This document shows positions 1 through 64,000 of a stretch of 64,000 bases of DNA, piece by piece (positions within the stretch are counted from its first letter, which is position 1; each line of letters starts with the position of its first letter). Location: the NCBI RefSeq assembly GCF_007004725.1, contig NZ_ML660162.1:186001-250000 (forward strand). Direction: 5' to 3'. The stretch comes from Aliikangiella coralliicola. Lineage in GTDB: Bacteria; Pseudomonadota; Gammaproteobacteria; Enterobacterales; Kangiellaceae. A program made the position numbers and the translations under genes. Below the pieces are notes generated by a model. The model did not search any database and was not told where the DNA came from. It was given only the letters and a program-made list of their open reading frames with translations.

Positions 1-495
1 CCGGTCAAGGATCCATTCATTCTGGTTGTTATCTGTGTAAGCCACTGCCACATGGTAGTCCCAAGAAGCCTTGTTACCATTTTCCGGAGTAAACGAAATT
101 GATCCTCCTAATGCAGGAGAGACGAGTGCGCTAGAAAAAAGCCAAACTTTATAAATGTTCGCATCTTCTATTTCTTTTAACTGTAAGTAATCAAAATGAG
201 CGCGAACATGGCAACCACTGTAACTATTGTTTGGAAATTCAGGCAGAGTGGCCAGTTTTGCTCTAAGTTGTGCTTCCGCTTTGGGGAGCTGAGCAGTAAC
301 AACAAAGTCATCCAGCTTTTTATTGGAAGGGTCAACAAACATTGATGTAGGAACGAATGCAACAGCTTGTGAAAAATTTTCAGCACTTTGAGGAGAAACA
401 CTTTGAGAAGACGTTCTTAAATTCTGGTTTGATTTAATTGAAGTACATCCGGCTAAAAAACTCGCGATTAATAAAATTGATAATCTACTTTTCAA
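1..495 (-). CDS. Lipoprotein with protein-glutaminase (Gln deamidase) signature, C-terminus off the left edge
   Basis: Only the first 165 codons are in the window. The start is a TTG at 495 with GAGAGGG about 8 bases upstream; no ATG fits. The N-terminus is a signal peptide ending in a lipobox L-A-G-C (Cys17), so the protein should be lipidated and exported. The rest carries the spaced residues of the bacterial protein-glutaminase/Gln-deamidase family: S-G-C-H-x-R-A-H (Cys95), W-D-Y-H-V-A (His148) and W-I-L-D (Asp164), which would be the Cys-His-Asp triad. Members hydrolyse protein glutamine side-chain amides to glutamate. Family assignment is from motif memory; the exported location and truncation are seen directly. 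Confidence 0.68.
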   Translation of the reverse strand, partial: MKSRLSILLIASFLAGCTSIKSNQNLRTSSQSVSPQSAENFSQAVAFVPTSMFVDPSNKKLDDFVVTAQLPKAEAQLRAKLATLPEFPNNSYSGCHVRAHFDYLQLKEIEDANIYKVWLFSSALVSPALGGSISFTPENGNKASWDYHVAVAYTDNNQNEWILDR

Positions 496-610
496 AACTT
501 TTCCCTCTCTTGTTATAAATATTGTTTCTACCAGATTCGTTTATCGGACTACCTAGTTATTATTCCTCAGCAATTTATACAGATTATTCTCGAACGTCGA
601 CCCGTTAATT

Positions 611-1126
611 TTATGATTCATCGAAACTAACAAAAACCTCTTTACATTTACGACATACATATTTGTATATTACAGGTTCGGAATCGGGAACATGCTCTTG
701 TTTAAGGTGTTCCCATTCCTCAGAATCAAGATAGGTATTTTCTAATATCCAGTTTACTTCGGATTGTGATAGAGACTGAAGATCACTTGCCAACGCCTGG
801 CCATAAAACTCGCAAGCATCATCACAGTGCTCGAGCCAATCTTGCTCTTGAAAGGAGTAAAACCCAGGCGTTCTTTCCTGCACTTCCTTTACGATTTCAT
901 CTGGCAAATCGCTATAAAAATTATTAAATTGAGCATCATATTTTTTAGCAGCAGAACCATCCGCGATACACCAGGGACAAAGACTTGATATGTCACCTTT
1001 ACAATATATCGAGCCTTTATATCGATATCCAGTCTGCTTACCACAGCATTCACAAATTTCGCTGCTTTCACAGATGCTATCGCTACCAATCGGATCAGGA
1101 TGATATTTAAAATTTGGAAGTTCCAT
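611..1126 (-). CDS. cbrC: CbrC family protein (UPF0167)
   Basis: A 171-residue protein of typical CbrC/UPF0167 length. It starts L-P-x-F-K-Y-H-P-D-P and has cysteine pairs C-E-C-C-G and L-C-P-W-C-I-A-D-G-S-A-A-K-K, plus T-P-G-F, all hallmarks of the family; a further C-R-K-C pair lies near the C-terminus. The E. coli member is linked to tolerance of colicin E2; the biochemical role is not established. ATG at 1126 is preceded by AAGGAG at normal spacing. It stands alone, divergent from the lipoxygenase gene. The cysteine pattern suggests metal binding (inference). Confidence 0.85.
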   Translation of the reverse strand: MELPNFKYHPDPIGSDSICESSEICECCGKQTGYRYKGSIYCKGDISSLCPWCIADGSAAKKYDAQFNNFYSDLPDEIVKEVQERTPGFYSFQEQDWLEHCDDACEFYGQALASDLQSLSQSEVNWILENTYLDSEEWEHLKQEHVPDSEPVIYKYVCRKCKEVFVSFDES

Positions 1127-1460
1127 GCATCTCCTTTGAAATTAACATTAAATTAAATAGACCTGAAGGCCCGACTACCAAAATAACTCATTTATAGATA
1201 ATGCCATATTTATTATCCATTTCAATATATTATTCACACTTGAATCGAGTTCAGCAGAACCCGCATATTCTTAATTTTAAACCAACCTGGCATTCTCAAA
1301 ACAAGAAAGCTGTTACATGGTCGAAAATTGTCTTTCAAAAAAATATTTGAAGTTTGTATTATCACGGAGTTTGCTGCTACGAAATTTGATTGATCGAGTG
1401 GGTAAGTTTCACCACTCAGGCTATAGTTAACAGAATACCAATAATAACTGAGGAAAAATA
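1127..1460. other. Intergenic region between divergent cbrC-like and lipoxygenase genes
   Basis: About 330 AT-rich bases that must hold the promoters of both divergent genes. I see no convincing sigma-70 pair, operator or conserved open frame here; an open minus-strand frame across it lacks protein-like composition. Confidence 0.5.
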
Positions 1461-3590
1461 ATGACCGGTTCATCCAACACTAGTACGTATCCTAGCCTCC
1501 CCCAAAATGTGAGCGAGAAGGAATTTCAACAGCGTCAATTTCAGCTATCGCTGGCACGTACATCATATAACTACATGCAATCATATTTAGAGGGAGTGCC
1601 TTTGTCTGCTGATTTGCCTAAGGGAGAAGAGTTTTCCCTGGCTTATGAAGCGAAAGTCTTGCCGGTTTTTTTACGGCTGGCCGATAATTTTAAAAGTGTT
1701 GTTCTGGATATTTTGGAAGAGGAGATTGAAGGAGATTTCCCTGAAGACGCGATAAAAAAAATCGAGGAAGCTTACAGCAAGTTTGAGGAAAAAAAAGGAT
1801 CATGGCATCTGATCGATGAAGCTAAAGATATTATTGGCATTCTTGAAAGTTTAAGTGCTATCCCGGAGGCGCTTAGAAAACTGAAAAATCTACCCAAAGA
1901 TATCAAAAAATTAGTCACTGGAATGGAGTCGCTGATTAAGGAGGCCTCGCGGGAAGGCCCAACAGCAATGCTTAAGTCAACCTTATATGACTTGTTAGCT
2001 AATCATCAATATTTGACCGCAACCAGCAAGGAAGATTATAAAAAGCTGTTCAAATCTTTACCCGCCCCCCAAACACTAGCTGTTGAGCGTAAGCCCTGGA
2101 TGAATCCTGAAGAAGAACCTTATGAGCAGGATTGGTTTTTTGGTTATCTGCAAACAGGCGGTTACAACACCACCAATCTGCAAGGTGTTCGGCTCGATGA
2201 TGAAAGCGATAAATATTCAGTTGCCCTGTCTACACTGACCGAGAAGTTTCCTGTTACTGACAAGATATTTCAGGCGGTAGTCGGCGACGATACTATTAGT
2301 CTTCGTAAAGCCGCTCAAAATAAGCAACTGTATGTATGTGATTACTCAATGTTGGATGGCGCAAAATCTTGTGATAACCATGGAAAGCCTCGCTTTGTTG
2401 CAGCGCCTATCGCGCTATTTTATTTAAACCCAAATCCCGTGCAGGGTTTCCCAGGGCAAGGAGAGGTGTTACAACCAATCGCGATACAACTGCAGCAGAA
2501 GTATGATGCGGAAACTTCGCCGATTTTCACGCCGAATAATTGTTCTGATGCGAATGATGAAAACGGTTTGAAGTGGCGTACTGCAAAAATGCTCGTCAAT
2601 GTTGTTTGTGCTATCCAACATGAAAATGTTGCTCATCTGGGCGCATGCCACCTGACAATTGAGCCGATGGTTGTTGCCGCACACCGTCAATTATCAGAAC
2701 AACATCCTTTATTAAAACTTTTAATTCCTCATTTTCGTTTTACGCTTAATATTAATGATAACGCTATCCATAACCTGGTGATCCCGGGCGGAGTGGTCGC
2801 AAATACTGTCGGTCTAACAGTTGAGTCATCGCTAGCGATGGTTGCCGAGGCAAGAGCGGCATGGCGCTGGGATGAACAGTGTCCTGATCGCTTATTTCAG
2901 GAGCGTGGCGTAGACGAAGCAAGTTTGCCTCAGTTTGCTTTCAGAGATGATACTTTGTTGTTATGGAATGCGATAAAAGATTTTGTGAGTGACTATCTTA
3001 AAATTTATTATCAAGACGATGCAGCTGTGAGTAACGATTGTGAACTTCGAGGGTTTATCAACGAGCTAGTGTCGCCACTATACGCCAGTTTCAAAGGAAT
3101 GAATGGTTTGGTTGCGCCAAATGAAGAAGGCGAACCCTATCGCATTGAGAGCCTGGATTATTTAATCCAGATTGTCTCACACATGATTTATCTCGCAGGG
3201 CCTCAGCACGCGTCTGTCAATTACGCCCAATACCCCTTGATGTCTTATAGTCCGAGTGTATCGGGTTGTATCTACCATGCTGTACCAACCAGAAGCGATG
3301 AAATAAAAACAGAGGAAGAGGCATTAAAATGGTGTCTGCCACTGGATATCGCTTTATATACTTTGTCTTTTGAATATCTTTTAACTGGTGTTCAATACGA
3401 TACTTTAGGACATTACAGTGACGACCCTCGGGTTCCCTACTTTGCTGATCCGCGGGTGGACGAGCCAGTCAAAGATTTTCAGGAACGTCTATCACTGATC
3501 GAAATTGAAATCCGCAAACGAAACAAAGAGCGTCCTATGCCTTATCTGTTTCAGTTGCCTTCAATGGTACCAAACAGTACCAGTATTTAA
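1461..3590 (+). CDS. Lipoxygenase
   Basis: A 709-residue iron-dependent dioxygenase that would insert O2 into polyunsaturated fatty acids to give hydroperoxides. All ligands expected for the non-haem iron are visible: His392 and His397 (H-L-G-A-C-H), His583 and Asn587 (H-A-S-V-N-Y), and the free C-terminal Ile709. The surrounding W-R-x-A-K, H-E-x-x-x-H-L, L-T-I-E-P and L-L-x-P-H motifs are standard. Residues 1-200 are helical and divergent; there is no signal peptide and no clear PLAT domain. ATG at 1461 follows GAGGAAAA. The gene is monocistronic and converges on the kinase gene. Substrate and regiospecificity cannot be read from the sequence. Confidence 0.93.
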   Translation: MTGSSNTSTYPSLPQNVSEKEFQQRQFQLSLARTSYNYMQSYLEGVPLSADLPKGEEFSLAYEAKVLPVFLRLADNFKSVVLDILEEEIEGDFPEDAIKKIEEAYSKFEEKKGSWHLIDEAKDIIGILESLSAIPEALRKLKNLPKDIKKLVTGMESLIKEASREGPTAMLKSTLYDLLANHQYLTATSKEDYKKLFKSLPAPQTLAVERKPWMNPEEEPYEQDWFFGYLQTGGYNTTNLQGVRLDDESDKYSVALSTLTEKFPVTDKIFQAVVGDDTISLRKAAQNKQLYVCDYSMLDGAKSCDNHGKPRFVAAPIALFYLNPNPVQGFPGQGEVLQPIAIQLQQKYDAETSPIFTPNNCSDANDENGLKWRTAKMLVNVVCAIQHENVAHLGACHLTIEPMVVAAHRQLSEQHPLLKLLIPHFRFTLNINDNAIHNLVIPGGVVANTVGLTVESSLAMVAEARAAWRWDEQCPDRLFQERGVDEASLPQFAFRDDTLLLWNAIKDFVSDYLKIYYQDDAAVSNDCELRGFINELVSPLYASFKGMNGLVAPNEEGEPYRIESLDYLIQIVSHMIYLAGPQHASVNYAQYPLMSYSPSVSGCIYHAVPTRSDEIKTEEEALKWCLPLDIALYTLSFEYLLTGVQYDTLGHYSDDPRVPYFADPRVDEPVKDFQERLSLIEIEIRKRNKERPMPYLFQLPSMVPNSTSI

Positions 3591-3652
3591 ATTAACTCGT
3601 AATAAATTAGCCATTACTTAAATTAACCAGCACTCGACGTATGGATTGCAGT

Positions 3653-6600
3653 TCATACGTCGGCAATACAAAATTGGTTTCGGCCATTATGTTTCGCTTC
3701 ATACAAAGCCACATCAGCCTGTGAAATAAGGGTGTCGGCTTTGGCTTTGGGCGAAGCCGGCATGGTGCAAATGCCGACGCTGATCGTGACATGGTCGGCA
3801 GACTTTGAAAATGCGTGGGGTATGGCTAAAGCTCGAACGACATTCAGACAATTTTGTGCGACTTTAATTGTGTCGATTTTTTTTAAGCCGATGATCAAAA
3901 TTGTAAACTCTTCTCCACCATATCGGGCGACCAGATCGCTAGAGCGATTAACGACTGTTTGAAGCGCTTTAGCAACGGCTTTGATACAGTTGTCGCCTTC
4001 GAGATGGCCATAGTGATCGTTAAATTCTTTAAAGTGATCGATATCTATCATCAGCAAGGATAAAGAGTGAGCATCTCGCAGACTACGCCGCCATTCCTTG
4101 TCTAATGTTTCATTAAATTCTCGGCGGTTTGCAATGCCGGTCAGTCCATCGCGACTAGCCAGTAATTGTAGTTCTTCAGTACGTTGTCTGACTTTTTCTT
4201 CCAGCTGTCTGTAATAACGTGCATTGATGAGCGACACAGCGGCCTGTGAAGCAATTAACTCCAGCGTATCTTTATGTTTTTCGGTAAAGGTTTTTTCAGT
4301 GAGGTTATTTTCCAGATAAACAATGGCGACCAACTTACCCTGGCCAATTATTGGTAAGCAGAGCACAGACTTGGGTTTATTGTTTTGCAAATAACTATCT
4401 TGTAAAAATCGCTGATCATCAACTGGTTTATTAAGCACTAAAGTTTCTTGTGTTTGTCGCACGTAGCGTATCAGCGTGTTGGGTAGAAAAGAGCCGGCAT
4501 CAGAAAAAGTCACATCCAGTTTTTTACTGAGCAACTGGCATTCAATCGCTTGCTTTTGGCTATCGACCTGACCAAAAACCTCCAGTGTCAATGTATCTTC
4601 ATCATTAATAACAATTCCCCCTTGTTGTGCCCCTGCATTTTCGAGGAGAATTTCCATCATTTTTTTCAACAAAGAACCAATGTTGATTTCCTGGGACAAC
4701 AGTTGATTGGCTTTCAACAATGAATGGAGATCAAGTGAATTAGCGTCGGCTGGAATGCCGTTTTGCGTTGATGGTAGGACACCGCCGCGAACTCCCAACA
4801 GAGTATTTTCTCGATTAAATTGAAGCGTCGGCCATTGCGCTTCAATTAGCGCACATTTGACGTTGGCGCCCCAGTGAGAATAAAGATAATAGGCTTCCTT
4901 GACGAAAACTTCTGCCAGACGCTGTTGTTTTTGTTTCATCCAGTACTTGGCATAACGCTCACAGGTCAATGCCTCACATTGAATAAAACCGGCTTGCCTG
5001 GCGGTATCAATCGCTTGAGAATAGGCGTGCATTGCCAATTCGTTGTCATTTTTTACACAAGCCAGTTCGGCTTTTATTAGCCAATATTTATGTTGATAGT
5101 TATTTGGACTATGGATAGCCCACTGTTCAAATTGATCACAGTATTGTTGTGCAGTGAGCAGGTTATCCTGGTTTAACTGGTCCTGATTTATTTGATCCTG
5201 GTTTAACCGGTCCATATTTAATTCGCTAATATTTATTAAGCTGAGCGCAGCATAAAAAGTACTTTCTGTTACCGATGGACTATCTGGAAGAAATGCACTG
5301 ACCATTGGTAAGTTCTGCACAAATTGTTGCTGTAATTTTACGTCATCAACCAGGTAAGCATGACGTATCATGGCACTAGTATAAAAAGCTAAATCCATTG
5401 ATGGCGTGCTAAAATCGCCGTTAAAATAATCACAGGCATTAAAAGTATCAGTATCAAGAGAATTGCTGCTAAGTGTCTTGCCTTGTAATGCAAGTAAAGC
5501 CTGGTAGCTACTGAGTACAAGATAATTTTCATTAGGAGTCTGGTGAGTCTTTCTTAGAAAAGCCAGACCTTGAGTTATTTCAGTTTCCAGCTCTGCGAGT
5601 GCACAACCTTTAATTAATTTATTTCTCACGCTAAACAAAACTGAATAACCGGCATAGACTAGATTAATTCCTTCATGACCCCATTTTATTACCTGCGCTA
5701 GACTCCGGTAACTATTTTCTATTGGCTCACACCAGTGTAAATAAGTTGATGAAAAATACTGATAGGTCGTTGCACGGTAGTATTTATTCTCCCACTGGTC
5801 AGATAGTGTTTTAGCCAGTTTTCCCATCTGATAGCAGCGTTTATGCTGTTCCCCCATCGCGGCCATTGCCGTCGCGTAAGTGAGGTAAGCAATGGAGCTA
5901 AGTTCGCATTGGCCATGTTTTAAAGTCAGTTGCACCATTCTACAAGCGTTCACTGCATAGGACTTAAAATGACCAACCAGATAGAGCGCAACTGCTAGCG
6001 CATTGTATAGCTGCATGCAGAGTAGACTTTCAGGATCACTCATTTTTTCTGCATTGAGTAATTGCTCGACGGTGAAGGGAGATAACCTTTCTTGAGTTGT
6101 CGAAAAAATAGTATTGAGCTGTTTTTCCGCTTCAAGTTCGTTTTCTGGAAACTGTTGCTCCATGTAGTTCAGGCCGGCCAGTAAAACTTTGATTGCTTCG
6201 TTAAAACGTCCCTGGGTTTGATATTGTTCAGCCTGCACCAGAATCAGCGTAATTCGGGCGGCTTTGGTAGGAGTCATTTCGGCCGCCTCAGTATAAATAG
6301 CATCGGCAGCGTCGAAATGACCTGACAAATATTCGGCTTCAGCCAGCTCTTTATATATCGACAAAGTCTGTTCAGGCTGTGTTTGCCAGGCAGATTCTGG
6401 CAAAAGATTTTTGGCATTATTCAAATAAGTTGAAGCAGCCTGATAAGCAACCGCTTTTTTTACTTTGATCCCGGCGCGAAGATTTAAAGCAAGTAGTTGC
6501 GCTTGCTCCTGAGGATCGGTGATTAGAGAATTAGCACTGTTAAGTGCTTGCAATAGTGTAAAGAGATTTTCCTCCCGTTCATTTGCGGAGCTATTCGTCA

Positions 6601-8743
6601 GCAAATGACGACCAATACGTAATTGTAATTGCTTGGTGGTATCGTCACTTGTCAGCAAATAGGCAGCTTGTTGTACGCGGTCGTGAAGAAAACGATAACG
6701 TGACTGATTAAGGCGCGTTACATCATTGGCGAATTCAAAATTTTCATCCAGAGGTAAAATAAAACCCGATTTTAAAATCGGCCAAAGGGCAGCAGCAGTG
6801 ACCGTCACATCACACTCCGAAACTGACGATAACTGTCGCATGGAAAATTGCGTGCCTAAATGAGCAGCCAATGACAACAAAGATTGTGCTTCGCGATCCA
6901 ATCGACGTAATTTATTAACCATTAAATCGACCACATTATCGGTAATACGCTGTTGGCGGATCTTTTCTATTCGCCAAGACCATTGACCCTCTTGATGGTT
7001 GTAACTAATGTCACCGCTGTCATACAAAGACGATAAAAACTGGTTAAGAAAAAAAGGATTTCCCTCCGTTTTTTCAATACAAAGCTCAGCCAGCGTTTTG
7101 GTTTTATCGACAGAGCAATGAAAAGATTCGCATAATAGTCTTTCGACATCCGCAATTTTCAGTGGCTCCAAATGTAACTGTTTAACAACGCCAGTCTTTT
7201 CTATATCACGCAGGCTCTGGCTAAGTGGATGCGATGCGTCAACTTCATTACTGCGATAGGCCGCAACAATAAGCAGGAATGATTCTCGAAAATTACTCAG
7301 TTGTTTTTCTAACAAAGTTAAGGTTGGAATATCTGCCCATTGTAAATCATCAAGAAAGATGACTAAGGGATGCTCACGAGAACTCAAGGAATTGATAAAT
7401 TGAGTACAAGCCAAGTGGAAACGCGCTTCAGCTTCAGCTGTCGGTAATGTTGGCAACGCAGGTGGTGTTCCAATGATAGAAGCGACGTTGGGGAGAAGTT
7501 CGGTAATTACCGCGGCATTGTCGCCCAATTCGGAAGACAGTCTCTCTTTCCAATAAGCCAAACGCTCTTCAGTTTCGCCAAGTAATTGCTGTATCAGAGG
7601 GTGAATCGCCTGAACTAGTGCGCTGTATGGCTGAGCACGGCTATATTGATCACATTTACCGGTGATAAAGAAACCGCGTTTGGCAATAACCGGTTTTTGT
7701 AGCTGGTTTACCAATACTGATTTACCAACGCCTGAATATCCTTTTACCAAAACCAGTTCCGCGTATCCTCTGCTGCTTTGTTCAAAAGAGGTCAGCAGTG
7801 TCGTTAATTCAGAGTCACGGCCATAGAGCTTTTGCGAAATGCAAAATTGCTGCGGAATATCGGAACTCGCCAGAGGAAAACCAGTTATGGTTCCTTCAGT
7901 ACGCCACTCTTCCCAACAACGATTCAAATCGGCCTGCAAGCCGAAGCTACTCTGGTAGCGATCTTCTGGAGATTTAGCCAGTAGTTTACTAACAATCGCT
8001 GAAAGAGATTCTGGAATATCTGCTATCTCCGCGAGCGGTTCTGGCGTGTGGGCAATATGACCATGTAATAAGGTCATGGGATCATTAGAGATAAAAGGTA
8101 GACTACCGGAAAACAGTTCGTAAAAAGTGATGCCTAGAGAATAATAATCGCTACGATGATCAAGCTCCAGATTAGTGCGACCAGTTTGTTCAGGGGAAAT
8201 ATATTCGAAACCTCCCCAGAGATCATTAGTATTCAGCGATGGTTGTTTGTGGCTAAGTCGCGTTGCTTGCGCAAAGTTGCATAGTTTGAGAGTAAGGCTA
8301 TCAGGATCGATGAGAATATTTTTAGGATTAATGTCGCGGTGGATCAAATGATGTTCGTGCACGTCTTTCAACGCAGAGACTAATTGACAGGCTATTTGCA
8401 GCCGTTCACCGAAAGACAGTTTTTTGGACTGCATGAACTTTGCTAGAGTAACTGATGAAAAATCTTCTAGCACCAGTATCAAATTATTGTCGTGGTGTTT
8501 TATCCCGCCGGCCTGAATGATCCAGTCTGACGAAATAGATTGTAAGATTTCAAACTCGTGCTTTCTACGGGCGTTTAAATGGGCCGATGGATAATCAGTA
8601 TTCTGGTATTTGATGATGGCCGATTGGGTGGTATCGTCAGTAGAATCTGGTTCGGAGCTTAGCGGTCCTTCAACTGCACGAGCGATGACCGTATTGCCTT
8701 GGGCATATATGACTTGCTTGACTGTAAAACCTGCTAGTTTCAT
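3653..8743 (-). CDS. Multidomain Ser/Thr kinase-like, AAA ATPase, GAF and GGDEF diguanylate cyclase
   Basis: About 1,696 residues from ATG 8743; the frame extends to a TTG at 8788 without a better ribosome site. Order: protein kinase domain (about 5-275; Lys45, H-R-D with Asp127, Asn132); AAA-type ATPase (Walker A G-Y-S-G-V-G-K-S near 325-332, Walker B I-F-L-D-D); a long helical repeat region (about 700-1320); GAF (about 1350-1510); GGDEF (G-G-E-E-F near 1609) with an upstream R-S-S-D inhibitory I-site. It probably couples an intracellular or ligand signal to c-di-GMP synthesis. The kinase D-F-G is N-F-A, so catalysis by that domain is doubtful. Residues encoded around 5170-5215 are a short L-N-Q-D repeat. 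Monocistronic, at the edge of the cassette region. Confidence 0.9.
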   Translation of the reverse strand: MKLAGFTVKQVIYAQGNTVIARAVEGPLSSEPDSTDDTTQSAIIKYQNTDYPSAHLNARRKHEFEILQSISSDWIIQAGGIKHHDNNLILVLEDFSSVTLAKFMQSKKLSFGERLQIACQLVSALKDVHEHHLIHRDINPKNILIDPDSLTLKLCNFAQATRLSHKQPSLNTNDLWGGFEYISPEQTGRTNLELDHRSDYYSLGITFYELFSGSLPFISNDPMTLLHGHIAHTPEPLAEIADIPESLSAIVSKLLAKSPEDRYQSSFGLQADLNRCWEEWRTEGTITGFPLASSDIPQQFCISQKLYGRDSELTTLLTSFEQSSRGYAELVLVKGYSGVGKSVLVNQLQKPVIAKRGFFITGKCDQYSRAQPYSALVQAIHPLIQQLLGETEERLAYWKERLSSELGDNAAVITELLPNVASIIGTPPALPTLPTAEAEARFHLACTQFINSLSSREHPLVIFLDDLQWADIPTLTLLEKQLSNFRESFLLIVAAYRSNEVDASHPLSQSLRDIEKTGVVKQLHLEPLKIADVERLLCESFHCSVDKTKTLAELCIEKTEGNPFFLNQFLSSLYDSGDISYNHQEGQWSWRIEKIRQQRITDNVVDLMVNKLRRLDREAQSLLSLAAHLGTQFSMRQLSSVSECDVTVTAAALWPILKSGFILPLDENFEFANDVTRLNQSRYRFLHDRVQQAAYLLTSDDTTKQLQLRIGRHLLTNSSANEREENLFTLLQALNSANSLITDPQEQAQLLALNLRAGIKVKKAVAYQAASTYLNNAKNLLPESAWQTQPEQTLSIYKELAEAEYLSGHFDAADAIYTEAAEMTPTKAARITLILVQAEQYQTQGRFNEAIKVLLAGLNYMEQQFPENELEAEKQLNTIFSTTQERLSPFTVEQLLNAEKMSDPESLLCMQLYNALAVALYLVGHFKSYAVNACRMVQLTLKHGQCELSSIAYLTYATAMAAMGEQHKRCYQMGKLAKTLSDQWENKYYRATTYQYFSSTYLHWCEPIENSYRSLAQVIKWGHEGINLVYAGYSVLFSVRNKLIKGCALAELETEITQGLAFLRKTHQTPNENYLVLSSYQALLALQGKTLSSNSLDTDTFNACDYFNGDFSTPSMDLAFYTSAMIRHAYLVDDVKLQQQFVQNLPMVSAFLPDSPSVTESTFYAALSLINISELNMDRLNQDQINQDQLNQDNLLTAQQYCDQFEQWAIHSPNNYQHKYWLIKAELACVKNDNELAMHAYSQAIDTARQAGFIQCEALTCERYAKYWMKQKQQRLAEVFVKEAYYLYSHWGANVKCALIEAQWPTLQFNRENTLLGVRGGVLPSTQNGIPADANSLDLHSLLKANQLLSQEINIGSLLKKMMEILLENAGAQQGGIVINDEDTLTLEVFGQVDSQKQAIECQLLSKKLDVTFSDAGSFLPNTLIRYVRQTQETLVLNKPVDDQRFLQDSYLQNNKPKSVLCLPIIGQGKLVAIVYLENNLTEKTFTEKHKDTLELIASQAAVSLINARYYRQLEEKVRQRTEELQLLASRDGLTGIANRREFNETLDKEWRRSLRDAHSLSLLMIDIDHFKEFNDHYGHLEGDNCIKAVAKALQTVVNRSSDLVARYGGEEFTILIIGLKKIDTIKVAQNCLNVVRALAIPHAFSKSADHVTISVGICTMPASPKAKADTLISQADVALYEAKHNGRNQFCIADV

Positions 8744-9020
8744 CGGCAAATAAATTACATCTTGGTAAAGCAAAAAAGTATAGCTCAAATCTGTAAATTA
8801 TCTCAGCCTGATTGGTTATATTACCGGGTGTTTAATTACCAGGTGTTTAATGAGCGGCATCTGGTTAAATTTATCTAATATAGAGATAGCCACGTATAAA
8901 CCCAGCCTGACCAATCAGCTGAAAGTTTTTCCGACACTTCAAAATGCAACCGATAATTCTGTTAGGTGTCTCCTCTATCAAAATAGTAAGTTTCTTACGC
9001 CAATGAAAATTAATTCATAA
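8744..9020. other. Left flank between backbone and cassette array
   Basis: No gene seen. It contains a short tandem repeat of GGTGTTTAAT (8826-8850) and a GTTAGGT near 8960 that could be a decayed attC core. The exact left end of the array is not resolved here. Confidence 0.35.
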
Positions 9021-10430
9021 CTATTTAATTATTGATTTCTTATCCTTACAACTTTGGCTCTTTATTGCTTTACCTTGAATAAATTCTTTTGCGTGCTGAT
9101 TGAAACAATCCGGCGCATTTAAAGCGACAAAATGAGGCGCATATTCAACGCTGACAAGAGAAATATCTCCCGCTTTATTTAAAACACTTGCATAGGATTT
9201 CGCTGCATCAAAGTGAGTTTTTGGATCAAGCGTGCCATGCATAATAAGCGTTTTTGGTAACTTAGCCGGTAACTTTGAAAAATATGCATCTTTCTTATAG
9301 GTAGGCATTCTGTTCCCGGCAATAAGTAAAGGCAATGGACTACTAAATAAAAAGCCTTCAGATTCTTTTTCAATATCTTCTTTAGACAACTCAACTCTCA
9401 AATTATTTTCTGAGGCCGATATTATTTGAACCAACGGTATTGAGCTACCGTAATTGAAATAACCTGCATTAAAGTTCGTGTAGTAGGTATTTAAATCCTG
9501 TATAGCTTTTTCAAGGCTTTGGCTGTCGTTTTTAGAAATATCATTTATGATTTTGGGAATGATGTTTCTAATGTGAGGAACATCTAACATCATGCCTAAG
9601 GTGTTGGATAGTTTAGCCTCAGGCAGGCTATCTGAAATTTTCTTAATAGATTTATATTTTCCTGTTATTCGACTGAGGTTTTCTTTTAAATTTTTCAGTT
9701 GTTCATCTGAAAAGTTATTGATACGCGCATATTCAGAGAGAAATTGTTGACCTACATTGTTCACAACCTGAGAGCGCATGCTGAGGTCAAAACCTGTATC
9801 ATCTTGCATTGGAACTAGTGAATCTAAAATAATCCCGTCAACGGCATTCCCTCCAATTTGCATTGCTCTTAGTGTTAACTGGGTTCCGTAAGATACGCCA
9901 TAAATATAACGCTCTCCCTCACCACTAAATGTATTTATAAGAAAGTTCAAATCTTTAGCAGCGTTCGTAATGTTGAATGCTTGTACGTACTCAAGATTTG
10001 AATACATATGTGAAAAACACTCTCCCCACTCTTGCCCAACTAATGTACCAGCTTTTACTGAATCAAGCGCTTCTCCGGGGCAAATAACACTCGAAGCTCC
10101 AGTTCCCCTGTGATCAGGAATAAAAATATCTAGGCTAGGAAACGCATTTCTAAACGTATCAATGAGGGTATAAAAACTGGCACCTGACTCACCTGGACCT
10201 CCAGCGATTAACCAAATTGAACCGGTTCTAGATTTTTGTGCAGGAAACTTTCTAACAAAAAGTTCAATTTCTTCTTTGCTTTCCCGTTTATGGGATAAGG
10301 ATGTCTTAACGGTTGCGCATATTGATAAATTCAATTCAGAAAAATCATCCGCATCCTTACATTTAGTAAAGTTTTCTGCTTGCAAGTTACTTGCAAATAA
10401 AATTCCGACTAATACTACAAGTAGTTTCAT
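9021..10430 (-). CDS. Exported alpha/beta hydrolase, S33 peptidase-like
   Basis: About 469 residues from ATG 10430, chosen because it follows AAGAGAAAAAG and opens a signal peptide (M-K-L-L-V-V-L-V-G...L-Q-A). The frame continues upstream to 10508 without a ribosome site. The oxyanion motif G-G-P-G-E-S-G, the D-H-R-G-T-G-A-S stretch, the nucleophile elbow G-V-S-Y-G-T-Q, and C-terminal H-G-T-L-D-P and A-P-H match secreted tripeptidyl aminopeptidase-like hydrolases. It would act on peptides or esters in the periplasm. It is the leftmost gene in array orientation and lies beyond the outermost clear attC (10780), so it may be a terminal cassette or flanking chromosome. Confidence 0.8.
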   Translation of the reverse strand: MKLLVVLVGILFASNLQAENFTKCKDADDFSELNLSICATVKTSLSHKRESKEEIELFVRKFPAQKSRTGSIWLIAGGPGESGASFYTLIDTFRNAFPSLDIFIPDHRGTGASSVICPGEALDSVKAGTLVGQEWGECFSHMYSNLEYVQAFNITNAAKDLNFLINTFSGEGERYIYGVSYGTQLTLRAMQIGGNAVDGIILDSLVPMQDDTGFDLSMRSQVVNNVGQQFLSEYARINNFSDEQLKNLKENLSRITGKYKSIKKISDSLPEAKLSNTLGMMLDVPHIRNIIPKIINDISKNDSQSLEKAIQDLNTYYTNFNAGYFNYGSSIPLVQIISASENNLRVELSKEDIEKESEGFLFSSPLPLLIAGNRMPTYKKDAYFSKLPAKLPKTLIMHGTLDPKTHFDAAKSYASVLNKAGDISLVSVEYAPHFVALNAPDCFNQHAKEFIQGKAIKSQSCKDKKSIIK

Positions 10431-10779
10431 TTCTTTTTCTCTTATAAATGTGATGCTAAATAGAAATAAACAGGCACGCAGTTTATAGTCAATTTCTAAC
10501 AAACACAACCGACCTTTACTGATAACTTTATCAGCGTATCAGAATCGAAATATACTTGATGAGACAGAGTGTTTGCTTGTTTTTCACTGAAAGCTAATCA
10601 ATACGTTCCTAAAAAACTAAGTAAGCCATCGTTCTAAAGTCAAGAAGTTGAGTTTAAACCAACGGAGTCAGAACAACTTGATATTGTTAAGTCACTCCAG
10701 GTTAATTTGATCCGCATGCCTTTGGTAGACTGTCTAATTATTATTTCATTCGCCGAATTCTGACTTTATCTTAGTTATC
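10431..10779. other. Non-coding gap, left end of array
   Basis: No open frame with protein-like composition. It contains a copy of the junction motif (TGGTAGACTGTCTAATTA at 10723-10740), otherwise nothing I recognise. Confidence 0.45.
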
Positions 10780-10846
10780 TTTTAACAACTAGTTTGTTAG
10801 CTAACAGTCTCGCGAAGTTGTGTAAGAAATAGTTGTTCGGTTAAGT
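10780..10846 (-). repeat. attC site
   Basis: TTTTAAC box at 10780-10786 and GTTAAGT at 10840-10846, with an 8-bp inverted repeat AACAACTA/TAGTTGTT just inside. It closes the GFA cassette. Confidence 0.8.
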
Positions 10847-11236
10847 GTCAGGTTGTTTATTGATTTCAACACTCCACCATTTAGGTGTTTTTGACTTGTA
10901 TGAATGAGAGTTAGGCTTTAACTCTTTTTTATTATTCGAGTCGAAGACACCAAGCACTAATGCAACAACAGGTTCATCATCAATTGCACCGAGCGTACTT
11001 CCACACACTGGGCAGAAACTTCTACTAGAGAAGTCTGATGATCGCCACTGTGCTGGCTCGCCTCCTGGTCCATCCCAACTGACTTGTTGTTTGGAAAACT
11101 CAACCCATAGCTGCGTTATAGAACCTGAGTGTCGCTGACAGATTTTACATGAGCAAGCGTGAGGATTTTTGGGCTCGCCAACAACAGTAAAACGGATGTT
11201 TCCACATAAGCATCCCCCTTTATATGCATTCGTCAT
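10841..11236 (-). CDS. GFA family zinc protein (cassette)
   Basis: A 131-residue protein with the zinc-binding cysteines of the glutathione-dependent formaldehyde-activating (GFA/CENP-V) fold: G-G-C-L-C-G near residue 9, C-S-C-K-x-C-Q near 29 and F-C-P-x-C-G near 75. Despite the family name, most members have no proven formaldehyde role. ATG 11236 follows GGAGTAAATA. The stop codon lies within the R'' side of the attC at 10780-10846. A second, divergent GFA cassette is at 21228. Confidence 0.85.
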   Translation of the reverse strand: MTNAYKGGCLCGNIRFTVVGEPKNPHACSCKICQRHSGSITQLWVEFSKQQVSWDGPGGEPAQWRSSDFSSRSFCPVCGSTLGAIDDEPVVALVLGVFDSNNKKELKPNSHSYKSKTPKWWSVEINKQPDT

Positions 11237-11318
11237 TATTTACTCCAAACAATACTTTTGCACTCTCATATACTTAGTAGACGGTCTACTTATGATTTAA
11301 CTTATGCTCTCAGCTGAA

Positions 11319-11837
11319 TCAATTTTCTGATTTTTGTTGGTTGCACTTCTCAGTAGTAAACCAAAGTATTGCTGAATATTGTGGTTTAGCCGATGTCTTA
11401 GAAATGTAAAATTTTTCAAAACTAACTGTGGTGATTCTTTCGCAGCGGCTAGCCAAGGCAATATTAATAGACTCAGCATATTTTGAGTTTAAAACAGCCT
11501 CTGTAAAAATCTCGTGTAATGCGATCACCTTAGGGTTATGCATGTTACCAGCTGAATTTAACGCTGCATCTAACTCCCCCTGCTGATTCTCTTTAATGTA
11601 ATAGTGAATATCCTTTTGAAAATCTGTATTTTGGGGAAGAAGTGGAACCACAACATGCATTATCCATGAGTCGTTTGGCACAGAACCGATAGCTTCACCA
11701 AGTGATTCAAAACCTTCATTTGTTGCAAAGATAACAGAAACGCCATCATCTCGTATTGTAGGCTCCCATTTTAAATTATCGGCACTCACCAGTTGAGTGA
11801 AGAAAATAAAAATAATAGAAAAGGCTGTCAATTTCAT
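11319..11837 (-). CDS. Exported protein of unknown function (cassette)
   Basis: 172 residues with a clear signal peptide (hydrophobic residues 4-18, cleavage after V-S-A). The mature part is mixed alpha/beta with one Cys (C-E-R) and a second near the C-terminus (E-K-C-N), which could form a disulfide. I do not recognise the family. ATG 11837 follows AGGTGAG. It precedes the GFA gene in array order, with a junction-motif copy (around 11275) between them but no clear attC. Confidence 0.65.
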   Translation of the reverse strand: MKLTAFSIIFIFFTQLVSADNLKWEPTIRDDGVSVIFATNEGFESLGEAIGSVPNDSWIMHVVVPLLPQNTDFQKDIHYYIKENQQGELDAALNSAGNMHNPKVIALHEIFTEAVLNSKYAESINIALASRCERITTVSFEKFYISKTSAKPQYSAILWFTTEKCNQQKSEN

Positions 11838-12005
11838 ACACTCACCTAGTGCCCCCTAACCTATTGCTATTCACTTCTAATTCACCGGCCAACGTAACTA
11901 TATTACTGATGAGCTTCACAAACCAAGATCATCTGACCCATTTATTACTATAGTAAAACAAAAGCGGCTTTAAGCCGGTACTCATGATTACTTTTGTCAT
12001 CAGCA

Positions 12006-12455
12006 TTATATTGTATCCACTACGACAGCATTACAGGCGTTGACATTTAGAGAGAACAGCTCCGAAGCAATTTTATTACCCTGTTCACGAATATTTAAAG
12101 TTATATCTTTATCTATCGTTGTTGAAAAATAATGTCCATAGCTAATATCTATATTTGTAACAGATGGGCTATTAGCTTTTAACTCTGGTGAGTCAAGTGT
12201 ATATCGACCACCTTCAGGCTCGACAACCCTAATTCCAACTTGTAGAGCTGAGACGAACAATTCCAACGTATAAAGTTCTCTCACCAATTTGTAGGACCTA
12301 GGAATACTAGAGCGACCAATACAATTCGAACTTAGCTCACCATAAGATACGACTTCAATGTTGTCAGCATGAATAATAAGTGATTTTGCTTTGTAGAAAT
12401 GTGGAGCACAAGCACTTAGCAACAAAACTATAAATATGAGAAATTGTTTACTCAT
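12006..12455 (-). CDS. Lipoprotein of unknown function (cassette)
   Basis: 149 residues with a lipoprotein signal (L-L-S-A-C, Cys16). The mature part is beta-rich with two further cysteines (N-C-I-G and N-A-C-N). No family recognised. AGGTAGGCA precedes ATG 12455. An inverted repeat with AAGC-GGCTTTAAGCC lies just beyond the stop (11960-11980) and could be a degenerate attC arm or terminator. Confidence 0.65.
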   Translation of the reverse strand: MSKQFLIFIVLLLSACAPHFYKAKSLIIHADNIEVVSYGELSSNCIGRSSIPRSYKLVRELYTLELFVSALQVGIRVVEPEGGRYTLDSPELKANSPSVTNIDISYGHYFSTTIDKDITLNIREQGNKIASELFSLNVNACNAVVVDTI

Positions 12456-12610
12456 TGCCTACCTGTTAATACTTGTTTAATTTTTGGATGTAGTTTGTGC
12501 ACAACCGGTTTAGACCAGCGTCTATTAACCTACATTTACCTAAGAGACTAACCATAAATTGAGTGTCTATTTATTTCTTCGTAAGTAAACAAGTGACTTT
12601 CCGTATTTGC

Positions 12611-13192
12611 TTAAGCATTTTTCGTTTTAAAATCCTGCGTGATTGTTTTTAAAGGCAAATCACATCCATCGTCAAAATCGGCCGCCGCTTTAACACCAGC
12701 CTCAACTATTTCCTGTGCACTTGCATTTGTTTCGTATAGCGCGTGCATTGCTCCCAACGCAAGTCTTTTTCCAGATCCCAAAGCCCAAAACGAATTATAG
12801 TGATGGACTTCTCTATAACTGCTAAACCCAAATATTCCGTTACTATTTATCACCAATGCGTCCAGTTGGTTAGATTCTACTGGCTGTTCACTATCTTCAC
12901 TAGTTTCAATAAAATAGTCTTCTTTGAGTTTTTCCTGTAGTTCCAATAAAGTTTCGAAAATTTCCCTTCGAGAACCAAGTTTAAATATCTCTGGATTCGT
13001 TTCGACAAGATGTTCTACTATTTGACAAGTAGCGCTCCATCCTGAAACGCCAATGACACTGTCATTTACTTCCAATAACTTATAACCATCGGCTATGTAT
13101 TTTTTGTTTACTTTCAAAGAGCCAAAATTAGTCTGACTATCACACGAGATACTAATTTTTCCATCTTTAATGGCTGCTGCAATAATTGTCAA
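12611..13192 (-). CDS. HslV-like proteasome-type Ntn hydrolase (cassette)
   Basis: 193 residues from a TTG start at 13192 with AAGGAA seven bases upstream. After Met removal the N-terminus is Thr1, the nucleophile of HslV/proteasome beta subunits. Asp17 (S-C-D-S-Q), Lys29/30 (V-N-K-K) and a G-S-G in A-L-G-S-G-K-R align with HslV Thr1, Asp17, Lys33 and Ser124, and the C-terminal A-x-E-I-V-E-A-G helix also fits. It has about HslV length but no HslU ATPase is nearby, so it may be self-compartmenting or a specialised amidase. Peptidase activity is inferred from the catalytic residues. Confidence 0.75.
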   Translation of the reverse strand: MTIIAAAIKDGKISISCDSQTNFGSLKVNKKYIADGYKLLEVNDSVIGVSGWSATCQIVEHLVETNPEIFKLGSRREIFETLLELQEKLKEDYFIETSEDSEQPVESNQLDALVINSNGIFGFSSYREVHHYNSFWALGSGKRLALGAMHALYETNASAQEIVEAGVKAAADFDDGCDLPLKTITQDFKTKNA

Positions 13193-13516
13193 AATGATTT
13201 CCTTCTAGAGTGCTTAACAACTTATAGAGTACAAAAAACTGTGTTAAAACGAACCTTAACTCGCACAAAATTAAATTCGCATTTAAATCAGCATGTTACA
13301 CGCAGTTATAAAATTCGCAAGCGTTTTAAGTTGTTTTAATGAACATGGAACATAACACTAGGCGCTCAGCTGCAAACTAATAGCTTATAAACGAATTCTA
13401 CCTCCACTAACAATTTTGTCAGTTTTAAGATCTTATAAGGGAACCGAAATGGAGAAAAATATCTTTAGTTAAATTCGATATTAGGTTAATCGACCGCAAA
13501 ACCTTCAAGAGATTGA

Positions 13517-13598
13517 CCATAAATTCAAAAAATTAAACTCTCCGCTAACCTCGAAAACTTTTGTTGGGTTTCGCAAGCTCAACCCAACCTACACTACT
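13517..13598 (+). repeat. Direct repeat, copy 1
   Basis: About 82 bases ending in the palindrome GTTGGGTTTCGCAAGC...ACCCAACCTACACTACT. Copy 2 is at 13883-13965 with only scattered differences. Confidence 0.85.
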
Positions 13599-13627
13599 TA
13601 TGATTTCGTATTGGAAATAATCACTCC

Positions 13628-13784
13628 TGTCATCTCGACCGCAGTGGAGAGATCTCCCAAAGATATTGATCATTTACATGTCAAGATAAACCTTTTTAGG
13701 AGCGCCTTTTTTAGTTTAGTTTCACAGATGCCTAGAACAAAGCGAAAGTCTGATGGAGATCTCTCCACTGCGGTCGAGATGACA
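13628..13784. mobile_element. MITE-like element with perfect 30-bp terminal inverted repeats
   Basis: Left arm 13628-13657 begins TGTCATCTCGACCGCAG; right arm 13755-13784 is its exact reverse complement. The 97-base core has no coding capacity worth noting. Similar TCTCGACCGCAGTGGAGAGA palindromes occur as dispersed repeats in many proteobacteria (from memory). No target-site duplication is obvious. Confidence 0.8.
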
Positions 13785-13882
13785 GAATCCTAAGCCCTCA
13801 AACGTGGACTTCAGATTCGTCCTTTAATTTATTGCTCCGTAGGTTGGGTAGACGAAGGAAACCCAACATCATTCTCAATTTA

Positions 13883-13965
13883 ACCAAAGATTCAAAAAAT
13901 TAAAATCTCCGCTAAACTCGAACGCCTTTGTTGGGTTTCGCGAGCCCAACCCAACCTACACTACT
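13883..13965 (+). repeat. Direct repeat, copy 2
   Basis: Matches 13517-13598. Its last bases supply the stop codon (13964-13966) of the next minus-strand gene, so the repeat may have replaced that gene's original end. Confidence 0.85.
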
Positions 13966-14710
13966 ACCAACTCTGAGTAATTGGTGTATACATAGATGCA
14001 TCTTTCTTATCGCCTCGTGCAAACATGTAGGTCAACGAAGGACTCTCATCATTTTCGTGACGTGGTAACCACTCAAACGCTCCTTGACCTCCTTCGAACC
14101 CATTTTCAGGATTAAATACATCAGGTATTCCTTGAGTCCAATCGTGGTTAGCATCGAAATTGTCGAATACTGCGACACAAACATCACTTCCACATTCAAC
14201 TCGGTTGAACTCGTATCCAGTTGAGCCTGATTGATTAGCTAAAAAATAATCTTGGTGTTTAACTTTATGTTCGATCGCTCCTTGATCTGATCCTGCTTTA
14301 ACTGAAAGTTCGTCCAGAAGGGAGTTAAGCTCTTGATAACTTTTGCCTTCGATTGCTCTCACGTTGATACCAATTCCATCTTCTTCGGAAACAGAAATGC
14401 CGAAAGTTTCTTCTTCGAATTTGCTTCCGTCATATTTAAGTCGCTCGCCAGAAATTTCGACTTGAGATTCGCCACTATCATTATTATCGAGAGAGCTCGA
14501 AATTTTTCTGGCTTCCACAACAGATTTTTCTTCGATATTTTCAGATTGTTTGTGGTGTTCCTTTACTGTGTCAGACTTATCCTTGATGGCTAGTTCGCTT
14601 TTTGATTTATGTGCTTTTGGTTCACTACCTTTAGAATCATTAAAAAAGATGTTATTGACTATTAATGCTGTAACAACACCCAGTATAAAAACTAATATTG
14701 TTTTTTTCAT
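13964..14710 (-). CDS. Membrane-anchored protein of unknown function (cassette)
   Basis: 248 residues: an N-terminal uncleaved anchor (residues 4-22), a charged Lys/Glu/Ser-rich linker to about residue 90, and a folded C-terminal domain with one likely disulfide pair (V-E-C-G and D-V-C-V). ATG 14710 follows AGAGGCG. The stop lies in the copy of a dispersed repeat, so the true C-terminus may have been cut or changed. No family recognised. Confidence 0.6.
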   Translation of the reverse strand: MKKTILVFILGVVTALIVNNIFFNDSKGSEPKAHKSKSELAIKDKSDTVKEHHKQSENIEEKSVVEARKISSSLDNNDSGESQVEISGERLKYDGSKFEEETFGISVSEEDGIGINVRAIEGKSYQELNSLLDELSVKAGSDQGAIEHKVKHQDYFLANQSGSTGYEFNRVECGSDVCVAVFDNFDANHDWTQGIPDVFNPENGFEGGQGAFEWLPRHENDESPSLTYMFARGDKKDASMYTPITQSW

Positions 14711-14748
14711 AATCGCCTCTGGAAAAAGGCGGCAGATGCCGCCTAAGC

Positions 14749-14970
14749 TTATTTAAAGTCGCAGATTGGACGGCCTGGAGATTTCGGAAGCTTTTGCACC
14801 CAACCTCCTCGCGAATCTTTAATCTTCACACCACTTGGTGTTATTTTTATCACGCATTGGTTCTGACACATCCAAAGATCTTTGCCTACACAAACAAATT
14901 GAGAAGCAAACACATTGGTTGAAATTAATAGTGCCATCACTACTGAAAATGATTGTATTACTTTCTTCAT
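14749..14970 (-). CDS. Small exported four-cysteine protein (cassette)
   Basis: 73 residues from ATG 14970, chosen because GGAG precedes it and it opens a signal peptide (cleavage after V-F-A). The upstream extension to 15036 overlaps the junction region. The mature 53 residues contain four cysteines (V-C-V-G, M-C-Q-N-Q-C, I-C-D), enough for two disulfides. Adjacent to the anchored protein (38-base gap), so both may be one transcript. Function unknown. Confidence 0.6.
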   Translation of the reverse strand: MKKVIQSFSVVMALLISTNVFASQFVCVGKDLWMCQNQCVIKITPSGVKIKDSRGGWVQKLPKSPGRPICDFK

Positions 14971-15174
14971 TTTTTCTCCATTATCTATTTTTTCACTAGG
15001 TGAAATGGTTAAGTTTTTTTGTATAAAACTGGCCATACGACAAAACAGGACTAATAAAAAATCTCGTTTTACTGGCCAGAAACACCGAAATGTTTTTTCT
15101 GCCAGCGAAAGAAAAGTTCCTGCTTAAGTTCCGCGCCAACTGGTGCATGGCACAAAGTCAGGCGTACAAAGATC

Positions 15175-15192
15175 CCCAGTTCTCAAACTGGG
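15175..15192. repeat. Inverted repeat
   Basis: CCCAGTT and AACTGGG separated by four bases; first of the hairpins in this gap. Confidence 0.7.
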
Positions 15193-15198
15193 TTATGA

Positions 15199-15290
15199 CT
15201 GTTTGTTATGTTGGAGATAAGTGACGGCAGCCTTAGGAAATAGGCACGCACAAGCCTACGCCTGAGCCGTCAAACTCAAGTAACAAACAG
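15199..15290. repeat. 92-bp nested cruciform
   Basis: Outer arms CTGTTTGTTA/TAACAAACAG (15199-15208, 15281-15290), middle arms TGACGGC/GCCGTCA, apical arms TAGGC/GCCTA. The size and layered stems resemble a long attC, but the ends do not match the R-box consensus. Confidence 0.75.
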
Positions 15291-15396
15291 CCTGAAACTT
15301 AAACAAGAATTTAAAGCAGGAATTTTTTCTTGAGAAAACAATAGGTTAAAAATAGATAACGACTTTCCAAATTGAGAAAGTGTTTGAGAAACTGGG

Positions 15397-15416
15397 GTCG
15401 CACTGTTAGCTGCGAC
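15397..15416. repeat. Inverted repeat
   Basis: GTCGCA and TGCGAC around an eight-base loop. Confidence 0.65.
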
Positions 15417-15483
15417 GTTATATAATGCCGAAACGTCATTGTTGGTCTCCTGGTGTGAGATTAACATTGACCAGTCTACGACT

Positions 15484-15499
15484 GAGGGCTGCAACCCTC
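15484..15499. repeat. Hairpin with CTGCAA loop
   Basis: GAGGG, loop CTGCAA, CCCTC. The same six-base loop caps two hairpins at 29.17 and 29.40 kb. Confidence 0.65.
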
Positions 15500-15537
15500 G
15501 ACCGAAGATGGCCGCTAACTATACTTTGATAGTCACT

Positions 15538-15625
15538 GGTTGGCGGTTTCTTAACAAAACTCGCTGTTTAGAAATGCTCGAAAACCTTCCTAAACCAGCA
15601 GCGAGTTTGCAGATACTTTCCAACC
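15538..15625. repeat. 88-bp nested inverted repeat
   Basis: Arms GGTTGG/CCAACC, AAACTCGCTG/CAGCGAGTTT and GTTTAG/CTAAAC nest in order. The ten-base middle arm is exact. Confidence 0.75.
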
Positions 15626-15762
15626 GCTAGCCTTAAAAGACTACCATATTTTTAAAATTAAAATAGAATTTTTCCGAATTTATTTTGAGATAATTTTTAA
15701 GATTTTTTCGTTTTTATTTTTTGTGTGTACGATGTTATGACATTGTATATTTTGAGTTAAAT

Positions 15763-16125
15763 TTATTTAGAAAAAACGATTTTATTTTTATCTAAATCTC
15801 TCACATATGCAGAAAAACGAAGCCCCCGTTGATTTGGCTCACCCTCACAGGTGCCACCTAATTCAATCGCCTTTTTATGCAGTCTTTTTACTTCGTCTGT
15901 AGTTCCAACACTAAAACCAACCATGGTTCCATTTCCATTAGTTGCAGGTTCCTCATTAAAGGGGATAGCTACTGCAAATGCGGAGTCTTCATCTTCACCC
16001 TGCCAGAATATCATTCTTTCAGTTGAAAAAACTTGATTAAATTCTGTTTGCTCAAAAAGTGAATCATAGAATTTGGTCGAAGCTTCCAAGTTGTTTGTGC
16101 CGACAACAAAATAGTTCATTTTCAT
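15763..16125 (-). CDS. VOC/glyoxalase-fold protein (cassette)
   Basis: 120 residues with the paired beta-alpha-beta-beta-beta pattern of the vicinal oxygen chelate superfamily: N-terminal M-N-Y-F-V-V-G-T-N-N-L-E-A-S-T-K-F-Y-D and a C-terminal R-D-L-D-x-N-K-I-V-F. Family members include metalloenzymes and antibiotic-binding proteins; metal ligands are not conserved clearly enough to choose. ATG 16125 follows GGAGAGATT. One of three VOC cassettes in this window (others at 28076 and 34327). Confidence 0.8.
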   Translation of the reverse strand: MKMNYFVVGTNNLEASTKFYDSLFEQTEFNQVFSTERMIFWQGEDEDSAFAVAIPFNEEPATNGNGTMVGFSVGTTDEVKRLHKKAIELGGTCEGEPNQRGLRFSAYVRDLDKNKIVFSK

Positions 16126-16259
16126 TATTTAATCTCTCCTACTGAATTGTAGGCAGATTGTAAGCTCACGCTGCTGACAGCACTATGTCAGTAGTGTTTT
16201 GTGTCTTATAATTAGATGGGCATTCAGCAAATTAGACAGACAATTAATAGTCGTTCAAC

Positions 16260-17255
16260 CTATTGTTGTAAGAAAATCATTTCATACAACCAACTCTCGA
16301 TTACCTTTGTATCTTCTGTGCTAAAAGCGATTAAACTAGGATGATTTCTTCCATTAAACTCGATAAGCTGGACATTATCACCGCTTAATGAAGAAAAGTA
16401 GTTAGACGGTGATACAGAATCCTTATCAGAAGTAACCACAAGCAACGGCTTTTTCGAATTTTTGATTTTATGAATAATATCTGTATCGGATAGCGTTACC
16501 CCAGCATCATTCATGGCACTCTCCACTATGTCATTTAGCATCCTCTGCGAAATAAACTGACTGATCGTTGGTAATTTATAAGGAAGGTATTTTTCCGATG
16601 CTTTGTCAAAGCGAAGCATCGGAGCCAGTAAAATTGCGCCTTGGACATCCTGACTCTCTTGTAGCAGGTTTATTGCTGCGAGTGCCCCCATAGAATGACC
16701 GACAACGATAATCGGTGCCTCTATCTGCTGGTTACTTTTTAGGTTGTTGATCAGAGCTGAAAACGACTTATGTTCTTTAGTGGCAAACTTAAATTCCTCA
16801 TCGGATGCACCATGTCCAAACAAATCAGGCAATATTGTTTTCATCCCTAATGCCCGAAAATAAAACGCCGTTACCATCATTGCTTCTTTAGAGCCGCCAT
16901 AACCATGTAAAAGAATTGCGGTCCCTTTAGCTCGACCAAAAGTATCTGGTGTCATGCGGTGGGAAATCGAGCTCTCTACGTCGCCGGATTGTGTGTGAAG
17001 GTTATAATAGACAGTTTGATCTTTACTAAATTTCTCGGCAGAGTAGGCTGACGCGAATAAATACGGAATACACTTTTCACCGTTTAAATCACAAAACTTC
17101 CTGTTTTCAAACCCCAAATCTGTTGGCGAAGCATCAATTAACTCAGCCTCTGACAAATAATTGTTTGGATTGGATAAAATGTGAGAACCAAGAGACGTAC
17201 ATCCAGGCAATAAAATTCCGCCCAAAAAAACGAGTATTAATCTTCTTAAAATCAA
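16260..17255 (-). CDS. Lipoprotein alpha/beta hydrolase (cassette)
   Basis: 331 residues from TTG 17255 (AAGGA seven bases upstream). Lipobox L-P-G-C at Cys19. Hydrolase motifs: L-L-H-G-Y-G-G oxyanion loop, nucleophile elbow G-H-S-M-G, Asp in T-S-D-K-D and His in G-R-N-H-P. Likely a membrane-anchored serine esterase or lysophospholipase-like enzyme facing the periplasm. The stop is followed by an ACAAT-rich junction and an imperfect hairpin CTGACA/TGTCAG near 16185, with no canonical attC. Confidence 0.8.
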   Translation of the reverse strand: MILRRLILVFLGGILLPGCTSLGSHILSNPNNYLSEAELIDASPTDLGFENRKFCDLNGEKCIPYLFASAYSAEKFSKDQTVYYNLHTQSGDVESSISHRMTPDTFGRAKGTAILLHGYGGSKEAMMVTAFYFRALGMKTILPDLFGHGASDEEFKFATKEHKSFSALINNLKSNQQIEAPIIVVGHSMGALAAINLLQESQDVQGAILLAPMLRFDKASEKYLPYKLPTISQFISQRMLNDIVESAMNDAGVTLSDTDIIHKIKNSKKPLLVVTSDKDSVSPSNYFSSLSGDNVQLIEFNGRNHPSLIAFSTEDTKVIESWLYEMIFLQQ

Positions 17256-17460
17256 AATTTTTCCTTACTTTACAACATATGAATACTAAGCATTCAAAAA
17301 TCAGGTATCAAAACTAAGTATTCAAAAATTAAGGCTCTGCTCTTATATGATTATTTTATAATACTTCTTCACTGAATGTCTTCCAATATAAGCTTGTTAT
17401 AATAACTTTCATCAGCTCATCAGCGTTGTTCCACTTAAGTCCGTGATAAGAACTCCAAAA

Positions 17461-17488
17461 CTTTAATAGATTGTCTGCTTATTAGTTA
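17461..17488 (-). repeat. Junction motif copy
   Basis: CTTTAATAGATTGTCTGCTT on the plus strand, then ATTAGTTA. Confidence 0.7.
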
Positions 17489-17490
17489 TT

Positions 17491-17549
17491 GATTTCGACA
17501 AAATAGACCTGACTCGTTTTTTTCATAATGCAATTGGTTCAAGTGATCT
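17491..17549 (+). repeat. 59-bp dispersed repeat, copy 1
   Basis: Starts GATTTCGACAAAATAGA and ends GGTTCAAGTGATCT; closely matches 30656-30713. The terminal GGTTCAAGTGATCT also occurs at 33142-33155. Confidence 0.8.
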
Positions 17550-17680
17550 TCTTAACCCTATAAGATAAATGTGGCTGGCAATTTTGCTCACATTCTGCCT
17601 AAAACGGCCGTTTGGACGAGCTACAATCGGCTGTCATTTTGATTAGTCTATAAGTTTAAAGGTTTACTCTTCTGTCAAAA

Positions 17681-17788
17681 TCAATGTTTTAGCCAACCAT
17701 TCGAATCTTTGTCTAAATGGAACACTGTATCTTTTATTTGCCAAGCCTTTCCTTTTTGTCCGTAAAAACCACTACACCATAAAAATAC
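17681..17788 (-). pseudogene. Cassette gene remnant without a start codon
   Basis: Thirty-five codons of protein-like sequence (W-C-S-G-F-Y-G-Q-K-G-K-A-W and H-L-D-K-D-S-N-G-W) end in TGA, but only stops and no ATG/GTG/TTG lie upstream in frame. It is bracketed by two junction motifs. Read as the decayed end of a small cassette gene. Confidence 0.35.
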
Positions 17789-17812
17789 GATGAGTTACTA
17801 ACTAAGCCAAAA

Positions 17813-17838
17813 ACTTTAACAGACTGTCTGATTATTAT
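17813..17838 (-). repeat. Junction motif copy
   Basis: ACTTTAACAGACTGTCTG on the plus strand, 38 bases beyond the stop of the gene at 17876. Confidence 0.75.
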
Positions 17839-17875
17839 TTTTCGATTTAAAACCTAAGGTTATATTTTGTTTTAT

Positions 17876-18226
17876 TCACTGTAAAACCATCTGAAAAGTA
17901 TATTTTTTTAAACTAAATAAATTAGTAGTTCTTTCTATAACTTTAACTCTATCGCCAATTTTAACAACAGTAGCTCTAGGCACTCTTATTCTCTTGGTTT
18001 TTAAAGAGTCCAACTGAACAATAATATAAAACCGCTCATTATCTTCACTAGCCTCACTATAAATATGAGTAACAGGCACTTCAATAATCATGGTTTCACC
18101 AGTTGAATAGGCTACTGCTGCAATGATTAAAAGCGCTCCAATCGCCGTATATATTGAGTAGCGTCGAAAACTTTTATGCCACTCTTCGCGAAGTAACTTT
18201 TCCAGTTGTTTTTTTGTGTCGATCAT
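17876..18226 (-). CDS. Small membrane protein of unknown function (cassette)
   Basis: 116 residues: a basic amphipathic start, one transmembrane segment (about 26-46), then a beta-rich C-terminal domain with G-D-R-V-K-V. Probably anchored with the C-terminal domain outside the cytoplasm (inference). No family recognised. Separated from the next cassette by the attC at 18244-18308. Confidence 0.6.
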   Translation of the reverse strand: MIDTKKQLEKLLREEWHKSFRRYSIYTAIGALLIIAAVAYSTGETMIIEVPVTHIYSEASEDNERFYIIVQLDSLKTKRIRVPRATVVKIGDRVKVIERTTNLFSLKKYTFQMVLQ

Positions 18227-18243
18227 ATTTGTTTATTTCGTAT

Positions 18244-18308
18244 GGTATCAAGCGCTACCGAAAAGTAGCGAAGCGCTGTTTGCTGTCGAATACCACAACC
18301 AGTTAGTT
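18244..18308 (-). repeat. attC site
   Basis: GTTAGTT core at 18302-18308; degenerate ATC-AAGC end near 18246; inner GCGCTACC...GGTAGCG-type pairing. Belongs to the same subtype as 33812 and 40332. Confidence 0.65.
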
Positions 18309-18689
18309 GCCATATGCATCCATCCTTGAAATGGTGAATGCAATGCTTTCGCCTATAACCCTTTGATCACGAGTATCAACAGGTGCTTCAAACTCGGCAA
18401 ATCCAACATCAACCATTACTTCAGGAGTAATTCGGTTTACAACACCGTACACTCTATAGCTCCAGCCTGTTAGATGCTCTAGTTCTTTTTTACCGTCAGG
18501 GTTTCCAGAAAACATAGACTCCCATGATTCTTCCTCATAATATAGTCCAGCGGTCAGCTCCACCTCGATCTCTTCACCAGAGCTGTATCGCTCTCCACCG
18601 AACTCATCCATGGCATAAATCCTCATACCAGCTATTTCTAGCTCTGCCTGAAGATAATCACCTTCTGTTTTTATAAATGTGGCTTTCAT
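18303..18689 (-). CDS. Unknown acidic protein (cassette)
   Basis: 128 residues from ATG 18689; the frame also opens at a TTG 12 bases further, inside the attC boundary. Acidic and beta-rich, with E-E-E-S-W-E-S-M-F and a run of Val/Glu strands; no cysteine, signal or membrane segment. The composition resembles small immunity-type proteins, but I recognise no family. Confidence 0.55.
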   Translation of the reverse strand: MKATFIKTEGDYLQAELEIAGMRIYAMDEFGGERYSSGEEIEVELTAGLYYEEESWESMFSGNPDGKKELEHLTGWSYRVYGVVNRITPEVMVDVGFAEFEAPVDTRDQRVIGESIAFTISRMDAYGN

Positions 18690-18769
18690 AATTTGGGACA
18701 ACTAACGCTTTACTAAAAGGCAGAAAAAACTCTACTAGGCTCCCTTCTTATTATTTTCCACACACCAAA

Positions 18770-19198
18770 CTATAAAATATATGTAAACATCAAAATAAAA
18801 AATAAAATTGGAGAGCTTACTAGATAAAATAGAACTCCATACTGAATATTATTCCTGCCTTCGTAATGTTCTTCAAAGTATAACTTGGTGATATTTGTAT
18901 TATCATTTGCGTCACAGTAAATAGCTATAAACACGCATGTAGCTATATAGCAAACAAAAATGTATAACCCACTAGTCTCAGAATTGAGTATCCAATCGAG
19001 TAGCCTACTTGCCATTTCAAATTGAACAATATTCTCAAAAAAAATAAGAACGGAAGCTAAGTTGAGGAAAATTGCAATTGACAGAAGTGCAGAAGCTGTA
19101 CCTAAGGCGGCTCCTTCACTATCCCCCTTTCTGAGCTGATAGTCAAGAATTAGGTAGTGAGCCACTCTGAGTATAGAAATATTTCTATTTTCTTTCAT
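18770..19198 (-). CDS. Three-helix membrane protein of unknown function (cassette)
   Basis: 142 residues with hydrophobic segments at about 29-57, 75-95 and 118-142. Loops are short and lack conserved catalytic residues. ATG 19198. A degenerate attC (AACTAACGC near 18699) follows the stop, and a junction motif lies upstream. Confidence 0.6.
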   Translation of the reverse strand: MKENRNISILRVAHYLILDYQLRKGDSEGAALGTASALLSIAIFLNLASVLIFFENIVQFEMASRLLDWILNSETSGLYIFVCYIATCVFIAIYCDANDNTNITKLYFEEHYEGRNNIQYGVLFYLVSSPILFFILMFTYIL

Positions 19199-19261
19199 TC
19201 GCTACTATTCGAATTCATTCTGTTTAAGATTATTTTAAATAAGTCAATAACTCAAATCCGA

Positions 19262-19289
19262 AATTTTAACAAACTGTCTGCTTATTAGT
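19262..19289 (-). repeat. Junction motif copy
   Basis: TTTTAACAAACTGTCTGCTT then ATTAGTTT, directly abutting the R' box of the attC at 19288. Confidence 0.75.
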
Positions 19290-19343
19290 TTAACACCAGG
19301 CTAATCTGCATCGCCAGGTGTCAAATTGAACCCTTTGTTAGAC
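19288..19343 (-). repeat. attC site
   Basis: GTTTAAC at 19288-19294 and GTTAGAC at 19337-19343 with inner ACACCAGGC/GCCAGGTGT pairing. It touches the stop of the SMI1/KNR4 gene. Confidence 0.8.
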
Positions 19344-19945
19344 TATTGCCCCATCATTTCTTTAGCCAAAGCCGATGGGTAATATAAATCTGTATAATAA
19401 AAACTTCCGGTTTCGCTGCTGTATTCAACATCTACGCCTTCTTTTAGTTTACTAATACAAATATCTATAAAGTCGCTCAATGAGCTTGCATAAACAAACT
19501 TGTCTTCGTCATCTATACCAAAGTTTATAACTTGACCAGCGATTCCCGATTCATCGGGGTCAAAGTCCAACCCTATAAAGCCTCTACCACCATAAAATAG
19601 AGGTATCCACTTAGAGTTAGCGTAAGCGAGTTTAATATGAGATTTTGGAAAGGACGAACACATATCCCACTCGCCCTTTAACTGCTCAATTAGTGGCTCT
19701 TCTCTCTTTATCGAGCGTTTAATTTCATCAATCGATAGGAGAAGAAGGCCGAATAAGATGGGCTTCTCTTTTTCTATTTGGCCATCTGAAAATTTATAAA
19801 TGTCATGCATTTCTTTTGGTAAAGTAACATTCAGACTCTTTTCTAAAAGACTAAGCTCTCCACCTTTAATGCCAACATTGAGGACTTTTTTGAAACTAGG
19901 AAATTTGGCTTCGACTATTTTTACGTATTCTTCCCATTTAGACAT
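19343..19945 (-). CDS. SMI1/KNR4 family protein (cassette)
   Basis: 200 residues from the second ATG (19945), which sits six bases after GGGGA; the first ATG (19951) is too close. The SMI1/KNR4 (SUKH) pattern is clear: L-x-x-L-E-K-S-L-N-V-T-L-P-K-E-M-H-D-I-Y-K-F-S-D-G-Q, then W-I-P-L-F-Y-G-G-R-G-F-I-G-L-D. SUKH domains are common as immunity proteins against polymorphic toxins; no partner toxin is next to this one. Confidence 0.85.
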   Translation of the reverse strand: MSKWEEYVKIVEAKFPSFKKVLNVGIKGGELSLLEKSLNVTLPKEMHDIYKFSDGQIEKEKPILFGLLLLSIDEIKRSIKREEPLIEQLKGEWDMCSSFPKSHIKLAYANSKWIPLFYGGRGFIGLDFDPDESGIAGQVINFGIDDEDKFVYASSLSDFIDICISKLKEGVDVEYSSETGSFYYTDLYYPSALAKEMMGQ

Positions 19946-19958
19946 AATCATTCCCCTG

Positions 19959-20026
19959 GCCTAATGCTTGTTTCATTATTAATTGAGAGTTCGCGAAAAA
20001 CTATTTAATGCAAACTCTTGTTATAC
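19959..20026 (-). repeat. attC site
   Basis: GCCTAAT at 19959-19965 to GTTATAC at 20020-20026, with inner GAGAGTTCGCGAAAAACT. Confidence 0.75.
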
Positions 20027-20054
20027 ACTGATACATACCTCTAGCTCATATATA

Positions 20055-20078
20055 AAACTTTAACAGACTGTCTGTTAA
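20055..20078 (-). repeat. Junction motif copy
   Basis: CTTTAACAGACTGTCTGTT; it overlaps the stop codon of the 23-codon reading frame at 20075. Confidence 0.7.
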
Positions 20079-20146
20079 TTTTTACCCACTGGATTTCTAT
20101 CAAGCTCTTCAATTTCAAGATATTCTCTCTTTGTTCCAATTTTCAT
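20075..20146 (-). CDS. 23-residue reading frame between two attC sites
   Basis: ATG 20146 to TAA 20075 encodes M-K-I-G-T-K-R-E-Y-L-E-I-E-E-L-D-R-N-P-V-G-K-N. It occupies the whole short cassette between attC sites 19959-20026 and 20155-20212. It reads like the N-terminus of a larger protein whose remainder is gone; it could equally be a true micropeptide. No strong ribosome site. Confidence 0.35.
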   Translation of the reverse strand: MKIGTKREYLEIEELDRNPVGKN

Positions 20147-20154
20147 CTGATGAC

Positions 20155-20212
20155 AGCTAACGCTCACATCAGATAAGCTTATCTTGGTACACTTTCCTTG
20201 TTCTTGTTAATA
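20155..20212 (-). repeat. attC site
   Basis: AGCTAAC at 20155-20161 and GTTAATA at 20206-20212; inner GATAAGCTTATC palindrome. Confidence 0.75.
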
Positions 20213-20707
20213 CGATCCAACGACTTCTTCTTTACCAATTTTAACCGTCCCATCTTTGTTAGTAGTTATTAGTTCCCAATATTTTTCAGACTTTTGGATC
20301 CGTTGCCTACGATCTTGATATTCCCCTTCACTAAATGTGTAGGTCACTTTTGGGTCTTCATACCAATCTGGGTACACATCAAAATCGACGTCTTCAAGAT
20401 AATTGAAGCTAATAAAGTGATAACATTTTACGGGATTGAGCGAACACCCACCTGTAAATTTGACCGTGTGCAATTGAATAGATGATAGTCCTTCAAAGTG
20501 CTTCTTACCTACCAGAATCTCTTTTCCATTAATAGTAAGCTTCATTGTCTCAAGCTTTCCAGTTTCTCTATTTACTTCAAGAAACACTTTTCCTTGGTCA
20601 GTTTCAAAAGAGACATTGTTCCAAAGATAAATGACATCCGGGCTAGCGAAACAGCAGGATGAGAACAAGAACAACAGAAGTGCCAATTTAGCTATTGATA
20701 GCTTCAT
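20207..20707 (-). CDS. Exported protein of unknown function (cassette)
   Basis: 166 residues with a signal peptide (hydrophobic 8-20, F-S-S-C-C-F-A cleavage region; the cysteines also allow lipidation). The mature part is beta-rich, ending in a charged segment; one Cys pair (G-G-C-S and K-C-Y-H). No family recognised. Stop lies at the R'' edge of the preceding attC. Confidence 0.6.
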   Translation of the reverse strand: MKLSIAKLALLLFLFSSCCFASPDVIYLWNNVSFETDQGKVFLEVNRETGKLETMKLTINGKEILVGKKHFEGLSSIQLHTVKFTGGCSLNPVKCYHFISFNYLEDVDFDVYPDWYEDPKVTYTFSEGEYQDRRQRIQKSEKYWELITTNKDGTVKIGKEEVVGSY

Positions 20708-20739
20708 AGTATTAACATTGTGATATGCAGGCGCTAAGA

Positions 20740-20929
20740 ACCGTATAACATAATTTATTCATTCTCTACATTCTGCCACATTCTTTCTGGAAAATAAAAA
20801 CTTAAGCCGCAAGGGGGTCAAATGAACTTAGAACTTACTCATCATAACAAAACAGACAGTCCTCTCTTCAATTTCATCTGCCCCCATTTATTCGAATCAC
20901 CTTACTTCGGATTCACTGTATGGTTATGA
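20740..20929 (-). repeat. Long or composite attC-like junction
   Basis: CGTATAAC near 20740 and GTTATGA at 20923-20929, 190 bases apart. Within it, 20833-20890 closely matches 23097-23150 (shared AACAGACAGTCCTCT). Either a long attC or two sites flanking a gene-less cassette. Confidence 0.5.
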
Positions 20930-21142
20930 TTTTTCACTTTCTTTATGTTTCTTAACGATTTGCGACACTTCAGAAATCGTAAATAGTACCAAGACAATGA
21001 TCATACCGGTTACTTCATGATCCCAAACCAATGCTTTATCCATAAAATACTTAGCTACATATTTTCCAAAGAGCAAACCTATTAACAGGCCACTCATCAT
21101 GAGTATCTTGGACCGTATCTTTTTCTTCAAATCTATATCCAT
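20924..21142 (-). CDS. Small two-helix membrane protein (cassette)
   Basis: 72 residues with two transmembrane helices (about 14-32 and 45-62) and basic/acidic ends; GAGG stands seven bases before ATG 21142. Function unknown. Confidence 0.6.
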   Translation of the reverse strand: MDIDLKKKIRSKILMMSGLLIGLLFGKYVAKYFMDKALVWDHEVTGMIIVLVLFTISEVSQIVKKHKESEKS

Positions 21143-21167
21143 CAGAGAACCTCGATTACATCTTTAA

Positions 21168-21240
21168 GTGATAACGCTTTTAGCAAATGGCAAAGCCGCT
21201 CTTTAATTTGCTCCTTGCCTAAATGTATTAACTGTTTACT
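21168..21240 (-). repeat. attC site
   Basis: GTGATAAC at 21168-21175 and GTTTACT at 21234-21240; inner GGCAAAGCCGC and a long AT loop. Confidence 0.65.
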
Positions 21241-21596
21241 AACCAGCATACGCTAGATGCCTGGTATATATTTTTAATTTTACTTGGGTTATATGGAGTA
21301 TCTAACGTCGCTATCGCTATTGAAACCCAACTAGGAAATTTCTTACTACTACTCCATTCAATACTCGAACCACAATTGCTACAAAATTTACGAACAACAC
21401 TTTCAGATGAGTTGTAAGACGCGAGTACTTCACTGCCTGAAATATATGAGAGGTCGCTCTTTGGTAAACTTGCATAAGTTGCAAATGCAGCTCCATGTTG
21501 TTTTTGACACATATTACAGTGGCAATGTGATACGGCTTTTGGCTCAGAGTGTAACTCGTAAGAAACCTTGCCACATAAGCAGCTACCTTTGTACAT
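21228..21596 (-). CDS. GFA family zinc protein, second copy type (cassette)
   Basis: 122 residues with G-S-C-L-C-G, C-H-C-N-M-C-Q and F-C-S-N-C-G, the three zinc-binding cysteine clusters of the GFA fold. Clearly divergent from the GFA gene at 10841, so an independent acquisition rather than a recent duplication. AGGAGAAATA precedes ATG 21596. Confidence 0.87.
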   Translation of the reverse strand: MYKGSCLCGKVSYELHSEPKAVSHCHCNMCQKQHGAAFATYASLPKSDLSYISGSEVLASYNSSESVVRKFCSNCGSSIEWSSSKKFPSWVSIAIATLDTPYNPSKIKNIYQASSVCWLVNS

Positions 21597-21609
21597 TATT
21601 TCTCCTGAC

Positions 21610-21673
21610 AGTTAACGCTTATTAATTCTTGAGACGTTTTTTACGCCAAATCAAATTCTAATTTTTGTTAAGT
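21610..21673 (-). repeat. attC site
   Basis: AGTTAAC at 21610-21616 and GTTAAGT at 21667-21673; inner GACGTTTTTTACGCC. Confidence 0.8.
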
Positions 21674-22056
21674 ATTTTTATTCTTACCAATTCCGGCTTC
21701 GACTTGGAGATAACACTAACACACTCGTTCAACCCAACAATTAAGTACTCCTGATAGAAACCACAATCAACAGAGATGAAATCTTTTCTTTTTGACTCCA
21801 ATTCAGACCAACCACCGGACTCAACACTATAAAACCAGCCTTTCCGAAGATCATATTCTCTCCACCAAAAAGACAAGTCACCTTCATCTAAAACTCGAAA
21901 GCCAACAATATCATCAAATATTATGGTGATATCAATATCAGCATCAAAAATTCCAACTTGAACAGATAATTTCTCTAAATCATAATGTATGTCGATGACT
22001 TCTGCCTTATTTCCTAAAAAAGGAAGGTCATCAAATGGCTTCGCAATTAACTTCAT
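21658..22056 (-). CDS. Unknown protein (cassette)
   Basis: 132 residues from ATG 22056; an earlier TTG (22074) falls inside the R' box region and is rejected. Beta-rich with D-I-D-I-T-I-I-F-D and W-W-R-E-Y-D, one Cys pair (V-D-C-G, N-E-C-V). No signal or membrane segment. The size and composition resemble cassette immunity-like proteins; no family recognised. Confidence 0.55.
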   Translation of the reverse strand: MKLIAKPFDDLPFLGNKAEVIDIHYDLEKLSVQVGIFDADIDITIIFDDIVGFRVLDEGDLSFWWREYDLRKGWFYSVESGGWSELESKRKDFISVDCGFYQEYLIVGLNECVSVISKSKPELVRIKILNKN

Positions 22057-22126
22057 AGTTCTATCAACGCTCAATTCAAAAGTCCAGCTTAGTTTAAGCT
22101 AGATACTTCGTAATTTCTTATTTTGG

Positions 22127-22546
22127 CTATTTTGAATAAGCATAAAGGATCCCGCTATCATCATCTGTACTCAACTCAAAATTACCAATTGAATTTAGTT
22201 CATCGAGGAAACTATTAAACCTACTTTCGTCTCGATATTTTTCTCCAGTTTTCGATTTCATCATAATCTGATAGCGCGGAAATTTAATGGCGTAGATTTC
22301 TCGAAATTGAATAGGTCCATGAATAGTACAATCCATAGTTCGGTCTTCGACATATCCTCCTATAGGAAAAATATTCTCAGACATGAATTCCTCTTCACGA
22401 ACGAATGCAAATTGAATAGGGATTTCTAATTTTCCTGCAGCATCCAGCACTTTTTTCCATTTAGTATTGCTCATTAGAGCGCCGCTATAGTTCTCGATAG
22501 CGGCATTGATTCTGCGCAGATTCTCATTCATGTCATTCATTGCCAT
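22127..22546 (-). CDS. DUF6678-like protein (cassette)
   Basis: 139 residues; ATG 22546 overlaps the R' box, and in-frame ATGs at 22540 and 22531 are alternatives. It carries L-M-S-N-T-K-W-K-K-V-L near residue 24 and ends I-G-N-F-E-L...Y-A-Y. The cassette product at 34771 shares these landmarks in the same order, so they are distant paralogues. The N-N-T-K-W motif recalls DUF6678, whose role is unknown. Confidence 0.6.
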   Translation of the reverse strand: MAMNDMNENLRRINAAIENYSGALMSNTKWKKVLDAAGKLEIPIQFAFVREEEFMSENIFPIGGYVEDRTMDCTIHGPIQFREIYAIKFPRYQIMMKSKTGEKYRDESRFNSFLDELNSIGNFELSTDDDSGILYAYSK

Positions 22547-22599
22547 AACATTCGCAGCTGGTGAGCGTACTTTGCTTCACATACATGTTCTTGTTACAT
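22543..22599 (-). repeat. attC site
   Basis: CCATAAC at 22543-22549 and GTTACAT at 22593-22599; inner GTGAGCGTAC/TTGCTTCAC arms. Confidence 0.78.
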
Positions 22600-23010
22600 T
22601 CCTTTGTGAAAGAAATCATATACTTCATTTTGATTTCCGATGAAATAATCATATGTTTCAAACGCCCAATTCTTTCCTCCTTCTTGCCTTAAGACTTCGT
22701 CTCGCGATAGAAAGTGAAGCTCCTGGGTGTTCGTTTCCTTCCAAGGAGAATCACACTGGTCTTTTAAGTAAGCAGTAACCCCATTTTCGCCAGCAACTGA
22801 ATGAATTAAAACAGCACAATCAATTTCATAAGGCTCCCAAGGTCCAGTATGTAGCATCAACCACATATTTGCCCCAGCTCCATCATCCATTAAATATGCT
22901 CTAAAGTAAGTCAACATCGACTCTGCTTCAATTGAGCCTATAAGTAGCGGCACTTTCCTGTTGCATCTACAAGGGCAGTCCACTTCTTTTCGTTTATCGA
23001 GTTTTATCAT
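22594..23010 (-). CDS. Unknown protein with N-terminal cysteine cluster (cassette)
   Basis: 138 residues. D-C-P-C-R-C near residue 11 could bind a metal. Aromatic-rich centre (W-L-M-L-H-T-G-P-W-E-P-Y) and acidic C-terminus; no signal or membrane segment. Family not recognised. ATG 23010 sits just after the attC-like box at 23026. Confidence 0.55.
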   Translation of the reverse strand: MIKLDKRKEVDCPCRCNRKVPLLIGSIEAESMLTYFRAYLMDDGAGANMWLMLHTGPWEPYEIDCAVLIHSVAGENGVTAYLKDQCDSPWKETNTQELHFLSRDEVLRQEGGKNWAFETYDYFIGNQNEVYDFFHKGM

Positions 23011-23096
23011 TTTGATATGTAATATTGTGATAACGCTCCCTAAGAAGCGTATATCATGATTTATTCATTTTCGAGTAAGAAGATCAGATCAACTTG

Positions 23097-23150
23097 AAAC
23101 CTACTCATCTTAAAACAGACAGTCCTCTTTTCAAGTTCATCTAAACCCAT
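23097..23150 (+). repeat. Dispersed junction repeat (partner at 20833-20890)
   Basis: Shares CTACTCATCTTAAAACAGAC and AGTCCTCT...TTCATCT...CCCAT with the earlier copy. It lies in a gene-less segment between a TGATAACGC box (23026) and the attC at 23160. Confidence 0.7.
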
Positions 23151-23159
23151 TCACTTTTA

Positions 23160-23216
23160 TGCTAACGCCAAATTAAAACGCACATTTTTCGCGTCGATTC
23201 CAATGATTGGTTAAGA
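23160..23216 (-). repeat. attC site
   Basis: TGCTAAC at 23160-23166 and GTTAAGA at 23210-23216; inner AAACGCACATTTTTCGCGTC, the same subtype as 37726 and 38934. Confidence 0.78.
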
Positions 23217-23272
23217 GTCTATTTAGTCAAATTCTGTTTCAATTTTTTCATTGGACTATTGTGGGCAGACTG

Positions 23273-23292
23273 TCTGCTAGTTTTTTAGCTCA
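23273..23292 (-). repeat. Junction motif copy
   Basis: GGCAGACTGTCTGCTAG, with an exact GCAGAC/GTCTGC palindrome. Confidence 0.7.
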
Positions 23293-23317
23293 AACTAACC
23301 TACATACTTGATAGACA

Positions 23318-23758
23318 TTACACCGTCTCATCCTCTAATATCACGATTGCCACGATTTTTTCATTACGAAGCAATACAAAACCTTTTTGATAATGTACCG
23401 AAAAATTAACTTCAAACTCTCTAATTTTATCACCCGACTTATACATATTTAAAAGACACTTAGCGTGCTTGATGTGAAAGCCGTTGTCATAGCGCCGGAG
23501 AACATTGGCATATTCATCATCATTCTTTCGGCTCCAATCATTTGGTATTTTCCAGTCTAGCGCTTTTCGTTTTGCTTTAATATCGTATTCGAGCAAAGTG
23601 ACAATTGCTTGTTCTAGAGTTTGCTCTTTACCAAACCTATAGTCACTAACTTTATAAGCTCTCAGTTGATCTAGAGGTAAACAAATATCATTATTGTCCT
23701 CTGCACTTAATGAGAAACTGATAAATAGTATGCTTAGTGAAAGTACAAGTTTATACAT
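23318..23758 (-). CDS. Exported protein of unknown function (cassette)
   Basis: 146 residues with a signal peptide (hydrophobic 4-18, cleavage after L-S-A). The mature protein has two cysteines (I-C-L-P, K-C-L-L), helical then beta. No family recognised. ATG 23758 lies 6 bases after an R' box. Confidence 0.6.
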   Translation of the reverse strand: MYKLVLSLSILFISFSLSAEDNNDICLPLDQLRAYKVSDYRFGKEQTLEQAIVTLLEYDIKAKRKALDWKIPNDWSRKNDDEYANVLRRYDNGFHIKHAKCLLNMYKSGDKIREFEVNFSVHYQKGFVLLRNEKIVAIVILEDETV

Positions 23759-23763
23759 TTGAG

Positions 23764-23813
23764 TCCTAGCGCTTATTTAAATTATGAGTTTGTGGGTTGA
23801 CCCTCTGTTAGTT
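23764..23813 (-). repeat. attC site (short)
   Basis: TCCTAGC at 23764-23770 and GTTAGTT at 23807-23813; 50 bases, with GGGTTGACCC inside. Confidence 0.7.
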
Positions 23814-23814
23814 T

Positions 23815-24555
23815 TTAGTCCGAATGGGCCTTCTTTTCATTATTAGGAATAAATACATCGGTAACATTTATAAAAATGCTTGAATCACAATTTGAGTAAG
23901 GCGCTGAGCCTGCAGATAAGTTTAACATTTTCGCGCCTTCGCCAAATGGATAATAAGTATAATTTCTGCTTCTTGCTAAAACTTCTTCGTTTTCTAACAT
24001 ACTAGTTTCACGAAGATACAGTCGCTTTTTAACTAGCGGAGTTCTCGTGTAGTCAAATACATAAGGATTCGAAATACTATTAATTATTTTCTTTTCGGAA
24101 CAAGCCAAATAGCACTCACTCTCTTCGTGCTTTTGTGGCTTTGAAGAACATTGTTCACTACATGATGAGTCCGTCCAAGACTTGCCTCTTGAAAACCTGA
24201 ATAAACCTTTAACAGCTCCTGGTTCATTATCTTCTTTGGGTGCAAAAGTACACTCAATTCCTTTGTAAAAATTCAAATAATTAAGACCGCGTTCGCAACT
24301 TGATGCACGACCAAGATAGAGATAGTCTACCGCCTTTGTTTCAAAAATTTCTTTCCTATCATTAGCCTCACACAAAGCCTGGAACTGATGGTAACTAGGA
24401 TACAACTTATGACCAATAAAAAACCAAGTAGGAAATAAAATTACCAGACTCCAGTAAATAGCCAAACCCAACTTATTTTTCTTAAACTTCCTACTACCAG
24501 CTACAACAATACAAATATACAATCCAGCAATTAAAAGAAGCCCTAACCCTATCAT
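23815..24555 (-). CDS. Membrane protein with cysteine-rich extracytoplasmic part (cassette)
   Basis: 246 residues. Two transmembrane helices (about 2-21 and 29-48) are followed by a soluble domain with ten or so cysteines, including S-S-C-S-E-Q-C-S-S and S-E-C-Y-L-A-C, suggestive of disulfides in the periplasm. GGGGAA precedes ATG 24555. One of the larger cassette products; unrecognised. Confidence 0.6.
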   Translation of the reverse strand: MIGLGLLLIAGLYICIVVAGSRKFKKNKLGLAIYWSLVILFPTWFFIGHKLYPSYHQFQALCEANDRKEIFETKAVDYLYLGRASSCERGLNYLNFYKGIECTFAPKEDNEPGAVKGLFRFSRGKSWTDSSCSEQCSSKPQKHEESECYLACSEKKIINSISNPYVFDYTRTPLVKKRLYLRETSMLENEEVLARSRNYTYYPFGEGAKMLNLSAGSAPYSNCDSSIFINVTDVFIPNNEKKAHSD

Positions 24556-24571
24556 TTAGTATTCCCCTTCG

Positions 24572-24622
24572 GCAGACTGTCTACTTATAAAATTTTAACG
24601 GACTGTTTGCATATTATTTTAT
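24572..24622 (-). repeat. Double junction motif
   Basis: GGCAGACTGTCTACTTAT is followed 22 bases on by CGGACTGTTTGCATATT, so two copies stand in tandem. Confidence 0.7.
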
Positions 24623-24647
24623 CGTGATAGTCTTTTATATTTTTTAT

Positions 24648-25061
24648 CTACTCTTTCGATCTAGACTGCACCAGGCCGGGATAAAAAACATTAAACGTAT
24701 GCACTTCGTATTTGAATGTGCCTGCAGACATCGACGGGTCCTTCTCCATAAAAGCTTTGACTTCCTCCGGCGAGTTCGCAGAGAAAATAATGAGTCCGAT
24801 GTCAGAATATCTTGCCCCCATAACAATATGGCCCGCCTCACGCAGTTTTTTCAAATTTGTCGAGTGCTCTTTAAAAAAAGCTTGTTCATTAGGTGCCTTC
24901 GAGCTATCCCAATTTGGGCCGACTTTGATTTCTACAGCGAATAATTTCAACTTTGCTTCGGTTCCAGAGGAAGCACTCGAAGACAAGGGCGAAGCCTCCA
25001 GCTTAGAGCACGCAAACACGATAATACAGATCGTCACAAGTAACTGAATAGAAATTCGCAT
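24648..25061 (-). CDS. Exported YciI-domain protein (cassette)
   Basis: 137 residues from ATG 25061, preceded by GGAG and opening a signal sequence; the frame runs on upstream to 25133 across the junction. After a Ser-rich linker the YciI/ferredoxin-like fold is visible: L-F-A-V-E, F-F-K-E-H-x-x-x-L-K-K-L-R-E-A-G-H-I-V-M-G, and S-P-E-E-V-K-A-F. YciI domains are usually cytoplasmic, so an exported one is unusual. F-A-C in the leader could also be a lipidation site. Confidence 0.75.
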   Translation of the reverse strand: MRISIQLLVTICIIVFACSKLEASPLSSSASSGTEAKLKLFAVEIKVGPNWDSSKAPNEQAFFKEHSTNLKKLREAGHIVMGARYSDIGLIIFSANSPEEVKAFMEKDPSMSAGTFKYEVHTFNVFYPGLVQSRSKE

Positions 25062-25089
25062 ATTTTCTCCTGGAAAGCTGATGTTCTGA

Positions 25090-25238
25090 TGTCTAACATT
25101 GTAGTAGTTTATATTAGATGGGCACTCGACCAATTGCTATTCTCTCGTAAAAATAGCAGTTCTTCATTAAAAAAATTTAACAGACTATCTGCTTATTAGT
25201 CCAGTGAAACAATATTCCAAAACAGAAACTTGTTAGCC
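25090..25238 (-). repeat. Long attC-like junction with embedded junction motif
   Basis: GTCTAAC at 25090-25096 and GTTAGCC at 25232-25238 (touching the barstar stop region). The junction motif TTTAACAGACTATCTGCTT lies inside at 25178-25196, together with GGGCACTCGACCAATT near 25120. Confidence 0.55.
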
Positions 25239-25240
25239 CA

Positions 25241-25738
25241 CTAATCGTACAGTTTAATAGGGACATTACTATCATTAAATACTCTCTCAATGGCCTTGAA
25301 ATAAGACGCCCCCTTTAAATCCATTTCATCGAAAACACCAATCTCTATTAAATCATCATAGGTACAGTCTACATCATCAAAACATCGTAATTTATTTTCA
25401 AAGCACATTCTTGCCCAAGCGACATCATTTAACGACTTTTCAACTCCCTCTCCGTTGATAATATGGACTTCAAAAGGTCGAGTGACTCCAAAGCCACCGC
25501 CAATGCAATCATTTAACGAATCTAAACAAGTTCCAAAATACCCGTTCTCTCCATTAATAGCTTCACCTAATGATAAATAAAAACTTGGAATATCTTCAAT
25601 GTAAAGTCCATCCAAAAAGAACTCTTTGCCAGTTTGCTCCTTTTTTGTTGCTCTATCATTCGAGCAAAACAGGATTCGATTTTTATGTAGTTGTAAGTAT
25701 TTTTCGTGATGGTTTAGTTTTGACCAAGTAGGTTTCAT
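25241..25738 (-). CDS. Barstar-family protein (cassette)
   Basis: 165 residues. The C-terminal 110 match the barstar fold: F-F-L-D-G-L-Y-I-x-D-I-x-S-F-Y-L-S-L-G-E-A-I-N...G-Y-F-G-x-C-L-D-S-L-N-D-C-I, the helix that plugs barnase-type RNases. Barstar relatives inhibit secreted or injected RNase toxins. No RNase gene is adjacent, so this is an orphan inhibitor in the array. GGGTAG precedes ATG 25738. Confidence 0.75.
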   Translation of the reverse strand: MKPTWSKLNHHEKYLQLHKNRILFCSNDRATKKEQTGKEFFLDGLYIEDIPSFYLSLGEAINGENGYFGTCLDSLNDCIGGGFGVTRPFEVHIINGEGVEKSLNDVAWARMCFENKLRCFDDVDCTYDDLIEIGVFDEMDLKGASYFKAIERVFNDSNVPIKLYD

Positions 25739-25765
25739 TCAATATCTACCCCTGATTCTATATAG

Positions 25766-25822
25766 TATTAGCGCCGCAAGCAGAATTGCGTTTTTTGTAT
25801 ATTCAATCTTGACTGGTTATAT
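25766..25822 (-). repeat. attC site
   Basis: GTATTAG at 25765-25771 and GTTATAT at 25816-25822; inner GCCGCAAGCAGAATTGCG. Confidence 0.75.
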
Positions 25823-26242
25823 TTTTTTAATTTTATCTTTTATTTCGGCTAAAGCCGTTCTCAAATGAAACCGCATCTTTGTCTTATCGATGAAAAATGA
25901 ATAAGCTTCAGAGTTATGTTCGTTTAGGAAAACTAAGTAGGGAATATCCTTGCCAGGCTCAACGTCAATGTCATCGCCCCACTCGTACTCTAACTCTGAA
26001 ATATCAATAACCACACCACGAATCCAATACTCAGGATGATCTAATATTTCACCTACTCTCCAGCTTATAAATTTTGCATCAGCAGCACCATCAGAACCAT
26101 AGCCATATTTACCAGATATTTTGATAAGAGCACCAACACTATTTTTTTCTTTCCAAAGTTGGAAGGTCACTTTTATTTCACTTATATCCACGCTTCCTTC
26201 AGAAAGCTTACTTAAGTCAAAATCTTTTCTGATTGGATGCAT
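25817..26242 (-). CDS. Unknown protein (cassette)
   Basis: 141 residues, soluble. The centre (W-I-R-G-V-V-I-D-I-S-E-L-E-Y-E-W-G-D-D) and the start suggest an alternating beta/alpha fold, possibly a small binding or immunity protein. No cysteines, no signal. ATG 26242. I do not recognise the family. Confidence 0.55.
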   Translation of the reverse strand: MHPIRKDFDLSKLSEGSVDISEIKVTFQLWKEKNSVGALIKISGKYGYGSDGAADAKFISWRVGEILDHPEYWIRGVVIDISELEYEWGDDIDVEPGKDIPYLVFLNEHNSEAYSFFIDKTKMRFHLRTALAEIKDKIKKI

Positions 26243-26253
26243 AATGTCTTAAA

Positions 26254-26316
26254 TATAATGCTCGGTTGTGCGGCAGAGAAGGAGTTTGATATCGCGACTC
26301 CAACCGCTTGTTATGA
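26254..26316 (-). repeat. attC site
   Basis: TATAATG at 26254-26260 and GTTATGA at 26310-26316; inner GGTTGTGCGG and CCAACCGC arms. Confidence 0.78.
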
Positions 26317-26733
26317 TTTTGCTGCACGATTAAGTTCTATAATAAACATTTCGACTTTAGATATATAATGTTGCAATTCATCCTCTGGCAGTGACTTTAA
26401 CTCTTTAAGTAATCTCAGAATATATTCACCGTCAAACTTCTTATTTTCTGATCGGAAATATCCTTCTACAGCTGAATAAACAACGGGAATCACTTCTTTA
26501 CCTTTGTTAATAACTGATGGGTTTCGAATATTGGGTTGCCCTTGACGAACTAAGTCGATCCATTTTTCAACTAATTCGCCCAAGCCTCTTCTTTTAAATG
26601 CTTCTATTTGACCCGGTTTGAAACCATTATTAATTTTCATGTAGCAAGGCACGCACAAGCCTTTACATCTAATTTTCGTTGTCTCTAAGATGCATGCATT
26701 ACAAGAATCGCAGTTGGTTCTGTCTTGAGTCAT
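26311..26733 (-). CDS. Protein with N-terminal zinc-ribbon-like cysteines (cassette)
   Basis: 140 residues. C-D-S-C...C...C-K-G-L-C-V-P-C-Y within the first 31 residues is a likely metal-binding knuckle, followed by a basic helical segment and a C-terminal helix rich in Glu/Lys. Possibly nucleic-acid binding (inference). No strong ribosome site before ATG 26733. Confidence 0.55.
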   Translation of the reverse strand: MTQDRTNCDSCNACILETTKIRCKGLCVPCYMKINNGFKPGQIEAFKRRGLGELVEKWIDLVRQGQPNIRNPSVINKGKEVIPVVYSAVEGYFRSENKKFDGEYILRLLKELKSLPEDELQHYISKVEMFIIELNRAAKS

Positions 26734-26746
26734 AGGAAGTTTCTAA

Positions 26747-26810
26747 TCATAACGCTTATTTAAATTGTGAGGCGTATTTTGCACCAAATCCGCTTCTAAT
26801 CTTGTTATAG
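26747..26810 (-). repeat. attC site
   Basis: TCATAAC at 26747-26753 and GTTATAG at 26804-26810; closely related in its inner arms to 36336, 39825 and 40732 although the cassettes differ. Confidence 0.85.
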
Positions 26811-26996
26811 CTCTATAGTTTCAATCTCAATTTGCCAAGTCGAACCATCAAATTTTTCCTTGAAATCACTCACATCGAAATACTCTAAAGATTCTATAGT
26901 CCAATTTCCAGTTTTAGTAATTTCTTCTTTTAATTCAGAGAGTGCCGCTTCTCTTGCTTTGACGTCTGCATCTCTCAAAGATTTCAACTCCTCCAA
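26805..26996 (-). pseudogene. Small acidic cassette protein, start uncertain
   Basis: The frame encodes 63 residues from TTG 26996 but stays open, with protein-like sequence (S-I-V-H-P-E-P-E-F-R-I-I-L-K-P-S-G-I-Q-P-S), back to about 27087. An ATG near 27090 is one base out of frame with it. Either the gene starts on a non-standard codon or a single-base insertion after the original ATG has disabled it. The C-terminus is intact and touches an attC. Confidence 0.45.
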
Positions 26997-27103
26997 TGAT
27001 GGCTGAATTCCAGATGGCTTTAATATAATTCTAAACTCCGGTTCAGGGTGAACAATTGACGCTGATACTTTCCTAAATCTTACTCATTATTGCTATGACG
27101 CCT

Positions 27104-27192
27104 TGCTAACAGGCTAAGTATGGTTGGCTAGAATAAGCGACGAAGGAGCAAAAGCCAATGATATTTTGTCCTTGTTAAATAGCTTGTTAGGC
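27104..27192 (-). repeat. attC site (89 bp)
   Basis: TTGCTAAC at 27103-27110 and GTTAGGC at 27186-27192; longer inner region with AGGCTAAG/GGTTGGCTAG. Confidence 0.75.
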
Positions 27193-27206
27193 ATACCTAA
27201 ACTAGA

Positions 27207-27773
27207 TTACGGGTAACTAACATACTTTCTAAGTAATTTGGGACATAAGAATTTATTATATTCGTTATTAAGTAAGCCTTTTGGTTGAATTGAAGGATAA
27301 ATCATTGCGTGGTCTGCGAAATATGCTGCTTGTTTCAATAATTTCTGAGTAGAAATTACTCCTATATCTTTATTTCGAAGTTCGTTTACGAGATCTAACG
27401 AATCACGTTCTACATCTTTGACCCAAGTATTAATTTTTTCTAGTTCAGGAGGATCTTCAAAACAATACGCAGCACCTTCAACATGCCAACTATACTCACT
27501 TACACGGTCCCATTGAATCTTGCCCTCTACAAATTTTTCAGCGAGCTCTATTCCTTTCCGACTTTCCTCTTGAGTTAATAATGGCCATATTTTTCGACAC
27601 GACGATAGATAAAACTTATAGAGAGGCATTTCAACGCTTAAATAAGCCATCCAATCTTCAGTATTTGGGTATATCTCAAATTTTTTGGCAGTAGAAACAT
27701 AAGGCTCTTGTGTCCAAAGATATTCAATCATCAGTGGAGCACTTTTACATTGGAACCATTCGTCTTTAGTCAT
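27207..27773 (-). CDS. Unknown protein (cassette)
   Basis: 188 residues from ATG 27773. The same frame stays open to 27998 but that part crosses an attC and another small gene, so it is excluded. Helical, soluble, rich in Trp and Lys (E-W-F-Q-C-K, E-D-W-M-A-Y), with W-H-V-E-G-A-A-Y-C-F in the middle. No family recognised. Confidence 0.65.
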   Translation of the reverse strand: MTKDEWFQCKSAPLMIEYLWTQEPYVSTAKKFEIYPNTEDWMAYLSVEMPLYKFYLSSCRKIWPLLTQEESRKGIELAEKFVEGKIQWDRVSEYSWHVEGAAYCFEDPPELEKINTWVKDVERDSLDLVNELRNKDIGVISTQKLLKQAAYFADHAMIYPSIQPKGLLNNEYNKFLCPKLLRKYVSYP

Positions 27774-27787
27774 AAGTTTGATGTATA

Positions 27788-27840
27788 TTCCTAACGCTTC
27801 GCTAAGAAGCGCTGTTGTTATCGGCGTCTTTCTTCGGCGC
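27788..27840 (-). repeat. attC site
   Basis: TTCCTAAC at 27788-27795 and GTTATCG at 27817-27823, with GCTTCGCTAAGAAGC forming the inner hairpin; a second hairpin GGCG/CGCC runs to the stop codon of the next gene. Confidence 0.7.
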
Positions 27841-27966
27841 CTAATTTGAGTTTTCTTGTATAAAATCGACAATATACTTTGCTTCATTCTCAGATTCGTC
27901 GATAGACGCGCCATAACTCGACAAGTGCATTTCATTATCAGGAAATTCATCAAATAACTCCAACAT
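27841..27966 (-). CDS. 41-residue acidic cassette protein
   Basis: ATG 27966 to TAG 27841 encodes an acidic peptide (M-L-E-L-F-D-E-F-P-D-N-E-M-H-L...), filling the space between the attC at 27788 and the TAGACACTC palindrome at 27973. No signal or membrane segment and no recognised family. Its fit between two recombination-type sites argues it is a real minimal cassette gene or the remnant of one. Confidence 0.5.
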   Translation of the reverse strand: MLELFDEFPDNEMHLSSYGASIDESENEAKYIVDFIQENSN

Positions 27967-27972
27967 CTTAAG

Positions 27973-28039
27973 TAGACACTCTGCCAATTGAAAGCCAACG
28001 ATTTAATTTGTGAGAGAATGAATATAGGTTGAGTGTCTA
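27973..28039 (-). repeat. Divergent attC-like site with TAGACACTC arms
   Basis: TAGACACTC at 27973-27981 and GAGTGTCTA at 28031-28039 bound a 67-bp element of attC length, but without canonical R boxes at the ends. The partner is 32181-32245; the internal sequence TTGAAAGC-AAC and GTGAGAGAAT is shared. Confidence 0.7.
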
Positions 28040-28075
28040 TTTATCAGTTTTTCTAGCTATCAGTTTTATAATTTA

Positions 28076-28471
28076 TTAAATCTTTTCTACCAGTTGAATA
28101 TTATTACCACATGTATCGTAAAACACTGCTACTTTTACAGTTCCCATTTCCATTGGCTCCATACTGAATTCGACTCCAAGTTTAGAAAGTCGATCATACT
28201 CGATTTGAACGTCTTCAACATCAAATTGAGTATACGGTATTCCGGCCTCTAATAGTGCCTCTTGATAAACTTTAGATGGTTCAAAATGCAAAGGAGCTGG
28301 TTCCAACAAGATTTCAGGACCGTCTTGTGCTTCCTTTGAAACAAGAGTCAACCATCGATTACCTCCTTCCAAAGGCAAATCAAGTTTTTTAATAAATCCC
28401 AACTTTTCGGTATAGAACTTTAAAGCTTTCTCCTGATCTCTAACAGGTATGCTGATTATTGATATTTTCAT
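28076..28471 (-). CDS. VOC/glyoxalase-fold protein (cassette)
   Basis: 131 residues: I-S-I-P-V-R-D-Q-E-K-A-L-K-F-Y-T-E-K-L-G-F at the N-terminus and V-A-V-F-Y-D-T-C-G-N-N-I-Q-L-V-E-K at the C-terminus, the two modules of a VOC fold. The terminal Glu is where metal-binding members place a ligand. It lies 29-36 bases downstream of an AraC-type regulator in the same cassette, implying co-transcription and possibly inducible detoxification. Confidence 0.85.
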   Translation of the reverse strand: MKISIISIPVRDQEKALKFYTEKLGFIKKLDLPLEGGNRWLTLVSKEAQDGPEILLEPAPLHFEPSKVYQEALLEAGIPYTQFDVEDVQIEYDRLSKLGVEFSMEPMEMGTVKVAVFYDTCGNNIQLVEKI

Positions 28472-28500
28472 TCATTTCGCCTTTAAGATTAAAAAATTCA

Positions 28501-28908
28501 TCATATATGATTAGAATTTAGTTTACTTCTCGAAAGTTGCTCTTTTTGATACTGCTTAGGTGATATTCCTATTTTCTCTTTGAATAATACGCTAAACGAT
28601 CCCAAACTTTTAAAGCCAACAGCAAAGCATGTTTGAGTCACGGAAGTTCCAGCTCTTAAAAACTCCTTCGATTTCTCAATTCTCTTATCAATTAAATATT
28701 GCTTGGGCGTAAGACCAAAATATCTCTTGAATAATCGTAGTAAATAGTACTTAGAAATAAACCGATGAAATGAAAGCATGTCCAAATTTAAATCAGAATC
28801 ATAATTTGCATCGATTAATTTCTTAATTCCAATTACTAAGTCAAGTTGCTGCTGATTAGAATAAACCTGTTTTCTAATTCTACGCAGCTCCGTTTCATAA
28901 AATGTCAT
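28501..28908 (-). CDS. AraC-type DNA-binding protein, HTH only (cassette)
   Basis: About 135 residues from ATG 28908; a TTG at 28926 is an alternative. The AraC/XylS double helix-turn-helix is plain: F-I-S-K-Y-Y-L-L-R-L-F-K-R-Y-F-G-L-T-P-K-Q-Y, then A-V-G-F-K-S-L-G-S-F-S-V-L-F-K-E-K-I-G-I-S-P. There is no separate ligand domain, only about 35 helical residues ahead of the HTH. First gene of a two-gene cassette with the VOC protein at 28076, which it probably controls. Confidence 0.85.
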   Translation of the reverse strand: MTFYETELRRIRKQVYSNQQQLDLVIGIKKLIDANYDSDLNLDMLSFHRFISKYYLLRLFKRYFGLTPKQYLIDKRIEKSKEFLRAGTSVTQTCFAVGFKSLGSFSVLFKEKIGISPKQYQKEQLSRSKLNSNHI

Positions 28909-28926
28909 AGTTTCACTTAGTTTCAA

Positions 28927-29233
28927 TAGGTTATTCGCTCTAACTAATTTTTTATCATTATCAATTCTTCTTCGCTAAGCTTGAATTCGAACTATTTTTC
29001 TATCGCCTTGATTTTCATTCTAACCCTATTTACTCAAGTCGATTAAACCTTATTATATCTCGCATAAAAGAGATGTGCATTGCGAGAGTCTCTCATCTTT
29101 GCGGGGAGACTGTCCTTTAGTTTTAGACTCAATTAAATAAAATTATTCCCCTGAAAAACGGAAAAGGCAAAACGCTGCAACGCTTTGCCTTTTGAGATGC
29201 CATCGAATTTTTACTGGCAAGAGGAAAAATACG
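28927..29233. other. Gap ahead of the reverse-oriented peptide block
   Basis: No gene. Contains a junction-motif-like GGAGACTGTCCTTTAGTTTT at 29104-29123 and the first CTGCAA hairpin (29162-29193). This is the presumed promoter region of the plus-strand peptides, although I see no convincing -35/-10 pair. Confidence 0.5.
29162..29193 (+). repeat. Hairpin with CTGCAA loop, terminator-like
   Basis: AAAAGGCAAA/TTTGCCTTTT perfect 10-bp stem around ACG-CTGCAA-CGC. A short T run follows the stem, so it could end transcription in either direction or act as an RNA element. Confidence 0.65.
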
Positions 29234-29368
29234 ATGTATACACCAAGACTAGTCAAACATGGGCTTATAAGCAAATACGAGCAGTCTAGTTTTAGCAACA
29301 AACGGAGCCCAGTTCAGCACATTTTTATGAACAAGACTACGCTTAGGTTAGGTGCAAGAGGAAAATAA
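29234..29368 (+). CDS. 44-residue basic peptide (plus strand)
   Basis: ATG 29234 follows AAGAGGA at eight bases; TAA 29366. The peptide is basic (starts M-Y-T-P-R-L-V-K-H-G, ends L-R-L-G-A-R-G-K) and has no membrane segment. It runs against the cassette direction and is followed by a hairpin and then the hydrophobic peptide at 29464. The strong ribosome site is the main argument that it is real. Function unknown. Confidence 0.45.
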   Translation: MYTPRLVKHGLISKYEQSSFSNKRSPVQHIFMNKTTLRLGARGK

Positions 29369-29371
29369 ACC

Positions 29372-29440
29372 GAGCTGTCGAAGTTGCTTTGAACCGAAAA
29401 AACGCTGCAACGTTCTTTTGGGTATGCTTCTAGACAGCTC
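29372..29440 (+). repeat. Nested hairpin between the two peptides, CTGCAA loop
   Basis: Outer arms GAGCTGTC/GACAGCTC; inner CCGAAAAAAACG-type arm pairs with CGTTCTTTTGG around the loop CTGCAA. It ends 24 bases before the next ATG, so it would sit in the untranslated leader of the 29464 peptide. Confidence 0.7.
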
Positions 29441-29463
29441 CTAACACGATGAGGATATAACTT

Positions 29464-29586
29464 ATGGAATCCGCTATCAACGCTTTGAATACCTTGGTAA
29501 CGACCTGTGCACAACACCCGGTCGGTGCAGCCCTCGCAATAGGGCTTCTGGCCGCCAGTGCTTATCTTTGTTATTTATTGCTTTAA
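29464..29586 (+). CDS. 40-residue hydrophobic peptide (plus strand)
   Basis: ATG 29464 with GAGGA eight bases upstream; TAA 29584. About 18 N-terminal polar residues (M-E-S-A-I-N-A-L-N...) are followed by one transmembrane-type stretch (G-A-A-L-A-I-G-L-L-A-A-S-A-Y-L) ending L-C-Y-L-L-L. Such short single-span peptides include type I toxins and small membrane regulators; the structured leader fits translational control. No homologue recognised. Confidence 0.5.
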   Translation: MESAINALNTLVTTCAQHPVGAALAIGLLAASAYLCYLLL

Positions 29587-30159
29587 TTGAAGTCGAACAG
29601 GTATCCTTTTTATGGCTGTGAAAGCCTGTATCACTTTCACATTGGTGAAGAGTGACAGGCTAGCCCAGTATTTCTAGGAAACCAAACAGATTTTATATCC
29701 ATTGGGACCCGTTCGCAGAGGTAAATCAGCTGAGGCAGAAGTTTTCTGTCTGACCAAGTGATGAAGAAACTTAGATAGGGGCTAAGCAGGTAATATCAAA
29801 ATGTATCTGAGTGTCTTCATGTATTTAACGCTAGAGTGATTTGGGAACATCTTAAGTGAACACAACATCTTAAGTGGACACTCAGCCAATTAAAATTTTA
29901 ACAAATTGTCTGCTTATCAGTTTTTGATGTTTTTGTTCACTGCCTTGATTTTTTTCAACTAAATAAGCTAACCCGTTTAGTTTTCAAATTGATTATACAA
30001 ACCACTGAGTCCTGCACTATTAACAATCTTTTTGAATGTGAATACGCTAATATAAGTTCAGGGGCTTCAATTTCCCTTTGAGAGTGTGGGTTTTGTTAGT
30101 TAAAAACTCCCCTCCCAATATACTAATGCTTACCTCGTCCAGGAACAGGTTTATTTCTT
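29587..30159. other. Gap with junction motif
   Basis: Besides the hairpin above, it holds TAAGTGGACACTCAGCC at 29874-29890 and the junction motif TTTTAACAAATTGTCTGCTT at 29896-29915. No further gene is seen. Confidence 0.55.
29623..29661 (+). terminator. Strong hairpin after the peptide block
   Basis: AGCCTGT-A-TCACT-TTCAC pairs with GTGAA-G-AGTGA-ACAGGCT around a short loop, about 17 pairs. No U tract follows, so it may end or stabilise the transcript rather than act as a classic terminator. Confidence 0.5.
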
Positions 30160-30618
30160 ATGAGTGAATCTAAAAATGCCAGTGAGTCTGATACCCCCGC
30201 GCTTTATGACAAGGTGCATCAACTGGCGTTAGAGATGATTAAATCTTCGGAAACTAACGATTTGCAAGCGATGTGGCTGGCATATAATAGTTTAAATCAA
30301 CTCTGCAAAGATAATGAATACTCTGGCGTAGACCATCCTTTTCAGTGGGAGATTTTGGCCGACTTTACTAATGATCCTAAAACGGCCATTCGACTCTACC
30401 ACAACGCCCTTAAATTGGCGCTTAAAGCTGACTTTCGCGAGTACGTTGCTTCTATTCTTATCTCCCTGGCTGAAAATTATCTCGAGCTCGGAGAGCGAGT
30501 ACTTGCCTGGAAAGAGGCGCTGGCAGCAGATCAAGTGGCACGCGAAACAAAAAATCTTCGATTGAGGACGGAAATTAGTGAGTTTCTACTAGAGATGAGC
30601 GCCAGCTCGAAGGATTAA
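30160..30618 (+). CDS. Helical-repeat (TPR-like) protein on plus strand (cassette)
   Basis: 152 residues, almost all alpha-helical. Paired helices such as D-P-K-T-A-I-R-L-Y-H-N-A-L-K-L-A-L-K-A and A-S-I-L-I-S-L-A-E-N-Y-L-E-L-G-E have the small/large spacing of tetratricopeptide repeats, about three units. ATG 30160 follows AACAGG at ten bases. Opposite to the array, so it needs its own promoter, as toxin-antitoxin and similar self-sufficient cassettes do. Role unknown. Confidence 0.65.
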   Translation: MSESKNASESDTPALYDKVHQLALEMIKSSETNDLQAMWLAYNSLNQLCKDNEYSGVDHPFQWEILADFTNDPKTAIRLYHNALKLALKADFREYVASILISLAENYLELGERVLAWKEALAADQVARETKNLRLRTEISEFLLEMSASSKD

Positions 30619-30655
30619 GTTTTGGTCCGATTGTATGAGCCAGGGCACCTTGATT

Positions 30656-30713
30656 GATTTTGACAAAATAGAGCTGACCGTTTTTTTCATAATGTAATTG
30701 GGTCAAGTGATCT
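30656..30713 (+). repeat. 59-bp dispersed repeat, copy 2
   Basis: Begins GATTTTGACAAAATAGAGCT and ends GGTCAAGTGATCT; matches 17491-17549 with a few changes. Here it lies 38 bases after the TPR-like gene. Confidence 0.8.
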
Positions 30714-30771
30714 ACCTCGCTCTGAAAAGTTTACGTTCCAGGCGTTAATCAATTCATTGAGCGTATCTCCG

Positions 30772-31167
30772 TTACTTGAAAGTTTGCGTCTTTAGCAGCT
30801 CGCCCGCCTCATCGTAAACTTTCCAAGTGCCCTTCTTCTTTCCATGTTCAAAGCGACCTTCGTCCCAGAGTTGGCCATTGGGGTGGTATCGTTTCCATGC
30901 GCCGTGCTTCTGCTCTTCATCGTCGAAGCCACCCGTCCCCCGTGGTTCGCCAGTCTTGTAGAACCATTTCCACCGACCAACAATCTTTCCGTCCTTAAAG
31001 CTCCCAGAGGACTGCATCTGGCCATTATTGAGAAAGTATTTCCACTTTCCTGATTTCTTTCCGTTGTCGAATTCCCCCTGACAAGAAACAAGGCCGTTCT
31101 TGAAGAATAGCTTAAAGGGGCCATTCTTAGGATTGCCGTCTTCATCGATCCCTGGAATGTCTTTCAT
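30772..31167 (-). CDS. MORN-repeat protein, YwqK-like (cassette)
   Basis: 131 residues made of about five 22-23-residue MORN_2-type repeats with the pattern N-G-x-x-x-G-x-W-K (K-S-G-K-W-K-Y-F, I-V-G-R-W-K-W-F, K-H-G-A-W-K-R-Y, K-K-G-T-W-K-V-Y). Related proteins are annotated as toxin-antitoxin YwqK antitoxins and often serve as immunity or scaffold proteins. No toxin partner adjoins it. Confidence 0.8.
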   Translation of the reverse strand: MKDIPGIDEDGNPKNGPFKLFFKNGLVSCQGEFDNGKKSGKWKYFLNNGQMQSSGSFKDGKIVGRWKWFYKTGEPRGTGGFDDEEQKHGAWKRYHPNGQLWDEGRFEHGKKKGTWKVYDEAGELLKTQTFK

Positions 31168-31186
31168 TAAGTCGCGCTCCTGGTTG

Positions 31187-31262
31187 AATTAACTGTTAGA
31201 GTGGAGAGAAATTGCCACACAGTGAACTGAAATTTTATCAGATGGTTTGCTTATTAGTTTAT
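31187..31262 (-). repeat. attC-like junction with junction motif
   Basis: GAATTAACTGTTAGAG at 31185-31200 and ATCAGATGGTTTGCTTATTAG at 31237-31257. The R boxes are degenerate. Confidence 0.45.
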
Positions 31263-31269
31263 TCATAAT

Positions 31270-31599
31270 TTAAATACACCAGCAAGAAAAACAATCATCG
31301 CTAAGCTCGTTTAGAAGACTTTCTATTTTCTCGAAGTCTTCTTTGTTTGAAGTAATTTGGCCTGTTAACACCTTGTACAAGAGCTTAATATTGTGATTGG
31401 CTAGTTTACGCTTATCTTGCGGAAGAAGTTCGTCTGCTAGTAATCCTAACTCTCCCAACTTCAGACGATTCTTACTAAATAAATCATCTCGTTTTTCGCC
31501 TTCAAATTCAACAATACCAGCGAAGGAGTTCTGAAGCTCCTCAATTAAGCAGCAAGCATCCAATATCTTTCGTGCTCCTGGCTGGTCTAAATCTAGCAC
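31270..31599 (-). CDS. Unknown helical protein (cassette)
   Basis: 109 residues from GTG 31599, preceded by AGGAGA at six bases. A longer TTG start (31626) would lie inside the attC and is rejected. Mostly helical and charged, ending in an unusual C-F-S-C-W-C-I, so three cysteines cluster at the C-terminus; D-A-C-C is another pair near the start. Metal or lipid modification is possible but unproven. Confidence 0.55.
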   Translation of the reverse strand: MLDLDQPGARKILDACCLIEELQNSFAGIVEFEGEKRDDLFSKNRLKLGELGLLADELLPQDKRKLANHNIKLLYKVLTGQITSNKEDFEKIESLLNELSDDCFSCWCI

Positions 31600-31613
31600 T
31601 CGATCTCTCCTAA

Positions 31614-31646
31614 ACGTAACGCTCAACTCAAAAATTCAGGTTATAC
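31614..31646 (-). repeat. attC site (minimal)
   Basis: ACGTAAC at 31614-31620 and GTTATAC at 31640-31646, only 33 bases; one of the shortest sites in the array. Confidence 0.6.
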
Positions 31647-31659
31647 GACTTTAATTGAA

Positions 31660-31941
31660 TCATTCGGTAAAAATATGAATTAACAAAGCGAGGATTCCCA
31701 TAAGAAGTAAAAGTGAAATACCGTACTTATGCGTTTCCTTTCGGTGATAATTGCCTTGGTCATTAAGTTGAGAACTCGAAAACAGAGAAAATAAACTCCA
31801 TTTGTTCTTATCATGCATGTTCTTATACATTCCAATCATATTATCTGCAGTCTTAAAACCAATATAAAAAACAAACAAGACAAATGGCATTCCTATCGCA
31901 ACTCTTACTTCTCCGCTAAGAGACGCTAACCACTCAAGCAC
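31660..31941 (-). CDS. Small two-helix membrane protein (cassette)
   Basis: 93 residues: transmembrane segments at about 12-30 and 73-92 with a polar 40-residue loop containing several His and Lys. No recognised family. Confidence 0.6.
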   Translation of the reverse strand: MLEWLASLSGEVRVAIGMPFVLFVFYIGFKTADNMIGMYKNMHDKNKWSLFSLFSSSQLNDQGNYHRKETHKYGISLLLLMGILALLIHIFTE

Positions 31942-31961
31942 TTCTCACTCTCCTATTGTTC

Positions 31962-32026
31962 GTGTAACGCTCAATTCAAAAGTTCACGCGTAATTTAACC
32001 TCAAATATTGCAACGTATGGTTATAT
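31962..32026 (-). repeat. attC site
   Basis: GTGTAAC at 31962-31968 and GTTATAT at 32020-32026; inner TTCACGCGTAATTTAACC. Confidence 0.8.
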
Positions 32027-32028
32027 TT

Positions 32029-32174
32029 TTACTCGTATTCAGATTCGTAAACATCCCACTCTGCTAGTTCGTCATCCCTGCGAGCTTGCCAACCGACTTT
32101 CAACTCAGCAAAATCACTAATAAACGGAAACTCCGAGTAGAGGCAGCCCAGTTTCCCATCTTCTCAAGAAACAC
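32029..32174 (-). pseudogene. Small frameshifted cassette gene
   Basis: Forty-four codons of protein-like acidic sequence (C-L-Y-S-E-F-P-F-I-S-D-F...V-Y-E-S-E-Y-E) end at TAA 32029. A GTG at 32174 begins V-F-L-E in the register reached by removing one GA from a GAGA run near 32165. So a two-base slip seems to have broken a roughly 48-residue gene. It sits between a canonical attC and the divergent site at 32181. Confidence 0.4.
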
Positions 32175-32180
32175 CTTATG

Positions 32181-32245
32181 TAGACACTCTGTCGATTGAA
32201 AGCTAACACTTTAATTCGTGAGAGAATAAATAGGTAGAGTGTCTA
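32181..32245 (-). repeat. Divergent attC-like site with TAGACACTC arms
   Basis: TAGACACTC at 32181-32189 and GAGTGTCTA at 32237-32245; 65 bases, matching 27973-28039 throughout its interior. Confidence 0.7.
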
Positions 32246-32269
32246 GCTACTATCGATTATTTTTTCATT

Positions 32270-33034
32270 TCACTGAAGCATCCTATGATTAAACCTGAAG
32301 ATATGCTCCTCATCATTAAGTATGATTTTTATCAATATCTCGTGCGGCACCTTAAGATTGTCTAATTCATCTATCACGATGTAGCCTCCTTGAGTTTGCT
32401 GCGGTAAGACTGTATTTCTTTTTAATATCGTACTGCTTAAGTTATTGAGTGCCATTTCTGCGTTGTTTCTAATGTTTGCCATCTCCGTTTGAGTCTGAGC
32501 GTTATTAGCGGCTTGGGCTTGTTGTACGGCCGCATAGTTATAAGAATATCCAGAGTAACTACTATTGATAGTCCCTAGATTTTGTCCGTAAGAATTATTG
32601 ACTGTGCTGTTTACTGCTCCTGTATGATAAGTAGTACCAGCTTGTTGCGCCTGCATACTGCGGCTCATTGAGTTTAAAGCAGCTCCAATAGCAGCCCACA
32701 TCTGGTTTGATTTTATCTCTGCTACTAATTCTTCATAGGTAAACACTTTATGCTCAAAGCCATCTACCGTCACTCGAACATTTTCTACGGAAAAATCATA
32801 GGGAGTATCTGTACCATTTAACACACTGACAACAAAGCGAGGTCTTTGATTAGATTGGTATTGATTAAAAGCTGGCCTTACAGCTACCAAAGAGTTCTTA
32901 GCGGACAAAATGGTTTGTATGCCTTCTTTATATATTTGTTCTTGCCCTTCATAGGGTTGGGGGGACAACAAAAGAGTAGAAGAACAACCTAACTGAAACA
33001 GTAAGAGAAGCGCTAGAATTATACTTTTTTTCAT
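32270..33034 (-). CDS. Lipoprotein of unknown function (cassette)
   Basis: 254 residues with lipobox Q-L-G-C at Cys17. Two beta-rich segments flank a low-complexity Gln/Ala/Asn/Tyr/Ser-rich centre (about 125-200; repeats such as G-Y-S-Y-N-Y-A-A-V-Q-Q-A-Q-A-A-N-N). AAGGATG precedes ATG 33034. Similar lipoproteins occur widely in marine bacteria, but I know no function. Confidence 0.65.
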   Translation of the reverse strand: MKKSIILALLLLFQLGCSSTLLLSPQPYEGQEQIYKEGIQTILSAKNSLVAVRPAFNQYQSNQRPRFVVSVLNGTDTPYDFSVENVRVTVDGFEHKVFTYEELVAEIKSNQMWAAIGAALNSMSRSMQAQQAGTTYHTGAVNSTVNNSYGQNLGTINSSYSGYSYNYAAVQQAQAANNAQTQTEMANIRNNAEMALNNLSSTILKRNTVLPQQTQGGYIVIDELDNLKVPHEILIKIILNDEEHIFRFNHRMLQ

Positions 33035-33351
33035 TATTTGAACATCCTTGAATAATTGTACTTAGACACTAACAGTATAACAAATTAATCTTAGACCTTT
33101 TGCCTGATAGTTAATTTAGATTTTGTAATCTATCTAATGGCGGTTCAAGTGATCTGAACCTCTTGATCTAAAAGGAAAGTATTTTCCGAACGTACGTCCC
33201 TTTTTTAGGCTAAACAAATTAATCAGACATTCAACTGATAGCTATTCTCTAAAAAATTAAGGAGACACTCTATCAATTAAAACTTTAACAGACTGTCTGC
33301 TTGTTATTTTATGCTTGTCGACATACCTTTCTCGTAAACCTTAAAGCTTAG
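33035..33351. other. Gap with junction elements
   Basis: About 315 bases: a GGTTCAAGTGATCT segment of the dispersed repeat (33142-33155), then GGAGACACTCTATCAATT (33261-33278) and the junction motif CTTTAACAGACTGTCTGCTT (33283-33302). No gene. Confidence 0.6.
33283..33310 (-). repeat. Junction motif copy
   Basis: CTTTAACAGACTGTCTGCTT followed by GTTATTTT. Confidence 0.75.
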
Positions 33352-33801
33352 CTAATTTGATAGCGTTTTTTGTGCTTCTATTTTCAGTGCCTGGTTAGGC
33401 GCAGCAACTTTAAGTGGGTGATGTGGGTTATCTTTAAGGAAAATTTCAACATCACTCAATTTCGCCGGGAGTTTAGGTCCGTCATGCATGCCGCTACCGA
33501 AGAATCGAAAGCCTTCGGCATAAAGAAGTTGCACCTTTCTCCATTGCTTTAAGTCAGACTTTTTTGGTGCAGTAAAACTTCTCCCCATCCGATATACAAT
33601 TCTACCGCAATCAGGACAGATATTTCTTTCGTCCTCAGGTTTATCTGGTTGCTTGAAGCTCTTACAGCAAGAAAAACAAGCGTGGGCTATCAAATATTCA
33701 GGCCCACGATTATAAGCAGGAGGTTCAGGAGGTGTAATAACACGAGTGCCTGTTTCCTTCCGTAGTTCCATGCGTCGATACTTTTCTTCGTTCACTGCCA
33801 T
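33352..33801 (-). CDS. Zinc-ribbon protein of unknown function (cassette)
   Basis: 149 residues with two CxxC-like knuckles, A-C-F-S-C-C near residue 42 and N-I-C-P-D-C-G near 62, a likely zinc ribbon, followed by a basic region with W-R-K-V-Q-L-L-Y-A-E-G-F-R-F-F-G-S-G and Pro-rich C-terminal loops. Possibly nucleic-acid related; unrecognised. Confidence 0.6.
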   Translation of the reverse strand: MAVNEEKYRRMELRKETGTRVITPPEPPAYNRGPEYLIAHACFSCCKSFKQPDKPEDERNICPDCGRIVYRMGRSFTAPKKSDLKQWRKVQLLYAEGFRFFGSGMHDGPKLPAKLSDVEIFLKDNPHHPLKVAAPNQALKIEAQKTLSN

Positions 33802-33811
33802 TTCTTAACTC

Positions 33812-33879
33812 GCCTAATGTCGAGCGCAGCCGCAAAATTGCGCAGCGCTTTTTTTGTCGAATGCCGCGTCTGGTTAAAT
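33812..33879 (-). repeat. attC site
   Basis: GCCTAAT at 33812-33818 and GTTAAAT at 33873-33879; inner GAGCGCAGCCGCAAAATTGC. Confidence 0.8.
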
Positions 33880-34257
33880 ACCTTCAGCCTCTGTGACATA
33901 ATATTTATTGATAAAATATATCCTTTGTTTTGTCAGTTCAATTTTACACTGCATCCATTTTACATTTTTCACTGAGCCGTAGCGCCATAAGTCATAAATG
34001 GAATCACAATCAGACTTAAGGCTTTCTTTCCATTTATTTTGAGCGTTATTAAACCCGCGGATAAAAAGTTTATCTTCGGCACGCTCTCTCTGAATCATCT
34101 CCAAAACAGAATTTAAATCGTCCTTAGCAGCTTCTAGTTTTTTTGCAAGACATTCCAATGTTGCTTTAAGAGCTCCCATTTTACATGTCTCGTTGCCCGT
34201 ATCTGCGCTTGCGAAAGGCGAAATTAACAAGATTGTGAAGTATATAATTCCCTTCAT
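33874..34257 (-). CDS. Exported LprI-like (DUF1311) protein (cassette)
   Basis: 127 residues with a signal peptide (cleavage after F-A-S-A). The mature domain has A-Q-N-K-W-K-E-S-L-K-S-D-C, G-S-V, C-K-I-E-L-T-K-Q-R, the spacing of the lysozyme-inhibitor LprI/DUF1311 family, with four cysteines for two disulfides. Members act in the periplasm against lysozyme or as effector immunity. The cassette starts six bases before ATG 34257, leaving no room for a promoter of its own. Confidence 0.65.
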   Translation of the reverse strand: MKGIIYFTILLISPFASADTGNETCKMGALKATLECLAKKLEAAKDDLNSVLEMIQRERAEDKLFIRGFNNAQNKWKESLKSDCDSIYDLWRYGSVKNVKWMQCKIELTKQRIYFINKYYVTEAEGI

Positions 34258-34259
34258 GT

Positions 34260-34323
34260 GCGTAACGCCTAAACAAGTTGAGCAGTGCCTTTCACTGCTT
34301 CAATCTTCGTTGCCTTGTTATGC
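34260..34323 (-). repeat. attC site
   Basis: GCGTAAC at 34260-34266 and GTTATGC at 34317-34323; inner AGCAGTGCCTTTCACTGCTT is a perfect-type hairpin. Confidence 0.85.
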
Positions 34324-34326
34324 ATT

Positions 34327-34689
34327 CTAACGGATGCAACCATGACTCGCACCGATCGAAATTGCGTTTCCAGACGGATCTTTAATATCAATAAATTCTG
34401 CTATCAAATTTGGTTCTTTCTTAAACTCGACACCATACTCTTTAAGCCTACCAAGTAGCTCAATTTTAGTATTTTCTTCGTGCAGAATAGTGAAAGATGA
34501 TTTCACATGTGAAACACTTTCGAAGACTCTCAAATGGTCTTCCGAACCAACTTCGAGTAAATCAATAATTAGCTCAGGTCCGGATTCGCAAATTAGCCGA
34601 TTATAGCTCCCAGAAAAAAGACCTATCTTCTTAGAATAGAAGTCCAGTGTTTCTCGAAAGTTGTTAACTGATAGTTTTAGGTAAATCAA
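34327..34689 (-). CDS. VOC/glyoxalase-fold protein (cassette)
   Basis: 120 residues from TTG 34689 with AAGGA seven bases upstream. L-S-V-N-N-F-R-E-T-L-D-F-Y-S-K-K-I-G-L-F at the start and I-D-I-K-D-P-S-G-N-A-I-S-I-G near the end give the VOC fold. Divergent from the other two VOC cassettes. Confidence 0.8.
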   Translation of the reverse strand: MIYLKLSVNNFRETLDFYSKKIGLFSGSYNRLICESGPELIIDLLEVGSEDHLRVFESVSHVKSSFTILHEENTKIELLGRLKEYGVEFKKEPNLIAEFIDIKDPSGNAISIGASHGCIR

Positions 34690-34707
34690 ACATTGTTCCT
34701 TGATAGT

Positions 34708-34767
34708 GCATAACGCTTTTGTAATTCTAGTGAGCCTGCGAACGTTAAATTTACAAACATGTTACGT
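34708..34767 (-). repeat. attC site
   Basis: GCATAAC at 34708-34714 and GTTACGT at 34761-34767. Confidence 0.8.
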
Positions 34768-34770
34768 ACT

Positions 34771-35217
34771 TTATTTGTAGCCATATAGTCTGAGATTGGA
34801 ATCACTAGACTCAAGTTCAAACATTCCAATATTACTTATGATTTTACATATTGCTTGAATATCTTGAGCTACCTGTCTAGTTCCAGACTTTATATTATCA
34901 GGATTTACTACGACTTCAGCCTCGGCAGGAAAGTCGACCCACTCGATTTCTTTATAGTCATAGAATCCCTTAGGATATCCGCTGATCATCGCTTCCATGT
35001 TAGTGTCATAAAAATCATGACAATATCCAGCGTATCTAATTCTAAAGTCTCTAAGTTCATCGTCCCAAACTAATTTAACTTTGCTCTCTAGTACTAAATC
35101 TGAATCAGATAAAGCATTTAAGAGTTTCACCCACTTAGTATTATTCATAAGATGACCATCAAAGCCCATAATAATACTGTCAGTTTTAGCTCTCTCAAAA
35201 TCTAAAGGGTTACTCAT
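34771..35217 (-). CDS. DUF6678-like protein (cassette)
   Basis: 148 residues from ATG 35217; a more distal ATG (35235) lies in the junction. L-M-N-N-T-K-W-V-K-L-L-N-A-L, then I-E-W-V-D-F-P and a terminal I-G-M-F-E-L-x-S-S-D match the landmarks of the cassette at 22127. Low overall identity, so separate captures. Function unknown. Confidence 0.6.
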   Translation of the reverse strand: MSNPLDFERAKTDSIIMGFDGHLMNNTKWVKLLNALSDSDLVLESKVKLVWDDELRDFRIRYAGYCHDFYDTNMEAMISGYPKGFYDYKEIEWVDFPAEAEVVVNPDNIKSGTRQVAQDIQAICKIISNIGMFELESSDSNLRLYGYK

Positions 35218-35232
35218 ACTTCTAGTTCCGCA

Positions 35233-35288
35233 CATAAAGCTTGCCTGAGTTTACGAGGCACGAGTTGAACTCCTGACTCTGGTTATTC
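35233..35288 (-). repeat. attC-like site (degenerate)
   Basis: GTTATTC at 35282-35288 and TGCCTGAG...GAGGCA arms; the opposite box is not clear. Confidence 0.4.
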
Positions 35289-35323
35289 AAAATACTCAAA
35301 TGTCTAAAATTAAGACTGTACAA

Positions 35324-35764
35324 CTATTCACCTCTTAGCAATTTAAACATATTGGGTATTTCGCTTTCATAAATATTATCTCTCAGATCCTTAATCTGCT
35401 TATTACACATAGCTTTTTGTTCTTCTGAACTCATACGATTGAATTGAATAATACGTCTTTCGTAAACCTTCTTATTTAAAGCCACTAATTCATCCATTTC
35501 TTTTTTAGGCACTTCTTCAAAGTAAGAAGCATAGTTAGATAAAGATTTTTCATGTCTTTCATTCCATAAATCTATCGAATCTGCAAAGCTATTTGATAGG
35601 TCTGGATGGTACTTATCACACATAAATACGTAAACTTTAAACTTCATTATTAATGTATACATCATTCCAAAAGCTTCGTCTTTATTATGCGCATCGTGTA
35701 TAGAAGGCTCTTTTGCCGTAGCATTACCCGCAATCAAGCATAAAATTAATATTACAGTTTTCAA
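35324..35764 (-). CDS. Exported protein of unknown function (cassette)
   Basis: 146 residues from TTG 35764, chosen because AAGGGC precedes it, it opens a signal peptide (T-V-I-L-I-L-C-L-I-A-G-N-A-T-A), and an R' box (GTATAAC, 35787-35793) lies just upstream. A longer reading to ATG 35881 would cross that box. Mature part is helical with two cysteines (F-M-C-D, A-M-C-N). Unrecognised. Confidence 0.6.
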   Translation of the reverse strand: MKTVILILCLIAGNATAKEPSIHDAHNKDEAFGMMYTLIMKFKVYVFMCDKYHPDLSNSFADSIDLWNERHEKSLSNYASYFEEVPKKEMDELVALNKKVYERRIIQFNRMSSEEQKAMCNKQIKDLRDNIYESEIPNMFKLLRGE

Positions 35765-36072
35765 TTTAATGCTGCCCTTTATTCGCGTATAACAGCTGAT
35801 TGCATTCAATAAATCGCATTTTAACTCAAACAATAGTTTAGATTTTACTGAATTATTTAAGGATATCTGATACTTACTCAACTTAGCTTTTAAGTCAATG
35901 CCGGATTAATGCGACTTTACTGCGTTTAAATCCTGACGCACTTTTTAACATCCCTTTAAATTAACCTGTCCTTTGCTCTGCAGATCTATAGTTTTCGATC
36001 GGTGACACCTTTTGGTAGACTGTCCAATTTTACAGACTGTCTGCTGAAATTTTAATGAGTTCTCTCAAATTA
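35765..36072. other. Gap with attC half-site and junction motifs
   Basis: R' box GTATAAC at 35787-35793, then AT-rich DNA, and a double junction motif (TGGTAGACTGTCC and ACAGACTGTCTGCTG, 36013-36045). I find no gene. Confidence 0.5.
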
Positions 36073-36327
36073 CTACCAAAGTTCATCTTCTAATTCGTAA
36101 CTCGTTTTCAGTCCATGTTCTGCATAATATGCAACATGCTTATCTGCTTCGGACTTTGAACGAACCGCTACAAGGAGCCCACCAGTCTTAATTCTCTTTT
36201 TCGCAGTCTGAAGCGAATCAGTAAACTCTTCTTGCACAAAGTTTAAAATATCTTTTACCCTGCCGCTAATACTCACAGTTCTTAACACGTATTGTTTTCC
36301 TTCAGGAGCTAACCCGATCTTTTCCAT
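36073..36327 (-). CDS. Small basic protein of unknown function (cassette)
   Basis: 84 residues, soluble and Lys-rich, with a V-x-x-I-L-N-F-V-Q-E-E-F helix and A-K-K-R-I-K-T-G-G-L-L-V-A-V-R. It may be a small nucleic-acid or partner-binding protein; no family recognised. The attC at 36336 follows its start side. Confidence 0.55.
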   Translation of the reverse strand: MEKIGLAPEGKQYVLRTVSISGRVKDILNFVQEEFTDSLQTAKKRIKTGGLLVAVRSKSEADKHVAYYAEHGLKTSYELEDELW

Positions 36328-36335
36328 TTGATGAT

Positions 36336-36399
36336 TCCTAATGCTTATTTAAATTGTGAGGCAGCTTTTTAGTTGAATCCATTTTCTAACTCTTATTAA
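36336..36399 (-). repeat. attC site
   Basis: TCCTAAT at 36336-36342 through to ATTAAGT at 36393-36399; nearly identical in its inner part to 39825-39888. Confidence 0.8.
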
Positions 36400-36836
36400 G
36401 TAACGGTTTTAGTGATGCTCGGCTCTTCTCGCGTAACAACATGAAACCAATCTTCCCCAGTCCTTACTTCAAAGTGCAATAAATCCCCGGGAGTAATGTC
36501 CATAATCAATGTCTCAGATTTAATATAACTTAGTAATGAAGAGGATTTGTATTGTCCAATTACTCCTTCATCTCGAAACTCATCATCTTGGCCTTTGTTT
36601 GCGCATTCATCAAATACCTGCATAAAAACAACATCGTCAAAGTAAACCCTATAGTGAGGACCTTTAGGTTCAACTCGATACGCCCCTTTGATTATGCTTC
36701 CTTCTCCAAGATCAATATCTTCTTTTTCTTTTGAAGGAATATCGCCAATCAATTCGATCGCTAAAGTATTATCTTGATAGATACAAGAATCGATCAACCA
36801 CCTATCATAAGTTTGAGAGTCTAAGTCTGATTTCAT
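36396..36836 (-). CDS. Duplicated unknown cassette protein, copy A
   Basis: 146 residues, acidic, beta-rich, one Cys pair (D-S-C-I, D-E-C-A); no signal or membrane segment. It differs from the product at 39885 at only eight positions by my alignment (138 of 146 identical), and the attC downstream is also nearly the same. The family is not recognised; the D-W-F-H-V-V-T-R-E-E ending and size resemble immunity-like proteins. Confidence 0.7.
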   Translation of the reverse strand: MKSDLDSQTYDRWLIDSCIYQDNTLAIELIGDIPSKEKEDIDLGEGSIIKGAYRVEPKGPHYRVYFDDVVFMQVFDECANKGQDDEFRDEGVIGQYKSSSLLSYIKSETLIMDITPGDLLHFEVRTGEDWFHVVTREEPSITKTVT

Positions 36837-36842
36837 TTAGTT

Positions 36843-36907
36843 GATTAGCGCCTAAACAAGTTGAGCTGCGCTTTTTTAGGGCTTCAATCTTCGTTGCCTT
36901 GTTACGT
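36843..36907 (-). repeat. attC site
   Basis: GATTAGC at 36843-36849 and GTTACGT at 36901-36907; strongly related to 34260-34323 and 38049-38113 (AACAAGTTGAGC...CTTCGTTG). Confidence 0.82.
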
Positions 36908-36910
36908 ATT

Positions 36911-37330
36911 CTAGCAAAAATTGCTAAAGCCATAGCTAAATTCAAAGTCGAATTTCGACTTATCCAATATATCTTTTAATTCCGATGTCACGAACAGATA
37001 TTCATAATTAAATAGCAAAAACTGCTTTCCTGAAGTATCAACATCATTAAATTCAGTAGTATGAAAATGGTGATTAACTATCATTTGTTCATAGCTAGAA
37101 TTTTCAGATTCATCAGTTCTATCATAGATGATTACAGGCTTAAAACTAATCCTATCGATATCCAATGACTTAAGATATTCTGCTATTTCCTTTTTAATAA
37201 GAATGTACTTCACACCAACTAGAACAGGTTCAAGTGATCCGTTTGTTATTTTTTGATACCGACCATCCTTTAATGGGAACAGCTTTGCGCCACAAGCTTC
37301 ACTGCTAATTTCTAAGTGATATATGCTCAT
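36911..37330 (-). CDS. Unknown protein, second gene of a two-gene cassette
   Basis: 139 residues, soluble. V-L-V-G-V-K-Y-I-L-I-K-K-E-I-A-E-Y-L-K-S-L-D-I-D-R-I-S-F-K-P-V-I-I-Y recalls imm11/DUF1629-type immunity proteins, but this is weak. GGGGAAAG precedes ATG 37330. The 41-base gap to the gene at 37372 has no attC, so both genes move together. Confidence 0.55.
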   Translation of the reverse strand: MSIYHLEISSEACGAKLFPLKDGRYQKITNGSLEPVLVGVKYILIKKEIAEYLKSLDIDRISFKPVIIYDRTDESENSSYEQMIVNHHFHTTEFNDVDTSGKQFLLFNYEYLFVTSELKDILDKSKFDFEFSYGFSNFC

Positions 37331-37371
37331 CTATTCTTTCCCCATTTATTCCCGATCGGATACGTTTTAGT

Positions 37372-37710
37372 TTATAGCTCAATAACAACATCACCTTCAC
37401 CTAGTCGAACATTTCCAAGCCGCTTACCTTCTATATTCACTTCGGTCCAATATTTGTTATCGTCTGTTTCTAGGTCTTCAATAATTCGATAATCACTACT
37501 CGGTGAATCACATACCTTTCTTGGTAACTTTGTAAAAATAGAACCTGCACCAACACCGTTTTCATCACATTTCTTGAGCAGTCGAATAGAATGTTCCGCC
37601 AAGTTCTTTTTACCGATAAGTTCAGCCTTTTCCTCTAAGTTCTCGCAAACTTTAATTTTTGATAGGAGCTTTCCAACCTCCTTCTCAAGCAATTCGTAGA
37701 TAAATTCCAT
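37372..37710 (-). CDS. Unknown protein, first gene of a two-gene cassette
   Basis: 112 residues from ATG 37710, preceded by AGGGAG at four bases; the upstream extension to 37734 crosses the attC. N-terminal half is a helical hairpin rich in Glu/Lys; the C-terminal half is beta with W-T-E-V-N-I-E-G-K-R-L-G-N-V-R-L. Paired with 36911 in one cassette; function unknown. Confidence 0.6.
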   Translation of the reverse strand: MEFIYELLEKEVGKLLSKIKVCENLEEKAELIGKKNLAEHSIRLLKKCDENGVGAGSIFTKLPRKVCDSPSSDYRIIEDLETDDNKYWTEVNIEGKRLGNVRLGEGDVVIEL

Positions 37711-37725
37711 AATTCTCCCTAATAA

Positions 37726-37808
37726 AAGTAACACTCATTTGAAACGCGCATTTTTCGTGTCGGCCTTCTTCCAATGCCTTGCTATCTCTGTCCAACGCTT
37801 AGTTGTCC
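37726..37808 (-). repeat. attC site
   Basis: AAGTAAC at 37726-37732 and GTTGTCC at 37802-37808; inner AAACGCGCATTTTTCGTGTC. Confidence 0.65.
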
Positions 37809-38032
37809 TCAATATAGAAAGTAGGATTACTATCCCAACCATCCCAAAACATTGCCAATCGTTCACACGACGGACATTTAAAGAATTCCTTCATCTCTTT
37901 ATAAAGTTCCTCAACATCAGCTTTATCTTCATACCTATCGAGTTCAACATCAGACATGAAGTTCCATTGATGGTCACATGGAATTCTGCCAACTGAAACT
38001 CTAGTTCTGCATTTACACATATACGCAGGCAT
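37799..38032 (-). CDS. Small zinc-ribbon-like protein (cassette)
   Basis: 77 residues: M-C-K-C near the start, I-P-C-D-H and K-C-P-S-C-E near residue 52, a plausible treble-clef or ribbon metal site. The acidic centre and W-D-G-W-D end are otherwise unremarkable. No family recognised. Confidence 0.6.
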   Translation of the reverse strand: MPAYMCKCRTRVSVGRIPCDHQWNFMSDVELDRYEDKADVEELYKEMKEFFKCPSCERLAMFWDGWDSNPTFYIEDN

Positions 38033-38048
38033 TCAAGATCCTTTATAG

Positions 38049-38113
38049 CTATAACACCTAAAACAAGGAAAACAGCGCTATTCACTGCTTAAACCTTCGT
38101 TGTCTTGTTAAAC
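38049..38113 (-). repeat. attC site
   Basis: CTATAAC at 38049-38055 and GTTAAAC at 38107-38113; inner AACAGCGCTATTCACTGCTT. Confidence 0.8.
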
Positions 38114-38134
38114 GCCTCATTATCTAATAATTAA

Positions 38135-38455
38135 TCACTCAAAGTAATCTATTATCGAGGCATCAATATATTCTAACCAGCGCTCAACATCTTGAAGATA
38201 ATACTTATAATTCCTGTCACCGCACTGAATATACTCTTCACCTGAGTTGATAAAATTTCTCAAATTTTTCGCTAAAAGTTCAACACTTTCAAATTTATTA
38301 GAGAGCGAATCCTGAGTAACCCCCTCCACATCTTCTCCATGATTCTTAAAGTAAATCTCATGAATTCCAAAAAGCTCTGTTCCATTAGGCGCGGTATGCC
38401 TCACCACTCTCGGCTGCCAATATTTTTCAGGGATACTACTCATTTCTTCGTGCAT
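38135..38455 (-). CDS. Unknown small protein (cassette)
   Basis: 106 residues; ATG 38455 overlaps the R' box, ATG 38443 (M-S-S-I-P-E-K-Y-W) is an alternative. Contains W-Q-P-R-V-V-R-H and F-G-I-H-E-I-Y-F, then a helical C-terminus. Soluble; no family recognised, though the layout resembles a small immunity-type fold. Confidence 0.55.
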   Translation of the reverse strand: MHEEMSSIPEKYWQPRVVRHTAPNGTELFGIHEIYFKNHGEDVEGVTQDSLSNKFESVELLAKNLRNFINSGEEYIQCGDRNYKYYLQDVERWLEYIDASIIDYFE

Positions 38456-38532
38456 TTAACGCCTAGTTAAAAAATTCAAGCGTTGTCTTAGTTTGTGTGT
38501 TGTTTACGCTAAATTCCAGCACATTGTTAACT
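38454..38532 (-). repeat. attC site
   Basis: ATTTAAC at 38454-38460 and GTTAACT at 38526-38532. Confidence 0.75.
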
Positions 38533-38538
38533 ACCACT

Positions 38539-38928
38539 CTAACCATGTGTTTTCATCCTTAAATAATCTACTAGCTCTTGATTCTTAGAGTTTAACGCAG
38601 CATTGAATGGCAAATAACCTCCATTCATTGGTATTTTAGGATTAGCATTCCACTCAATAAGTACTTTGCATTTTTCTAAACTTCCTAAAGTTGCTGCTTT
38701 GTGTAATGCTGTATTGCCCTTTGAATCTTGGTTATTGGGATTTGAACCCGCAGCAAGTAACAGAGTAACTATTTCTTCGTTACTTTTCTCAATGGCGAGA
38801 TGAAGCATGGGTGAGTTAAAACTATCACACTTCGCATCTTTCATTTCTGGATGTTTCTCCAAAATCGACTGCACTTTTTCTGAATTGTGGCAAACAATTG
38901 AATTAACAAGTTGTTCTTTGATGCTCAT
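38539..38928 (-). CDS. Ankyrin-repeat protein (cassette)
   Basis: 129 residues with about three ankyrin repeats (L-H-L-A-I-E-K-S-N-E-E-I-V-T-L-L-L-A-A-G-S-N-P-N; G-N-T-A-L-H-K-A-A-T-L-G) and a divergent capping repeat. No signal, so cytoplasmic. Small ankyrin proteins are often binding partners or inhibitors of toxins; no partner is adjacent. Confidence 0.85.
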   Translation of the reverse strand: MSIKEQLVNSIVCHNSEKVQSILEKHPEMKDAKCDSFNSPMLHLAIEKSNEEIVTLLLAAGSNPNNQDSKGNTALHKAATLGSLEKCKVLIEWNANPKIPMNGGYLPFNAALNSKNQELVDYLRMKTHG

Positions 38929-38933
38929 ATTCG

Positions 38934-38993
38934 GTTAATGCTCAATTGAAACGCACGTTTTTTGCGTCATTTATTCGAAATACATGGTTATAT
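38934..38993 (-). repeat. attC site
   Basis: GGTTAAT at 38933-38939 and GTTATAT at 38987-38993; inner AAACGCACGTTTTTTGCGTC. Confidence 0.8.
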
Positions 38994-38995
38994 TT

Positions 38996-39328
38996 TTACT
39001 TCTTGATGCGTATTTCTGTTACTTTACACTGAGCGTTTGTTAGATAAAGTGCAACCTTTTTACCACTCATCATGGCAGCCAGTAAATTCGACTGAATTCT
39101 ATCAATTCCAGGATGTTCGGGATAAATAGAAGCATAAGAAGCCCCATAACCACTTTGAGAAACGCAATTTTGCAAAAGAGGAGACAATTTAACGTTTATT
39201 CCTCCGTTTGCGGTAACTACCAAGTCTGTAACTTCAGATTCTTGAGTCCAACCTGGTCCATCTGCCCAAGCAGTTAATGCTCCAAATGCAAAAAAGCCGA
39301 TTACAGTATTCTTGATAACTCTATTCAT
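38996..39328 (-). CDS. Exported protein of unknown function (cassette)
   Basis: 110 residues with a signal peptide (cleavage after A-W-A). The mature domain has L-Q-N-C-V-S-Q-S-G-Y-G and N-A-Q-C-K-V, a likely disulfide. A short periplasmic family with this Y-A-S-I-Y-P-E-H-P-G pattern seems common in marine Gammaproteobacteria (recollection only); no known role. Confidence 0.62.
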   Translation of the reverse strand: MNRVIKNTVIGFFAFGALTAWADGPGWTQESEVTDLVVTANGGINVKLSPLLQNCVSQSGYGASYASIYPEHPGIDRIQSNLLAAMMSGKKVALYLTNAQCKVTEIRIKK

Positions 39329-39348
39329 AAAAACTCCTAAATTTTAAA

Positions 39349-39414
39349 TATAATGCTTAAGTCATAATTTCAGGCGAGCTTATGGCCTGAATATATTGTA
39401 ATTTCGTGTTAGGC
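39349..39414 (-). repeat. attC site
   Basis: TATAATG at 39349-39355 and GTTAGGC at 39408-39414; inner CAGGCGAGCTTATGGCCTG. Confidence 0.82.
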
Positions 39415-39415
39415 A

Positions 39416-39808
39416 TTAATATGCCCTCACTTGGTGTGAGATCTTTCCTTCTCGAATAGATTCGTATAAGAGCCATCCGCGCTCTACTGTTCGGGCGGTA
39501 CTAACTAATTCTTCACAATTGTCATATGATGCAGCTACAGTGTACTGAAACTTTTCGTCAGAAAACGTGCTCGGAAAAAGATGTATAATCGTGTCCGTAT
39601 TCGATGCCATTCCAGAGTGCTCTGTACTAACTTGACTGCCTGAAATTAAAATTGTTTTATCTTCCATTCGGATAGTATATCTCGGGTTCTCGCACTCTTG
39701 GTGGTCGATAATTCTCACTGAAAAAAAATGATCTTCAAAAAAATATATTGCTGAAGTTACGATGCAACCTATAGTGAAACCTATTATAACTGGTATTAAA
39801 TATTTCAT
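39416..39808 (-). CDS. Membrane-anchored protein of unknown function (cassette)
   Basis: 130 residues: one N-terminal transmembrane segment (about 4-24), then a beta-rich domain with a Cys pair (Q-E-C-E, N-C-E-E). Topology suggests a periplasmic domain. Unrecognised. Confidence 0.6.
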   Translation of the reverse strand: MKYLIPVIIGFTIGCIVTSAIYFFEDHFFSVRIIDHQECENPRYTIRMEDKTILISGSQVSTEHSGMASNTDTIIHLFPSTFSDEKFQYTVAASYDNCEELVSTARTVERGWLLYESIREGKISHQVRAY

Positions 39809-39824
39809 GATCTTTAATTCGTAT

Positions 39825-39888
39825 GCCTAACGCTTGTTAAAATTATGAAGTTGCTTTTTAGCTGAATCCATTTTCTAACTCTTATTAA
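39825..39888 (-). repeat. attC site
   Basis: GCCTAAC at 39825-39831; the far end ATTAAGT at 39882-39888 matches 36393-36399. Follows cassette copy B as 36336 follows copy A. Confidence 0.82.
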
Positions 39889-40325
39889 GTAACGGTTTTA
39901 GTGATACTCGGCTCTTCTCGCGTAACAACATGAAACCAATCTTCCCCAGTCCTTACTTCAAAGTGCAATAATTCCCCGGGAGTAATGTCCATAATCAATG
40001 TCTCAGATTTAATATAACTTAGTAATGAAGAGGATTTGTATTGTCCAATTACTCCTTCGTCTCGAAACTCATCATCTTGGCCTTTGTTTGCGCACTCATC
40101 AAATACTTGTATAAAAACAACATCGTCAAAGTAAACTCTATAGCGAGGACCTTTAGGTTCAACTCGATATACCCCTTTGATTATGTTTCCTTCTCCAAGA
40201 TCAATATCTTCTTTTTCTTTTGAGAGAATACCGCCAACCAATTCGATCGCCAAAGTATTATCTTGATAGATACAAGAATCGATCAACCACCTATCATAAG
40301 TTTGAGAGTCTAAGTCTGATTTCAT
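39885..40325 (-). CDS. Duplicated unknown cassette protein, copy B
   Basis: Same length and start as copy A at 36396, with eight substitutions (for example Ile-Gly-Asp-Ile-Pro to Val-Gly-Gly-Ile-Leu near residue 29, and a conservative Asp-to-Glu late in the protein). Both copies are intact, so neither has been visibly inactivated since the duplication. Function unknown. Confidence 0.7.
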   Translation of the reverse strand: MKSDLDSQTYDRWLIDSCIYQDNTLAIELVGGILSKEKEDIDLGEGNIIKGVYRVEPKGPRYRVYFDDVVFIQVFDECANKGQDDEFRDEGVIGQYKSSSLLSYIKSETLIMDITPGELLHFEVRTGEDWFHVVTREEPSITKTVT

Positions 40326-40331
40326 TTAGTT

Positions 40332-40379
40332 ATTTAACGCGCAGCGCTGTTTTTAGTCTGTTGCCGGGTCTGGTTAAGA
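40332..40379 (-). repeat. attC site (short)
   Basis: ATTTAAC at 40332-40338 and GTTAAGA near 40373; inner GCGCAGCGCTGTTTTTAGTC. Confidence 0.72.
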
Positions 40380-40724
40380 CTAATCATAATAAAAGGCATC
40401 TTCTACGATAAATCTGCAAAATTTCTCCACCGCATAGAGTGACTTGATTTCTTGCTCTCCACGAGCTTCAATTGCATTCAACGCTCGCTTTTTTAGCAAA
40501 TACCCATAAATGAATTTTTGATGGTTCAGAGGTTGAAACCATTCGAACTTCCCGCTTTCGATTAGCTCTCCGATTGTTTTATGAGAGTTTAGTGCGTTTT
40601 CCTTAGTAAAGTCTGCTTCGTTTATTTGCATATCCGGCTCGATCTTTTTTTCCCAGTCACCGCAAATCTCTGTAGCATCTACCGCCAAAGGCAGAAATAG
40701 GAGTATTAACGAAATTTTCTTCAT
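40380..40724 (-). CDS. Small exported protein of unknown function (cassette)
   Basis: 114 residues with a signal peptide (cleavage after V-D-A). Two cysteines (E-I-C-G, K-F-C-R) probably pair; the rest is helical and charged. First clear cassette next to the array's upstream end; an attC (40732) precedes it. Unrecognised. Confidence 0.6.
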   Translation of the reverse strand: MKKISLILLFLPLAVDATEICGDWEKKIEPDMQINEADFTKENALNSHKTIGELIESGKFEWFQPLNHQKFIYGYLLKKRALNAIEARGEQEIKSLYAVEKFCRFIVEDAFYYD

Positions 40725-40731
40725 AGTAGTC

Positions 40732-40797
40732 TTAACGCTTGTTTAAATTGTGAGGCTGTATTTTAGCCGAATCCATTTTCTAACTCTTGTGACAGCT
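40732..40797 (-). repeat. attC site (rightmost)
   Basis: TTAACGC at 40732-40738; inner AAATTGTGAGGCTGTATTTT and far box GTGACAG (degenerate GTTRRRY). A junction motif TGGTAGACTGTCTGG follows at 40801-40815. Confidence 0.75.
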
Positions 40798-40827
40798 TTT
40801 GGTAGACTGTCTGGTAATTTTGATATG

Positions 40828-42015
40828 TTATCTTAAATCAGGGAGCAATACTCTGAACAAGCTGCCCTCACCAAATTTGCTTTCGAGTGAAATTTTTCCG
40901 CCAAGGAATGTTACCAATTTTTTAACTATTGGCAACCCCAGTCCAGTACTATCGACTTCTTTATTCATTACACCATGAACTCTTTTATACTCGTCAAAAA
41001 CAGCTTCAAAATTTTCTTCCTTAATTCCAATCCCTGTATCCTGAACTAATAGTTCGATCTCTCCTTTTAAATTTTGAAAAAGCTTTATGGTCACCTCTCC
41101 TTCTTCTGTATATTTAATTCCATTGCTCACTAAATTGACAATGATTTCACGGATACGAGCTTTGTCTGATGTAAACTTGATTGGAGATTCGAAACTGTGT
41201 TTAAACTCAATTTCAATTCCTTGTTCCGTGCTCATGGGTTGCATAGATTTAACGACATTATCCACCAGAAGAACTATATCAAATTCAGAGACATCTAGTT
41301 CGAGTTGCCCTGACTCTAAATACGATAGGTCAAGAAGTTCATTCACAAGGTATTCCAACCTATCACAGCCGTCTTTAAATCTTTGCGAAATCTCATTTGC
41401 CTTCTGCAGATCTCCTTTTTCATAGAAAGTTTTCATTAAGTTGCCAAACCCGACAACAGAGTTCAATGGGTTCTTTAGTTCATGCGCGATATGACTTAAG
41501 TGATTAACTTTTCTCATATTTTGCAACCCATATAGGCTTAGTGCTTCATAAGCAGCAGAGGAGTTTTGCTGTAAGAGAGGGAATTCGGCCTCGCACCTTA
41601 GTTCTCCAATATGGTTTTCGTCAATTAAATGGGTTAAGCCAGTAATATCGACTATCTGAGCATAATAAAAAGCAGGTACATTATTTACATCTCGCACAAT
41701 CGTTACCTGGAGTAAAACATGTTTGGTTTTACCGCTTTTAGTTCTATAGCGTTTTGATAGTTGGTAGAAAGGTATTTCACCACTACGCAACTTTTTGTCT
41801 AATGTAACATTGCTAGTAACATCATCCGGGTGAGTGATGTCCTGAAAGCTCATTTTTAACAGTTCTTCTTCTGAATATTCGCAAATTTCACAAAACTGCT
41901 GATTAGCCTGTAGGTAGTCGCCATTAAGGTTATTAATGGTTACTCCATATGGCATTCTCTTTGAAAATTTCTCAAGGGAGCTTAAGGCTTGAGCAGGATT
42001 CATAGGGTACACCAT
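40828..42015 (-). CDS. PAS-domain sensor histidine kinase
   Basis: 395 residues, cytoplasmic: a PAS domain (about 20-125, with the N-x-x-G-D-Y-L-Q-A-N and Y-S-E-E-E-L motifs), a linker, then HisKA with H178 (H-E-L-K-N-P-L) and an ATPase domain with the N box (E-I-I-V-N-L-V-S-N-G-I-K-Y-T), G1 (D-T-G-I-G-I) and G2 (G-L-G-L-P-I). An in-frame ATG at residue 5 is an alternative start. No response regulator is adjacent. It is the last gene on the array side, separated from 40732 by a junction motif, and may be array or backbone. Confidence 0.88.
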   Translation of the reverse strand: MVYPMNPAQALSSLEKFSKRMPYGVTINNLNGDYLQANQQFCEICEYSEEELLKMSFQDITHPDDVTSNVTLDKKLRSGEIPFYQLSKRYRTKSGKTKHVLLQVTIVRDVNNVPAFYYAQIVDITGLTHLIDENHIGELRCEAEFPLLQQNSSAAYEALSLYGLQNMRKVNHLSHIAHELKNPLNSVVGFGNLMKTFYEKGDLQKANEISQRFKDGCDRLEYLVNELLDLSYLESGQLELDVSEFDIVLLVDNVVKSMQPMSTEQGIEIEFKHSFESPIKFTSDKARIREIIVNLVSNGIKYTEEGEVTIKLFQNLKGEIELLVQDTGIGIKEENFEAVFDEYKRVHGVMNKEVDSTGLGLPIVKKLVTFLGGKISLESKFGEGSLFRVLLPDLR

Positions 42016-42367
42016 TAGCGTTTTTTTAATCTGTAAAGTTTAGTATAGACAACACAGCGATTACACATTCTTAAATTAGTCGAGATTTACTACTCTCTCG
42101 ATACCATAATAGGCATGGTCGCATCCGATGCGAATGGCCCTATGGCAATATCATTTAGTAAAAGCGCAATTATTGAATATAGTATCAGGTTTATTCCCCC
42201 CTAAATAAAAGGGCAATTTATCCCCAAATGATATATTACATTAGTTGAATTCAACTACAGCTAATAATGAGTCAGCTTTATTGACAAATGCTGGCTTAAT
42301 AGGCGAGGGAATTAAATCTTACAGGTATGTTTTTAGTGATTATTAGACATTTATTAAGATCTACCGC
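42016..42367. other. Gap at the presumed upstream end of the array
   Basis: About 350 bases where an attI site would be expected. Only a GCATCCGATGC palindrome (42122-42132) stands out. No integrase frame on either strand and no clear attI. Confidence 0.45.
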
Positions 42368-42742
42368 TCATAAACTATTCTTAATATCACCAACCACCCT
42401 TCTCTTAACCTCCACCACATCCTCAGCCAAAAAATCACAACGATACCGCTTCTTAATCCCAAACTCCGTCAACGTAAAATGATAAGTCGACTCAACCCCA
42501 TGATTTGCCAGACAACTCTTCACACAATGCAATTGGCAACCATCCAACGCAATAATCTCGCGTCCAGACTTTGCCTTTTTAACCAAAGACTTCACACCAC
42601 CACCCACACCCGCAATACACGACATCTCAGCAATATTTTCACGATCTAATTCCACCGCAACCTGATTGGCCAACTGCGCAATGTTAGAACATCCCGAACA
42701 TGAATAAACCAGGGGCAACTCACTACTACTTTTTTCCGCCAC
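42368..42742 (-). CDS. DGC-domain putative zinc-binding protein
   Basis: 124 residues from GTG 42742. C-S-G-C-S-N near residue 15 and D-G-C-Q-L-H-C-V-K-S-C-L near 68 are the D-G-C motif and cysteines of the DGC family. Members are small cytoplasmic proteins often near metal or thiol genes. Not a cassette-type context: the gene is followed by a copper-type membrane protein on the same strand. Confidence 0.78.
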   Translation of the reverse strand: MAEKSSSELPLVYSCSGCSNIAQLANQVAVELDRENIAEMSCIAGVGGGVKSLVKKAKSGREIIALDGCQLHCVKSCLANHGVESTYHFTLTEFGIKKRYRCDFLAEDVVEVKRRVVGDIKNSL

Positions 42743-42821
42743 AATAAAGCACCTATAAAAAACTCGCGAATCAACGCGAGTTAAATCAATTTCTCACCAA
42801 AACATCCAGCCACAAACTAAA

Positions 42822-43265
42822 CTACCACAGCCACCCAGTCCGAAAAGAAACACCGACAACCACAAACATAATTGAAAAACACGTTACCGGAATAATATGC
42901 CAGGCCATTACCACCAAATTTCTTTCTGACAGATTTGGAATAATCCGCAGCTTTGCATCAATGGCAAAACCCACAGTCAAAGTAAGCAAAATCAGTTTTA
43001 ATGCAATACCATGAGACACCGGATCAGCCAGGTTAAACCACTGACTCACATCGGGAATTAAACGGTGGGCTAAAGCAAGACCAGTCACCACTTGCAAAAC
43101 AAGCGCAGGCAAACCAATTTTTTCATAAACCGATTCAAAATCGAGTAACTGCCTGGTCGCCCCTTCTCGCAACACCTTTGGCAGCACAACCAACGAAAGC
43201 ACGATATGACCGCCCGTCCAAATTGTGGCGGCAAGAATGTGAATTAATAAAAGCGTTCCATACAT
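42822..43265 (-). CDS. CopD family membrane protein
   Basis: 147 residues with four transmembrane helices; H-I-L-A-A-T-I-W-T-G-G-H at the N-terminus is the CopD/YebZ-type signature, thought to coordinate copper or haem. It probably mediates copper handling at the inner membrane. The 79-base gap to the DGC gene allows co-transcription. Confidence 0.8.
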   Translation of the reverse strand: MYGTLLLIHILAATIWTGGHIVLSLVVLPKVLREGATRQLLDFESVYEKIGLPALVLQVVTGLALAHRLIPDVSQWFNLADPVSHGIALKLILLTLTVGFAIDAKLRIIPNLSERNLVVMAWHIIPVTCFSIMFVVVGVSFRTGWLW

Positions 43266-43371
43266 GATTTTCTACCAGCGAGAAATCGACCAATCTATAT
43301 CGACAATTTACCGATGCAGCCAGTATTAAAATTGATCACGATCAAGTGAACGCCATTGCATAAGCAAATGA

Positions 43372-43899
43372 TTAAGTTATTTCATTCACATAATAATCTT
43401 GCTTATGGCCCCGACGCTCAAACAGCGTTCGCACTGCCCTTGCACAGTGTTCTTCCTGGAAAACATACATCTCAATTTCGTTGCCGTTATCATCTAACCT
43501 TGTGAGTCGCCATTTTCCTGGTCCAAGGTTTTTATTAACAGCATTTAGCGACGACGGCTCAACCTGGAGCACATGACAAATCAGATCAAGCGCCAGCTTA
43601 GTATCAGCACAATAACTCAAAACTCTCACCGAAACTTTTAACGCATCTTTGCTGGAATTATCCGAATCATCATCAGAACCAACTAATCCTGACTCATTTA
43701 CCGCAGCAAAAAGCCAAAATTTAGTATTTTCAATCTGAATAACTGAGGCAGAAGTTAAACCTAGTCCCTCTTCTTCATATTGAAAAAATTCAATGCCAAA
43801 TCGTTCCGCGATATCCTGAGGGTATAGATTAAAAGTACACAGATAGAATGAGAATCCTACGTCTTGCCAGTCGTTACTTGAGAGTTGTTTTATTGTCAT
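43372..43899 (-). CDS. Unknown soluble protein
   Basis: 175 residues; the N-terminal half has strands (F-S-F-Y-L-C-T-F-N-L-Y), an acidic loop (S-D-D-D-S-D-N-S-S) and then an alpha/beta C-terminal half. No signal or membrane segment. Not recognised. On the backbone side, away from attC sites. Confidence 0.6.
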   Translation of the reverse strand: MTIKQLSSNDWQDVGFSFYLCTFNLYPQDIAERFGIEFFQYEEEGLGLTSASVIQIENTKFWLFAAVNESGLVGSDDDSDNSSKDALKVSVRVLSYCADTKLALDLICHVLQVEPSSLNAVNKNLGPGKWRLTRLDDNGNEIEMYVFQEEHCARAVRTLFERRGHKQDYYVNEIT

Positions 43900-43944
43900 C
43901 GTTTTTTACAGGATAGGTGTTCCTGATTGGTAAGAGCTTAAATC

Positions 43945-44062
43945 CCTTCTAACTCCCCTTTTCAAAGGGGAGGATCTGAACTTCCCCCCTCAACCTCTCC
44001 TTTTAAAAAGTGAGAGCCTTAGTTTCCCCCTTTTGAAAAGGGGGATTGAGGGGGATTTATCA
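43945..44062. repeat. GC-rich palindromic (REP-like) cluster
   Basis: CTCCCCTTTTCAAAGGGGAG and CCCCCTTTTGAAAAGGGGG palindromes in an otherwise AT-rich genome. A similar CCCTCTCCC...GGGAGAGGG cluster is at 51223-51292. Confidence 0.75.
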
Positions 44063-44107
44063 TTGATCACAAAGTCTACTATTTAGCTTCCTAAAGTGGC
44101 GTTCAAT

Positions 44108-44371
44108 CTACGTCGACGGCGCCATCGGGTTAACAAATAATATTAGCAGACCAATACCGATTGAAATAATCGGCAAGCTATCAAGAAATCCCGCAATAAC
44201 CATGGTTCTCACCTGTAAATCTTTAGCGAGTTCAGGTTGGCGGGCAGCCCCTTCGATATACTTTGCGGCCACATTGCCGATACCCAAACCCGAGCCGATT
44301 GCACCGCCCGCGATTACAATCGCCGCAGCAATGATACTGGCCGCATTAAATAGTTCGTTCTCGTTCATCAT
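44108..44371 (-). CDS. atpE: ATP synthase F0 subunit c (orphan copy)
   Basis: About 87 residues from the first of two adjacent ATGs (44371/44368), AGAGGG upstream. Two transmembrane helices with a polar loop A-R-Q-P-E. Helix 2 carries the proton-binding carboxylate, Asp in G-F-L-D-S-L-P-I-I; helix 1 has G-S-G-L-G-I-G and no Gln at the Na+-site position, so H+ specificity is likely. Subunit c genes normally lie in atpIBEFHAGDC; here no other atp gene is near and a divergent LysR regulator follows. It may be a second, conditionally used c-ring gene. Confidence 0.9.
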   Translation of the reverse strand: MMNENELFNAASIIAAAIVIAGGAIGSGLGIGNVAAKYIEGAARQPELAKDLQVRTMVIAGFLDSLPIISIGIGLLILFVNPMAPST

Positions 44372-44518
44372 CTTTCCCTCTTTGGTTGGCTGGCGTGAAA
44401 AGAAAGTCACGTTAAAAGCATACATTGTTCTCCATCTGATGATAATATAGCTAACTGTGATAACTCTGTTTTCATATAAAAACAATCAAACCATCGAAAA
44501 CCTTTCAAGAAGGACAAA

Positions 44519-45439
44519 ATGATAAGTCGTTGGCAAGGTATTGAAGAATTTGTTCAAGTCGTAAAATGTGGCTCATTTTCAGCGGCCGCCAGAACCCTCG
44601 GCATCTCTAAAAGCCACGTCAGCCAGCAGATAAGCAAACTCGAAGACAGACTCGCGAGTCGCCTACTCCACCGCACCACGCGCAAACTGACCTTAACTGA
44701 AACCGGTGAATATTATTATCATCGTTGCCAGCAGATCCTCGAAGATTTGGAAAATACAGAGCATTCGGTCAATCAACTTCAGGAAGAGGTTCAGGGTTTA
44801 TTACGAATTAGCTCCCCTCATTTGCTGGGTGAATCACATTTGGTTCCAGCCATTGCAGAGTTTTTGTCAGAGCACCCCAAACTCGATATCGAACTCGATT
44901 TTAGTAGCAAGAAAATCGACTTAATTGCAGAATATTACGATCTCGCCCTACAGGTTGGTAAAAGAAAAGACGTTAATGTCGTCAATCTCCCCTTGGCCAC
45001 AACCCGTTTTTTTATCGTTGCGAGTCCCGGTTATCTAGCAAACACGAATGAATTGATCGAGCCCGCAAACATCCAGAATCATAATTGCCTGCTGTTTATG
45101 GACAGAGGTGTCAGCAAACCCTGGTTACTGAAAAAACAAGAAGATGATACGCCGCTGCCAATCAAAGTTATGAGTCACTGGCGCAGCAATAGTGGACCAG
45201 CCCTTCGTGCCGCCGCCAAAAAAGGCCTGGGGCTCGCCTATTTACCCGATTACTATTTAAAGCAGGATATCGAAGAAGGTTCGTTAAAAATTCTGTTGCC
45301 GGAATGGAGTTTTAATCAACGGGAAATTGTTGCAATCTATCCGCACAAAAATCATTTATCTGCAAAAACACGGCTTTTCTCGCAATTTTTAAAAGCATTT
45401 TTTGAACGAAAAGAGCAGCAGTTTTCGTTGTCTGTTTAA
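44519..45439 (+). CDS. LysR family transcriptional regulator
   Basis: 306 residues: N-terminal winged HTH (F-S-A-A-A-R-T-L-G-I-S-K-S-H-V-S-Q-Q-I-S-K-L-E), linker helix, then the periplasmic-binding-like effector domain. AAGGAC precedes ATG 44519. It is divergent from the orphan atpE, the usual layout of a LysR regulator and its target, so control of that gene is plausible (inference). Confidence 0.92.
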   Translation: MISRWQGIEEFVQVVKCGSFSAAARTLGISKSHVSQQISKLEDRLASRLLHRTTRKLTLTETGEYYYHRCQQILEDLENTEHSVNQLQEEVQGLLRISSPHLLGESHLVPAIAEFLSEHPKLDIELDFSSKKIDLIAEYYDLALQVGKRKDVNVVNLPLATTRFFIVASPGYLANTNELIEPANIQNHNCLLFMDRGVSKPWLLKKQEDDTPLPIKVMSHWRSNSGPALRAAAKKGLGLAYLPDYYLKQDIEEGSLKILLPEWSFNQREIVAIYPHKNHLSAKTRLFSQFLKAFFERKEQQFSLSV

Positions 45440-45476
45440 CTCCCTGTCATCTTAAGCACTCGCCCCAGCACTAAAA

Positions 45477-46649
45477 CTAACTATCCAGATAAACATACAA
45501 AAGATCTTTGCTCAGCTCTAACATCGCTTTTCGCGCTGGAATTTCATCTTCTTGATTCAGCTTCAACTTTATCAAGTCAGTCATGGCATTAGTGACCGGG
45601 TTCATCATTGGCGGAAAGTTATCTAACTGATGGATCAACGCGGGCTTCTTGATCATTAAGTACGCGGGAAAATGCTCTCTTGGCCAAGCATCGTTTTCTT
45701 CCCAGAAGTCTTGCCATTGTCTGTGAATATCATAAGACTTCAAGTCATCAAGTAAATCTTCGGCGTAATCGCCATCGGCTTCCATTAACAAACAAATCAC
45801 GATCATCGCATTATCATCTTGATGGAGCGCCAGATAACTGCGTGCTAACCGTTCGAGTAAAATGGGTTGCTGATAAAGATTAGTGTCGGCCAATAAACCG
45901 GTGACCGCGCTTCGATAATCAGGAATTTCTAATAAAGCGAAGCTCGCATGTAATTCAGGTTGGGCTGGGTCGAAGTTTACATTCACCATATTATTCGCTA
46001 AACGGCGCCAGGCGAATGAAAGATAATCTCTGGTTGACTGTCCCAGTACCTCTACCGCAAGTGGCATCACTTCTGTTTTTAACCCAGTTAACTCCGCCGC
46101 TAGCATCTCCGAATCAATTTGTTCATTAGCCTGCATATGTAAACCATAATTAATTAAATCCTGGTAACCCCCAAGCCGTGGGCATTCAGCATTCAGTTCG
46201 GAAAGTTTTTTCAAGATATTTTGCGCCAGAGAAAACTGCCGCGCTTCGAGGTATTGCAACAATTCGTGTTCGACTAACTGCGCCGTGTTATCCATAAATA
46301 AATCAAGCTGAGGTTGGTCTTGTGGTCTTAACCAACATTGAGTTAGCTGACTGTTTTGTTGAGAATTATGACTGGCAGATAAAATTTTTCGTTTCTCATT
46401 AGTCCAGCTAAAATATTCTTGAGGTTCCGAGACCAGACCTAAACTGCGGCAGTGTCGCTCGGTATCCGCTAATAAATTTCTTAGGGCTTCTTGGTTGAGT
46501 TGAATAGCATCAATGAGCAATTCATTTTTTTCATATCGCCAGGCTTCATATTCCGAGTAATCAATAAAATTATCCGTTAACAACCAATCAATCAGACAAA
46601 ATCGACTTTGCTGGCTGAGCTGTTGATCGATAGTCGCGATAGTTATCAT
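45477..46649 (-). CDS. Unknown protein coupled to SNF2 helicase
   Basis: 390 residues from ATG 46649, whose ATGA overlaps the TGA of the helicase gene; a longer start (46673) is rejected because of this coupling. Largely helical (L-N-Q-E-A-L-R-N-L-L-A-D-T-E-R), soluble, no metal or catalytic motif seen. It should be made in step with the helicase and may be its partner. Not recognised. Confidence 0.7.
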   Translation of the reverse strand: MITIATIDQQLSQQSRFCLIDWLLTDNFIDYSEYEAWRYEKNELLIDAIQLNQEALRNLLADTERHCRSLGLVSEPQEYFSWTNEKRKILSASHNSQQNSQLTQCWLRPQDQPQLDLFMDNTAQLVEHELLQYLEARQFSLAQNILKKLSELNAECPRLGGYQDLINYGLHMQANEQIDSEMLAAELTGLKTEVMPLAVEVLGQSTRDYLSFAWRRLANNMVNVNFDPAQPELHASFALLEIPDYRSAVTGLLADTNLYQQPILLERLARSYLALHQDDNAMIVICLLMEADGDYAEDLLDDLKSYDIHRQWQDFWEENDAWPREHFPAYLMIKKPALIHQLDNFPPMMNPVTNAMTDLIKLKLNQEDEIPARKAMLELSKDLLYVYLDS

Positions 46650-49534
46650 GTTGTCTTTATCTCCTGTTTCCAAAGACTCATCAAATCTTCTAATTTTAAT
46701 GCGAATTGTTCACCGCTTAATTGAGCTTGATGATTAATATGTTGGCTAATTTGCGCCTTATATTTTTGCAGCTGGGCAATTTTTTCTTCGATGGTATTTT
46801 CTGTTATCAGCTTATAGACAAAAACCGGTTTGTCCTGCCCGATACGATGAGCACGGTCGGTCGCTTGTTGTTCTGCGGCAAGATTCCACCAGGGGTCGTA
46901 ATGAATGACGGTGTCAGCCCGGGTGAGGTTAAGCCCGACACCACCGGCTTTAAGACTGATCAAAAATACCGGCGCTTCTCCACGCTGAAAAGCCTCGACA
47001 ATTTTCTGCCGGTTTTGCGATTGACCGGTCAGTTTCAAATAGTCGATATTCAGCTTATCCAGATCTTCGCCTAACAGATCTAACATGCTGGTAAATTGCG
47101 AAAAGACCAAAATCGCACGCCCCTCGGCAACTAACTCTTCCAACATATCGATACAATGTTCTCGCTTCGAAGAACTGATTTCCGGCTCTCCCACAAGTGC
47201 TGGGTCACAGCAGACCTGTCTTAATTTTAGTAATGCAGTGAGCAATAAAATTTGCTTTTGTCCGCCATGAGTAGTTTCTTCCAGCTGTTGCTCTATTTCG
47301 GACTGCCCAAATTCTTTTTGTTGTTCATAGAAAAATTGTTGATCGTCATTCAGTTGAATATGCTGATAAATTTCTGTCTTTGCCGGTAAATCGGTTGCGA
47401 CCTGCTCTTTAGTTCGACGTAGCATAAAAGGTGCGATTCGTTGCTGAAGTTGCGCCATGCGTTTTTGATCGGCGTCTTTTTCAATCGGTTTTCGATAATA
47501 ATGTTTAAATTCTTTTTGACTGCCCAAACATCCCGGCATTAAAAATTCTAACACCGACCAAAGCTCGCCCAGATGATTCTCTACCGGTGTACCTGAAAGA
47601 CATAACCGATTATCACTTTGTAATTGTTTCAACGCCTGACTGATTTGTGTTCGAGGATTTTTAATCTGTTGCGCTTCATCAAGCACAATCCAGCTGAAGT
47701 CCTGTTGCAGCCAACGCTCAAGATCTTTAACCACCAGTTGATAGCTGGTAATTAAAACATCGAAATCTTTAATTTTTTTCCATTGCTGGTGTCGTTTTGC
47801 GCCATGGATAACCATGTGAGAAAGATTAGGCGTAAACTTCTTAATTTCCGCCCGCCAGTTGTGCAACAGGCTGGTCGGGGCGACAATCAATGCCGGCTTG
47901 GTGAGTTGATTTTGTTGCTGTTCGAGATTGAGATGAACTAAAGTCTGCAGCGTTTTTCCCAGCCCCATATCGTCTGCTAATAACCCACTTACGCCGTGCC
48001 GTTTTAAATGTTGAAACCAACAGATCCCCAACCATTGATATGGGCGTAGCGTGGCATTAACGCCCTTTTGAATTTTCTCTAACAACCGGGGCGTTTGATA
48101 AAGACTTTTTGCCAGGTCAAGATATTCTAGTCCGGATTTCCATTGCGTTTTTTCCGGCAGCTGTTGGTCAAAAGACTCTAGTCGATTAAGTTGATTTTTC
48201 GGTAATTGCAAAGTGCCGCTTTGCTGACCTAACAAGTCGCCGAGTTCGTCCATGATTCCATTCACTTGTTCCGCCGGTAGCAGTAGCATTCTTCCATCTG
48301 ATAATGTCAGAATACTTTGGTGGCGATTGAATTCCTGCAGTTGATCCAGCAACGCGAATAGATTCAGCGTATCTTGTTCAACGCCGAGTAATAACTCCAA
48401 CTCAAAATGACTGGCACCGGATTCTCGCGCCATCACTTGCCAGTCGTTCGCAATCACATAATGATGCTTGAAACCTTTTTCAACCAAAAACTGAAATCCG
48501 GCGTTGATTAACGCTTCTCTAGCCTCAGTTAATAGATGCCGCCAGACTTCACTTGTATCCGTTTTCCAAACACCGGGACGAATATTTTCCAACGCCGACA
48601 TTGTGTTTGAGAGTTGCTTTAAATACTTGTCTTCTTGCTCTCGGTTTCTACGAAAACGCCTCACATTTTTGCCATTCCAGTAATCGAGTGCATAATCATC
48701 GGCGTCATAACCAATCCATTGGCAAAAGTTGTCGCCTTCATATCGAAACGCTAACGAAACTTGCTCTTCTCTGGTTGGCGATAGTTGTTGATTCTTGACC
48801 GACTGAAACAATAAAACAGGAGAAATTTCTGCAGGACATTCAGTGATAGGCAACAGCGTCGGTAACGGAAGTGCCAATTTATCCCATTGAGATTGATGAT
48901 CAGCGAGAAATTTTTCAACTTCAGCTGCAGGGATTTTTTGGCAAATATGATTTAGCAGTTTTATCGCTTCCGGGCGATATGGGTGGCTCGTCAAGTGAAG
49001 CCTGTTACTAGATTCTGAATAGGCGATTGCCGCAGTCAATGATCGGTCAACACTTAATAGCATCATCGCAGTTTCGCAGGGAGATACCTGCTGCCAACTC
49101 AATTGGTAATGCCCGTCAGACTTTAATATCCAGTTTAACTGAACCGAAATATTCTCACCACAAACTAGCTTTTGCCAACTCCCATCGGACAAACGAATAA
49201 AACAACGCCCTGTGGCTAATATTTCGGTCAACAACGGCTCATAACAAGTAAGCGGCAAATATCCCTCGTCGGTTTGATGCCATAGCGGATCAGCTTCAAC
49301 CAGTTGCTTGAGTATTGTTAGATCTGATTGCGCAATAAATGGCGGTGGATGTTGGAGATGTTCTCGTTGAATGACATAGTTCTTGCCTGCTTCAACCAGT
49401 TGTCCCTGGCGTAGTTCAGCTAAGCCCAAACTAAGCGATAGTGAGTCAAATTGGACCGCTTCAAAGCGATAGCACACCGTTAACCCTTGATTAGCTTCAG
49501 GATTTTTTTGTCGCAGTTGTGCCAGGAAACTCAT
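46646..49534 (-). CDS. SNF2-family DNA translocase/helicase
   Basis: 962 residues. The C-terminal half has the full Swi2/Snf2 engine: Walker A A-D-D-M-G-L-G-K-T-L-Q, D-E-A-Q box, S-G-T-P, then the second RecA lobe with L-I-S-L-K-A-G-G-V-G-L-N-L and D-R-A-H-R-I-G-Q. The N-terminal 450 residues are not a clear known domain. Bacterial members remodel protein-DNA or RNA polymerase complexes (RapA-like). First gene of a two-gene operon. Confidence 0.9.
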   Translation of the reverse strand: MSFLAQLRQKNPEANQGLTVCYRFEAVQFDSLSLSLGLAELRQGQLVEAGKNYVIQREHLQHPPPFIAQSDLTILKQLVEADPLWHQTDEGYLPLTCYEPLLTEILATGRCFIRLSDGSWQKLVCGENISVQLNWILKSDGHYQLSWQQVSPCETAMMLLSVDRSLTAAIAYSESSNRLHLTSHPYRPEAIKLLNHICQKIPAAEVEKFLADHQSQWDKLALPLPTLLPITECPAEISPVLLFQSVKNQQLSPTREEQVSLAFRYEGDNFCQWIGYDADDYALDYWNGKNVRRFRRNREQEDKYLKQLSNTMSALENIRPGVWKTDTSEVWRHLLTEAREALINAGFQFLVEKGFKHHYVIANDWQVMARESGASHFELELLLGVEQDTLNLFALLDQLQEFNRHQSILTLSDGRMLLLPAEQVNGIMDELGDLLGQQSGTLQLPKNQLNRLESFDQQLPEKTQWKSGLEYLDLAKSLYQTPRLLEKIQKGVNATLRPYQWLGICWFQHLKRHGVSGLLADDMGLGKTLQTLVHLNLEQQQNQLTKPALIVAPTSLLHNWRAEIKKFTPNLSHMVIHGAKRHQQWKKIKDFDVLITSYQLVVKDLERWLQQDFSWIVLDEAQQIKNPRTQISQALKQLQSDNRLCLSGTPVENHLGELWSVLEFLMPGCLGSQKEFKHYYRKPIEKDADQKRMAQLQQRIAPFMLRRTKEQVATDLPAKTEIYQHIQLNDDQQFFYEQQKEFGQSEIEQQLEETTHGGQKQILLLTALLKLRQVCCDPALVGEPEISSSKREHCIDMLEELVAEGRAILVFSQFTSMLDLLGEDLDKLNIDYLKLTGQSQNRQKIVEAFQRGEAPVFLISLKAGGVGLNLTRADTVIHYDPWWNLAAEQQATDRAHRIGQDKPVFVYKLITENTIEEKIAQLQKYKAQISQHINHQAQLSGEQFALKLEDLMSLWKQEIKTT

Positions 49535-49761
49535 GTTCAGTGAAGATAATTATCGTTAATGAATGGATTGGTTTTTGGATTTCTTTAAGGCGGCCCATTT
49601 TACCCGAATGCTTTCCCGAGACCACAACATTTTTCTCAAATGATTGACCCCAAATATAATTCGGCATCAAATCTTCCGGGGATAGAGAGGCCTGGAATTC
49701 TAAATGACCATAAACTGAACAAGTGGTACGAAAATCATAATCGCACTTTCAAAGACATACT

Positions 49762-50073
49762 CTATGAATAAGTAGTAGGAAAATCTTGGGAAGCTATATC
49801 CTGATGACCGTCCAGAATGCGAACAACAACCATTTGGTTATCAATGCTCCAAAAGTAAAAACAGCGATTGCGATAAGGGAAGCCTCGAAAATTTTTTCGG
49901 ACATGATCGCGGGATGGACCAGTCACTCCATTCTCCGCCAAGCTGAAAAGCTTGTTGACTAACTCCAACATGAAATCACTGGCGGCTTTTGGGTTATCCT
50001 TTGCAATGAATTTTCCAATAGCGCGCAGATCGGACTTCGCAGTATCAGTGAGGACAAGTTCTAATTTTTGAAT
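49762..50073 (-). CDS. parE: ParE/RelE-type toxin, apparent AUU start
   Basis: About 103 residues. The ParE fold is recognisable (L-T-D-T-A-K-S-D-L-R-A-I-G-K-F-I-A-K-D-N-P-K-A-A...Y-R-N-R-C-F-Y-F-W-S-I-D, V-V-V-R-I-L-D-G-H-Q-D). No ATG, GTG or TTG lies in frame upstream of residue 36; an ATT at 50071-50073 is eight bases after AAGGA and four bases after the antitoxin stop. A rare AUU start or a mutated start is therefore implied. ParE toxins poison gyrase; RelE relatives cut mRNA. Confidence 0.7.
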   Translation of the reverse strand: MQKLELVLTDTAKSDLRAIGKFIAKDNPKAASDFMLELVNKLFSLAENGVTGPSRDHVRKNFRGFPYRNRCFYFWSIDNQMVVVRILDGHQDIASQDFPTTYS

Positions 50074-50077
50074 GGGT

Positions 50078-50338
50078 CTAATCCTTCATAATATCCTTAA
50101 AAAGCTTATCCGCACTCTGATAAACAGTTACACGACCCGCTTCGATGTCAGCCACGCCTTCCTCGACCCTTGCACGCAGACGGTTTAGCTTTTGCGCGTG
50201 TTCATAATCTTCCAACAACCGCAAACCAGCTCTAACAACTTCAGTTCGATTACCAAATCGACCATTTTCAACCATATCATCGATAAAACCACGCTCATGC
50301 TCACCTAATGAAAATGTCTGATTCTGATTTTCAGCCAT
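50078..50338 (-). CDS. parD: ParD-type antitoxin
   Basis: 86 residues: ribbon-helix-helix N-terminus (F-S-L-G-E-H-E-R-G-F-I-D-D-M-V-E-N-G-R-F), then R-T-E-V-V-R-A-G-L-R-L-L-E and a charged C-terminal tail that would neutralise the toxin. Standard ParD length. It precedes the toxin in one operon, with a 4-base gap, and should repress its own promoter. Confidence 0.88.
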   Translation of the reverse strand: MAENQNQTFSLGEHERGFIDDMVENGRFGNRTEVVRAGLRLLEDYEHAQKLNRLRARVEEGVADIEAGRVTVYQSADKLFKDIMKD

Positions 50339-50589
50339 ATTCCTAGCCCTCGGCGAAATTTAATATTATTACAATACTATATATTATTCCATTTTCAAAC
50401 CAGAAGTTATCTCAATTGACTCTACTTTATGAAGAGTTTTATACGATTAAGACTTTTCTGGATTTTTTGTCGCCGAATCACTAACGCTGATTCAACATAA
50501 ACTGGAGTTTCCCACAAGATGACCCATATGCTTTTATCGATTAAGATGTATCGTGTGGAAATTAACTAAAACGAACAGGAATGTGCAAA

Positions 50590-51177
50590 ATGACAAGTGA
50601 TGTATACAAAGCCCCCGAATCAGAAATCATCATCAACCAGGAAAGCGAAGCAGAATTTTATATCGTATCACCTAAGAAATTTCTGATACTTTTTATTGCG
50701 ACAATAGGGCTATATTCTGTTTACTGGTTTTATAAGCATTGGAGCCAGTACAAACTGCATAACAATGAAAATATGTGGCCAGTAATGCGAGGTATATTCT
50801 CGATATTTTTCGCCCATTCCTTATATGAATCAATCGATCGAAAAATAAGAGATAAGAAGCTCGATTACCTGTGGTCACCCTCAATTGTTGCGACCGTGTA
50901 TGTGCTGTTTTCTGTGGTTCAGAATGTTAGTAACCAGCTCTCTACTAGAGACATTGGCGTACCGATCAGTGATTTGACCAGCATTGTCTTTTTTCCGCTC
51001 ATTGTGTGGAGTGTTTACAAAGCACAATTAGCAGCTAATATTGCCTGCGGTATTCCTGACGGTAATATCAACAACGACATTACACCAGCGAATATTTTCT
51101 GGATTGTGATTGGCGCTATTCTCTGGTTACTAAACGGACTTGCATTATTTTTTGTCGTTACTGGGCAAACAATCTAG
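50590..51177 (+). CDS. Four-helix membrane protein (DUF4234-like)
   Basis: 195 residues from ATG 50590 (AGGA nine bases upstream); an ATG at 50581 is too close to the site. After a polar N-terminus come P-K-K-F-L-I-L-F-I-A-T-I-G-L-Y-S-V-Y-W-F-Y-K-H-W, the signature of DUF4234-type proteins, and three further helices. Function unknown. Confidence 0.65.
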   Translation: MTSDVYKAPESEIIINQESEAEFYIVSPKKFLILFIATIGLYSVYWFYKHWSQYKLHNNENMWPVMRGIFSIFFAHSLYESIDRKIRDKKLDYLWSPSIVATVYVLFSVVQNVSNQLSTRDIGVPISDLTSIVFFPLIVWSVYKAQLAANIACGIPDGNINNDITPANIFWIVIGAILWLLNGLALFFVVTGQTI

Positions 51178-51222
51178 ATAGCTTTTCTTAATTAGCATCT
51201 ACTTTGACAAACTTTAAAATCG

Positions 51223-51292
51223 CCCCTCTCCCCACCCCTCTCCCATAGGAGAGGGAGCTAGACTCCCTCCCCTTGGAAGGGGAGGATTTGGG
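51223..51292. repeat. GC-rich palindromic (REP-like) cluster
   Basis: CCCCTCTCCCATAGGAGAGG and CCCTCCCCTTGGAAGGGGAGG in the gap between convergent genes; may double as a transcription stop. Confidence 0.72.
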
Positions 51293-51324
51293 GCTCAAAG
51301 TTTCTTAAAACAACTTGTTTTCAA

Positions 51325-53799
51325 CTACTTTTTCTCAGGATACAAATGCTCCCACCACTCTGGTTGATCTTTTAGCTCTTTGTCAAAGTAAGACAAAATT
51401 GTTTCCCACCAACGCAGTCGATGTTTTCTGGCATTAATGTGGTGATCGTCGCCCTGAAATTCGATTAGCTCAACGTCTTTATCAAGTAGCTTAAGCGCAG
51501 TATACATTTGGTGACTTTCTCCCACCGGCACATTAGTATCGGAGTCTCCGTGCAACAATAGTAGTGGCGTGTTCACTTTATCAGCATTGAATACTGGACT
51601 TTGTTCAACATAAAGTTTCGAATTATTCCATGGAAAACTGCCATGAGATGCAACACCCGAATAGCCATACCCCCACCAGCCATATCCCCAATAAGAAGTC
51701 AGGTTACTGATGCCCGCGTGTGAAATTGAAGCACGAAACAAATCGGTTTTAGTCGCCAGGTACATTGTCATAAAACCACCGTAGGATGCGCCCATATTAC
51801 CCAGGCGTTTTCCATCGACAAACGAGTGCGCTTTTACAAAAGCCTGAGTGCTTTCGATAATATCATCGGCAGTTTCCAATCCCCAAGCGTTCACATGTTT
51901 CGCAGAAAATTTCTGGCCATAACCGGTGGCACCTGAAGGTTGTAAAACATAAACCACGTAACCTTGCGCCGCCCACAGGCTAAATGGCCATCGCCCGGTA
52001 AATGCGCGCCCAACCGGAGAAGTTCCGCCATAATAGTAAATAATCGCTGGATACTTTTTTGAAGAATCAAAATCAGCCGGTAGATAATAACGGCCATCAA
52101 TAGTGGTGCCTTTTTGCGTTGTGTAGTCCCAGTCTTTCATCTCGGCAAATTTTACATTGGGGTAGCTGACTTTTGCCGTATCGAGAATCAACGTCTTTTT
52201 AGAGCGGCCAATTTTGCCCAGATAAACTTTTTGTGGCCGAGTCGCGCTACTGCCTTTGAACACAATACTGGCTTTACTTTCATTAGATACTGAAAAAGAT
52301 TCGACCGCTTCGACTGCTGATTTTATTTTTGAAAATTTATTATTTTTGATATTAAAATAATACAGCTGGTTCTTATCCTGATCAGTCGTTCTTAATACCA
52401 GGTTTCCATTTTTTAGGACTTCAAATCCTCCAACAGCAGGATTAAATTTTTGCGACAAGGCTTTAATTGAGCCATCTTTTTTCATCAGGTAAAGCTGGCC
52501 ATCGTAATTATTACCGACTGTGCCTTCGGCGAGATTTCTCCCTTTACCTTCTTTCAATTCTGGACCAGCAGTAAACACTATGCCATCTTTTGAATAAGCA
52601 GCGTTGGAAAAAGTTCTAAACTTTCCGATCATTTTTTCTGTGCTGGTTTTCAAATCTAACTCAAAAACTTCCGAAAGCGAATGAGGTGGTTTTTTGTAGT
52701 CCACTGGACTGCGATAAAACAACAAACGTCGCTCTTTTGGATCAACATCGAGCAAGAAGCTACTCAATTTATTCTGGGTTACTTGCTGGATGAATCCTGA
52801 TGAAATATCAAGCAAATAAATTTGTGAGTTTCCTCGCCAGTAACTCCAACGATCTTGTAACGCCCGATATTTTTTGGTGAATTCATGGGGCTTTTTTTCT
52901 GCTTTATGCCAAGACAAAACCAGTGTTGAATCATCTAACCAACTTAAACCGTTGACGCCTTTCAGATCTTCAGAAACTTTATTGAGTTGGAAATTTTCTC
53001 GATTTAATAGATAGATGTCATTCTCATGAGTGTAGGCGAGATATTGATTGTCCTCACTCCAACTCGATGCACGCGGTGACATTCCTTGCCAGCGGTATAG
53101 CACTTCCATTGACTTTGGATTTACCAGTTCAGTCACTGCCTGCGCCTTATCTGCTGTCGCAGAAGTATAGTGGCGCTTGGTCCAAAGTAATTGCTTGCCG
53201 TCAGGTGAAAGGCTAAGGTTGGACACTGTTTCACTATCGTACAGCCGCTCAGGATCAAGCCGCACAAGGCCCGAATCATCGGAGAAAGTGACTGAGTGCT
53301 GCTCGGCTTCACTGCTCCAATCGAATGTGACTTTTTTCCAGTCTTCGATTCCTTGCGCCATAATTAATAATCGATAATCTCCATTGAGCAATGTGATATC
53401 AAAAGAGCCATTACCAGAAACACTTTTTCCATTAACAAAAACAGAGGTTTTCTCTATCCCTTCAATTTTTAATTTACCTTGAGTAAAACGATCAGTCTTC
53501 ATGCCAATACGAAACACGCGAACGGCGTCAGGATTAGCTTCGTCAATTTTATCCATCGACCGCCAATTTTTTTTATCACCAAATATACTGATATCCTGAC
53601 CGCTATCTAACGACTCAGAAATAGAGTGAACGAGGTTTTGCTTAACGACTTTGCTAAAATCATTTTTTGTTAATGTCACAGCGTTCGATTTTTCTAAGGA
53701 GTCAAGCACCTGTATTTTTTGTCGCTCAATTGGTGCTGCTTGCGCCAAAGAAGCAAGCATGGAAATGGCCACTAAAGTGGACGTTAATTTATCTTTCAT
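51325..53799 (-). CDS. Exported S9 prolyl-oligopeptidase-family peptidase
   Basis: 824 residues with a signal peptide (cleavage after A-Q-A). A beta-propeller-type N-terminal region (WD-like repeats with S-W-S-E-D-N-Q-Y-L-A-Y) leads to the alpha/beta hydrolase domain: nucleophile G-A-S-Y-G-G, acid L-H-G-D-S-D-T-N, His in G-D-D-H-H. Related to DPP-IV/acylaminoacyl peptidases, cleaving peptides in the periplasm. Monocistronic. Confidence 0.9.
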   Translation of the reverse strand: MKDKLTSTLVAISMLASLAQAAPIERQKIQVLDSLEKSNAVTLTKNDFSKVVKQNLVHSISESLDSGQDISIFGDKKNWRSMDKIDEANPDAVRVFRIGMKTDRFTQGKLKIEGIEKTSVFVNGKSVSGNGSFDITLLNGDYRLLIMAQGIEDWKKVTFDWSSEAEQHSVTFSDDSGLVRLDPERLYDSETVSNLSLSPDGKQLLWTKRHYTSATADKAQAVTELVNPKSMEVLYRWQGMSPRASSWSEDNQYLAYTHENDIYLLNRENFQLNKVSEDLKGVNGLSWLDDSTLVLSWHKAEKKPHEFTKKYRALQDRWSYWRGNSQIYLLDISSGFIQQVTQNKLSSFLLDVDPKERRLLFYRSPVDYKKPPHSLSEVFELDLKTSTEKMIGKFRTFSNAAYSKDGIVFTAGPELKEGKGRNLAEGTVGNNYDGQLYLMKKDGSIKALSQKFNPAVGGFEVLKNGNLVLRTTDQDKNQLYYFNIKNNKFSKIKSAVEAVESFSVSNESKASIVFKGSSATRPQKVYLGKIGRSKKTLILDTAKVSYPNVKFAEMKDWDYTTQKGTTIDGRYYLPADFDSSKKYPAIIYYYGGTSPVGRAFTGRWPFSLWAAQGYVVYVLQPSGATGYGQKFSAKHVNAWGLETADDIIESTQAFVKAHSFVDGKRLGNMGASYGGFMTMYLATKTDLFRASISHAGISNLTSYWGYGWWGYGYSGVASHGSFPWNNSKLYVEQSPVFNADKVNTPLLLLHGDSDTNVPVGESHQMYTALKLLDKDVELIEFQGDDHHINARKHRLRWWETILSYFDKELKDQPEWWEHLYPEKK

Positions 53800-53929
53800 T
53801 TTATTTTTTCCAGATAGTGTTTTAAATTGAATAATCGCGCAAATCAGATTAGCACCAGGCTTTGATTGCTAGTTATTATTTATTTTCTAATTTTTTATTG
53901 ATTCCTAATCTTAACCAAGCTGATTAAGG

Positions 53930-56900
53930 CTAGCCAACCTGTTGACTCACAGGTTGATTCGCATTTTTAAGTTGGTCCGAATGGGTCCCCATTTGTAACA
54001 GGCTCGGCAAAAATATTAATGTAAAAAAGGTACTCACGCTCATGCCGCCGACGATAACAGCCGCAATACCACGATAAAGTTCAGCGCCCGCACCAGGTAC
54101 TAACAACAAGGGTAACATGCCGCATATGCTGGTAAGTGTGCTCATCAAAATGGGTCTGAGTCTTAACCTGACAGCCTGCCTCACAGCGTCAGAACGTGAA
54201 AGCCCATCGGCCTCGCTCATTCGTGTTTGATAGACTAATAATATGGCGTTGTTAACCACCAGGCCCAACAAAATAACACCGCCAATCATGGTTAACAAAT
54301 CCAACGGTTGGAAAATCACCAGGTTCATTAGCTTCAGCAATCCCAAACCGCCGACAATGGCCAAAGGTATCGTCAATACAACGATCAAACTGTCTCTAAA
54401 AGAACGGAATAAAGAGGCCATCAACAAAAACAAAATAGCCATCGCCAGAAAGAAACTCTGCGCCATATTGTAGAGTGCTTCGGTCAGCGCTTCGGCGGTT
54501 CCCCGATAGGCCACACTGCCATTGTCAGTGAGCTGCGATAGAATTGCCGGTTCGGCTTTTTGTTTTACGGTATCAATCGCTTCTTCCAGGCTCATATTAT
54601 CGGGCGGCGTGACCTGCAATGTAATGGTTCTTTTACGATCCACACGACGAATGGAACTCGGCCCGGCTGTGCGCACAATTTCGACTAGTTCTCCAACCGG
54701 TTGTACGCCGGCTTCCGGCGTAAAAAGTGGAATCGATGCTAACTGTTCAGGCGAGCTCCAGTCTTCTGCTCGAAGGAAAACATTAAGACGTTTCTGCCCG
54801 TTAAAGAAATCACCCACATAAAGCCCTGTACCCAGCGATCGGGAAATTGCCGATACTTGCTGCCGCGTCCAACCCGCTTCTGCCACCCTACGTTCAATCG
54901 GGATCATGCGTAATTCTGGTTCGGCCAGGGTAAGTCCGGGGGTTGGTCTAATTTGTGCGCCGGGCAATGCCTGACTGACGACACCATATCCAACTCGGGC
55001 GGCCTGCAACAGCTCATCAACCTGGTTTCCCTGGATATCAATATCAATACGACGCCCACCACTTAAATTTTGAAATAGCTGAGATTGCGAAGCAAACGCC
55101 ATCGTGTCCGGAAAGCCTGCAAGAAATTCAGTGTTAATAATCTGGATAATCTGGTGAATATCATTAGCGTCTTCGGCACGCCCTCCCATAAATCCAAAAT
55201 TACCGAAGAACCCCATCCAGGTATGCTTAATTTTGGGGAGCTTTTCGCCTTTCAGGTATGGCATGATGCGCCGGTTAATTTCATCGCTCATTTCAAAGCG
55301 CGCGGCGGGATAACTTTGACCCGGCGGCGGTAAAATAAATGCCTGAAATGAATTTTGATTGCCTTTAGGTAAGTAATCCACTTTGGGGAATAGTAGCCAG
55401 CTTCCAGCGAGTGAGAATGTCATCAATCCTAATACCCAGGCAACGCGTTTTGCAGGCGAGCTAGTAATACTCATCACACCACGAGTCACCCGATCCCACC
55501 AGTGAGCATGAGGATCTTCTTCGGAAACTTGAGTGAGTAACTTACGTGCGGCGGCTGGTAATACGGTTACCGCAATTAACAATGAGGCAACTATTGCCAC
55601 TGCAATGGTAATCGCAAGATCGGCAAATAACTGACCGGAGACTTCTTCAAGGAATGCAATGGGTAGAAAAATCGCAACTGTCGTCGCGGTTGAAGCGAGC
55701 AGTGCGCCCCAAACTTGAGTGGCGCCTTTAAATGAAGCTCGCTCTGAATCTTCACCTTTTTCCCGCAAGCGAACGATGTTTTCCAACACAACAATCGCGG
55801 CATCTAATACCATGCCGATCGCAAAGGCTAGACCTGCCATGGATATGATGTTGAGGGATCGACCACTGGCGTACATAACGATAAAGGTAATAATAATCGA
55901 AATGGGGATCGCGACCGCGACAATCAGCGTCGCTCTGAATTTGCGTAAAAACCACCATAAAACGCTGATCGCCAACAACACGCCGATCAGAAGATTATTC
56001 TGCACCAAAGTCATTGATCGGCCGATGTAAATAGTCTCATCGTACATTTGAATGAGCTCTAGACCTTCTCTTTTTAGCGGCCCTTCATTCAGTTCCTGCA
56101 ATGCCTCCTGCAACCCTTCCATGGTTTGCATCACATTCACTCCCTGCTCCGCCTGCGCATTAAGCGCAATCGCAGGGACGCCATCTAGCGTTAAAATGCC
56201 AACGCGATCCTGAAACGTCATTTCAACTTTGGCAACGTCTCCAAGCAGTACGGGTCGACCATCTCGCCACTCAAGAACCATCTCTTGCAACTGTTTTGTG
56301 CCGTATTTACCAGAGAAACGTAGCGTATATTTGCGGCGTCCGATCTCATTGAATCCGCCTGACACATCGTTGTTGTTACTTAATGTCGCCGCCAGCGCGG
56401 GAATATTGAGCCCTAATGCCGCCGCTTTATAAGGGTTAAACGTGATCCTTAATTCGCTTGGCAATCCGCCGAACGCGTTGGTTTGAGAAATGCCTTGCAC
56501 CCGCTCGAGTCGCGTTTGCACCACTTCTTCAACATAATCCTGGTAACCGGCGATATCCCGATCATTACCGGCTGTTGGGCGCAGCGCAAACCAGGCAATT
56601 GCAGTGAAAGTACTGTTACCGCCGACGGCGATAACCGGCTCGGTGGCATCGGGCGGATAGCTGGGGACCTGGTTAAGAGCGTTCATTACATCGATCAAAG
56701 CCCGTTCAAGGTTAATGCCGGTGCGATACCTTAGGGTAATACTGCCGTTTCCCTGGCTGGCACTCGACTCTAATGAGGCTAAACCTTGCAATCCTTTGAG
56801 CACATCCTCTTGACGCTCAATAATTTCCGCTTCCATTTCTTCCGGCGCGGCAGCGCGCCAATTAGTCGAGATGGTAATCATCGGCTGACTGATATCCGGC

Positions 56901-57010
56901 GTTAATTGAACCGGCAACTTAGATAAACTGATAACACCAAAAAGCACCGCCAATAATATCGCGACGACAACCGCCGTAGGATTTTTTAAAGAGGCAGCCG
57001 TAAGTGTCAT
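53930..57010 (-). CDS. RND efflux transporter permease
   Basis: 1,026 residues with the RND layout: TM1, a large periplasmic loop, TM2-6, a second large loop, TM8-12. The proton-relay Asp in helix 4 is present (G-M-V-L-D-A-A-I-V-V-L-E-N). Two internal repeats confirm the duplication fold. HAE-type multidrug or hydrophobe exporter with the adaptor upstream; the four-base overlap (ATGA) suggests tight coupling. The outer-membrane channel is not encoded here. Confidence 0.93.
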   Translation of the reverse strand: MTLTAASLKNPTAVVVAILLAVLFGVISLSKLPVQLTPDISQPMITISTNWRAAAPEEMEAEIIERQEDVLKGLQGLASLESSASQGNGSITLRYRTGINLERALIDVMNALNQVPSYPPDATEPVIAVGGNSTFTAIAWFALRPTAGNDRDIAGYQDYVEEVVQTRLERVQGISQTNAFGGLPSELRITFNPYKAAALGLNIPALAATLSNNNDVSGGFNEIGRRKYTLRFSGKYGTKQLQEMVLEWRDGRPVLLGDVAKVEMTFQDRVGILTLDGVPAIALNAQAEQGVNVMQTMEGLQEALQELNEGPLKREGLELIQMYDETIYIGRSMTLVQNNLLIGVLLAISVLWWFLRKFRATLIVAVAIPISIIITFIVMYASGRSLNIISMAGLAFAIGMVLDAAIVVLENIVRLREKGEDSERASFKGATQVWGALLASTATTVAIFLPIAFLEEVSGQLFADLAITIAVAIVASLLIAVTVLPAAARKLLTQVSEEDPHAHWWDRVTRGVMSITSSPAKRVAWVLGLMTFSLAGSWLLFPKVDYLPKGNQNSFQAFILPPPGQSYPAARFEMSDEINRRIMPYLKGEKLPKIKHTWMGFFGNFGFMGGRAEDANDIHQIIQIINTEFLAGFPDTMAFASQSQLFQNLSGGRRIDIDIQGNQVDELLQAARVGYGVVSQALPGAQIRPTPGLTLAEPELRMIPIERRVAEAGWTRQQVSAISRSLGTGLYVGDFFNGQKRLNVFLRAEDWSSPEQLASIPLFTPEAGVQPVGELVEIVRTAGPSSIRRVDRKRTITLQVTPPDNMSLEEAIDTVKQKAEPAILSQLTDNGSVAYRGTAEALTEALYNMAQSFFLAMAILFLLMASLFRSFRDSLIVVLTIPLAIVGGLGLLKLMNLVIFQPLDLLTMIGGVILLGLVVNNAILLVYQTRMSEADGLSRSDAVRQAVRLRLRPILMSTLTSICGMLPLLLVPGAGAELYRGIAAVIVGGMSVSTFFTLIFLPSLLQMGTHSDQLKNANQPVSQQVG

Positions 57011-58083
57011 TGTTTTCCCGAGATTAAGTTCTGATTGCTTTCTTTAACCGAAACCGCCTGGCCATTGCGCAGGCGTTCCGCACCTCTCACGATAACACGG
57101 TCGCCCGGTGCAACATTTCCGATGATCTCTACCATCTCCCCCGCACCTATGCCGATAGACACCTTAACTTCTTCTGCTTTATTTTCGCCATTCACTTTGA
57201 AAATGCTGGCACCTTCGCGGCGTAAAACTAATGCATCTCTTGGTACCGCTAACACTTCTTTGGATTCTCCATTAGCTACTGCAACTTTAATATTGAGCCC
57301 TACCGGCCATTTAAAGTCGCTCATATCAAGACGAACTTCCATTAAATGAGAACGACTATTCGCAACAGGGACTAGTACTTTTATGGGGGCAACACCGTTA
57401 CCCAAGGGTGATTCCACTGCCAGCGTTTCAGCATTGGTTAAGAAACGATAGGCAGTTAACGGCGCAAATATTGAAGCTTCCAGATTTTCTGTTTCAACTA
57501 ACCGAACAATCGCCGTCCCATTGTTGACGTATTCGCCCTGACTACTTAACCGTTCGGCTACAATACCGTCAAACGGCGCCCTTAATTGAGTATATTCCAA
57601 ATTTTGTTCCGTTTGAGCCAGACGCGCTTTCGCTGCCGCCAGATCACCACGAGCAACGTCCCGCTGGGATATGGTTTCGTCAAGATCAGTAATTGCAGAC
57701 AGGTTTCTTTTAGCCAATGTCGATTTTCGTTTAACTTCAGATTCGAGGTAGTCTAGTCGCGATTTTGCGTTTTCAACGCTAGCAACATTTTCTCGTTTTT
57801 GTAGCTGCAAAGTTTTATCATCAATTCTGGCAATAATATCGCCTTTTTTAACTCTGGCACCAAGCTCCACCAAACTTTTCAGGCGACCCGAGACTTCCGC
57901 TGCAATTTGTGAATTATTGGGACTAACAACAGTTCCGGAAACCCAGGCAACCGGCGACAATGATTGAGTTTCTGCGGAAATAACATTGACGCTAGGTGCG
58001 GGGAATCCCTGTGCATTTGCCGATAACTGGAATAAACCCGCTATCAAGGCAAAACATACGGTTAACAGTTTATTTATTTTCAT
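57007..58083 (-). CDS. RND efflux periplasmic adaptor (membrane fusion protein)
   Basis: 358 residues with a signal peptide (cleavage near N-A-Q). Barrel-sandwich/lipoyl segments (V-S-G-R-L-K-S-L-V-E-L-G-A-R-V-K-K-G-D and R-A-P-F-D-G-I-V-A-E-R-L) flank an alpha-hairpin (about 90-150), followed by beta-barrel and membrane-proximal domains. It links the RND pump to an outer-membrane channel. Starts the two-gene operon with the permease. Confidence 0.9.
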   Translation of the reverse strand: MKINKLLTVCFALIAGLFQLSANAQGFPAPSVNVISAETQSLSPVAWVSGTVVSPNNSQIAAEVSGRLKSLVELGARVKKGDIIARIDDKTLQLQKRENVASVENAKSRLDYLESEVKRKSTLAKRNLSAITDLDETISQRDVARGDLAAAKARLAQTEQNLEYTQLRAPFDGIVAERLSSQGEYVNNGTAIVRLVETENLEASIFAPLTAYRFLTNAETLAVESPLGNGVAPIKVLVPVANSRSHLMEVRLDMSDFKWPVGLNIKVAVANGESKEVLAVPRDALVLRREGASIFKVNGENKAEEVKVSIGIGAGEMVEIIGNVAPGDRVIVRGAERLRNGQAVSVKESNQNLISGKQ

Positions 58084-58597
58084 TAGTCAATCAGGTATCA
58101 AAGTTGACGATTGGCACTCAATCGTTCAAAGCGTATTTTGTAGCACCGTCGGCTCACGCGACAGCCTCATTAATCTACAGTGTGTAAAAGCGATAATATG
58201 TAATTGTAAGACATACTTAATAATAAGACCTGTTGAACGCTTTCGCACGATAAAATTAGCTCAATCCTATCGAAAAAACGATTATCATTTTCAAATGTCT
58301 TAAGAACAAAACAGATTTAAAATGATTGATTTTCACAATCTTACCTAATCTCTCGCCTGGATAAAAATTGAGACTAGGGATTTTTGTTACAAAAAGTGAC
58401 CAGTTACGCTATGTTTACAAAGTCCACAGCAGGTTTATAAAACCCACGACAGCTTTATGAAATTCACACTATCTTTAGTCATGCTCACGCGATCTTGACG
58501 ATGACCTCTTTCGCCAGGCAAAACACACTTAAAACAAAAATGAACCTTTTCTATTTCTCATTCGTCTTTTCAGTAACGAAACACTAGAGACAACTTA
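58084..58597. other. Divergent promoter region, RND operon and sigma factor
   Basis: About 510 bases. Besides the ECF-type promoter at 58542-58566 it contains an imperfect palindrome near 58322-58340 (TTGATTTTCACAATC). Nothing else is supported. Confidence 0.5.
58542..58566 (+). promoter_or_regulatory. Probable ECF-sigma promoter
   Basis: GAAC at 58542-58545 and CGTC at 58563-58566 with a 17-base spacer, the standard ECF -35/-10 pattern, 31 bases ahead of the sigma gene's ATG. Suggests autoregulation. Confidence 0.5.
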
Positions 58598-59131
58598 ATG
58601 CAGCAAGCCAAAGAAGATTTACTGGTTATGGCGATGCAAAATGGCAATCAAAAAGCCTTTCGAGTGATTTACCAGCGCTATCAAAAACCATTATTACGGT
58701 TTGCGTTTAAACTTTGTAGCGACCAGGAACTGGCAACAGATGCGTCGCAGGAAACCTGGATTAAGTGCTCTAACAGTATTCATAAGCTAAGAGATCCTCG
58801 CGCTTTTAGAAGTTGGCTTTATAAAATTTTACGCTGGAAAATCGGCGATTTAATCAGGCAAAAAATTCGGTTTGATGAAAATTTCGAGACACTAAAGGAA
58901 GGAATCAATGATTGTCCACAGGACGGCGAACCCGAAGATACGAGTGAGCTGACTTTGGCGATTAATCGGCTTCCTTCTTTGGAAAAGCAAATTATCCATT
59001 TGTTTTACCTTGACGAAATGAAATTGGCCGAAGTCGCGGCAATACTGGAAATTCCGATTGGAACCGTTAAATCTCGCTTAAATAGAGCGAGAAAAATGCT
59101 GAAACAGAAGTTTGAATTAACTGGGAGATAG
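58598..59131 (+). CDS. ECF-type RNA polymerase sigma factor
   Basis: 177 residues with sigma region 2 (Y-Q-R-Y-Q-K-P-L-L-R-F-A-F, A-T-D-A-S-Q-E-T-W-I-K) and region 4 (L-P-S-L-E-K-Q-I-I-H-L-F-Y, V-A-A-I-L-E-I-P-I-G-T-V-K-S-R-L). Regions 1 and 3 are absent, as in ECF sigmas. It redirects RNA polymerase to stress-type promoters. The next gene, four bases on, likely controls it. Confidence 0.92.
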   Translation: MQQAKEDLLVMAMQNGNQKAFRVIYQRYQKPLLRFAFKLCSDQELATDASQETWIKCSNSIHKLRDPRAFRSWLYKILRWKIGDLIRQKIRFDENFETLKEGINDCPQDGEPEDTSELTLAINRLPSLEKQIIHLFYLDEMKLAEVAAILEIPIGTVKSRLNRARKMLKQKFELTGR

Positions 59132-59135
59132 TACC

Positions 59136-59510
59136 ATGAGTTTTGACGAAAGAATGAAACGAGAATTGGAAAAAGAAGCACATGATATCGATGAAATTCT
59201 CGCTGAAGATCAAGGGCTGTTCGATATGCTATTTGCTTCATTTAAAGGTGGTATGCGCCGCTGGCTGATTATTGTCAATATTTTAACGATTGTAGCCTCT
59301 ATTTTCATGGTTTGGTGTGGGTACGAGTTCTTTGTCGCTACCGAAATACAAGAGCAGGTTTTCTGGGGCGTGTGTGTATTGATTCTGCTTAATATGCAAA
59401 TAGGTCTGAAACAATGGTTATGGATGGAAGTGAATCGAAATTCGGTCATGCGTGAAATAAAACGGGTTGAACTTGTTATTGGTAATCTGGCGTCAAAGTT
59501 GAGCCAATAG
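59136..59510 (+). CDS. DUF6768-like membrane protein, probable partner of the ECF sigma
   Basis: 124 residues: an acidic, helical cytoplasmic start (M-S-F-D-E-R-M-K-R-E-L-E-K-E), two transmembrane helices (about 43-64, 74-90) and a basic tail. GGGAG precedes ATG 59136. Small membrane proteins next to ECF sigmas often act as anti-sigma factors; sequence alone does not show a zinc-binding anti-sigma motif. Confidence 0.65.
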   Translation: MSFDERMKRELEKEAHDIDEILAEDQGLFDMLFASFKGGMRRWLIIVNILTIVASIFMVWCGYEFFVATEIQEQVFWGVCVLILLNMQIGLKQWLWMEVNRNSVMREIKRVELVIGNLASKLSQ

Positions 59511-59547
59511 TCACAATATCAAAAAACAAATTTTCACTAAATTATTG

Positions 59548-59572
59548 CATGGGTACTGCAATTGTACCCATG
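59548..59572. terminator. Bidirectional hairpin between convergent genes
   Basis: CATGGGTAC/GTACCCATG nine-base stem with a seven-base loop, flanked by A- and T-rich sequence on both sides. It could stop both transcripts, though the T runs are short. Confidence 0.5.
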
Positions 59573-59583
59573 AAAATTTCAAC

Positions 59584-59976
59584 TTAACTCTGTCGTTCAA
59601 AATTTATTGTTATCGAAAACTCACCAATCATATTGCGAGTGATCGCTAAGCCTCCCATAAAAATCGGCAAAAGCATTGCTAAAGACTCAAATGAAAATAT
59701 TCGTCGGTATCCTTTAAACTCGATAAACACAGCCGACATTACAATAATGTCAACAATGATCAAAATTGATGCATACTTTGCCTTAGTCGTTCGATAAAGA
59801 TTTCTCGGTAATGACAGGAAAAGTCCTAAGCATCCACATATCGCACAAAAGTAGCCTAAGTATCCCCACCATTCTGCCATCTTGTGCAAAAACATCGTGA
59901 TTAAAACGACCCAACCGAGCGCAGGCAGAAAACCAAATAAAAATATGCATACTGACAGTTTCGATAGTTTGGTCAT
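59584..59976 (-). CDS. Four-helix membrane protein of unknown function
   Basis: 130 residues with about four hydrophobic helices (near 9-28, 38-58, 68-87 and 98-115) and short loops. No conserved charged residue inside the membrane. Not recognised. It converges on the sigma-factor pair and sits 100 bases from polA, so it may be co-transcribed downstream of polA. Confidence 0.55.
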   Translation of the reverse strand: MTKLSKLSVCIFLFGFLPALGWVVLITMFLHKMAEWWGYLGYFCAICGCLGLFLSLPRNLYRTTKAKYASILIIVDIIVMSAVFIEFKGYRRIFSFESLAMLLPIFMGGLAITRNMIGEFSITINFERQS

Positions 59977-60079
59977 GTTTTTACTTTACGGACACTGCAT
60001 ATTTTATTTGGTCGTCAGCGATAATCGAGTTGATTTTGTTAAATTAAAATTCTGCAATTATTCTGTGTTTAGGCCCAAG

Positions 60080-62848
60080 TTAATGCGCCTGCTCCCAGTT
60101 TTCGCCCACACCAACATCAACTATCAAAGGCACACTCAACTCAACCGCATTGGCCATAATCTGGTTAATTTTATTGGAATATTCTTCAACCTTATCCTCG
60201 GCGACTTCAAACACGAGTTCATCGTGAACCTGCATCACCATATGACAATCAGGCTTTTCTGCATCTAACCATTTTTGGGTTTCGATCATAGCCAGCTTGA
60301 TAATATCCGCAGCGCTTCCCTGCATTGGCGCATTAATCGCAGTACGTTCCGCAGCCTGACGATGCATACCATTAGACGCATTAATTTGCGGTAAATAAAG
60401 GCGTCGGCCAAATAAAGTTTCGACATAACCCAGTTCTTTAGCCTTGGCTTTTGTCGATTCCATATAATCACTCACGCCAGGATAACGGGCAAAGTATGTG
60501 TCGATATAATGCGCCGCTTCATCGTTGGTAATACCTAATTGTTTGGCTAAACCAAAACGAGACATACCATAAATAAGACCGAAGTTGACTGCTTTAGCAT
60601 GGCGTCGATGCTCCGAAGTGACTTCATCGAGTTCAACCCCAAAAACTTCAGCAGCGGTGGCTTTATGAATATCAAGATTATCAGCAAAAGCACGCACCAG
60701 ATTCTCATCTTGTGACAAATGCGCCATGATTCTTAATTCGATTTGCGAGTAGTCAGCGGCAACAACTTTGTAGCCTGATGGGGCAATAAAGGCTTCGCGA
60801 ATTTTACGCCCTTCTTCTGTTTTCACCGGAATATTTTGCAAGTTCGGATCGGCAGAAGATAAACGGCCAGTCGCCGCCACCGCCTGATGATAAGAAGTGT
60901 GCACTCGACCGGTTCTGGGTTGAACCATTAACGGTAATTTATCAGAGTAAGTTGACTTCAACTTGGTTAGACCACGGTATTCCATGATGACTTTAGGTAA
61001 GGGATAGTCAAGAGCCAATTTTGCTAACACATCTTCAGCAGTCGAGGGTTGTTTTTTCGGCGTTTTTTTCAATACCGGCAATCCCTGTTTTTCAAACAGA
61101 ATTTCTTGAAGCTGTTTTGGCGATCCTAAATTAAAAGGTTGCCCGGCAAGCTCGTGGGCTTTTTTCTCTAGTTCAATTATCCTTTTTCCAAATTCGTTAC
61201 TTTTTTGCTTTAAAAAGTCGCCGTCAATCAAAACACCTTGCCGTTCCATTTTTGATAACACGTTTATCAGCGGTACTTCGATTTCATTGAAAATATTTTT
61301 AGGGCCTTCCTCTTTTTCCAGCGCGGGCCAAATTGACTGGTGAAGTTGTAAGGTAACATCAGCATCTTCGGCAGCATATTTGCTCGCGATGTCGAGATCG
61401 ATTTGATCAAAGGTAACTTGTTTTTTCCCTTTACCTGCAATCTCTTCATAGTGGATACACTCATGCCCCAGGTATTTTTGTGATAGCGTATCCATATCGT
61501 GACGATTAGCCACGCTGTTCAAAGTGTATGATTCGAGCATGGTGTCGAACTTTACGCCTTGTAACTCAATACCGACTGCGGCAAAAATACTTTGATCGTA
61601 CTTGATGTTCTGACCAATCTTTGCAATTTCAGGGTTTTCCAAAACCGGTTTCAACTGAGCGAGCGCCCATTCCTGATCGAGCTGTTGTGGTGCGCCCGGA
61701 TATTGATGGATGAGCGGTAAATATGCGGCTTGTCCTTTATCTGTGGCAAATGAAATTCCGACGAGATCAGCCGCGATAATATTCAGATTGGTTGTTTCAG
61801 TATCCACCGCAAATAATCTGCTGGCTTCTAATTTGCTCACCCAGGATTTTAGTTGTGCTTCGGTCAGGATGGTTTCGTATTGGCTGCGATCAATACTACT
61901 TTCTACAGGTTTTGCTTCAGCTGAGTCTGCGTCTTTCTCGTTTGACTTTGCAGTACCCGCAGGTAACACAGGTTTTCCCGCTTTTACATCTTTAAGCCAG
62001 GTTTTAAATTCATATTCACTAAATAAGGTTTCCAGTTCCGCGGTGTCAGCTTCCCCGATATTCAACTCGTTCAGCTCAAGTGGTAATTCCACGTCCAGCT
62101 TAATCGTTGCCAACAAATAGGAAAGACGCGCATCTTCTTCATTAGCCAACATTTTTTCGCCCAGTTTTTTAGCACCGCGAATCGGTAAGTCAGCAATTTT
62201 TTCAATGTTCTGATAAATCTCATCGATACTACCAATCCCCTGTAGTAACCCGAGTGCCGTTTTTTCACCAACCCCGGCAACGCCAGGAATGTTATCTGCG
62301 GTGTCACCCATCAACGCAAGAAAATCGATGATCAGCTCGGGCGGAATACCAAACTTTTTGTTGACGCCTTCAACGTCTAAAAACTGATTGGTCATTGTAT
62401 TAATCAGGCTAATATGAGGGTTAACCAGCTGAGCCATATCCTTATCACCGGTAGAAATAATCGTCTTTCTGCCGGCTTCGGTCGCATGGTGCGCCAAGGT
62501 ACCAATCACATCATCGGCTTCAACGCCTTCAATTGAAATCAGGGGAAATCCCATGGCTTTGACAATTTGGTGTAATGGCGCGATCTGACTGCGAAGGTCA
62601 TCGGGCATCGGTGGACGGTGTGCTTTGTACTCCGGGTAAAGATCGTTGCGAAAGGTTTTACCTTTGGCATCAAAAATAACTGCCATTTGTGTCGGTTGAT
62701 ATTGCTTATACAGGCTCTTCAACATATTAATTACGCCATAAATTGCCCCTGTTGGCTGACCGGCAGAGGTTGAGAAATTCATGGTGTGATACGCTCGGAA
62801 CAAATAAGACGAACCGTCAACAAGAATAAGCGGAGTTTGGTTTTGCAT
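60080..62848 (-). CDS. polA: DNA polymerase I
   Basis: 922 residues, normal for PolA. Order: 5'-3' exonuclease (residues 1-270, H3[12 protein letters not shown]), a linker, a 3'-5' exonuclease domain with its D-x-E motif (A-V-D-T-E-T), then the polymerase with motif A ([10 protein letters not shown]), motif B ([14 protein letters not shown]) and motif C (Q-V-H-D-E-L-V). Repairs and processes Okazaki fragments in the cytoplasm. AAGGAT precedes ATG 62848. Confidence 0.97.
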
Positions 62849-63348
62849 AAGATCCTTCGTTTTTTTATTGGCAGTAATGACTGAGTTTTTTGTCGGGGCA
62901 TTGAGTTTCGATGAATTCGTCTTGTCAGACCGAAATTCGATTGACCAACTACCCGCTAATCGTTAAGGTTTATTTCACTTGAAACAGGCAAGGTATTCTA
63001 ACGCAGATTTGCTTTGCTGCCGACCGTAATCTTGACCCCTTGAGAAAAAGGTTTCACCAATGTTTCAAGTTAAACTGATTTATAAGAAAACCCGTTAACT
63101 ATTTAAATATAAACAATAAATTCAATTTAGACCTTCTGTGGATAACTTCGTGAATAAAAGTGAACTCTTAATCGAGCACAAACATTCATCGATCTTCAGC
63201 CTGGTTCAGAAAAAACAAATAAAAATATTATTTTACAACGACTTACATGCAAATTTATTTTTTATCCGAAAACATTCGTGCCCTGTGGATAAGTGAAATT
63301 GGTATGTGAATAACCAAAAACGAGCGGATTGGCAAAAATTAAAACAAC
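62849..63348. other. Gap between polA and TRAP genes with DnaA-box cluster
   Basis: About 500 AT-rich bases with no gene. Four same-orientation DnaA-box sequences cluster at 63137-63313 (listed below). Confidence 0.55.
63137..63313 (-). promoter_or_regulatory. Cluster of four DnaA-box sequences
   Basis: TGTGGATAA at 63137-63145 and 63284-63292 (reverse of the strong box TTATCCACA), CGTGAATAA at 63149-63157 and TGTGAATAA at 63305-63313, with a very AT-rich stretch (63210-63270) between them. DnaA may bind here to regulate polA or the neighbouring TRAP genes, or this may be a titration/origin-related locus. Confidence 0.6.
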
Positions 63349-63888
63349 ATGAAAAGTCTGTTATCAAAAATCTTCTATCAACTCAGTAATATCACCGTGA
63401 TAACCGGTCAACTGGTAAGCTGGTTAACGGTTGCGATGGTGGTTTTGCTTACCTTGAACATTCTGGCGAGCTGGCTGTTTAAAAGTAGTTCTATTCTGGT
63501 CAGTGAGTCAATTACCTGGATGCATAGCGCCAACTTTTTGTTGGCGGCCGCCTACACGCTGAATCGCAATGAACATGTCCGGGTCGATATTTTTTACGCC
63601 AAAATGTCAGTGCGAGCAAAAGCTCTGGTGGATCTTCTTGGCACTCTGTTGTTACTGCTCCCTGTTTCCCTGTTTATCATCTGGGCCAGTTGGTCTTATG
63701 TTTCACTCAGTTGGCGAATCGGAGAAGTTTCCGCCGAAGCCGGCGGCATGCCCGCTACCTATATTCTGAAAGGTTTTCTGATTGTGATGCCGCTGTTACT
63801 GGTTTTAGAAGGCATCAGTCAGTTGTATCGCAACTTCTGCCTGTTCACGGGCGAAAATAACATCCAAGATAAAACAGGAGTTCAATAA
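63349..63888 (+). CDS. TRAP transporter small permease (DctQ-type)
   Basis: 179 residues with four transmembrane helices and the DctQ pattern (E-S-I-T-W-M-H-S-A-N-F-L-L-A-A-A-Y-T-L, H-V-R-V-D-I-F-Y). It forms the membrane unit with the large permease, which starts in a TAATG overlap. No substrate-binding gene is upstream; it may follow the large subunit. Imports organic acids in most systems. Confidence 0.88.
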   Translation: MKSLLSKIFYQLSNITVITGQLVSWLTVAMVVLLTLNILASWLFKSSSILVSESITWMHSANFLLAAAYTLNRNEHVRVDIFYAKMSVRAKALVDLLGTLLLLLPVSLFIIWASWSYVSLSWRIGEVSAEAGGMPATYILKGFLIVMPLLLVLEGISQLYRNFCLFTGENNIQDKTGVQ

Positions 63889-64000
63889 TGGAGTGGTTGG
63901 CATTATTGATGTTTATTTGTGTCTGCCTGGTATTACTGGCAGGTTATCCCGTGGCATTTTCACTCGCCGGCACAGCCCTCATTTTCGCTGCTATCGGGGT
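63888..64000 (+). CDS. TRAP transporter large permease (DctM-type), truncated at right edge
   Basis: Only 37 complete codons are visible (M-E-W-L-A-L-L-M-F-I-C-V-C-L...A-G-Y-P-V-A-F-S-L-A-G), the first helix and the G-Y-P-V-A-F motif typical of DctM/SiaM. ATG 63888 overlaps the small-subunit stop by one base. Confidence 0.85.
   Translation, partial: MEWLALLMFICVCLVLLAGYPVAFSLAGTALIFAAIG

What the first reader, a model, noticed from the sequence alone, without database searches (positions are those of the whole stretch)
29162..29661. Reverse-oriented two-peptide element with nested CTGCAA hairpins
On the plus strand, against the array, are a 44-residue basic peptide and a 40-residue single-span peptide, each with a strong ribosome site, separated by a nested hairpin and followed by a 17-pair hairpin. 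Two hairpins present the same CTGCAA loop, which contains the self-complementary TGCA and could form a loop-loop contact. The arrangement fits an RNA-controlled small membrane toxin or a peptide signal, but matches no system I know.
Basis: partly seen in the sequence, partly recalled or inferred. Interest (0 to 1): 0.75.

Follow-up and report, generated by a model that had tools for sequence, protein, structure and literature searches.

The report
Twin-hairpin two-peptide element in integron array
Inside a run of integron gene cassettes, and pointing against them, sit two very short reading frames that each start at the same distance behind a hairpin with the same loop; it looks like a matched pair of RNA switches for two tiny proteins, one probably membrane-bound, but no relative was found in the collections searched, so what it does is still a guess.

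Summary
The features described are in the sequence. The two stems differ in sequence yet mostly pair, with four two-sided changes (only 2 sequences, and 42 of 500 shuffles do as well). On the plus strand of 24 kb of array these are the only two ATG frames of at least 40 codons with a 4-nt SD core. I take the arrangement as real and duplicated, not chance.

The rest is inference. No convincing relative of either peptide, the DNA or the hairpin was found, so conservation cannot be tested. Codon usage speaks against ORF2. hp1 folds better, and is the strongest terminator-like site of 20 kb, on the opposite strand, which suits a terminator of the array or of an antisense RNA. Best reading: an orphan two-peptide operon whose two start sites share one RNA-level address, with a single-span membrane peptide as likely effector. 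It works like a type I toxin-antitoxin; membership is unproven. Interest moderate.

The parts
29029..29056 (+). sigma-70-like match (TTTACT-16-TATTAT, 9 of 12), possible promoter of the element; overlaps a minus-strand match (TGCACA-16-TATAAT, 29079-29052) that points at the AraC-type gene
   Evidence: number of promoter matches in the region is at chance level (5 found, 4.0 expected)
29162..29193 (+). hp1: hairpin with loop CTGCAA, core 29169-29182; the better terminator-like hairpin on the minus strand
29201..29236 (+). predicted hairpin CATCGAATTTTT..AAAAATACGATG that holds the SD in its loop side and the ATG of ORF1 in its stem
29221..29225 (+). GAGGA at -13 of ORF1
29234..29368 (+). ORF1, 44-aa basic peptide
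   Evidence: codon usage uninformative to unfavourable
29372..29440 (+). hp2: outer stem GAGCTGTC/GACAGCTC, inner hairpin about 29394-29421 with the same CTGCAA loop (core 29399-29412)
29451..29455 (+). GAGGA at -13 of ORF2
29464..29586 (+). ORF2, 40-aa peptide with one hydrophobic span
   Evidence: codon usage unlike array genes
29616..29668 (+). hp3: long hairpin after ORF2, no T run after it
29158..29447 (-). hypothetical antisense RNA: promoter match TTGATA-17-TATCCT (29480-29452) upstream, complement of hp2 at its 5' end, hp1 as terminator
   Evidence: fold z -3.3; promoter matches are at chance number, so this is inference

Best explanation
A small two-peptide operon reads against the cassette array. 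Its two start sites carry copies of one translation-control unit: a hairpin with an invariant CUGCAA loop (core starting 65 nt before the ATG), then GAGGA, then the ATG. A trans-acting factor that reads the loop would set translation of both peptides together; the simplest candidate is an antisense RNA from the opposite strand that ends at hp1 and shows the complementary loops UUGCAG, so that one RNA can meet both start units. The single-span ORF2 peptide is the likely effector at the membrane (growth arrest or membrane stress, like a type I toxin); ORF1 is a companion or leader peptide. Shown: the arrangement, the register, the stems that differ but mostly pair. Inferred: transcription, translation, the antisense RNA, the effect of the peptide.
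For: Register of core, SD and ATG: positions -72 to +3 agree at 39 of 75 (mean 19.5, sd 3.8); none of 61425 other position pairs of the region reaches that. Of the 3 SD-preceded ATG pairs 30-1500 nt apart on the plus strand at 17-41 kb, this is the only one with an in-register identical run of at least 11 nt upstream. Only two SD+ATG frames of at least 40 codons on that strand. Stems form 23 of 26 pairs with four two-sided changes; sliding the partners by 1-3 columns gives 31-67% paired. Fold z -4.5 for hp2, -4.1 for hp3. hp1 is the first of 19 terminator-like sites, on the minus strand.
Against: No relative found at the limits used. Codon usage: with all codons both frames lie in the bottom 1% of 307 gene pieces and 40-50% of 1535 non-coding frames score as high; with synonymous choice alone no gene piece scores below ORF2, ORF1 is within range. 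Outside core and ATG the units agree at only 22 of 58 positions. The covariation is reached by 42 of 500 shuffles, and the hairpins were noticed because they pair. hp1 folds better on the other strand and is not significant on plus. Promoter matches are at chance number. The 4-nt SD rule was set after seeing the SDs.
Confidence: 0.4

Rival explanations
1. The function is on the minus strand: hp1 (and perhaps the inner hairpin of hp2) are intrinsic terminators or parts of a structured RNA transcribed in array direction; the two plus-strand frames are chance.
For: hp1 is 7 kcal/mol more stable on minus and T-rich sequence follows it there; first of 19 sites, 14 pairs against at most 9 for the others. 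Minus-strand 290 nt fold z -3.3 against -2.8 on plus. Codon usage of the frames.
Against: Does not explain why SD and ATG follow both cores at the same distances nor the two SD+ATG frames (0.3% of shuffles).
Confidence: 0.25
2. A true type I toxin-antitoxin: ORF2 is a membrane toxin, ORF1 a tisA/mok-like upstream frame, and an antisense RNA 29446-29162 is the antitoxin.
For: Anatomy as above; promoter match 29480-29452 on minus places the 5' end just before hp2, hp1 would end the RNA.
Against: No family match for either peptide, no toxicity evidence, promoter match at chance number.
Confidence: 0.12
3. Translation attenuation: ORF1 is a leader peptide whose translation rearranges hp2 and opens ORF2, as known for the cmlA cassette leader.
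For: ORF1 stop lies 4 nt before the outer stem of hp2; attenuation in integron cassettes is described (passages of PMC8876359).
Against: hp2 does not cover the SD of ORF2 in the predicted fold; does not explain hp1 with the same loop before ORF1.
Confidence: 0.1
4. A decaying, silent relic whose hairpins and frames survive from a once working element.
For: Orphan status; poor codon scores.
Against: Frames, SDs and paired stems are all still intact together.
Confidence: 0.13

Closest known systems
tisAB/istR-1 type I toxin-antitoxin of E. coli
   Same: Two short frames in a row, the second a small hydrophobic peptide, structured leader; for tisA too there is no experimental evidence of translation (passages of PMC11264685).
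   Different: No LexA site near (the one strict CTGTN8ACAG of the window is at 36020); the passages seen do not describe a duplicated start-unit hairpin for tisAB; antisense RNA here only proposed. TisB was not compared directly by sequence.
Gene-less integron cassettes with antisense-strand promoters
   Same: Transcription against the array from inside a cassette is known and can silence upstream cassettes (passages of PMC11014356).
   Different: Those are without genes; here two short frames with start units.
Cassette translation attenuation (cmlA) and integron-associated small RNA
   Same: RNA-level control inside integrons (passages of PMC8876359).
   Different: One leader per gene in cmlA as recalled; here two copies of one hairpin before two short frames, in reverse orientation.
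ANTAR dual-hexaloop RNA motif
   Same: Two hairpins with six-base loops in a leader, read by one protein (passages of PMC8934654).
   Different: Loop positions 1 and 4 are A and G there, C and C here; the two loops are close there, 230 nt apart here.

Membership tests
Type I toxin-antitoxin | small hydrophobic peptide with a membrane span | tested here: met
   hydropathy only; 8 of 158 short frames score as high
Type I toxin-antitoxin | peptide belongs to a known toxin family | tested here: not met
   no match above cut-off in Pfam, NCBIfam, PADLOC, nor a significant one in PHROGs or PDB sequences; weak sub-threshold hits only (best E 0.06)
Type I toxin-antitoxin | antisense RNA against the toxin mRNA | tested here: inconclusive
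   terminator-like hp1 on minus is strong; promoter match at chance number; no transcript data
Type I toxin-antitoxin | peptide is toxic and the RNA relieves it | not testable with these tools
   needs expression
ANTAR dual hexaloop | loops with A at 1 and G at 4 | tested here: not met
   CTGCAA has C at 1 and C at 4; rule from passages
ANTAR dual hexaloop | short constrained linker between the hairpins | tested here: not met
   cores 230 nt apart; constraint from passages
attC recombination site | R''/L'' and L'/R' boxes like the neighbouring sites | tested here: not met
   no site scoring 18 or more between 26809 and 31963; best in 28926-29874 is 16.3
Integron gene cassette | element bounded by attC on either side | tested here: inconclusive
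   attC-like sites at 26748 and 31963 but none recognised next to the element

The most novel reading that the evidence does not exclude
A new kind of two-peptide module in which one trans-acting RNA (or RNA-binding protein) controls two start sites through duplicated hairpins with differing stems and one shared loop address, carried in reverse inside an integron array.
Probability: 0.13. Interest if true: 0.7.

Novelty: new variant of a known kind. Interest (0 to 1): 0.42.

Why it matters
If real, it would show that integron arrays store RNA-controlled small-protein modules that gene callers are likely to miss, and a way to co-regulate two peptides by copying one RNA address before each start codon. 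Duplicated in-register start units are also a concrete, searchable signature for other short genes of unknown function.

Tried and rejected
Homologues of ORF2: own genome, then 98 other relatives, 393 other genomes of the order and 368 others of the class (samples; the sets overlap) gave none at E limits of 0.01, 0.001 and 0.01. In the own genome two weak extra hits, E 0.043 (one stop inside) and 2.1, were not read further. ORF1: own genome, none but itself; 393 others of the order, one hit at E 0.0095 with two stops inside, taken as chance and not read. DNA, 561 bases: two weak extra hits in the own genome, E 0.28 and 0.99; in 40 relatives 12 hits of 18-33 bases in 9 genomes. I listed ORFs for two of these; the one in L007 lies inside a 375-aa frame that I recognise by eye as a flagellar FlhB-type protein, the one in L009 was not settled; the others I take as chance unread. 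Plasmids, phages, E. coli: no match. Genome and viral contigs: 48, 13, 26 and 51 stretches matched a peptide pattern, none confirmed; twin-core pattern in viral contigs 0. Metagenome contigs were not open.

Core motif elsewhere in the genome: one more exact 13-mer on C10, inside a 312-aa transporter-like frame (name by eye), rejected. Within the window, 7 matches with up to 2 mismatches against 4.1 expected. Hairpin model R1 in 41 genomes: besides the two hairpins it was built from, five places at E 0.08 to 9.9, all five overlapped by open frames of 70 codons or more; the search used stricter filters.

attC origin of the hairpins rejected. At its own threshold of 11 that scan does not beat shuffles (68 on minus, 40 on plus, 69-85 in 5 shuffles), so I used scores of 18 or more, a cut set after seeing the list; shuffles were not counted at that cut. 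LexA control rejected. A first SD scan with 5-mers found neither frame; the 4-mer scan was made after seeing the SDs, which flatters its numbers. The AraC-type protein was sought in 97 other genomes: 1 match at E 1e-20, 34% identity, not followed, so whether that gene and the element share a cassette is open. A MAFFT alignment of the two 75-nt units put in gaps; register was therefore measured without gaps and pairs on the 32-nt hairpins.

Full report
What is there. The window lies at C3:186001-250000 of a 7.04-Mb genome in 22 contigs. Between about 20 and 41 kb it is a run of small genes, mostly on the minus strand, separated by short attC-like sites: 16 sites score 18 or more with a simple two-box model, all on the minus strand, 11 of them the training sites and 5 new; the best plus-strand score is 17.8. 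The model's loose threshold of 11 does not beat shuffles, so only the high scores count. No gene reaches the curated cut-off for integron integrase (five sub-threshold stretches in three frames; the 14 control genomes ring in the same way without passing the cut-off). I read this as a cluster of cassettes without a recognised integrase.

No Rfam family reaches its gathering score in the window.

New observation: two start units in register. The identical 14-mer of hp1 and hp2 recurs at an offset of 230, and so do the two ATGs; GAGGA stands at -13 in both. From -72 to +3 the units agree at 39 of 75 positions, against a mean of 19.5 (sd 3.8), and none of 61425 other position pairs in the region reaches that. 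Leaving out core and ATG, agreement is 22 of 58, so the likeness rests on the core, the SD and the ATG. Among the 3 pairs of SD-preceded ATGs 30-1500 nt apart on the plus strand at 17-41 kb, this is the only one with an in-register identical run of 11 or more upstream. No repeat of 14 arose in 1000 shuffles of the element.

Structure. Aligned without gaps, the two 32-nt hairpins form 23 of 26 pairs; the loop is invariant and four pairs are changed on both sides. With two sequences this is weak: 42 of 500 shuffles reach the same count. It is what one expects if the loop is read by something and the stem only has to pair. On strand: hp1 has an A-C mismatch on plus that becomes G-U on minus, where it folds at -20.6 rather than -13.4 kcal/mol; on plus hp1 alone is not significant (z -1.6). 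On minus it ranks first of 19 terminator-like sites in 20 kb, 14 pairs against at most 9. hp2 and hp3 are significant on both strands. The start codon of ORF1 lies in a predicted hairpin, 29201-29236.

Coding. Two SD+ATG frames of at least 40 codons on one strand of the 1.2-kb gap occurred in 0.3% of 2000 shuffles, one or more in 7.3%; on the plus strand at 17-41 kb there are no others. Against coding: with all codons both frames fall in the bottom 1% of 307 gene pieces, where 40-50% of non-coding frames score as high; by synonymous choice ORF2 lies below every array-gene piece, ORF1 is within range. Short or foreign frames can look atypical (general knowledge), so I weigh this as moderate evidence against.

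Relatives. None convincing for either peptide, for the DNA or for the hairpin. The genome sets were samples (99, 394 and 369 genomes with the own one included), and the contig scans need an exact peptide word, so distant relatives could be missed. Profile libraries gave only sub-threshold hits for ORF2 (DUF3318 E 0.06, HPIH E 0.14, phrog_36995 E 0.31) and none for ORF1; no PDB sequence matched ORF2.

Mechanism. The simplest account is a small operon whose two start sites share one RNA address. A minus-strand RNA from the promoter match at 29480-29452 to the terminator-like hp1 would begin with the complement of hp2, cover ORF1 and its SD, and present UUGCAG loops complementary over six bases to both sense loops. 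One antisense RNA could then meet both start units, which gives a reason for invariant loops on differing stems. The promoter match is at chance number, so the antisense RNA is a proposal. ORF2, with one span, is the likely effector.

Known systems. Functionally nearest is tisAB/istR-1 (passages seen). Membership in type I toxin-antitoxins is not established. ANTAR dual hexaloops fail on loop letters and spacing (passages seen). Promoters reading against the array inside cassettes are known (passages seen), and RNA-level control inside integrons as well (passages seen). Paper searches for integrons with type I toxin-antitoxin and antisense RNA (5 of 5 listed), with reverse orientation (3 of 3), with small membrane protein (3 of 3), with small RNA and antisense (11 of 11), for sedentary integrons with toxin-antitoxin (15 of 103 listed) and for superintegron with type I toxin (8 of 20 listed) showed no title or start of abstract that describes such an element; I claim no more than that.

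Verdict. Observation confirmed and strengthened by the register; interpretation plausible but untested; orphan status caps what can be said. Interest 0.42.

Noticed in passing
17457, 17810, 19260, 20054, 24589, 25171, 29892, 31229, 33279 (37-nt family, 9 copies); 27962, 29864, 32170 (63-nt family, 3 copies): A repeated intergenic sequence with halves like AGACAGTCTG and GAGTGTCTACTTAAG recurs in the array and does not look like the attC sites; perhaps remnants of a small mobile element.
   Followed up: partly
30160-30618: A further plus-strand gene in the array, 152 aa, weak TPR likeness (Pfam TPR_12 E 0.003, below its cut-off) without a 4-nt SD core.
   Followed up: partly
28076-28926: Minus-strand pair of a glyoxalase-family protein and an AraC-type regulator with no attC seen between them; a promoter match in front of the regulator overlaps the one of the element.
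   Followed up: partly
36334-36836 and 39823-40325: Two near-identical cassettes in one array: 300 nt at 95%, each with a 146-aa frame.
   Followed up: no
29846-29881: Tandem pair of an 18-mer, AACATCTTAAGTGRACAC, 17 of 18 identical.
   Followed up: no
G000:C2:630839-631309 (L019): A recombinase-like frame (333 aa listed) that matches the first half of the integron integrase model below its cut-off.
   Followed up: no
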